From a virus, in IMG/VR virus record IMGVR_UViG_3300048836_000528, positions 1-28,386 of that record: a DNA stretch of 28,386 nucleotides; one strand, 5' to 3'. This document shows, piece by piece, positions 1-28,386 of the stretch. The position numbers were made by a program, and so were the translations under genes. The notes beneath the pieces are model-generated. The model was given only the letters and a program-made list of their open reading frames with translations, made no database searches and was not told the origin of the DNA. How positions within the stretch are numbered: position 1 is the stretch's first letter; every line of letters begins with the position of its first letter.

Positions 1-866
1 GGAAGTCCGAGCGCGCACTGCGCAAGGCCAACCCGAACATGGGTATCTCGGTGCTCGAGGACTTCCTGTTCGGGCAGCAGCGATCTGCCGTGCGCACTCC
101 GCGCAAGGCCGGGGTTTTCAAGACCAAGCACCTCAATCTCTGGGTTGCGGCCAGATCGGCCTACTTTGACATCGAGGCGTGGCGACGCTGTCAACGCGAT
201 TGGCTCCCGCCGCGCGCGGACGACGTGCTTGCGCTTGAGCGGCTGCGCGGGAGGAGGGCGATCGCCGGGCTCGACCTTGCGTCGAAGATCGACATTGCGG
301 CGCTCGAGCTACTGATCTTGCCCGAGGGCAGCAAGGCGACACCGGACGATCCGTACATTCGCACGGGCTGGTACTTCCTGCCCGAGGAGACGGTGTCGAA
401 CAACCCGTCCTACACCGATTGGCACAGCAAGGAGCTGCTGTCCGCTAACCCGGGCAACATCATCGACTACGACGAGATCCTGCTGAAGCTCGAGGAGATC
501 AGCAAGATCCTGCAGCTGGAGCAGGTCCCCTACGACCCGCATCAGGCGAACTACTTCGTCACCACCGCCCTGAAGGCGGGGATGCCGATGCTCGAGTACC
601 GGCAGATCGTGCTCAACATGAGCGAGCCGATGAAGGAGCTCGACGCGGTCACCCGCGCCGGCACCATCGCGCATGGCGGCTGCGCCGTCATGGAATGGCA
701 AATGAACAACGTCGTCGCGACGCTGGACGCCAAGGACAATGTCTACCCGCGTAAGCCGCGGGCCGAGGCCAAGATCGACAACCCAGTCGCGCTGATCATG
801 GCGCTGGGCGCGTCAATGGTCGGCAATGAATCAACCCAGTCGTTCTGGGAGGTAATGAACGCATGA
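1..866 (+). CDS. terL: Terminase large subunit, C-terminal part (cut by window edge)
   Basis: The frame is open from the window edge (first full codon at base 3) and shows about 287 residues of the packaging motor. In this family an N-terminal ATPase pumps DNA into the prohead and a C-terminal RNase H-like nuclease cuts the concatemer; only the nuclease half is visible, so the Walker motifs lie upstream. Nuclease signs are the GLDLASKIDIAAL strand with its leading Asp, a YDPHQ segment in the middle, and a late KIDNPVALIMALGASM segment matching the last acidic strand. The ATG at base 39 is internal and not the start. The stop overlaps the next start by ATGA. The position just before the portal gene agrees. 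The family (HK97-type Terminase_1) is assigned from sequence style and context. Confidence 0.9.
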   Translation, partial: KSERALRKANPNMGISVLEDFLFGQQRSAVRTPRKAGVFKTKHLNLWVAARSAYFDIEAWRRCQRDWLPPRADDVLALERLRGRRAIAGLDLASKIDIAALELLILPEGSKATPDDPYIRTGWYFLPEETVSNNPSYTDWHSKELLSANPGNIIDYDEILLKLEEISKILQLEQVPYDPHQANYFVTTALKAGMPMLEYRQIVLNMSEPMKELDAVTRAGTIAHGGCAVMEWQMNNVVATLDAKDNVYPRKPRAEAKIDNPVALIMALGASMVGNESTQSFWEVMNA

Positions 867-1060
867 CACTGAAATCGCCGCAGCCGCCTCTCTCCGAGCG
901 GGCGGGTGCGTTTGTGCGCGCGATCGCGCCTGACATCACTGCCGGGATTGGCGCTGCGCTGTTCGTTGCGGGTGTCGACATGATCCACCGCCCCTCGGCC
1001 ATGATCGTGGCCGGGCTGCTTTGCCTTGCGGTGAGCTTGGCGGCGGCGCGGCGCATCTGA
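863..1060 (+). CDS. Small two-helix membrane protein between terminase and portal
   Basis: This 65-residue protein starts at an ATG overlapping the terminase stop (ATGA) and ends overlapping the portal start (TGATG), so it is translationally coupled on both sides and very likely real. A polar N-terminus of about 22 residues is followed by two hydrophobic stretches, roughly residues 23-40 and 45-62, separated by a short MIHRPS turn, and then a basic RRI end. It looks like a hairpin inner-membrane protein. I do not recognise the family. Small proteins at this position occur in other HK97-like genomes, but I know of no established function. Membrane placement is inferred from hydrophobicity only. 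Confidence 0.75.
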   Translation: MTLKSPQPPLSERAGAFVRAIAPDITAGIGAALFVAGVDMIHRPSAMIVAGLLCLAVSLAAARRI

Positions 1061-2313
1061 TGCGAGGATTTCTCGGGAGCCTGCTCGCTCCGCCTTCGGG
1101 CGGCGAGGCGAAGATGTCGAGCCGGGATCTGTTGCGGATCATGTCGCGCGGCAGCATGTCGCGGTCCGGAGAGCGGGTCACCTGGGAGCGCGCGCTGCAG
1201 GTCATGACGATGCTCGCCTGCGCGCGGGTCATCGCCGAAGGCGTGTCGCAGGTGCCGTGGAAGGTGCATGTGGGCGGCCCCGGGCGGATGGAGGCGACGG
1301 ACCACCCGGTCTACGACCTGCTTTATCGCCGGCCGAACTCGTGGCAGACCAGCTTCGAGTTCCGCGAGACGTTGATGTTCCACACGGTGCTCGGGGGCAA
1401 TGCCTTCTTGCAGAAGCTGCGGGTGGGCAGCGCGCGCAGGCTGGCCGCGATCGAACCGTTCGAGCCAGGCTACATGCGGGTCGAGCAGGACGGTAGCCGC
1501 CGCCTCCGGTACCACTACCGCCCCGAAGGCGGCAGCGAACGAGAGATCCCGGCCGAGGATGTCTGGCACGTGCGCGGGCCGAGCTGGAACAGCTGGCTGG
1601 GGCTCGACATCACCCGGCTTGCCCGTGAGGCGATCGGGCTGAGCCTTGCCACCGAGAGCGCGCATGCGGACCTGCACAAGGGCGGGGCGCGGGTTTCGGG
1701 GATCTACACGGTCAAGCCGCAGCTCTCGCCCGAGAAGTTCGCCCAGCTCGCTGCCTGGATGGACCAGTACAAGGCGGGCGGCCCGCGCGAGGGCGAGACC
1801 CTGCTGCTCGACAACGAAGCGAAGTTCGAGAAGACCTCGATGTCCGGGGTCGACGCCCAGCACCTCGAGACCCGGCGCTACCAGGTCGAGGAGGTCTGCC
1901 GCGCGATGCGGGTGATGCCGATCATGGTCGGCCAGTCCGACAAGGCAGCCACCTATGCCAGCGCGGAGCAGATGTTCCTCGCTCACGTCGTGCACACCCT
2001 GATGCCCTGGTACGAGCGGCTCGAGCAATCGGCCGACGTCAACCTGCTGACCCCCGAGGAGCGCGCGGCGGGCTTCTACACCAAGTTCAATCCCAACGCG
2101 CTGATGCGCGGCGCGGCGAAGGATCGCGGGGACTTCTACGCCAAGGCGCTGGGCGCGGGCGGCACGCCGGCGTGGATGACGCAGGACGAAGTCCGCGGGC
2201 TCGAGGAGCTTGCGCCGCGCGGCGGCCCGGCCGACGAGCTAAGCCGCGGCGCAATGAACCCGGCAGCCGATCCCGGCTCGCCTGACGACGAGGAAGACGA
2301 TGCGGACAATTGA
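1060..2313 (+). CDS. Portal protein, HK97 family
   Basis: The portal forms the dodecameric ring at one capsid vertex, through which the terminase loads DNA and to which the connector proteins dock. The chosen ATG at 1060 overlaps the preceding stop (TGATG) and gives 418 residues, close to the usual 380-430 of the HK97 portal family. An in-frame TTG at 1021 would extend it but lies wholly inside the previous gene. Family features visible are an early conserved stretch near SQVPWKV, HPVYDLLYRRPN, a middle GLDITRLAREAI segment and a late FNPNALMRG motif followed by an acidic tail. The 3' end overlaps the protease start by 14 bases. Order terminase, portal, protease, capsid is diagnostic. Confidence 0.92.
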   Translation: MRGFLGSLLAPPSGGEAKMSSRDLLRIMSRGSMSRSGERVTWERALQVMTMLACARVIAEGVSQVPWKVHVGGPGRMEATDHPVYDLLYRRPNSWQTSFEFRETLMFHTVLGGNAFLQKLRVGSARRLAAIEPFEPGYMRVEQDGSRRLRYHYRPEGGSEREIPAEDVWHVRGPSWNSWLGLDITRLAREAIGLSLATESAHADLHKGGARVSGIYTVKPQLSPEKFAQLAAWMDQYKAGGPREGETLLLDNEAKFEKTSMSGVDAQHLETRRYQVEEVCRAMRVMPIMVGQSDKAATYASAEQMFLAHVVHTLMPWYERLEQSADVNLLTPEERAAGFYTKFNPNALMRGAAKDRGDFYAKALGAGGTPAWMTQDEVRGLEELAPRGGPADELSRGAMNPAADPGSPDDEEDDADN

Positions 2314-3037
2314 GCGCGGCCTGATCGAGGTGAAGTCGGGCGGGATCCAGCGCAGCGAGTTTCCGCTGCGCGAGGTGAAGTTCGCCGGCGACGACGGGCA
2401 GGAAGGGCGCACCTTCACCGGCTACGGCGCGGTGTTCGGCAACCTCGATTCCTACGGCGACGTGATCGAGAAGGGCGCCTTCAAGAAAACGATCCGCGAG
2501 GCCAAGCGCACCGGCAACTGGCCGGCGATGCTGATGCAGCACGGCGGTTGGGCGATGTCGGCCGACGATCTGACCCCGGTCGGGATCTACACCGAGATGG
2601 ACGAGGACGACAACGGGCTCCTCGTCACCGGCGTGATCGCCGACACCCAGCGCGGCAACGAGGCGCTGGGCCTGATGAAGATGAAGCCGCGGCCGGCGCT
2701 GACCGGCCTGTCGATCGGCTACCGCGCCAAGAAGTTCACCATGGGCACCAAGCCCGAGGAACCGCGCCGGACACTGCACGAGGTCGAACTGGTCGAGATC
2801 AGCCTCGTCACCTTCCCGGCCAACCCCAAGGCCCGCATCGGCTCGATCAAATCGGGCGGCGGGCTGACCATCCGAGATGCGGAGAGCGCCCTGCGGGATG
2901 CGGGCTTCTCCTCGAACGAAGCCAAGGCGATCGTCGCCAAAGGCTTCACGGCGATCGATCACCGGGAGGGTGATGATCAGCTCCAGCGTCTGAACGACGC
3001 GACCACCGACCTGCTGAAAGCGCTGCAGGTTCGCTGA
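2300..3037 (+). CDS. Prohead protease, HK97 family (peptidase S78)
   Basis: This 245-residue maturation protease is packed inside the prohead and cleaves the capsid protein's N-terminal delta domain before DNA packaging. S78 signs are the start of the fold at FTGYGAVFGNLDSYGDVI, a catalytic His in MLMQHGGWAMS, a catalytic Ser in PALTGLSIGYRAKK, and the strand EVELVEISLVTFPANPKARI. The C-terminal 50 residues look like a linker or scaffold tail, ending in a short helix (LQRLNDATTDLLKALQ). The ATG lies inside the 3' end of the portal gene, as is common. Capsid protein follows after a 24-base gap with a good ribosome binding site. Confidence 0.92.
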   Translation: MRTIERGLIEVKSGGIQRSEFPLREVKFAGDDGQEGRTFTGYGAVFGNLDSYGDVIEKGAFKKTIREAKRTGNWPAMLMQHGGWAMSADDLTPVGIYTEMDEDDNGLLVTGVIADTQRGNEALGLMKMKPRPALTGLSIGYRAKKFTMGTKPEEPRRTLHEVELVEISLVTFPANPKARIGSIKSGGGLTIRDAESALRDAGFSSNEAKAIVAKGFTAIDHREGDDQLQRLNDATTDLLKALQVR

Positions 3038-3061
3038 CCTCCACTCCCGAAAGGAAAGACC

Positions 3062-4468
3062 ATGAAGACCAAGAACCTGCTGGAGCAGGATAGCTCCTTC
3101 GCGCCCCTCGAACAGAAGGACGCGGGCCTCCCGACCGATCCGGCCATTGCCATCAAGCAGATCGCCGAGGCGGTCGAGGCGTTCAAGGCCAGCCACTCCG
3201 AAGAGATGGCCGAGCTGAAGAAGAAGGGCACCGCCGACCCGGTCCTGCTCGAACGTCTCAGCAAAATCGACACGCAGCTCAACACCGCGACCGAGGCGAA
3301 GACCGCACTCGAAGCAGCGATCGCGGCAGAGCGCAAGGAGCGCGAAGATCTCGAGCTGCGCCTCCAGCGCCACGACATCAAGGGCGACGGCGACGCCGCG
3401 AAGGGTGCGCTCGAGCTGAAGGAGTTCAACCTGGCGGCGGCTGCCATTGCGGCGGACCGTAAGCGCAACTTCACCCCGCTCGACCAGAAGGCCTTCGACG
3501 AGTACCGCGCGGTTGCCGTAAAGCATATGCGGCTCGGCAAGGACGCGCTCGACGCGGACGAGCTGAAGGCGATGTCGGTCGGCTCGGATGCGGACGGCGG
3601 CTACCTCGTCACCCCCGATACCACCGGGCGCATGGTCAAGAAGATCTTCGAGACCAGCGACATCCGCGCGATCGCCAATGTCCAGGCCATTTCCAGTGAC
3701 AAGCTGGAAGGGTCGGAGGACCTCGAGGAAGCCGGCGCGGGTTGGGTCGGAGAGACCGAAAGCCGATCCGAGACCGGCACGCCCAAGCTGGGCGAGTGGG
3801 AAATTCCGGTGCACGAGATGTATGCCGAGCCGCGCGCCACGCAGAAGCTGCTTGACGACGCTTCGGTCGACGTCGAAGCTTGGCTGGGTGACAAGGTGGG
3901 CATGCGCTTCGGCCGCATCGAGAACCTCGCCTTCGTCAAGGGCAACGGGATCCGCAAGCCGCGCGGCTTCGCCAGCTACGAGGTCGAGGCCGACGAGGGC
4001 AACGGCGTCCCCTGGGGCAAGATCGGCTTCGTGAAGTCGGGCGCGAACGGCGCATTTGTCGCGTCGAATCCGGCCGACCGTATCCACGATCTCATCGGCC
4101 TGCTCAAGTCCGCCTACCTTCAGGGTGCGACCTTCGTCACCAAGCGGCAGATCGTCACCTTGATCCGCAAGTTCAAGGACGGCCAAGGTCAGTACCTCTG
4201 GCAGCCGAGCCTTGTGCTTGGCGAGCCCGAGCAGCTGGCCGGCTTCCCGATCGTGCGCGCCGAGGATCTCGACGCTCCGGCGGCGGGTTCGCTCTCGCTG
4301 TGGTTCGGCAACTTCCGCGAAGGCTATCAGGTCGTCGAACGCCAGGGCACGCGCACGCTGCGCGATCCCTTCACCAGCAAGCCCTTCGTCAAGTTCTATT
4401 CGACCCGCCGCGTCGGCGGCGGGGTAGTGAACTTCGAGGCGCTGAAGGCGATGCAGTTCTCGGCCTAA
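3062..4468 (+). CDS. Major capsid protein, HK97 fold
   Basis: This 468-residue protein builds the icosahedral head. Residues 1 to about 110 are charged and coiled-coil-like (the delta domain acting as internal scaffold). The mature HK97 fold should begin near residue 165-175, just before the conserved SDADGGYLVTPDT stretch where the S78 protease normally cuts. Further family marks are LEEAGAGWVGETESR, the E-loop region, a late LAGFPIVRAEDL and the C-terminal RRVGGGVVNFEALKAM strand. The start has a strong Shine-Dalgarno (GGAAAG at 3051-3056) and, unlike its neighbours, is not overlapped, which suits a protein needed in hundreds of copies. A terminator-like hairpin follows. Confidence 0.95.
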   Translation: MKTKNLLEQDSSFAPLEQKDAGLPTDPAIAIKQIAEAVEAFKASHSEEMAELKKKGTADPVLLERLSKIDTQLNTATEAKTALEAAIAAERKEREDLELRLQRHDIKGDGDAAKGALELKEFNLAAAAIAADRKRNFTPLDQKAFDEYRAVAVKHMRLGKDALDADELKAMSVGSDADGGYLVTPDTTGRMVKKIFETSDIRAIANVQAISSDKLEGSEDLEEAGAGWVGETESRSETGTPKLGEWEIPVHEMYAEPRATQKLLDDASVDVEAWLGDKVGMRFGRIENLAFVKGNGIRKPRGFASYEVEADEGNGVPWGKIGFVKSGANGAFVASNPADRIHDLIGLLKSAYLQGATFVTKRQIVTLIRKFKDGQGQYLWQPSLVLGEPEQLAGFPIVRAEDLDAPAAGSLSLWFGNFREGYQVVERQGTRTLRDPFTSKPFVKFYSTRRVGGGVVNFEALKAMQFSA

Positions 4469-4489
4469 GGCCGAGCCCACATTCCGCGA

Positions 4490-4518
4490 GGGGCGGCGTC
4501 ACTGACGTCGCCCCTTTT
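4490..4518 (+). terminator. Terminator-like hairpin after the capsid gene
   Basis: An 11-base stem (4490-4500 with 4504-4514, one G-T wobble) closes on a three-base ACT loop and is followed by TTTT at 4515-4518. It sits between the capsid gene and the next gene of the same operon. This fits a partial terminator that lowers downstream transcription relative to the capsid gene, or that stabilises the 3' end of the capsid mRNA. The short T-run suggests incomplete termination. Confidence 0.7.
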
Positions 4519-4548
4519 GCTTTCCCCAGCTCCCCAATGGAGGCTTCA

Positions 4549-4983
4549 ATGCACACCATCACTGAAAACATCGAGATCCGCGAAGTCGGCGCGCCTGTCG
4601 CCGCCGGCGCGACGATCGACAACAGCTCCGACCGCATCGACATGGACGATTACGAGAGCGTCACCTTCATCGCGGTTATCACCGACAGCGTCGCCACTGG
4701 CGTTGCCGCTCTCACCATCGAGAGCAACGACGCAGACAGCGACAGCGGCATGGCCGCGATCACCGGTGCCGTCGCCACCGTCACCAGCGTGGCCAACGAT
4801 GACGTCAACGACAAGCTCCTGATCGTCGAAGTCCGCAACCCGGGCAAGCGCTTCGTCCAAGCGGTGCGCACCTCGCTCACTGCGAACATCGCCTACGGGT
4901 CGGTGATCGCACTGCTCACGCCGCGTCGCCGGCCGGTGGTCGATCACACCACCGTCGCGGACATCGCCCGCGTCAGCGACTAA
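4549..4983 (+). CDS. Capsid-adjacent structural protein of unknown role
   Basis: This 144-residue protein starts at the ATG at 4549, chosen because GGAGG (4539-4543) lies five bases upstream; an in-frame ATG at 4537 overlaps that site and is less likely. The sequence is beta-rich, with segments such as YESVTFIAVITDS, TVTSVANDDVNDKLLIVEV and a conserved-looking NPGKRFVQAVRT core ending in an arginine patch (PRRRP). It has no Cys. From memory, similar short beta proteins directly follow the capsid gene in other siphoviruses, where they are usually left unnamed; a head decoration or neck protein is a reasonable guess but unproven. Spacing to the connector gene is three bases. Confidence 0.8.
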   Translation: MHTITENIEIREVGAPVAAGATIDNSSDRIDMDDYESVTFIAVITDSVATGVAALTIESNDADSDSGMAAITGAVATVTSVANDDVNDKLLIVEVRNPGKRFVQAVRTSLTANIAYGSVIALLTPRRRPVVDHTTVADIARVSD

Positions 4984-4986
4984 CCG

Positions 4987-5583
4987 ATGCGCGCGCAAAA
5001 GCCGGAGCGGGTGACCGCTCCGGCAACCGCCCTGATCACACTTGCTGAGGTCAAGCAGTACCTGCGGATCGAGGAAGACGAGATCGCGGAAGATCTGCTG
5101 CTCGGGTCGCTAATCCTTTCAGCGACGAATACGCTTGATGGCTATTCCGGACTGCTCGGCCGGGCGCTGGTCGACCAGCAATGGCGCCAGCGTTTCTCCG
5201 ACTTCCCCGAGGGCGACCTGCTGCCCCTTCCACTCGGCACCGTCCGCACCCCGCCGGTCGTTACCTACCGCGACACACTCGGCGGCGAGCAGAGTTTCAC
5301 TGCCTTCCACCTCGTCACCACCGCGCTCGGCCCGGCGATCGAGCTGCAGGATGGCGCAACCTGGCCGCAGACCGCGACGCGGCCGGATGCGGTCACAGTC
5401 ACCTGGACCGCGGGCTACGGCCCCGCTCCCGCTGACGTGCCCGAGATCTTCCGCACCGCCGCGCTGCAGCTGATCGCACACTGGTACGGCACGCGCGAGA
5501 CGGTCAACGTCGGCAACATCGTGACCGAGGTCCCATGGGGCCTGCGCCAGACGATCGCCGCGATGGGCGCGGTGACCGGCTGA
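4987..5583 (+). CDS. Head-tail connector, phiE125 gp8 / HK97 gp6-like
   Basis: This 198-residue protein belongs to the adaptor class whose ring docks under the portal. The N-terminal third has the typical helical pattern ITLAEVKQYLRIEEDEIAED, then LLLGSLILSATNTLDGYSG. It is followed by a beta region with the hallmark LPLPLGTVRTPPVVTY strand and a WTAGYGPAPADVPEIFRTA segment. The C-terminal helix LQLIAHWYGTRET closes the fold. These features match the phiE125 gp8 family, which is longer than HK97 gp6 itself. It starts three bases after the previous stop and ends one base before the next start, so all these genes are co-translated. Confidence 0.88.
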   Translation: MRAQKPERVTAPATALITLAEVKQYLRIEEDEIAEDLLLGSLILSATNTLDGYSGLLGRALVDQQWRQRFSDFPEGDLLPLPLGTVRTPPVVTYRDTLGGEQSFTAFHLVTTALGPAIELQDGATWPQTATRPDAVTVTWTAGYGPAPADVPEIFRTAALQLIAHWYGTRETVNVGNIVTEVPWGLRQTIAAMGAVTG

Positions 5584-5584
5584 G

Positions 5585-5929
5585 ATGCTCAAGTCTGGCA
5601 ACCTCGAACGCCGCATCACACTGCTGCGGCGCGAGCTCACTCATGACGGCCTGCAAAGAGTCGAGACTTGGACGACACTCGGAAACCGTTGGGCCTCACG
5701 CAAGCCCCTGCCGGGCGGCGAACGTAGCGAGGGCGAGGGGCGGCGCAGCTTTGGCCGCTATTCGCTCTGGCTGCGCTGGGACAGTCTGAGCCGCACCCTC
5801 ACGGCGGCCGACGCCGTGGCAATCGACGGCCAGCGTTACGAGCTGCTGCAACCACCGCTCGAGATCGGCCGGCGCGAAGGCGTGGAGTTGCTGGTCGAGG
5901 GCACAGGTGAAGAATGGTGCGCGCCATGA
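5585..5929 (+). CDS. Head closure / head-tail joining protein
   Basis: This 114-residue protein is of the Phage_H_T_join type (SPP1 gp16-like head closure), which forms the stopper ring below the connector. It opens with the family pattern GNLERRITLLRR, followed by a WTTLGNRWASRKPL strand. Further on are RTLTAADAVAIDGQRYELLQ and a closing hydrophobic-acidic stretch. Length is normal (about 110). A Gly/Arg/Glu-rich insert near residues 42-52 (GGERSEGEG) is not typical of the family and probably forms a loop. The stop overlaps the next ATG (ATGA at 5926-5929). Confidence 0.85.
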   Translation: MLKSGNLERRITLLRRELTHDGLQRVETWTTLGNRWASRKPLPGGERSEGEGRRSFGRYSLWLRWDSLSRTLTAADAVAIDGQRYELLQPPLEIGRREGVELLVEGTGEEWCAP

Positions 5930-6423
5930 AGATCGAGGTCTCCGGCTTGGCTGATCTCCAATCGGCGCTGCGCGAGCTGGGTGAACCCAAAGCCGTCCGG
6001 ACCGCGCTCCGCGCGGCGCTGCGCAAAGCGGGCCGCCCAATGCTGGAGGCGGCACAGGCGCGCGTACCGGTCGACAAGGGTGACCTGAGGCGATCGATCA
6101 AGATGGCGGCCGCCAAGGGCGAGAAGGTGGACAGCCCCAAGTTCGGCATCGTGATCGGGATCGATATCAACGAACAGCCGGCAATGATCGTGCCCCGGAA
6201 GAAGCGCGCAAAGGGCAGGCGCGGCGTCACCTATCGTGACCCCGGCGTGGCCGGCGTGGGTCCAATGACAGAATTCGGCACGCCCCAAAAAGGGGCTGAG
6301 CCGTTCATGCGACCTGCCTTCGATACCGAGGGCGAAGCTACGATCCGCCGCTTTGGCGAAGTTGCGGGCCCGGAGATCGAACGGGTCGCTGCACGGCTCG
6401 CCAAGAAGCGAGGGCGGGCATGA
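5926..6423 (+). CDS. HK97 gp10-like tail completion protein
   Basis: The start at 5926 overlaps the previous stop; an ATG four codons earlier (5914) is also in frame but lies deeper in the neighbour. The resulting 165-residue protein has the gp10 family pattern: an N-terminal GLADLQSALREL helix, then ALRKAGRPMLEAAQARVPVDKGDLRRSI, in which the VPVDTG-like motif with following SI is the signature. A later GVGPMTEFGTPQKGAEPFMRPAFD segment carries the E-GT-x-PFMRPA signature. Proteins of this family act at the head-tail joint or tail terminator. A basic stretch (PRKKRAKGRRG) in the middle is longer than usual. The stop overlaps the next ATG. Confidence 0.88.
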   Translation: MKIEVSGLADLQSALRELGEPKAVRTALRAALRKAGRPMLEAAQARVPVDKGDLRRSIKMAAAKGEKVDSPKFGIVIGIDINEQPAMIVPRKKRAKGRRGVTYRDPGVAGVGPMTEFGTPQKGAEPFMRPAFDTEGEATIRRFGEVAGPEIERVAARLAKKRGRA

Positions 6424-6809
6424 GCTGGGAAGAGGCCGTGGTTTTGCGGCTGATGGCCAATAGCGCCGTTGCTGCCATCGCTGGTCAGAACATCGAATGG
6501 GACGAACGCGCACCGGATGCGCCGCTTCCCGCGATCATGCTGCAGACCATCACGGACGCGCAGCCTCAGAACAATGACGGCTTTGATCCCTTCTGGCCAA
6601 CGCGGGTGCAGGTGAACTGCCTCGCGCCGGACAAGAAAACGGCGGTTGCCCTGCGCAAAGCGGTCATCCCCGTGCTGGTCGCAGCCGGCGAACAGGACGG
6701 CGTCATCTTCCTGCAAAGCTTCGTCGACGGCGGCGGGTCCGACGCCGAGCGAACCACAACCGGCCGCATCTGCCGCGACCGGACCGACCTCATCATCTGG
6801 CACAACTAG
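6420..6809 (+). CDS. Tail terminator / DUF3168-like protein
   Basis: This 129-residue protein matches the DUF3168 style of tail completion proteins (equivalent to g8 in the RcGTA gene-transfer agent). It shows an N-terminal helix EEAVVLRLMANSAVAAIAG, the strand PLPAIMLQTI, a central VQVNCLAPDKKTAVALRKAV segment and a C-terminal RTDLIIWH strand. Such proteins cap the tail tube and join it to the head. The ATG overlaps the preceding stop; the stop TAG is itself part of the AGGAG ribosome binding site of the major tail gene that follows. Confidence 0.85.
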   Translation: MSWEEAVVLRLMANSAVAAIAGQNIEWDERAPDAPLPAIMLQTITDAQPQNNDGFDPFWPTRVQVNCLAPDKKTAVALRKAVIPVLVAAGEQDGVIFLQSFVDGGGSDAERTTTGRICRDRTDLIIWHN

Positions 6810-6819
6810 GAGACAGCCG

Positions 6820-7260
6820 ATGGCACTTTCCAAGACTACGCACGGCTTCGGTTCGGAGCTGTGGATCAAGATCGGCGCAGGCGCCCTGACCAAAGTCGCC
6901 GAAGTCGATGACATCCCCGAGCTGCCGACCTCGGCCGAGCGCGAGCTTTACGAGACGTCGAGCTTCGACACCGAGGAATACAAGGAGTGGAAGAAGCTCC
7001 CGCTGAAGGACGGGGTGCCGATCACCATCCGCGGCAACTATGTCATCAACTCGGCCTCGGACGCTCTCCTCCAGTCGGCCGACGACGAAGAGGGTGCCTG
7101 CGAATATCGCATCATCCTGCAGGAAGGCGCAGACGTCTACCACTGCGAAGGCAGCGGGCTGTTCTACAACCTGAAGCGGATGAATCCGAAGGACGCCAAG
7201 CGCACCTTCGAAATCACGCTCAAGCCGGTTGACGCCGCAGCCATCGAAGAGCCCGCGTAA
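6820..7260 (+). CDS. Major tail (tube) protein
   Basis: This 146-residue protein builds the tail tube. The ATG at 6820 has AGGAGA at 6808-6813, seven bases away, a stronger site than most neighbours, as expected for an abundant subunit. Features of the tail tube superfamily are the N-terminal strand GFGSELWIKI, the EVDDIPELPTSAERELYETSSFDTEE loop region, a central GVPITIRGNYV strand and a C-terminal AKRTFEITLKPV strand. The gene stop TAA overlaps the chaperone start by one base (TAATG). Position between tail terminator and the chaperone pair is diagnostic. Confidence 0.88.
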   Translation: MALSKTTHGFGSELWIKIGAGALTKVAEVDDIPELPTSAERELYETSSFDTEEYKEWKKLPLKDGVPITIRGNYVINSASDALLQSADDEEGACEYRIILQEGADVYHCEGSGLFYNLKRMNPKDAKRTFEITLKPVDAAAIEEPA

Positions 7261-7688
7261 TGAGCAGGCTCGACGAAAAGCGCTTCACCGCGCTCGGTGT
7301 AGAGTGGATCGCTCGCTTTGATTTCAACTCCACCTGCGCGATCGAGGAGGAAACCGGCGACAGCTTCTACTCGATCGCCGCGCCGTTCCTCGGCCAGATG
7401 GATGAAGCGAATGCAAGCGATCCTGAAAAGGTGCTCGCGGCGCTGGGCGGCCGCTACAATTCGCGGATCCGCCTGCTGCTCTTCCATGCCTTGTCCGGAC
7501 AGCACGAACTGACGATTGAGGAAGTCGGCGACATCATCGGCGACATCGGCCTCCAGTCCGCCTTGGTGGTTGTGCTCTGGGCAATCGCCAGGGGGCTTGG
7601 CGCCGACGATGAGGACGCTGAGGGAAACGGGAAGACGACACCGGTCGGCAACCGTCGACAGCGGAAAGCCGCCGCAAAGGCTGGCTAG
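7260..7688 (+). CDS. Tail assembly chaperone, short form (G-like)
   Basis: This is the 142-residue product of unshifted translation. It resembles the GTA-gp10-like tail chaperones: ALGVEWIARFDFNSTCAIEEE near the N-terminus, a helical core (EKVLAALGGRYNSRIRLLLFHAL) and ELTIEEVGDIIGDIGLQSALVVVLW. The last 20 residues, after the slippery site, are basic and low complexity, as expected for the tail of a terminating form. In lambda, gpG coats the tape measure protein while gpGT recruits tail tube subunits. The gene lies directly between the major tail protein and the tape measure gene, the standard place for such a pair. Confidence 0.87.
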   Translation: MSRLDEKRFTALGVEWIARFDFNSTCAIEEETGDSFYSIAAPFLGQMDEANASDPEKVLAALGGRYNSRIRLLLFHALSGQHELTIEEVGDIIGDIGLQSALVVVLWAIARGLGADDEDAEGNGKTTPVGNRRQRKAAAKAG

Positions 7689-7999
7689 ACCTGCTCGGCC
7701 GATGGCTCGCCTCCGGGCGAACTGAGGCCGAGTTCTGGCGGCAGACCCCGGCCACCTTTGCGGCCGCGATGAAGGCCGATGCCAAGGCTCGGCAGATCGC
7801 GATCGAGGAACAGATCGCGGTCCAGTGGTTCGCTGCCCAGATGCAGACAATGGCGAGCGGCGGCAAGCTTGCCCCTCTCGATGAGTGGCTGGCGAAAGTC
7901 CGGCCGCAGCCCAAGCGTACCGTGCGCGACATGATCCTCGCCCTGCAAGACCTGCAGGCGCGGGGAGCAAAGATCTCGATCAAAAAAGTGGAAGGATAG
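7260..7999 (+). CDS. Tail assembly chaperone, -1 frameshift fusion (GT-like)
   Basis: A second frame, open from 7622 to the TAG at 7997-7999, overlaps the end of the short form and is -1 relative to it. Slipping at GGGAAAC (7622-7628) would join 123 residues of the short form to 123 residues of the second frame, giving 246. The second frame has no ATG, GTG or TTG until 7769. Before that point it already encodes a well-formed protein (GWLDLLGRWLASGRTEAEFW then RQTPATFAAAM), which matches the FWxxTPxE motif of tail chaperone second halves. So translation must enter upstream of 7769, most simply by frameshifting. Its stop is followed closely by the tape measure start. The frameshift itself is inferred. 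Confidence 0.78.
7622..7656 (+). promoter_or_regulatory. -1 frameshift site: slippery GGGAAAC plus candidate hairpin
   Basis: Bases 7622-7628 read G GGA AAC in the zero frame, an exact X XXY YYZ heptamer; lambda G/T uses the close relative GGGAAAG. A TGA at 7619-7621 closes the -1 frame immediately before it, so this is the first place where a productive shift could occur. A small stem follows: 7642-7645 with 7651-7654, or an alternative with a bulge pairing 7637-7639 with 7654-7656. The stem is weak, so the stimulatory role is uncertain. Confidence 0.75.
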
Positions 8000-8003
8000 C
8001 GGC

Positions 8004-10208
8004 ATGGCGATCAGGATCGGTTCCCTGCTGATCCGGCTCGCGGTCGAGCATGGCATTCTTCAGGAAGGCCTCGCCCGCTCCGAACGCGATGTCGCGAAAA
8101 CGACAAAGTCGATCGAACGCCGAGCGAAGGATATCGCGGATTTCGGCAAGAAGCTGGCGGTGGCGATACCGTTGGCGGCGATTGTCAAAAATTCGATCGA
8201 TGGCGCGATTGCGCAACGCCAAGCGATCGCCGATGTCAGCGCGGCCTTAGCATCAATGGGCAACGCGTCGGGCAAAACCGCTGGCGAGCTGGCGAAGACA
8301 GCTGACCAGCTGGAAATGCGTTCGCTGTTCGATGCCGACGTGATCCTCAAGCAGGTTACCGCTCAGCTGCTTACCTTCGGCAATGTCGCTGGCCGTGAGT
8401 TCGATCGCGCGCAGCAGGCGGCGGTCGACATGGCCACCCGTCTTGGCGGCGAACCGCAGGCGGCAGCGATCATGTTGGGCAAGGCGCTCAATGATCCGAT
8501 CAAGGGCATCGCCGCGCTGACCCGGGTTGGCGTGCAATTCACCGAACAGCAGAAGGCCCAGATCAAGGCGATGGTCGAGGCTGGCAATGTCGCCGGCGCA
8601 CAAGGAGTGATCCTCAAAGAGGTCGAACGGCAGTTCTCCGGTGCCGCTGACGCAGCGTCGAATGCTTCGCCCTTCCGACAATTCCAAGTGATCATGGGGC
8701 AAATCGGCGATACGATCGGCGAGGCGCTGCTGCCGTACATTCTTCAGCTGCGGGATGCGGTGCTGCGCAACCGCGAGCAAATCCTCGCGGCGGCGCAGGG
8801 CGCACTGGAGTTTGGCAGCTCACTGGTCCGCTTGGTGCAGGCGCTCACGCCATTGATCGTGAACATCATTGCCTACCGTGCCGCGCTCCTCGTCGCCAGC
8901 ATCGCGCAAGCGGCTTACGTCGCCGGGATGACCGCGTTCTCGTTTGCGGCCGGCGCTGCGGGTGGTGCGATGCGCGGGCTCGCTGCGGCATTGATCGCGA
9001 ATCCGTTCGTGGCCGTCGCGACCGCTGTGGGCATTCTCAGCGCCGCCTTCATCGGACTAGCCAACTCGCAATCGGAGGCGAAGGCCAAGACGGACAGTCT
9101 GATCACTTCGCTGAAGGCCGCGGCGCAGGCGCGATCGGCGGACTTCGCTGTGCAACGCAGGGCTTTGCAGGCGCGGATCGGAGTGCTCGAAACCCCGCAG
9201 GCCCCATCGCTTTCGCAGCGCGTTGCCCGCGCGACCGGTGTCAACTTCATCGCCGACGCTGTCGATGCCGAAGATACCAAAGAGCTCATCCGCCTGCGCC
9301 GGGAATTGGTCCTGGTGGACAAGGCCTATGAGGAGGCCGGCAAGGCCGCCGATACGATGAAGGCGCCAGTAGGCGGCGCGACAGCTGCGACCTCCGGTCT
9401 CAGCAAGGAGCTACGCGGCGCGGGCAAATCTGCAAAGGACGCCGCTCAAGAGTTCCAAGCCCTCTACGATCGGCTGTTCCCGTACCAGGCCGCGAGCCGG
9501 AAGTTTGCCGAAGAGATGGCGGCGATCCAGACGTCGCGCCTGTCCGACGCCCAGAAGGAGCGGGCGATCAGCCTGCTCGAGCGCGAGGCATTCCTTAACC
9601 GAACGCAAAGTCTTGGCGACGCGACCGTTTCCAAATGGCTGGCGCGCGACACGCCGCTGGTCGACTTCGGCAAGCAGATGGATGACCTTCAGGAGCAGCT
9701 CGGCGCTGCCGCTGACGCTGCTCGCACAAAGACGGTCCGGATCTCCGAGAGCTTCAAAGAGATGGCCGACAAGTCGGTGCAGGCGCTCGACCGCATGATC
9801 AATGCGATTCAGGGCGGCGGCTTCCTCAACATCCTCAGTAGCGTGATCGGCCTTGGTTTGCAGCTCGGGGGCATGGGGCTGTTCGGCAAGGACATTGCCA
9901 GGAACATCAACTCTCCGATTCCGGGCAACGCCAACGGCACCGCGTATCACCCCGGCGGACTGATGAAGGTCGGCGAACGCGGGCCCGAGATCTTGCAGGT
10001 ACCGCGCGGCGGCCGCGTGGTGCCCAACCACGAGCTGCGCGACGCCGGCAGTCAGGCGATTCGCATCATCCTGGATGAGCGAACCGACATCGTCGAAGCC
10101 CGCATCGGGCGGACGGTGGCAGGAGCCGCGCCGGCGATAATGGACGGCAGCGCCAAGGTGACCGCCGCGCGGTTTGCCCAGCGGCAGAGCAGGCGGATCG
10201 GCTCATGA
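8004..10208 (+). CDS. Tape measure protein
   Basis: This 734-residue protein sets tail length and is probably released into the cell envelope during DNA entry. Residues 1-250 are helical with repeated heptad-like stretches. A long hydrophobic block, roughly 279-352, looks like several membrane-spanning helices (LLVASIAQAAYVAGMTAF onwards). Helical segments follow, and near residues 648-675 comes the conserved C-terminal motif GGLMKVGERGPEILQVP then GGRVVPNHEL, typical of tape measures. At about 1.5 angstroms per residue, the rule from studied phages, the tail would be near 110 nm (inference). The start has GGAAGGA at 7990-7996. The stop overlaps the next ATG. Confidence 0.92.
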   Translation: MAIRIGSLLIRLAVEHGILQEGLARSERDVAKTTKSIERRAKDIADFGKKLAVAIPLAAIVKNSIDGAIAQRQAIADVSAALASMGNASGKTAGELAKTADQLEMRSLFDADVILKQVTAQLLTFGNVAGREFDRAQQAAVDMATRLGGEPQAAAIMLGKALNDPIKGIAALTRVGVQFTEQQKAQIKAMVEAGNVAGAQGVILKEVERQFSGAADAASNASPFRQFQVIMGQIGDTIGEALLPYILQLRDAVLRNREQILAAAQGALEFGSSLVRLVQALTPLIVNIIAYRAALLVASIAQAAYVAGMTAFSFAAGAAGGAMRGLAAALIANPFVAVATAVGILSAAFIGLANSQSEAKAKTDSLITSLKAAAQARSADFAVQRRALQARIGVLETPQAPSLSQRVARATGVNFIADAVDAEDTKELIRLRRELVLVDKAYEEAGKAADTMKAPVGGATAATSGLSKELRGAGKSAKDAAQEFQALYDRLFPYQAASRKFAEEMAAIQTSRLSDAQKERAISLLEREAFLNRTQSLGDATVSKWLARDTPLVDFGKQMDDLQEQLGAAADAARTKTVRISESFKEMADKSVQALDRMINAIQGGGFLNILSSVIGLGLQLGGMGLFGKDIARNINSPIPGNANGTAYHPGGLMKVGERGPEILQVPRGGRVVPNHELRDAGSQAIRIILDERTDIVEARIGRTVAGAAPAIMDGSAKVTAARFAQRQSRRIGS

Positions 10209-10795
10209 TCACGCTCCCTTCGTCGCCAGCACCCAACGATGCCCAGGCTGGGATGATTGATTTCGGTGCGAACCTGCGCGGTGCGCTGGGCGCGCGGACG
10301 GTGCGCGTCGATCGACCTGGCAACCGTTTCAGGGCCGCGATCAGCTTCCCCCTTATGAAGCCCGACGAGGCCCGCGTCTTCGTGTCCCGCCTGCTTCGCG
10401 CCAAGTCGAGCTTCATCCGCCTGCCGTGGCCGCTGCTGGGTATCAGTCAGGGGTCGCCCGGCAGTCCGGTCGTGAACGGTGCCGGCCAAGCCGGGACGGC
10501 GATCGCGCTGCGGGCGCTGACGCCAGGCTATCAGTTCCGCGAAGGGTACTGGATCAGCATCATCGGCGGGGGCAACCACTTCCTCCACAACGTCACCAAC
10601 GCCGTAACCGCCAACGGATCCGGGCAGGCGACTGTCAGCATCGTCCCGCCGCTGCGTTTTCCTTTCCCCGATGGCGCTGTGGTCAATGTCGCGCAGCCAA
10701 TGATCGACGGCTTCCCGGAAGGCGAAAGCACGGATTGGGCAATCCGCGTGGACCGGATGGTGCAGGTTGGCTTCATGATCGAGGAGTTCGCCTGA
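10205..10795 (+). CDS. Distal tail protein candidate (g12-like position)
   Basis: This 196-residue protein starts with ATGA overlap on the tape measure stop and ends with TGATG overlap on the next gene. Its first part (MIDFGANLRGALGARTVRVD then RPGNRFRAAISFPLMKPDEA) resembles distal tail subunits: a strand pattern that places the tube ring, with MKPDEARVFVSRLL as helix. A later part (REGYWISIIGGGNHFLHNVT) may be a small galectin-like or oligosaccharide-binding lobe. It ends on the strand MVQVGFMIEEF. In the RcGTA cluster the gene after the tape measure is the distal tail gene g12. I infer the same role here from position and style; homology is not proven. Confidence 0.72.
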   Translation: MITLPSSPAPNDAQAGMIDFGANLRGALGARTVRVDRPGNRFRAAISFPLMKPDEARVFVSRLLRAKSSFIRLPWPLLGISQGSPGSPVVNGAGQAGTAIALRALTPGYQFREGYWISIIGGGNHFLHNVTNAVTANGSGQATVSIVPPLRFPFPDGAVVNVAQPMIDGFPEGESTDWAIRVDRMVQVGFMIEEFA

Positions 10796-11412
10796 TGGTC
10801 GCCATCACCGGGCTGCTCAAGATCGAGTTTCCGGATCACACTGTGCGGCTCTGCGATGGCGGCTTCTTCGTCTTCGAAGGGGAAACCTATCAGAGCAGCG
10901 ATCCGGTGTTTGGCAACATCGCTTCGCTCGAGCCGCTGAGCGAGGGCATGGGAGATGAAGTGCCCGCACTCGAGCTGACCCTGCAGCCGCCTAGTTCAAC
11001 GGCGGCGGCCGACCTATCCCAGCCCAGCTTTCAGCAATCGCGCGCGCGATTCTGGATCGCCGAGTTCAATCCTGCGACCGGCGTCATCACCGGGACGCCC
11101 GATCTCGCCTTCGAAGGGCAGGTCGATCAGACCAGCATTCGCGTTGGCAAGGGTGAGCGGTTGCTGCCGATCAGCATCGTCTCGACCGCCGAACGATTGT
11201 TCGAGCGAAACATCGGCAACACGCTGTCGCCCAACTTCCACAAGTCGATCTGGCCCGGGGAGCTGGGTCACGACAACGCGATCGGCCTGAAGATGCCGAT
11301 AGCCTGGGGCGTGGCTGCGCCGGTCCGCGCGTTCGGTGGCGGCGGCGGTGGTGGCGGTGGCGGCTTCGGCAGCGACGTTCTCAACAGCATTATCAACGTG
11401 GTGCGGCAATGA
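10795..11412 (+). CDS. Baseplate hub-like tail protein with poly-glycine segment
   Basis: The 205-residue product starts at 10795 within a TGATG overlap. Its first 120 residues are beta-rich, with pattern LLKIEFPDHTVRLCDGGFFV and DEVPALELTLQPPSS. FWIAEFNPATGVITG and AFEGQVDQTSIRVGKGERLL follow, comparable to the DUF2163-type hub (g13) of gene-transfer agents. Then comes ERLFERNIGNTLSPNFHKSIWPGE, a helix-turn region seen in this tail family. Bases 11335-11364 encode ten glycines in a row before a short hydrophobic end (GSDVLNSIINVV). The run probably acts as a flexible hinge holding a C-terminal anchor. Function is by position; confidence in gene reality is high. Confidence 0.78.
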   Translation: MVAITGLLKIEFPDHTVRLCDGGFFVFEGETYQSSDPVFGNIASLEPLSEGMGDEVPALELTLQPPSSTAAADLSQPSFQQSRARFWIAEFNPATGVITGTPDLAFEGQVDQTSIRVGKGERLLPISIVSTAERLFERNIGNTLSPNFHKSIWPGELGHDNAIGLKMPIAWGVAAPVRAFGGGGGGGGGGFGSDVLNSIINVVRQ

Positions 11413-11852
11413 CCTCTCAGCTTCCCGAACTTGAACGGCGCCGGATTGCGACCGCTGCCACCATGCGTCGGTACAGCGGCAAGCCGTTCAACTGGCGCAA
11501 GAGCACCACGTGTCTGCACCTCGTCCGATTCCAGATGCGCCAGATGGGGCATAAGCCGCCCTCGATGCCGCCGCTGCGATCGGCCCTGCGGGCCCGGCGT
11601 GAGCTCGACGGCCGCGGCTTTGAAAGTGTGATCGCCCTGATGGACAGCTTGCTGCCCCGCATTGCCCCGGCCGAGATGCGGCTTGGCGATCTCGCGGCAA
11701 TCCCCGGGGACGAGGAGGGCAACGACAGCTGGCTCGATTGCCTTTTGGTCAACATCGCTCCGCGCAAATTCGCAGGCTGGCATCCGGACGCGCATCTCAT
11801 GGCGGTGATGGACATCAACCTTGGCGACATCGCCGCGGCCTGGAGGCTCTAA
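11409..11852 (+). CDS. NlpC/P60-like (DUF6950-type) tail protein
   Basis: This 147-residue protein starts by ATGA overlap. The FNWRKSTTCLHLVRFQMRQM segment matches the helix carrying the nucleophilic Cys in NlpC/P60-like tail peptidases, where the usual pattern is F-x-W-x-x-x-D/T-C. A candidate catalytic His is in GWHPDAHLMAVMDI, toward the C-terminus. In gene-transfer agents and many siphoviruses (g14 or lambda K position) such proteins cut peptidoglycan at the tail tip during entry. The Asp or Gly usually before the Cys is replaced by Thr-Thr, so activity is uncertain; it could be a degenerate structural member. The gene lies exactly between the hub and the central fibre gene, as expected for that role. 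Confidence 0.72.
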   Translation: MTSQLPELERRRIATAATMRRYSGKPFNWRKSTTCLHLVRFQMRQMGHKPPSMPPLRSALRARRELDGRGFESVIALMDSLLPRIAPAEMRLGDLAAIPGDEEGNDSWLDCLLVNIAPRKFAGWHPDAHLMAVMDINLGDIAAAWRL

Positions 11853-11855
11853 GCA

Positions 11856-14800
11856 ATGGCGAAGGCGCTGCGCACCATTGCTGTGGTTGCCGGCGCGGTG
11901 GCTCTTATCGCGACCGGTATCGGCGCGATCGGCGGTGCGGCGTTTGCCGCGACAGCGCTGGGCGGCACGATCGCCAGCGTGGCAACCTGGGCAGGCGTCG
12001 TTGCCGGCGTTGCTGGTATCGGCGCGCGGCTGCTGACAAAGCCGCCGCCGGCTCGGGGTAGCGTCACCGAGACGATCATCGATATCGACGCGCCATCGCC
12101 CTACGGAATGGGCGAGGGATACTTCGGCGGCGTCATGCGGCACCGCGTTGGCTATGGCCCGACGTTGAAGAAGGTGCCAAACCCGTTCCTGTTCGAAGTG
12201 ATCGCGCTGTCGGTCGCCGGACCGATCGCGGGCCCGATCACTCCCCAGGTCGATTTCGGTGCGGTGACCAGCTATTATTCGGGCTGGCTCGCCACGGACA
12301 CTCGCCTCGGCGCACGCCCGGATACGGCGCTGACTGCGCCGTTGCAGGCGAGCCCTCCCGGATGGTCGACCGCTCACAAGCTGAGCGGCACGGCGGCGAT
12401 CGCGTGGAACCACAAGTTCGACAAGGATGGGAAGATCTACGCGTCGGGCCTGCCGACGCGCGGCGTCGTGGCCAAGTGGGTTTTGGTCTACGATCCGCGC
12501 AAGGACAGTACGCGGCCGGGCGGATCCGGCGCGCACCGGCTCGGTGACGAAACCACATACGAGTGGAGCGAGAACCCGGCCCTGCACGCGGGCACCTATG
12601 CCTTCGGCCGCTACATCAATGACAAGCGCGTGATCGGCGTCGGCCTGCCCGACGAAGGCATCGACTGGGAAGGCATCGCCGCCTGGGCCAATGATTGCGA
12701 CGCCAATGGCTGGCGGATGTTCGGCTTCGTGTTCGAAGGCGCGCAGGATGATGCGCAACGCCGGTGGCAAAACCTGCGCGACATCTGCATCGCCGGCGGA
12801 GGCGAGCCGCTCTTCTCCGGCGCGGTGCTTGGCTTCCACTGGAACCGCCCGCGCATCGCGCTCGACACCGTGACCGAGGCCGATCTTGCCGATGGGCCGC
12901 AGGAAGTTACCGCGATGCAGAGCTGGCGCGACCGGCTCAACACGCTGCGCCCGCGATACATCTCGCCGCTGCACAACTGGTCGATGGTGCAGGCCGACCA
13001 AGTGCAGATCGAGAGCTACCTCACCGAGGATGGGCAGGAGCGCGCCGAAGACATCCCGTTCAACTTCGTCAAGGACGTCGACCAGGCAGCGGAGCTCGCA
13101 GCGTACTGGCTGGTCAATTCGCGCGAGCTGACGCCGATCACCCTCACTCTGATGCCGCGACTGCGCGGCTATCGCCCTGGGGAATGCCTACGGCTTGAAC
13201 TGCCCGAGCTCGGCCTCGATCACGATGCGGTGATCCTGCGCCGCCAGTTCGATCCGGGCAGCATGACGGTGACCCTGACGCTGGTGACCGAGGATCCGGA
13301 CAAGCACGCCTTCGCGCTCGGCCGCACCGGCGTTGCGCCGCCAACGCCGGCACTGACCAACAGCGCGGAGGATCGCGACACAATCACGCGGGAAGCGCGC
13401 GCGCCGTTCTGGCCAGAGGTCGATGGGCCCGGGCGCCCGGCCGACGACGCGACCCGCAATGTGCCGATGGGCACTTACGACGCGGGCACTACCTACCTGC
13501 GCGGCGACAATGTCATCTTCAGCGGATCGAGTTATCAGCTGATCGTCGACGAAAGCACTGGCAATGATCCGCCGGATGCCTTGCGCTGGGCGCTGGTGGC
13601 AAGCGCGGGTTCTGGCACGCCGGGCGCTGACGGGCTCGAGGGTCTGACGATCATCGTCAGCAATGATTCGGTCACCATTCCAACCGACGCTGATGGCAGC
13701 GGTGGCGATTTCAGCTCGGCGGGTGGGCAGATGAAGTTGCGCCGCGGCGCGACGGATCTGGCGCCCACATTCAGCATAGCTGCCGCTTCGCCTGCCACCA
13801 GCTGGATCAGCATGAACCCCACTACGGGGGTGTACAGCGTCATCGACCCGAGCGTGAACTTCGCTACCGCGACCTTGCGAGCGACCTGGGCGGGAGTGAA
13901 CTACGACAAAACCTACACCGTGGCCAAAGCCCCGGCGGGTGAGCCTGGGCCTCAGGGTGACGACGGCGCACCTGGCGTCAGCGTCGCTGAGTTCACGATC
14001 TATCGCCGCGCGGCCTCTGCTCCGGCCACCCCGTCCGGCGGATCGCTGAACTTTACGACCGGCGCGCTCACGCCCCCTTCAGGCTGGAGCTCATCCATTC
14101 CTGCCGGGAATGATCCGGTTTATGCCGCGCGCGGCTTTGCTCTGACAGGTACGCCAGGCGCTACAGTGACGCCGACATGGAGTGGAACCAACCGAGCGTT
14201 TCAGGACGGCGAGGCGGTCGATGTTATCTTCCGCCGATCGGCGACCCAGCCTGCTACCCCGGCGGCATCAAGCGGGGTCCCCTCGAGCTGGTATGCAGAC
14301 ATCGCTTCGGTGCCCGCTGGAGGCGACCCGATCTGGTCGAGCTTTGGCAGCCGCTCTGCACCGGGCGTCAACTGGTCATGGAACGTCCCCGTCCGGGTCG
14401 AAGGTGCCCAGGGTGACGACGGCGCACCTGGCGTCAGCGTCGCTGAGTTCACGATCTATCGCCGCGCGGCCTCTGCTCCGGCCACCCCGTCCGGCGGATC
14501 GCTGAACTTTACGACCGGCGCGCTCACGCCCCCTTCAGGCTGGAGCTCATCCATTCCTGCCGGGAATGATCCGGTTTATGCCGCGCGCGGCTTTGCTCTG
14601 ACAGGTACGCCAGGCGCTACAGTGACGCCGACATGGAGTGGAACCAACCGAGCGTTTCAGGACGGCGAGGCGGTCGATGTTATCTTCCGCCGATCGGCGA
14701 CCCAGCCTGCTACCCCGGCGGCATCAAGCGGGGTCCCCTCGAGCTGGTATGCAGACATCGCTTCGGTGCCCGCTGGAGGCGACCCGATCTGGTCGAGCTT

Positions 14801-17477
14801 TGGCAGCCGCTCTGCACCGGGCGTCAACTGGTCATGGAACGTCCCCGTCCGGGTCGAAGGTGCCCAGGGTGACGACGGCGCACCTGGCTTCAGCGCGCAG
14901 CTTACCCGAGAGACCTTCACGGTTCCGACCGATCCTGGCGGCTTGAACGGTGATTATACGCAGGCGGGCGGCGCGATGATTCTGCGCTCTGGGGCGGACG
15001 TTGTTGCCCCCGCGTTCTCGATCGTATCGACTAGCCCCGCGAATGTCGGCGGCAGCAATCTAGCTGGCAACCCGGAAGCATTTAACAACTGGACCGGCCT
15101 TAGCGCATCGGTGACTGCCAATGTCGCCACGCTTGACCCGCTGGGCGGCACAGCCGCCGACAAGCTATTCGAAGGGAGTACCGGCACAACGACGTGGGCC
15201 CGTCGCCTCGCCATTGCCTCGCGATCGGCCGGGACCTACATCGCCAGTATTCATTTCCGGGCCGAGGAGCGCACGTTCGCCCGCATCATCTACGGCACGA
15301 TCACAAGCACGCAATGGTTCGGCGCGACCTTTGATCTGGCGACGGGCACCGTCACCCAGCAGAACGCCGGCGCTGGCGGCAGCGTCCTGGGTGCGGGTAT
15401 CACTTCGGTCGGCAATGGATGGTATCGAGCCTATGTATGGGGAACCGTCGCAGGCGGAACGCAAACCCACTACCTCTATGCTCAGCCCGTTCTTAATGGC
15501 ACGCCTGCGCCTGTCGCTGCGACCGGCATGGTGTCTTACACCGGTGTCACCAACAGCGGCTTACTTGCATTCGGTGCGATGGTTCAGGCCGGCGATACGC
15601 TCGCGCTTTATGCACCGTGGATCACGTTCAACGCTACGACCGGCCTCTACACCGTTCGCGACCCCTATGCGCTGACTGCGACCGCGGTTCTGCGGGCCAC
15701 CTTCGGCGGCGTGGACTATGATCGAAACTACAGCCTAGCCAAAGCGCCGCGCGGGACCGATGGCGAGAATGGTGAACCGGGCGCGGCGGCCGTCAGCGGC
15801 TTCCTGACGAATGACCCAATCCAGCTTTTCGCCTACGCAAACGGGGCCGTGGCCAGCTACACCGGAGCAACCGGCAGCTTCCGCGTGTACCAAGGCGACG
15901 ACGATGTCAGCGCCAACTTCAGTCTGAGCACGCTGGCCAATCCGCAGTCGCTCACCGTCAATTATTCCGGACAGACTTACACCGTCACGGGTGGCCTTGA
16001 TAACAACGAAGACACCGCATCGCTTACGATCCTTGGGACCGGTGCCGGGGCTTTTGCTGGGGTCACGATCGAGAAGGTTTTGACCGTGACGAAGGCAAAG
16101 GGTGGCTACGAGATCGTCGCCACCTTGCCCACGACCAATCTGTTCGAAGGCCGGGTCGTCTTCCTGACGACCGACGATAAGCTCTACCGCTATACTGGTA
16201 CGGCATGGACGGCCGCGGTGCCGGCGGTCGACATCAGCGGCCAGCTGGCTGACGCCCAAATCGCGGCGCTCGCGGCCTCGAAGGTCACAGGGCAACTCAC
16301 CGACACGCAGATCGCCGCCCTCGCAGCGGCAAAGCTGACCGGGCAGATCACGCAAACTCAGATCACTGACGCGTCGATCAGTACATCGAAGCTTGCCGCC
16401 ACTGCCGTGACTGCCGACAAGATTGCGGCTTCAGCGGTCGTGGCCGACAAGATCGCATCGAACGCAGTGACGGCCGTGAAGATCCAGGCTGGGTCGGTAG
16501 AGGCGGCGAAGATCGCGGCAGGGGCTGTAGAGGCCGACAAGATTGCGGCCAATGCCGTCATCGCAGGTAAGATCGCGGCCAACGCCGTCACGGCAACGCA
16601 AATCGCATCCAATGCGATCACCGCCGACAAGATCAATGCTGGAGCTGTGACGGCGGCCAAGATCAACGTCACGTCCCTTACAGCGATCACGGCCAACATT
16701 GGCGAAGCTACGGCGGGGATCATCCGCAACGCATCCGGGTCTCATCGCTTCGACCTGAATACGGGTCGGATCATCTTCGACAACGGGACGCACATCAAGG
16801 CCAGCGGGGTCGGCTTCGGGACCAGCAATCAGTTCCTGGAATGGTTCGGTCCGCGGCCGACCGGAGGCAACCTGGCGCTCTGCAGCGAAGCCAATGCGAT
16901 TCAGTATCTCAAGACAAACGGTGATGCCTATTTCGGGGGCAGTCTGAGCGCCGGCATTCTGCGCAACGCGGCACAGTCGTCCGACATCGGAGCGGCGGCG
17001 TCCGTGACCATTGGCCCGTTCGGCAGCAATGGTGATCCGATACAGGTCATCACCAGCTACAGCGTCGAAAGCAGCTTGGTTGCCGATTATCCGGGCACCT
17101 CAGGGGGCCAAGCCGATTGGGAGGCGGCCGTCACAGCATGGGGCGCAACGCCGGGCCTCTTCGTCAACACGTCCAAGTCGATCAGCTGCTCTGTCGTTGT
17201 CCGGGTTAATCGCACCGTCAGCGGTGTAACCACGACAAATTGGGGCACGCTGACCATCACGGGAGGCATCGAAACGCTGGTCGGCCAGAGGCCAGTACCC
17301 GGCGATAGCGATGGCTACCTGACCTACGTCCGCACCGTCTCCGGCTCGATCACGTCGACGGACAACGCCGGCGGCACCGCCGACCGTACCTTCGTCGCAA
17401 CCATCACGACCCGCACCAACGCGATCAACGGGACAGTGACGTTCCAGCGGACCGGTGTGATCGCAACCGAAGAATGA
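11856..17477 (+). CDS. Central tail tip / fibre protein, modular, 1873 residues
   Basis: The start at 11856 has GGAGG at 11842-11846. Residues 5-60 form a long hydrophobic Gly/Ala-rich segment, and about 65-495 is a tip attachment (lambda J or g15-like) body. Modules follow: a beta sandwich ending in VAKAPAGEPGP (about 610-697); two identical 152-residue units (700-851 and 852-1003) with a collagen-like GDDGAPG start; a second copy of the sandwich holding a 191-residue insert (insert about 1064-1254); another collagen-like GENGEPG and a third sandwich-like part; decapeptide repeats (about 1510-1605); and a closing beta domain. These tip proteins form a trimer that contacts the receptor. The exact duplication and the mosaic build suggest frequent recombination. 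The stop TGA is followed by 23 bases before the lipoprotein gene. Confidence 0.9.
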   Translation: MAKALRTIAVVAGAVALIATGIGAIGGAAFAATALGGTIASVATWAGVVAGVAGIGARLLTKPPPARGSVTETIIDIDAPSPYGMGEGYFGGVMRHRVGYGPTLKKVPNPFLFEVIALSVAGPIAGPITPQVDFGAVTSYYSGWLATDTRLGARPDTALTAPLQASPPGWSTAHKLSGTAAIAWNHKFDKDGKIYASGLPTRGVVAKWVLVYDPRKDSTRPGGSGAHRLGDETTYEWSENPALHAGTYAFGRYINDKRVIGVGLPDEGIDWEGIAAWANDCDANGWRMFGFVFEGAQDDAQRRWQNLRDICIAGGGEPLFSGAVLGFHWNRPRIALDTVTEADLADGPQEVTAMQSWRDRLNTLRPRYISPLHNWSMVQADQVQIESYLTEDGQERAEDIPFNFVKDVDQAAELAAYWLVNSRELTPITLTLMPRLRGYRPGECLRLELPELGLDHDAVILRRQFDPGSMTVTLTLVTEDPDKHAFALGRTGVAPPTPALTNSAEDRDTITREARAPFWPEVDGPGRPADDATRNVPMGTYDAGTTYLRGDNVIFSGSSYQLIVDESTGNDPPDALRWALVASAGSGTPGADGLEGLTIIVSNDSVTIPTDADGSGGDFSSAGGQMKLRRGATDLAPTFSIAAASPATSWISMNPTTGVYSVIDPSVNFATATLRATWAGVNYDKTYTVAKAPAGEPGPQGDDGAPGVSVAEFTIYRRAASAPATPSGGSLNFTTGALTPPSGWSSSIPAGNDPVYAARGFALTGTPGATVTPTWSGTNRAFQDGEAVDVIFRRSATQPATPAASSGVPSSWYADIASVPAGGDPIWSSFGSRSAPGVNWSWNVPVRVEGAQGDDGAPGVSVAEFTIYRRAASAPATPSGGSLNFTTGALTPPSGWSSSIPAGNDPVYAARGFALTGTPGATVTPTWSGTNRAFQDGEAVDVIFRRSATQPATPAASSGVPSSWYADIASVPAGGDPIWSSFGSRSAPGVNWSWNVPVRVEGAQGDDGAPGFSAQLTRETFTVPTDPGGLNGDYTQAGGAMILRSGADVVAPAFSIVSTSPANVGGSNLAGNPEAFNNWTGLSASVTANVATLDPLGGTAADKLFEGSTGTTTWARRLAIASRSAGTYIASIHFRAEERTFARIIYGTITSTQWFGATFDLATGTVTQQNAGAGGSVLGAGITSVGNGWYRAYVWGTVAGGTQTHYLYAQPVLNGTPAPVAATGMVSYTGVTNSGLLAFGAMVQAGDTLALYAPWITFNATTGLYTVRDPYALTATAVLRATFGGVDYDRNYSLAKAPRGTDGENGEPGAAAVSGFLTNDPIQLFAYANGAVASYTGATGSFRVYQGDDDVSANFSLSTLANPQSLTVNYSGQTYTVTGGLDNNEDTASLTILGTGAGAFAGVTIEKVLTVTKAKGGYEIVATLPTTNLFEGRVVFLTTDDKLYRYTGTAWTAAVPAVDISGQLADAQIAALAASKVTGQLTDTQIAALAAAKLTGQITQTQITDASISTSKLAATAVTADKIAASAVVADKIASNAVTAVKIQAGSVEAAKIAAGAVEADKIAANAVIAGKIAANAVTATQIASNAITADKINAGAVTAAKINVTSLTAITANIGEATAGIIRNASGSHRFDLNTGRIIFDNGTHIKASGVGFGTSNQFLEWFGPRPTGGNLALCSEANAIQYLKTNGDAYFGGSLSAGILRNAAQSSDIGAAASVTIGPFGSNGDPIQVITSYSVESSLVADYPGTSGGQADWEAAVTAWGATPGLFVNTSKSISCSVVVRVNRTVSGVTTTNWGTLTITGGIETLVGQRPVPGDSDGYLTYVRTVSGSITSTDNAGGTADRTFVATITTRTNAINGTVTFQRTGVIATEE
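13953..14888 (+). repeat. Exact 456-bp tandem duplication plus 24-bp third copy
   Basis: Bases 13953-14408 and 14409-14864 are identical at every base I compared, and 14865-14888 repeats the first 24 bases of the unit before diverging (GGCTTC against GGCGTC). The unit encodes 152 residues in frame, so the protein keeps its reading frame. Inside the unit are two related halves, one beginning YRRAASAPATPSGG and the other FRRSATQPATPAASSG, an older duplication. Confidence 0.97.
16383..16670 (+). repeat. Decapeptide repeats in the fibre, period 30 bases
   Basis: About nine consecutive ten-residue units follow a pattern like ADKIAANAVT: small residue, polar, Lys or Gln, Ile/Leu, and Ala/Val at the ninth position. 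Examples are TSKLAATAVT, ADKIAASAVV, AVKIQAGSVE and ADKINAGAVT. The DNA is not identical between units, so the repeat is old and kept by selection on structure. The regular period suggests a fibrous shaft in a trimer. Confidence 0.85.
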
Positions 17478-17500
17478 TCCGACAGATGAAAGGAAATCCC

Positions 17501-17638
17501 ATGCGCTTTGTTGCCCTGATCCTCGCCCTCGGTCTCGCTGCCTGCACCGATCCGAGCCCGCCGACGCAGCCGTCGCCCACCCCGGTCGAAGACCCGAAGC
17601 CCGCGTGCCCGCCCGAATTGCAATGCCATGAGCCTTGA
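17501..17638 (+). CDS. Tiny proline-rich lipoprotein, 45 residues
   Basis: An ATG at 17501, with AAAGGA just upstream (17489-17494), opens a 45-residue frame ending at TGA 17636-17638. It has a complete lipoprotein signal: Met-Arg, a hydrophobic core VALILALGLAA and Cys at residue 15 (lipobox LAAC). The mature chain is about 31 residues, rich in proline (PSPPTQPSPTPVEDPKP), with two more cysteines near the end. It would sit in the outer or inner membrane. It lies between the fibre gene and the small tail gene, away from the lysis cassette. Possible roles are blocking a surface receptor against superinfecting phage, or an Rz1-like task; neither is shown. The intact signal and ribosome site make it credible despite its size. 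Confidence 0.7.
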   Translation: MRFVALILALGLAACTDPSPPTQPSPTPVEDPKPACPPELQCHEP

Positions 17639-17676
17639 GCCGACCATCATCGCAACCTGATCCCGGAGTAACCCGA

Positions 17677-18024
17677 ATGCTACTTGGCACCTTTCGCATA
17701 GGCGAAGACATTGCCGTCGCCCTCGATGTGGTCAGCGGCGATCCTGAGGTTGTTTCGACCATTGAGGCATGGATCGTGCGCAGCCGCGAGCGCAACCTAT
17801 TCTCGCCCGATCCGACCTTCAACGCGCGCCCTCTGACCATCGCCTGGCGCGCCGAAGCTGGCGACATCCCGGCAGGCTGGAACCTGAGCCTGACCGCCGC
17901 AGAAACCGAACTGCTGGCCGAAGGCGTCTATGGGATCGACGCCAAGATCTTAGCAACAGGAGGAACTGTGGACATCACCGATGCGACCGCGCTGGTCCGC
18001 TTCACCAAGGCGGCCGTAGCATGA
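17677..18024 (+). CDS. Small tail-associated protein, unknown
   Basis: The ATG at 17677 has GGAG at 17665-17668; an in-frame ATG at 17635 overlaps the lipoprotein gene and is less likely. The 115-residue product is beta-rich and acidic at places: [56 protein letters not shown] and [20 protein letters not shown]. This resembles the short BppU-like or fibre-adapter proteins that sit before tailspike genes, where they may form the attachment collar, but I cannot name a family. The stop overlaps the tailspike ATG (ATGA at 18021), so the two are produced together and may assemble together. Confidence 0.78.
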
Positions 18025-21000
18025 GCGCGCTTGTTCTTCGCTGGCGCGGCCCGGAAGGCATTCTTGGGCAGGCCGATGGCGCAACGATGGAGCAGCTAGC
18101 TGCCTTTCTGGTGCCTGCTGCTGCGCCTTTGCCTGCCGTCCAGGCGGCTGCTGACGCTGCGGCCCAGAGCGCTTCGAATGCTGCCGATCAAGCAAGCGCG
18201 GCCGGTGAAGCGCGAAACGCATCTGAGGGCGCGCGAGATGCGGCGCAGGGCCATGCTCAGGCCGCGGCGCAGAGTGCGGCGTCGATCAGTGCAGACGCTG
18301 CGGCCTCGGCTGCGAATGCGGCGGCGGCGGCTTCATCTGCCGCATCGGCCGCCACCCAACTCGGCTTGGTCAACGCTGCTGGCACTGCGCAAGTCGCCGC
18401 CGTTAACAGCGCGGGTGTCGCAGAGATTGCCTCTGTCAACACTGCTGGGGCAACGCAGACCGCCAACGCCAGCGCTCAACGCCAGCGCGCGGCAAACGCT
18501 GTTCCTTGGCTTCTTCGCTCCGACCTGACCGCCACCACCGGCGCGGTGAATGGCGACCGGGCGACCGTGACAGCGGATGCCGGCGCGCACACCGCTGTCT
18601 CTGGCGAGGTTGCCCTTGGCGGCGCTGCTGCGACCATTGGCGCAGCGATCCCGAACAATGGCCGTTACACCTTCAACGGCACGGCATGGCTACGGGTTGG
18701 TGATCTCGATAGCCAGACGGCGGCGATCACCACCGCGTCAGTCAACCTGCCCGATTTTGCGCGCGGCACAGGCGACCGTCGCAACAGCATCCTGATCAGC
18801 AGTTCAACCGGCGCGTTTCAGTCGGGCGTCGGCGCCAACCTGATTAACGGGGACTTCACGGCATCAACCACCGGTGGCGTCCGTTTCACCGGAACCAATG
18901 TAGGGCGCACTATCGACTTCGATTTTGGCGTCGCCTCGCGCCTCGTGTTCAACTCGGTTCGCCTTTGGTGGGACGGGACGCGCAATCACGGCGTAGTCAA
19001 GGCCCGCGCCAGCAACGACGGCGTCGACTGGACCGACATTTCCGGCAACCTCAACTGGGGGCAGGGCCTGACGAACAACGGCGACGGGCGGTTCTTTCAG
19101 GACTTTGCCCTGATCAAGCCGACGCGTGGCCCCGACCAGATCGGCTATCGCTTCTTCCGTATCGAGGGCGTGAGTGGCTCAGCGGTCGCTATCGAATGGC
19201 TGCTGGAAGTCGAGTTCGAAACCGCCCCGGCGTGGAACCATAACAGCATTGCAAACACGGCGCCTACTGGTGGTCCCGGGCAGGTGCTTGCGAAGGCCAG
19301 CGCGGCCGCGGCTGATGTGTTCTGGCGCGAACCGACCGATGATCTCGGCCCCCGCCGCGCCATTGCCGACATTGAACGCCTGCTGGTATCCGAGCGCTTC
19401 TCCGAGGCCCGCTTCCATGCCGATAGTCTCTATGGAGACAATGCCAACAGCGGTTTGTCTTCGGCGTTGGCTAAGCAGAACCTCGGCGGGTTGCTCGCCA
19501 TGTCGATCACCAAAGACAGCGTGATTGGGCTACGGGCCAATTCGGTTTTCACCGACCGGACTATCGAACCCGCCAGCGGCTTCCGTAAGCTGATCGGCTT
19601 TGGCGAGGGTGCGCTTCCTCTGATCGACTGCGCCCCCGCCATCTCGCCGGGGGCCTTTACGGCATCTGCGGGAACACCGGGGACCTATGAAGTGACGCTG
19701 ACGCGGGAGGCTGGCGTCTCCTATGTCAATGACCCTCAATACACCATGTGGGAGGTGGCTGCGAACGGCACCCGACGCGAGCTGGTCCCGCGCGCTTCGG
19801 CAGCACTGGTGCTTGCCAACCCCGGCTCGGTCTTCTTTGTCAGCCGCTCGGGAGCGAGCACGGTCGCCTTCGTGCTGCCCTTTGGCAGCACTGATCCGCG
19901 CAGCGATGGGAAGACATACAAAGCGTCGATCCTTAAAGCTGGCGTGGGCCTCAACGGCGACGGCGGCGGCACTACGAATCCGGCCTATGACAGCCAGTAT
20001 ATTGAAGGCATTCACGCCTCCGGACAGGTTGATGGGCACGGCTCGATCCTAAGCGGCGATGACACCACCATGAAGCGGTGCCTCGCTTCCTACGGGAACA
20101 AGCACAACATCATTTTCAAGTCGGGCTATGCCGAGGACTGCATCGCTTATGGGTGGGGCAGCAACCCGGTCGGCGGACAGATCGCCTGGACGACTTTTCG
20201 GTTCAACTGCGAGGGAGAGCGGGCGCGGTTGAATCGTTGCATGGCAATCGCATCCGAGTTCGAGCGGTATGGTTCCGCCTTCTATGCACACGGCTCCACC
20301 GCGCCTAACGGGCAAGACTATGATGAGGTGGTGCTGACGCAATTCGTCGCAGTCGATTGCGGGTCCATCACGGCCGCCGCCAAGGTGCAGCGTTTTACCG
20401 ACACGCTCATCATCAGCCGGGCAGATTCCACTAATCCGATTGGCGGCATCGACATTCGCACCGCGCAGCCCGTTTGCGAAATCGACCGCTTCATCTGGTC
20501 GGGCATCCGCGATGGGAATGGGCCGGTTCGTCGCCCATCAAGTGCGATTCCTGCATCGACCGCCAACCGCGCGCACGTTCGCAACAGCCTTTTGCTTTCG
20601 CGCGCTGGCGGTAACACGGCCTCCAATGGGCTCATCAATATCTTCGAGGCCACAACCTTTAACTGCGAAAACAATGCAGCTTTGTTGCTGACCCGACCAT
20701 TTTTCAACGCGCCGAGTATTTCTTTCGGTGCTGGCTCAACCATCCGCGACAACATTATTCTCATCAACCGGGACGCTAACCACGGGGCGATGAGCTATCC
20801 CGCCGATGCGAACCTCGCTGTCGATTACAACATCTACATCATGCTTTTCCCTTTGCGGGTGATGCAGATCACGGCCGGCGGTACGACATACAACATCAGC
20901 AGTCAGGTGAGTTTCACAGCATACAAAACCGCCACCGCACGCGATACAAACAGCATCTATATCGGGCCGGCCGAAGCTAACACTCTCTTCCTAAATGGTG

Positions 21001-21224
21001 TGGCGGGTGCCCTGTCGGGGGACTTCCGGCTCAACCCCAACTGTTCGCTGCGCTTCACTGATGGCACGCTGGTAGTCAGCCGCGCTGGCATCCGGGAACA
21101 CCTTGACTGGAACCGCCGCGTCGTCCTTCCCGGTGCGCCCGCCCGCATTCCGCGACCGCCTCTCACCCTTGCCGAGAGCGAAGCCTACTGCCGCAACCCG
21201 GCGCTGTGGAACTGGTATCCGTGA
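18021..21224 (+). CDS. Tailspike / tail fibre with discoidin-like and beta-helix regions
   Basis: This 1067-residue protein is the probable receptor-binding spike. Residues 1-30 are a short adapter ([17 protein letters not shown]). Residues about 35-155 are an Ala-rich coiled coil forming a shaft. Residues about 300-400 ([18 protein letters not shown] through [20 protein letters not shown]) look like a discoidin (F5/8 type C) sandwich. From about 463 the chain reads [18 protein letters not shown], the usual entry of a right-handed beta-helix, followed by many strand turns such as [20 protein letters not shown]. Beta-helix spikes often degrade capsule or O-antigen. I see no assignable catalytic pair. 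The 3' half looks less GC-rich than its neighbours, suggesting exchange with other phages. The stop TGA overlaps a GTG of the next micro-gene. Confidence 0.85.
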
Positions 21225-21304
21225 CCCGCTTCCTCACCGCCCTGCTCGCCGTCCTGACAGGCCGCATTCCGCTGGGTGAACACGAAGGAGGTATCGAGCC
21301 ATGA
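21221..21304 (+). CDS. Micro-ORF of 27 residues coupling spike to lysis genes
   Basis: A GTG at 21221 overlaps the spike stop (GTGA) and the frame ends at TGA 21302-21304, overlapping the next ATG at 21301. The product is 27 residues: hydrophobic [14 protein letters not shown], then [13 protein letters not shown]. Coupling at both ends with no free bases is what real phage mini-genes show. It may be a mini membrane peptide, or just a way of carrying ribosomes across to the 21301 gene, which has its own GGAGG at 21288-21292. I see no known family. Confidence 0.45.
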
Positions 21305-21585
21305 ACCAATCAGACCGCGCTGCGCTCGGCGCGATCGCCGATCAGATCAAGGCGCTCACAAATGGCCTTGAGACGCTTGAATACCTCGGAAAGCCCGAGA
21401 CCGTCAGTGCCCTCCAGGACCTCGTCCGGATCGCTCCAACGCTGAAGAAGCTGGCCGATGGTTATAACGCCGCCGGCACCGTGGGCGGGTGGATCGGCCG
21501 GGTGCTCAAATGGATTGCAAGCCTTGCAGGTGTGATCCTCGCGCTCGCTGCAATCTGGTCCCTCTATTTCGGAGACAGCAAATGA
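21301..21585 (+). CDS. Single-TM lysis-region protein, holin candidate
   Basis: This 94-residue protein has an N-terminal soluble part of about 65 residues, mainly helical (LGAIADQIKALTNGLETLEY and SALQDLVRIAPTLKKLADGY). One strong C-terminal membrane helix (IASLAGVILALAAIWSLYF, about residues 72-90) follows a Lys, and the protein ends GDSK. The gene has GGAGG upstream (21288-21292) and its stop overlaps the endolysin start (ATGA at 21582). Small membrane proteins directly before the endolysin are often holins, but holins with a long N-terminal domain and one C-terminal helix are only one class; it could also be a regulator. The second candidate is at 22229. Confidence 0.75.
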   Translation: MNQSDRAALGAIADQIKALTNGLETLEYLGKPETVSALQDLVRIAPTLKKLADGYNAAGTVGGWIGRVLKWIASLAGVILALAAIWSLYFGDSK

Positions 21586-22232
21586 CCTTGCCCTTCAAAC
21601 CGGCCGATCTGTTCGGCAAGATCCGTGAAATGCTCCACGCCCGCGGCAGCACGCTGCGCCAGGACGAGGTCGACGCGATCGGTGCCATCCTTGAAAGCGG
21701 CGCTAAGCCCACCGCGCCGAGCGAACCCGAAAGGGCTTTCGTCCCCACCAAGGTTAGCGTGAAGGGCGAGCAGCTGATCAAGAGCTTCGAAGGCTGCGCA
21801 CGCCGTCGACCTGACGGGCTGGTCGAAGCCTATCCGGATCCCGGGACCGACGCCGAGCCTTGGACCATTGGCTGGGGTGCAACCGGAGCGGACCACTTCA
21901 ACGGTGGGCGCATCCGGCGCGGCACGGTATGGACGCAAGCCCAATGTGATCAGCGCAAGCGCGAAGATCTGGAGCGCTTCGCTCGCGAAGTGAACGCGGC
22001 GCTCGGTTCCGCTATTGGCGCCACCAGTCAGGCCCAGTTCGATGCGCTGGTCAGCTTCCATTACAACACGGGTGCCATCGCGCACGCGGCTCTCACTCGC
22101 AAGCATATCGCCGGCGACTTCAAGGGCGCGGCCCGCGAGTTCGGCAGGTGGGTCAATGCTGGCGGCCGACCGATGAAGGGATTGATCCGCCGCCGTGCAG
22201 CCGAGGCCGCACTCTACGTGAGCGGGTCGTGA
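21582..22232 (+). CDS. Endolysin, GH24 lysozyme
   Basis: This 216-residue muramidase cuts peptidoglycan at the end of the lytic cycle. The ATG overlaps the previous stop. The lysozyme domain covers about residues 58-212. The catalytic Glu is E70 in LIKSFEG; it is followed by AYPDPGTDAEPWTIGWGAT, where D86 and T101 fit the family triad, and by QFDALVSFHYNTG, a highly conserved helix. Residues 1-55 are an extra N-terminal segment without a membrane helix or export signal, so this is not a signal-anchor-release enzyme and would need a holin. The RRRAAEAALY end is typical. The stop overlaps a GTG start. Confidence 0.92.
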   Translation: MTLPFKPADLFGKIREMLHARGSTLRQDEVDAIGAILESGAKPTAPSEPERAFVPTKVSVKGEQLIKSFEGCARRRPDGLVEAYPDPGTDAEPWTIGWGATGADHFNGGRIRRGTVWTQAQCDQRKREDLERFAREVNAALGSAIGATSQAQFDALVSFHYNTGAIAHAALTRKHIAGDFKGAAREFGRWVNAGGRPMKGLIRRRAAEAALYVSGS

Positions 22233-22600
22233 AGACCGCGAGCGCCTTCTTTCGCTGGCTCTGGTCGCCCATCGCGGCACTTTGGTGTGAGGTCATTGGC
22301 CTCCGATCCGAACAGATCCGTAGCCTTGCCGTGGTGGCAGGGCTGGTCATCCTATTCCGTGGGTTCGAGCGGATGGATGCCGGAGACAGTCTGATCGCGC
22401 CATTCGTGGTCGTGACGATCATTTGCCTGGCGATGACCTTTGGTCTGGCTTGGCAGGCGACCAGCATCAAGGGCCGGTGGGGCGCGGCAGCGATCAGCCT
22501 TGGCCGCGATCCCGATCCAGACAACCGCGTGACCGCGCAATCCACGGCCAACCGGCCTGTGATTGTCGATGATCCTGATTCCGTGGAGCAGATATCATGA
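22229..22600 (+). CDS. Two-TM membrane protein, second holin candidate
   Basis: The GTG at 22229 overlaps the endolysin stop (GTGA) and gives 123 residues, the only start consistent with coupling. A short amphipathic N-terminus (KTASAFFRWLWSPIAALWCE) leads to two hydrophobic helices, about LAVVAGLVILF (residues 33-45) and APFVVVTIICLAMTFGLAW (about 56-74). A soluble tail of about 45 residues follows with DPDPDN and VDDPDSVEQIS. Two helices plus a charged tail fit a class II type holin, and endolysin-holin-spanin order is common, but the long acidic tail is not typical. The stop overlaps the ATG of the inner-membrane spanin (22597). Confidence 0.72.
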   Translation: MKTASAFFRWLWSPIAALWCEVIGLRSEQIRSLAVVAGLVILFRGFERMDAGDSLIAPFVVVTIICLAMTFGLAWQATSIKGRWGAAAISLGRDPDPDNRVTAQSTANRPVIVDDPDSVEQIS

Positions 22601-22932
22601 GTGCCGTCGCCACCTTCCTTGCTGCTGCTGGGTACAAAGGCCTGAAGAACTGGATCTGGATTGCACTGGTGGCCCTGATCGTTGCGGCGATCTGGACTTT
22701 CGTTGCAGTCGCCGATCGCCGCCACGAGAACGCCCTCGATGTCGCGGCCGACGCCGGCGCGCTCGGCGCTGTGGTTGCTGGGCAGGCACAAACACTCGAC
22801 CAATTGGGAGACGCAAACAATGCTGAAGAAACCCTTCGCACTGCTGGTGAGCGCAGCGCTGCTCGCTTCGATCAGTGCCTGCTCGACAACCGGGACAAAT
22901 CCACCTGCGAGCGATATCGCCCCGCGCCGTGA
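22597..22932 (+). CDS. Inner-membrane spanin, Rz-like
   Basis: This 111-residue protein has a short N-terminus, one membrane helix (WIWIALVALIVAAIWTFVAV, about residues 18-38) and a periplasmic helical domain of about 70 residues. Two Cys near the end (FDQCLLDN, STCERY) may form a disulfide. This is the usual i-spanin build: one N-terminal anchor and a periplasmic coil that pairs with the lipoprotein spanin to fuse inner and outer membrane. The ATG overlaps the previous stop. The out-of-frame overlap with the next gene, from 22820, is typical of Rz/Rz1 pairs and supports the call. No sequence similarity to lambda Rz is claimed. Confidence 0.8.
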   Translation: MSAVATFLAAAGYKGLKNWIWIALVALIVAAIWTFVAVADRRHENALDVAADAGALGAVVAGQAQTLDQLGDANNAEETLRTAGERSAARFDQCLLDNRDKSTCERYRPAP

Positions 22933-23098
22933 CCTGACCAGCTGGTGCCAAGGCGATCGGACGATCAGCTATCAGTCTGCGCCGGCTGCCGGCGTGGATG
23001 ACCCGGGCAACAGCTTTGACAGTGACGAGACCGTCGCCGAAATTCAGCAGCACAACGCCCGTCTGCGCGCGGCGTGCCCAGGAGATGAAGGGCGCTGA
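22820..23098 (+). CDS. Outer-membrane spanin, Rz1-like lipoprotein
   Basis: The ATG at 22820 has GGGAG at 22806-22810 and lies 113 bases inside the Rz-like gene, in another frame. The 92-residue product has a lipoprotein signal: basic MLKK, hydrophobic PFALLVSAALLAS and lipobox ISAC with Cys at residue 21. The mature chain carries a short Pro-containing stretch (TTGTNPPASDIAPRR), two more Cys (SWCQGD, AACPGD) and a helical end (ETVAEIQQHNARLR). It would be the outer-membrane partner linking to the inner spanin across the periplasm. It is the last gene of the late operon; its stop at 23096-23098 is followed by a small hairpin (23111-23126). Confidence 0.82.
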   Translation: MLKKPFALLVSAALLASISACSTTGTNPPASDIAPRRDLTSWCQGDRTISYQSAPAAGVDDPGNSFDSDETVAEIQQHNARLRAACPGDEGR

Positions 23099-23142
23099 GG
23101 CCTTAGCATCTTCCCGACGGCGGGAAAATGGTGCCCCAAAAG

Positions 23143-23164
23143 GGGGGTATCGGTGGGGGTATCG
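23143..23164 (+). repeat. Direct repeat GGGGGTATCG, two copies
   Basis: Two exact 10-base copies start 12 bases apart, in phase by about one helix turn. They are about 280 bases upstream of the integrase 1 start. This is the spacing and size of arm-type integrase binding sites, but binding is inferred. Confidence 0.6.
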
Positions 23165-23217
23165 TGCAACGCAACCCAGCCTAAAAGCCGCAGAGTTGCG
23201 CGGTTTCGCCGCGTTGG

Positions 23218-23242
23218 CGGCGCGGAGGGATTATCCGCGCCG
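23218..23242. repeat. Perfect 9-bp inverted repeat
   Basis: CGGCGCGGA and TCCGCGCCG pair perfectly across a 7-base loop (GGGATTA). It is not followed by a T-run on either strand, so it is not an obvious terminator. It could be a protein site in the putative attP, or a chance feature of GC-rich DNA. Confidence 0.5.
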
Positions 23243-23444
23243 TTGACCGAGGGCTGGGCGCTACGCCAGCGATCCGGCGGCAGGGCACTAGACCGGCTTC
23301 ACCTTCTCGCCCGCTGGCTACACTCGGCTATCACGATCCTCGCTTTCAACACCCTGCAGGCCGTGCGTGTCTCCAGGAGCGTCCCCCAGCTTTCCACGCC
23401 GCCTCGGCGTTCCAGTACTAGACCATTCGTCGGAGCTCCGAAAG

Positions 23445-24626
23445 ATGCTTACCAACGCCGCGGCGAAAGCCGCCGGCGCGCAGGCGCGCGCCTACAAGCT
23501 GCACGACCAAGGCGGGCTGCACCTGCTGGTGCGGCCGACCGGCTCGAAGAGCTGGCAGCTCAAGTACCGCTGGCGCGGCCGCGAGAAGCTGCTCACGCTC
23601 GGGCAGTTCCCCGAGGTCAATGTCAACTGCGCGAGGATCCTTCAGGCCAAGGCAAAGCAGCAGCTCGCAGCCGGCATCGATGCCGGGCGCAGGGCCGCTG
23701 ACGGCGATACGCTCGAGCAGCTGGCGCGACTGTGGTACCAGGCCAACCTTCCGGCTTGGTCGACCGCCCATGCCGAGGACGTCCTTGCCAGTCTCGAGCG
23801 CGATATCTTTCCCGAGCTGGGCGCCGCCGCTGCCGGCAGCGTCACCGCGCCGCAACTGCTCGCCGCGATCGAGGCGATCGCCGGCCGCGGCTGTCGCACT
23901 TCCGCGCACCGGGTGCGCCAGCGGCTTGCCGAGATCTTCGCGTTCGGCCGCGCGCGCGGGCTGGTGTGCGGAAACCCTGCTGCAGATCTTGGGGCAGCAA
24001 TGCTGAGCCCGCCGCCGGCGCGGCCGCACGCGGCGCTGACCTCGATCGAGGATTGCCGGGATCTGCTCGCAGCCTGCGAGCGGGACCAGGCGCGAGCCGA
24101 GACGATCCTCGCGAGCAGGTTTCTGGCGCTGACCGCAGTGCGCCTGGCGGCCGTGCGCGGGATGCGCTGGGGCGAGGTCGACCTCGATGCTCGTACTTGG
24201 ACGGTGCCGGCGGCGAGGATGAAGCTGAGTCGGGCCAAGAAAGACGATGCGCGGTTCGATCATGTGGTGCCGCTGAGCGCGGCCGCAGTCGCGGTGCTGA
24301 AGCAAGTGGACGAAAATAGCGGGTGCCATACCCGAACTGGTCCACTCGTCTTCCCCGGCCGCGGTGGCGGGCCGATCGCGGCCGGCGCGATCCGGGAGCT
24401 TTACGATCGCGCGGGCTTCGCCGGCCGCCACGTACCGCACGGTTGGCGCGCCAGCTTCTCGACGATCATGAACGAGGATCTGGGCCCGGGCTGGCGCTTC
24501 GACATCGATGCAGCGCTTGGCCACGCGGGCAAGGGCAAGGTCGAGGCAGCATACAACCGCTCGGCCCAGCTCGGTCGCCGGCGCGAAGTTTTCGACCGCT
24601 GGGGAGCGATGCTCGCGGGCACATAA
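23445..24626 (+). CDS. int: Tyrosine recombinase / integrase 1 (P4-like)
   Basis: This 393-residue recombinase starts at ATG 23445 with GGAG at 23432-23435. It has an N-terminal arm-binding DUF4102-type domain (DQGGLHLLVRPTGSKSWQLK), a core-binding middle (from LARLWYQANLPAWST) and the catalytic domain. All six usual catalytic residues are present: Arg in LTAVRLAAVRGMRWGEVD, Lys in the beta hairpin (MKLSRAKK), His and Arg in VPHGWRASFS, His in LGHAGKG, and Tyr in VEAAYNRSAQ. It is thus probably active. It lies directly after the attP-like stretch and before the methylase. It is a clear paralogue of integrase 2 at 26880, which faces the other way. Confidence 0.93.
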   Translation: MLTNAAAKAAGAQARAYKLHDQGGLHLLVRPTGSKSWQLKYRWRGREKLLTLGQFPEVNVNCARILQAKAKQQLAAGIDAGRRAADGDTLEQLARLWYQANLPAWSTAHAEDVLASLERDIFPELGAAAAGSVTAPQLLAAIEAIAGRGCRTSAHRVRQRLAEIFAFGRARGLVCGNPAADLGAAMLSPPPARPHAALTSIEDCRDLLAACERDQARAETILASRFLALTAVRLAAVRGMRWGEVDLDARTWTVPAARMKLSRAKKDDARFDHVVPLSAAAVAVLKQVDENSGCHTRTGPLVFPGRGGGPIAAGAIRELYDRAGFAGRHVPHGWRASFSTIMNEDLGPGWRFDIDAALGHAGKGKVEAAYNRSAQLGRRREVFDRWGAMLAGT

Positions 24627-24640
24627 AGAATTCTTGATAT

Positions 24641-24772
24641 CCACCCGCGCGAGCGGGGGACGCCGGGCTGGTACCCCGACGAACCGACGAGCAGGAACTC
24701 GTCACGACACAGCTGGCCTAGCTGGGCCGCCCCGCACCCGCGCAACGGGCGGGGAGATAAAGGACTGTCTCC
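24641..24772 (+). ncRNA. Structured leader upstream of the methylase gene (candidate)
   Basis: Five consecutive hairpins fit in about 110 bases: 24644-24648 with 24653-24657 around a GCGA (GNRA) tetraloop; 24664-24667 with 24675-24678; 24686-24691 with 24698-24703, perfect 6 bp with loop CAGGAA; 24710-24714 with 24720-24724; and 24727-24732 with 24747-24752. A further stem, 24753-24757 with 24768-24772, would put the AAAGGA ribosome site (24759-24764) in its loop, right before the GTG start. No good protein frame is seen. GC-rich DNA folds easily, so this is a candidate, possibly a cis-regulatory leader. Confidence 0.4.
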
Positions 24773-25591
24773 GTGACAAATGCAACTCTTGAGGCCGTCA
24801 GGCCTGTGCGTACTGCAGCCGGATACATCGGCGGCAAGCGCAACCTCGCGCAGCGGATCTGCGCGATCATCGCCCAGGTCGACCATGATGGGTACGCCGA
24901 GCCCTTTGTCGGCATGGGCGGGATCTTCCTGCGCCGACGCGCCCGACCGAGGGTCGAAGCGATCAACGATATCTCCGGCGACGTGGCCACGTTCTTCCGC
25001 GTCCTTCAGGAGCACTATCCCTATTTTATCGACATGCTGCGCTGGCGCGTGTCGAGCCGCCATGAATTCGAACGGCTGCGGGGTCTCGACCCGGCGCGGC
25101 TCACGGACCTCCAGCGCGCAGCGCGATTCCTCTATCTCCAGCGGCTCGCCTTCGGCGGGAAGGTGGCGGGCCGGAACTTCGGCGTCGACAAGGCGCAAGG
25201 TGCGCGCTTCGATATCGGCAAGCTCGAACCGTTGCTCGCCGATATCCACGAGCGCCTCGCCGGCGTCACCATCGAGCAGCTTCCCTTCGACCAGTTCATC
25301 GCGCGGTACGACCGGCCGGGCATGCTGTTCTATTGCGACCCGCCGTACTGGGGCTGCGAGGACGATTACGGGGCGGAGGTTTTTGTGCGGTCCGACTTCG
25401 AACGACTGGCGGCGGCGATCCGCGCCGCGGCCGGCAAGTCGATCATCTCGATAAACGACACGCCCGATGTTCGGGAGATCTTCGCGGATCTGCACCAGGT
25501 GCCGATCGATACCACGTACTCGATCTCATCTGCCCACGGCGGCGCGAAGCGAGCGGGCGAGCTCCTTATCAGCAACTTCGCGCTGCCATAA
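24773..25591 (+). CDS. DNA adenine methylase, Dam / D12 class
   Basis: This 272-residue enzyme transfers a methyl group from S-adenosylmethionine to N6 of adenine. It starts at GTG 24773 with AAAGGA at 24759-24764. The D12 class order of motifs is seen: AGYIGGKRNLAQRI (AdoMet loop), AEPFVGMGGIFLRR, the NDISGDVATFFRVL acidic strand, and the catalytic DPPY in FYCDPPYWGCEDDYG, followed by a KSIISINDTPDVREIF strand. The end (SISSAHGGAKRAGELLISNF) is usual. Phages use such enzymes to protect DNA from host restriction or to control timing. The target sequence cannot be read from the protein by eye. It is the last rightward gene before the terminator at 25758. Confidence 0.9.
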   Translation: MTNATLEAVRPVRTAAGYIGGKRNLAQRICAIIAQVDHDGYAEPFVGMGGIFLRRRARPRVEAINDISGDVATFFRVLQEHYPYFIDMLRWRVSSRHEFERLRGLDPARLTDLQRAARFLYLQRLAFGGKVAGRNFGVDKAQGARFDIGKLEPLLADIHERLAGVTIEQLPFDQFIARYDRPGMLFYCDPPYWGCEDDYGAEVFVRSDFERLAAAIRAAAGKSIISINDTPDVREIFADLHQVPIDTTYSISSAHGGAKRAGELLISNFALP

Positions 25592-25757
25592 GCGCGCCAT
25601 TTGCCGCCGGTGCGAGGGCTGTGCCTGGCACAACCTTTGCTCCTCGCCCCCGCAAAGCCCTTGCGGCGGCGCAGCCGCCGCCGCTCGGCGGTGAAGCCGG
25701 GTGATTTGTTCCTGTGGTGTTCTATTGGTGAGGCTGGGGCGAAAACGAATTCAATGC
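25592..25757 (+). other. Non-coding stretch with competing hairpins
   Basis: No gene is seen. Two stems overlap and exclude each other: CCGCAA/TTGCGG (25650-25655 with 25661-25666) and the perfect 8-bp GCGGCGGC/GCCGCCGC (25663-25670 with 25674-25681). Neither has a T-run. They may trap the 3' end of the methylase mRNA or be ordinary GC-rich repeats. Confidence 0.4.
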
Positions 25758-25782
25758 ATGAGGCTGCCCCAAGCAGCCTCAT
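25758..25782. terminator. Bidirectional terminator between convergent genes
   Basis: A perfect 10-bp stem (ATGAGGCTGC at 25758-25767 with GCAGCCTCAT at 25773-25782) encloses a 5-base loop. It lies between the rightward methylase gene and the leftward winged-helix gene, whose stop codon (25779-25781, minus strand) is inside the stem. T-runs are short on both sides (TCCTT on plus; GTTTTC further along on minus), so efficiency is uncertain. Confidence 0.7.
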
Positions 25783-26546
25783 TCCTTATGAATACTTCGA
25801 CTGTGGTGGGGATTCAGGCCAGTCACTGAACTCGCACCCTTGAGCATAGCGAGGTGCTCGGCCTGCGCGCGTTCGTCGCCGGGATAGATAATCCGGGCCT
25901 GCTCCTCCGGGGTTGTGGCGCGTCTGAAGCACGCTGCCTTGTAGGCGCTGGCGTTGACGATCGCGGCCTTGCGTCGCGCGAGGATGCCTTCGAAGCGCGG
26001 GTATGTAACCTTGTTTTCGGTAAGGCTCTTGCCCTTGCGGCGCAGCAGCTGCTGCAGACGATCATAGCAGCGCTTGTGCAGGCGGGATGGGTCGAACCAG
26101 TAGGCGTTCGAGACCTGCTTCACCTGCGGCCCTTCGCCCGGCGCGTTGCCGGTGCGCTCGGTCCGCCGGATGTGATCCATGAAGCCGTCGGCCTCGAGGT
26201 TGCGGATCGCGCGCACGACCGTCGCCCTGGCGAGCCTGGTCTTGCTCATGATCGTGTCGATGCAGGGCTCGCAGATTCCCTTCTTGAAGTCCCAGCACGA
26301 CAGGATCGCGCGCAGTACCTTTTGACCGGCGAGGCCGAAGCGGTGGCGCTTGCCGACCTCCTTGGTGTAATCGTCCCACTCGGCCAGCACGCGCATCAGG
26401 CCGTCGACGAATGCCATGCCCCAAGGGTTCGGCCGCGCGACCTGCGCGCGCCTGTCCTCGACGTCGAAGCTATCGCGGCGCACCGGCTGGTAGGTGCGAC
26501 GCTCGCCAGCGAGCAGCTGTCCCTTCATTGTGCCGAGGCCGCTCAT
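25779..26546 (-). CDS. Winged-helix protein, possible replication protein
   Basis: This 255-residue protein is the last gene of the leftward operon; its ATG overlaps the stop of the preceding gene by four bases. The central part carries a winged helix: CEPCIDTIMSKTRLARATVV then RAIRNLEADGFMDHIRRTER, matching a HTH_36-type or MarR-like reader. The N-terminal third (NPWGMAFVDGLMRVLAEWDD) and the KRHRFGLAGQKVLRAIL segment look conserved. The C-terminal 100 residues are basic and helical (CYDRLQQLLRRKGKSL). I recall similar proteins in alphaproteobacterial prophages annotated as replication protein A or helix-turn-helix protein, but I cannot confirm this. It may start replication or regulate the element. 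It is not a typical CI-type repressor. Confidence 0.75.
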   Translation of the reverse strand: MSGLGTMKGQLLAGERRTYQPVRRDSFDVEDRRAQVARPNPWGMAFVDGLMRVLAEWDDYTKEVGKRHRFGLAGQKVLRAILSCWDFKKGICEPCIDTIMSKTRLARATVVRAIRNLEADGFMDHIRRTERTGNAPGEGPQVKQVSNAYWFDPSRLHKRCYDRLQQLLRRKGKSLTENKVTYPRFEGILARRKAAIVNASAYKAACFRRATTPEEQARIIYPGDERAQAEHLAMLKGASSVTGLNPHHSRSIHKE

Positions 26547-26863
26547 ACCGCACCCCCGCGGGCCTTGGCGATGGCGGCGCGAAGGTTCTCCTGGAGCCTG
26601 ATCTCCTCGCCGATCGCGAGGTCGTCATCGTTATTCTGGAAGAATTCGAGGAATTCCTCGGCCGCCTTCAGGAGGTCGTAGGCGGCCGCCATCGCGCGCG
26701 TCGCGGAGGAGGGCTCGATCCCGACGATATCGCCGTCATCGTCGCGGATGACATCGCCTTCCGCAAAGGCGATGCAGGCACCACCTGCCATGATTCGCGC
26801 GTCGAACCGGTGTGAGTTCGCACCGGGCTCAATGGTCCAAGGACCTTCGGGAAGCGCCGTCAT
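26543..26863 (-). CDS. Ea22-like small prophage protein
   Basis: This 106-residue protein lies 16 bases after the integrase 2 stop and overlaps the next gene by four bases. Its N-terminus (LPEGPWTIEPGANSHRFDAR) is beta-like with a GACIAFAEGDVIRDDDGDIV stretch. The C-terminus reads SSATRAMAAAYDLLKAAEEF and ENLRAAIAKARGG, the helix pattern seen in Ead/Ea22-like proteins of lambdoid phages, where the usual motif is ANARLIAAAPDLLEAL. Family function is unknown; these genes sit in early regions. It is translated from the same leftward message as integrase 2. Confidence 0.72.
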   Translation of the reverse strand: MTALPEGPWTIEPGANSHRFDARIMAGGACIAFAEGDVIRDDDGDIVGIEPSSATRAMAAAYDLLKAAEEFLEFFQNNDDDLAIGEEIRLQENLRAAIAKARGGAV

Positions 26864-26879
26864 ACGGCACCTCGCGCGA

Positions 26880-28127
26880 TCAGCGCTTGCGCGGCCCTTC
26901 GATCAGCTCCTCTGGATCGCAGAGGCCCTGACACAATAGATCGGCCCACTCGCGAGCGATCTCGCGCCGGCGCTTCATGTAAGCTGCACGGTTGTAGGTT
27001 GCCTCGACGCCAGCCTGCCGGTGCGCCAGCATCAGGTCGATGATCGCCCGATCGCCCGGCCGGTCCATATCCGAGGCGCGCTCGTTCATGATGGTGGAGA
27101 AGCTCGAGCGCCAACCGTGAGGCACGTGTTTCCCGCCGTAGCGCGGCACACGGCTGTAGTTCGTGCTTAGCGCGTTCTCGCTGATCGGTCGGTGCGAATG
27201 ACGGCTGGACGGAAACAGGTACTTGCGCCGCCCGGCCGACGCGATCGCCACCTTCAGCACGTCCACTGCCTGCGGGGCGAGCGGGACTATGAACTCGTAC
27301 GCTTCCTGCTCGGCGAACGCGCGCTCCAGCTTCATCTTGTCGGCCGGGATGCGCCAGATCGGCTCGGCTCCGTCCAGACCCTCGAACTCGTCTCGCTGGG
27401 CGAAGCGGATGTTGCCCGGCCGCGCGGCCGTAAGTGCCAACAGCCGCGACGCAAGCCGGGTCGCCGGCTGGCAGGGCTCGGCCTCGAGAGCGCGCAGAAA
27501 CGCCCGGCAGTCCTCGATCTTCGTCAGGGCAGGGTAGCGGCGCGATCGCGCCGGGATCAGACCCTTGCTCAGCGATGCGGCCGGGTTGGTCTCCGTCCAG
27601 TCGAGCGCGATTCCACACTCGAAGATCGCCGAGGCGTACTGCCGCAGCCGGTGAGCGATCTCGATCGCACCGCGTTCCTGCACCTTCTCGAGAATCGCAA
27701 GGATATCGGCCGGCCGAATTGCCGCGAGTGGCATCGGGCCCAGCACCGGCAGCAGATCCTCCTCTACCCTGCCTTTGACCGTCAGCGCATGCTTTGGCTT
27801 CCAGCCCTCGTCCTGTAGCGACAGCCATTTGGTGGCTGCCATGGCGAATGTGGGGGCCTCGCCGGAGGCCTTGGACCGTGGGCTTCCCGGATCGAGCCCC
27901 TTGCGCAATAGCGCGCGAGCTTCGAACATCAGATCCCGCGCCTCGCTTAGCTTCACTTCCGGGTATGGCCCGAAGGTCAGCTTCTTTTCCTTCCCGGCGA
28001 AGCGGTACTTGAGCTTCCAGCTCTTGTGTCCGGTGGGCGAGACGAGCAGGTACAGCCCATGCTGATCCGGCAGCTTCCTTGGCTTCGCCTCCGGCTGCGC
28101 TGAGCGGCACTCGCGATCGGTCAACAT
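26880..28127 (-). CDS. int: Tyrosine recombinase / integrase 2, next to tRNA-Asn
   Basis: This 415-residue integrase is read from 28127 leftward, starting about 160 bases from the tRNA 3' end. It has a DUF4102-type arm-binding N-terminus (DQHGLYLLVSPTGHKSWKLK), a core-binding middle and the catalytic domain. All catalytic residues are visible: Arg in LTAARPGNIRFAQRDEF, Lys in DKMKLERAFAEQ, His/Arg in VPHGWRSSFST, His in DLMLAHRQAG, and Tyr in EATYNRAAYM. Orientation and position are those of element integrases that use a tRNA gene as target. It is a paralogue of integrase 1, sharing stretches such as VPHGWR-SFSTIMNE. The ribosome site is weak (GGGGG a few bases before the start). It likely drove the insertion seen here. 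Confidence 0.93.
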   Translation of the reverse strand: MLTDRECRSAQPEAKPRKLPDQHGLYLLVSPTGHKSWKLKYRFAGKEKKLTFGPYPEVKLSEARDLMFEARALLRKGLDPGSPRSKASGEAPTFAMAATKWLSLQDEGWKPKHALTVKGRVEEDLLPVLGPMPLAAIRPADILAILEKVQERGAIEIAHRLRQYASAIFECGIALDWTETNPAASLSKGLIPARSRRYPALTKIEDCRAFLRALEAEPCQPATRLASRLLALTAARPGNIRFAQRDEFEGLDGAEPIWRIPADKMKLERAFAEQEAYEFIVPLAPQAVDVLKVAIASAGRRKYLFPSSRHSHRPISENALSTNYSRVPRYGGKHVPHGWRSSFSTIMNERASDMDRPGDRAIIDLMLAHRQAGVEATYNRAAYMKRRREIAREWADLLCQGLCDPEELIEGPRKR

Positions 28128-28285
28128 TGGAGGCCCCCAGTGCCAGAACCCGAAGCCCCCGCACGGCCCCCACCAGATGCGGGAACTCTTGGGAACAACG
28201 GGGCTTCGAGGGGTAGGTACTGTTGTCGTAAGGCGCGGAAATCAAGCCTTTTTGGGAACAACGCGGACCTTCTGGGAATGTGTAA
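28128..28285 (-). other. Region between integrase 2 and tRNA, with GGGAAC repeats
   Basis: No gene is seen. Two exact copies of TTGGGAACAACG lie at 28189-28200 and 28252-28263. Further GGGAA cores are at 28181 (GGGAACTC) and 28274 (GGGAATG), all in the same orientation. Such short repeats between an integrase gene and its tRNA attachment site are usually arm-type integrase sites. The integrase promoter must also be here, but I cannot place it. Confidence 0.6.
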
Positions 28286-28360
28286 TGGCTCCCCGAGTAG
28301 GATTCGAACCTACGGCCAAGTGATTAACAGTCACCTACTCTACCGCTGAGCTATCGGGGA
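28286..28360 (-). tRNA. tRNA-Asn (GTT), with encoded CCA
   Basis: Read leftward from 28360, the sequence begins TCCCCGA and ends TCGGGGA, discriminator G, then CCA (28288-28286), giving a perfect 7-bp acceptor stem. The D arm (GCTCAGCGGTAGAG) and the T arm (GTAGGTTCGAATCCTAC) are normal, and the anticodon loop CTGTTAA carries GTT, for asparagine. Length is 75 bases with CCA. The gene is intact and points its 3' end at integrase 2, so it is the probable attachment target, with integration rebuilding the tRNA 3' end. Confidence 0.95.
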
Positions 28361-28386
28361 GCAACTCTTCCAAGCGGTCTCAGGAA

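What the first reader, a model, noticed from the sequence alone, without database searches (positions are those of the whole stretch)
23099..24626. Second integrase beside an apparently unsplit attP-like region
Integration splits attP, so the integrase that inserted a prophage ends up at its edge. Integrase 2 fits that at the tRNA. Integrase 1 lies inside, with the lysis genes on its other side and a repeat-bearing non-coding stretch between, as if an intact attP. Either the phage carries two integration systems, or a small integrase-methylase element is nested in it, or two elements lie side by side.
Basis: inference. Interest (0 to 1): 0.6.

Follow-up and report, generated by a model that had tools for sequence, protein, structure and literature searches.

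The report
Phage gene-swapping site beside second integrase
This phage carries two integrases: one inserts it into a bacterial tRNA gene, while the other sits beside a conserved DNA site at which related phages swap and stack small extra genes, much as bacterial integrons do but with an unrelated enzyme.

Summary
A second tyrosine integrase (Int1, 23445-24626) lies inside the element behind an unsplit, repeat-bearing stretch, while Int2 (26880-28127) abuts tRNA-Asn. This is not a nested or neighbouring element. Relatives from many phages and Sphingomonadales genomes keep the order lysis, site, Int1, Dam, Int2, tRNA. In one complete prophage a 34-bp repeat of the tRNA end marks Int2 as the lysogeny integrase.

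The stretch holds a compact site: two GGGGGTATC arms, then the palindrome GGCGCGGA-GGGATTA-TCCGCGCC (23219-23241). Pattern scans found 164 such sites in the fetched contigs, in arrays of up to six. Within a contig all point the same way. The arms lie on a helical grid.

DNA shared by related phages (up to 97% identical) stops at the right edge of the palindrome: 29 ends observed, 1.1 expected. Unrelated low-GC cargo follows (toxin, defence or regulator genes, mostly unknown), and homology resumes at the Int1 start codon. The 60 Int1 proteins fall in one clade with catalytic residues intact and are not integron integrases.

Best reading: Int1 is a phage-borne, integron-like cassette recombinase. 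The exchange site is well supported; catalysis by Int1 is inferred. The window's own slot holds about 200 bp and no convincing gene.

The parts
21582..22232 (+). endolysin (phage lysozyme)
   Evidence: Pfam Phage_lysozyme, PHROG endolysin
22597..23098 (+). spanin-like gene pair (22597-22932 and nested 22817-23098), end of the late operon
   Evidence: weak PHROG Rz hit; both conserved in L003, L005, L036
23113..23124 (+). hairpin CCCGACGGCGGG followed by AAAA after the late operon, possibly a terminator
   Evidence: read from sequence; hairpin kept in L003 and L005
23143..23163 (+). two arm-type direct repeats GGGGGTATC (23143-23151, 23155-23163), 12 bp apart
   Evidence: kept at -77/-65 from the core in close relatives; other relatives use the same helical grid
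23188..23204 (+). inner GCCGCAGAGTTGCGCGG motif; in many other sites GGCGGAAATCCGCC, an imperfect palindrome resembling the core half-sites
   Evidence: seen in most home sites by eye
23219..23241 (+). palindromic core GGCGCGGA-GGGATTA-TCCGCGCC, candidate Int1 crossover site (spacer GGGATTA 23227-23233)
   Evidence: core invariant or nearly so in window-type phages; DNA homology between related phages breaks at its right edge
23242..23444 (+). cargo slot between core and int1 start; about 200 bp here, no convincing ORF
   Evidence: core-to-int1 distance is 53-2441 bp over 64 home loci
23445..24626 (+). Int1, P4-like tyrosine recombinase; R233 K260 H332 R335 H360 Y370 invariant in 60 relatives
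   Evidence: one clade in the tree
24773..25591 (+). Dam-type D12 N6-adenine methyltransferase
   Evidence: Pfam MethyltransfD12 2e-21, PHROG 4e-76
25779..26546 (-). HTH / replication-initiation-like protein
   Evidence: weak PHROG hits; similar gene at this place in most relatives checked
26543..26863 (-). small phage protein, unknown function
   Evidence: phrog_1273 4e-8
26880..28127 (-). Int2, P4-like tyrosine integrase of lysogeny
   Evidence: beside tRNA in window, G274, G202, G380, V005
28189..28263 (-). Int2 arm-type repeats TTGGGAACAACG (28189-28200, 28252-28263)
   Evidence: self-match
28286..28360 (-). tRNA-Asn(gtt); its 3' end is the Int2 attachment site
   Evidence: ARAGORN, Rfam; 34-bp attL/attR repeat of the same tRNA end in G274

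Best explanation
The phage belongs to a family that carries two recombinases. Int2 inserts and excises the prophage at a tRNA 3' end. Int1 is a second, specialised tyrosine recombinase. Its site is the compact arms-plus-palindrome stretch beside it. At that site, and at copies elsewhere in the phage, small cargo genes are inserted, exchanged and stacked into arrays. The working model is integron-like: a cassette is a gene (often pointing away from int1, with its stop next to the core) plus one copy of the site, and Int1 recombines cores. Shown: the conserved dual layout, Int2 at the tRNA, the site family, its arrays, the sharp homology break at the core, and swapped cargo between near-identical backbones. 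Inferred: that Int1 itself does the swapping, that cassettes move as circles, and how the int1-proximal edge is formed.
For: Layout kept in phages with diverged Int2 and different tRNAs: Asn, Gln, Tyr. Site recurs: 164 strict sites in 125 contigs, arrays of 2-6, 0 of 23 multi-site contigs mixed in orientation, arm gaps 11/12 or 21/22 bp. Breaks: 29 homology ends at +8..+28 against 1.1 expected, 14 contig pairs. L157 v L171 is 97% identical over 2.3 kb to +17, then 661 v 260 bp of unrelated DNA, then 93% from the int1 start; G202 v L161 and G428 v G441 are alike. A shared cassette bounded by sites lies in different surroundings in G413 and G445; Crp-type regulators recur next to sites in four arrays. 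Cargo is foreign-looking: GC 56.8% v 64.1%, lower in 68 of 72. Link to Int1: 5 of 7 genomes with clear Int1 have the site, against 2 of 391 others, p=5e-9; Int1 distance tracks core distance better than Int2 or Dam; 60 Int1s fall in one clade with catalytic residues intact. Related tRNA integrases carry similar GGGGGCA repeats beside their att sites.
Against: No excised cassette circle or recombination product was observed. At the home locus most cargo has a core only on its left; the right edge is the int1 start codon with no visible second core. Spacers vary between array sites (GGGNNNN), which a strict homology-dependent integrase would not favour. Sites occur in two genomes without a clear Int1 (G227, G348), and G349 has Int1 but no recognisable site nearby. 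The Mantel advantage of Int1 over Int2 is modest. The site regex imposed broad limits on arm spacing.
Confidence: 0.66

Rival explanations
1. Int1 is an alternative integrase that inserts the whole phage into a second chromosomal site, and the stretch is a normal attP.
For: Int1 is a P4-like integrase of the tRNA-targeting kind. L006 holds both sites intact, as in a free phage genome. G227 has two site copies between phage-like genes and host genes such as a lysA-like gene, without int1 on that contig.
Against: Among the fetched relatives with int1 and a home site, the core was unsplit with phage or cargo DNA on both sides. Complete or tRNA-abutting prophages end at the Int2 tRNA site. In 398 genomes the site was found in only 7, and it forms arrays with cargo inside phages.
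Confidence: 0.13
2. Cargo is exchanged by ordinary homologous recombination between conserved borders (the site on one side, int1 on the other). The palindrome is a regulatory or structural element and not a crossover site.
For: At the home locus the right edge is the conserved int1 start, and the left edge lies in conserved DNA. A second core near int1 is missing.
Against: Copies of the site travel into arrays 21-32 kb from int1. Arms sit on a helical grid. The break falls within a few bases of the palindrome edge in many pairs.
Confidence: 0.15
3. Int1 resolves phage genome multimers or trims the genome, like Cre at loxP; cargo sits there merely because the site is a safe place.
For: Many records show a single site. 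Directly repeated sites flank the structural genes in several prophages.
Against: Does not explain arrays, recurrent cassettes, or the sharp cargo swaps at the core.
Confidence: 0.04
4. A small integrase-methylase element is nested in the phage, or two elements lie side by side.
For: Int1 and Dam are adjacent in the window and several relatives.
Against: No paired boundaries around int1-dam in the window. Dam lies on either side of int1 and the site in different phages. The whole block is conserved across diverged phages.
Confidence: 0.02

Closest known systems
Integrons (IntI, attI, attC gene cassettes, CALINs)
   Same: A tyrosine recombinase next to a variable slot; repeated recombination sites alternate with small, mostly unknown genes; orphan arrays lie away from the integrase; TA, defence and regulator cargo.
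   Different: Int1 does not match an integron-integrase model and carries an Arm-DNA-bind_3 domain. The site is a duplex-type palindrome with arms on one side, not an attI/attC pair. No separate attI-like site was recognised. It is fixed in a phage family with its own separate lysogeny integrase. Published phage integrons (PMC9892861) carry IntI/attC.
P4-like tRNA-targeting integrases of prophages and genomic islands
   Same: Same protein family and domains as Int2; GGGGGYA-type direct repeats near the att site.
   Different: The Int1 clade is separate; its site is not a tRNA end, is unsplit in prophages, and lies upstream of variable cargo.
CTnDOT/Tn916-type integrases with variable coupling sequences
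   Same: Core with conserved half-sites and a partly variable short spacer (here GGGNNNN); recalled from general knowledge, not tested.
   Different: Those move whole conjugative elements; here small units of one or a few genes alternate with site copies inside phages.

Membership tests
Integron (strict) | IntI-type integrase (integron-integrase family match) | tested here: not met
   Five proteins (four Int1, one Int2) match only a generic PRK09692 integrase-domain model below cut-off; one also weakly XerC; Arm-DNA-bind_3 present
Integron (strict) | attC sites (R/L boxes, folded single strand) | tested here: inconclusive
   No GTTRRRY-type box was evident in the aligned home sites, judged by eye; no attC model search was run
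Integron-like cassette array (functional) | Repeated co-oriented sites alternating with different small genes | tested here: met
Integron-like cassette array (functional) | Same cassette in different contexts, bounded by sites | tested here: met
   G413/G445 block site-cargo-site; G413/G451 homologues beside sites
Integron-like cassette array (functional) | Integrase shown to recombine the sites | not testable with these tools
   needs biochemistry or excision reads
P4-like tyrosine integrase | Arm-DNA-bind_3, Phage_int_M and Phage_integrase domains with intact R-K-H-R-H-Y | tested here: met
P4-like tyrosine integrase acting as prophage integrase | Lies at the prophage edge beside a split att site | tested here: not met
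   Int1 is internal with an unsplit site in window, G274, G202, G380, V005; Int2 meets it

The most novel reading that the evidence does not exclude
A family of temperate phages of Sphingomonadales carries a dedicated, non-IntI cassette-capture system: a P4-derived second integrase and a compact att site, which stacks defence, toxin and regulator cassettes at two places in the phage genome and spreads them between phages and islands.
Probability: 0.55. Interest if true: 0.85.

Novelty: new variant of a known kind. Interest (0 to 1): 0.74.

Why it matters
How temperate phages acquire single accessory genes ('morons') and defence genes is mostly explained by illegitimate or homologous recombination. 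A conserved site with a dedicated recombinase would be a specific, testable route for it, would let such cargo be found by its boundaries, and would show that cassette capture arose a second time from an ordinary phage-type integrase. More than half of the cargo proteins scanned have no Pfam match, so the arrays may also be a source of unknown anti-phage genes.

Tried and rejected
Nested integrase-methylase element: no paired boundaries, and dam changes sides. Two neighbouring prophages: the block is syntenic across diverged phages. Host sequence at 23099-23444: the site pattern occurs in only 7 of 398 genomes, in phage or island contexts. Known RNA element: Rfam finds only the tRNA. Integron integrase: no family match. 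An exact core scan found only near relatives; the composite arms-plus-core pattern was needed. A Pfam call failed on a wrong frame. Paper searches found integrons in phages (PMC9892861) but no description of this system; the library is open-access only, so a description elsewhere cannot be excluded.

Full report
WHAT IS THERE. The window is a complete IMG/VR record of 28,386 bases that starts inside terL and ends just past a tRNA-Asn. Head, tail and lysis genes run rightwards to 23098. A non-coding stretch follows, then Int1 (23445-24626), a Dam-type methylase (24773-25591), and, on the other strand, a replication-like protein, a small protein and Int2 (26880-28127) next to tRNA-Asn. Both integrases have the same three Pfam domains.

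NOT A NESTED OR NEIGHBOURING ELEMENT. Relatives of int1 and int2 were fetched from viral contigs and genomes. L003, L004, L005, L006 and L037 keep int1-dam-(rep)-int2 in the same order, with lysis genes on the left where related enough to see. Complete contigs show terL ... lysis-site-int1-dam-(rep)-int2-tRNA with Asn (window, G274, G202), Gln (V005) or Tyr (G380). In G274 a 34-bp perfect repeat of the tRNA-Asn 3' end bounds a 40.8-kb prophage beside int2; Int2 is therefore the lysogeny integrase. In L006 the tRNA-type site of Int2 is unsplit, with cI/CII-type genes beyond it, and the int1 site is also intact, the order of a free phage genome. Dam lies on the other side of the site in G005, G362, G416, G441 and others, so int1-dam is not a fixed mobile unit.

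THE SITE. The stretch before int1 contains two GGGGGTATC repeats 12 bp apart, an inner motif, and the palindrome GGCGCGGA-GGGATTA-TCCGCGCC. Over 164 strict sites in 125 contigs the arms occupy a grid of about 10.5 bp relative to the core (arm nearest the core mostly at -43/-42 or -66 to -62, gaps 11/12 or 21/22 bp). In the 23 contigs with more than one site all copies point the same way. The pattern used allowed wider ranges, so the clustering is not imposed. The reversed control pattern had no match in 398 genomes. Related tRNA integrases show GGGGGCA-type repeats between tRNA and gene, which supports reading the repeats as arm-type integrase sites.

ARRAYS. Sphingomonas melonis AS2.3 (L040) has three clear and one degenerate site copies upstream of int1, alternating with a small membrane ORF, a SpoU-type methylase, a Fic protein and another ORF. 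Arrays of 4-6 sites occur in L135, L104, L091 and contig 2740891838, with short ORFs between them. Many phages have two clusters: the home site beside int1 and an array 21-32 kb away in the early region upstream of terL.

CARGO EXCHANGE AT THE CORE. All-against-all comparison of the contigs shows that homology between related phages ends at the right edge of the palindrome. There are 29 ends in +8..+28 against 1.1 expected for random placement, at 18 sites and in 14 contig pairs. Among left-flank matches no end fell between -50 and +9 or between +40 and +200. L157 and L171 are 97% identical over 2.3 kb up to +17, then carry 661 and 260 bp of unrelated DNA, and become 93% identical again at the int1 start. 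G202/L161 (117 v 890 bp) and G428/G441 behave alike. One cassette is shared by G413 and G445 at 80% as a block site-cargo-site with different neighbours. Crp-type regulators recur next to sites in G417, G438, L169 and G445. Cargo ORFs average 56.8% GC against 64.1% for their contigs, lower in 68 of 72. At home loci 41 of 50 cargo ORFs point away from int1. The core-to-int1 distance runs from 53 bp to 2.4 kb over 64 loci. The window's slot is about 200 bp with no convincing gene, so the window itself is close to an empty example.

WHAT THE CARGO IS. Of 80 cargo proteins scanned, hits include Fic, type IIG restriction-methylation, RmrA/RmrT, HEPN, protein kinase, RelA/SpoT, HicB, IrrE-type peptidase, AAA ATPases, SpoU methylase and Crp-type regulators; more than half have no Pfam match. 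This resembles moron and defence cargo; no function was tested.

IS INT1 THE ENZYME? Indirect evidence only. The 60 Int1 proteins fall in one supported clade (SH-aLRT 99) that also holds three genome copies, apart from all Int2. Their catalytic R, K, H, R, H and Y are invariant. In 398 genomes, seven have Int1 by a score gap (510 v 473 bits) and five of these have the site, against 2 of 391 others; one of the remaining two, G340, has a degenerate site. Int1 distances follow core distances (r=0.46-0.49, p=0.0002), and the partial correlation exceeds that of Int2 or Dam, though modestly. Sites also occur in G348, in a non-phage island at a tRNA-Cys, and in G227, so cassettes may travel beyond int1-bearing phages.

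WHAT REMAINS OPEN. The int1-proximal edge of home cargo has no recognisable second core; homologous recombination within int1 could contribute. Spacers differ among array sites. No excised circle was seen. Alternative whole-phage integration by Int1 cannot be excluded, G227 being the best candidate to examine.

COMPARISON WITH THE KNOWN. It works like an integron but is not one by membership: no IntI match, different site, different integrase family. Published integrons in phages use IntI/attC (PMC9892861). I found no description of this system in the open-access library.

Noticed in passing
G445 (IMGVR_UViG_3300048856_000107, loci L135, L239): A 22-kb int2-int1-tail-early element that lacks most structural genes yet keeps a six-site array; probably a deleted prophage. 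Directly repeated sites flank the structural genes in related phages, so Int1 could have caused such deletions.
   Followed up: partly
G348:C10 714340-727643 (loci L071, L072): A low-GC island at tRNA-Cys with its own integrase, a resolvase, a 1023-aa ORF and one cassette-type site, outside any recognised phage.
   Followed up: partly
G227:C100 7583-9190 (locus L064): Two site copies between phage-like lysis/tail genes and host genes (lysA-like) with no integrase on that contig; the best candidate for an Int1-made prophage end.
   Followed up: partly
window 23188-23204 and equivalent places in relatives: A second imperfect palindrome (GGCGGAAATCCGCC in many sites) between arms and core, resembling the core half-sites with a short spacer; role unknown.
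   Followed up: no
window 24773-25591; L040 3711-4550: The Dam-type methylase, where present, stays near the site but is downstream of int1 in window-type phages and upstream of the site in G005-type phages.
   Followed up: partly
L169, L135 (G445), L095 (G417), L125 (G438): Crp/cyclic-nucleotide-type regulators are the most recurrent cassette cargo among those compared.
   Followed up: no
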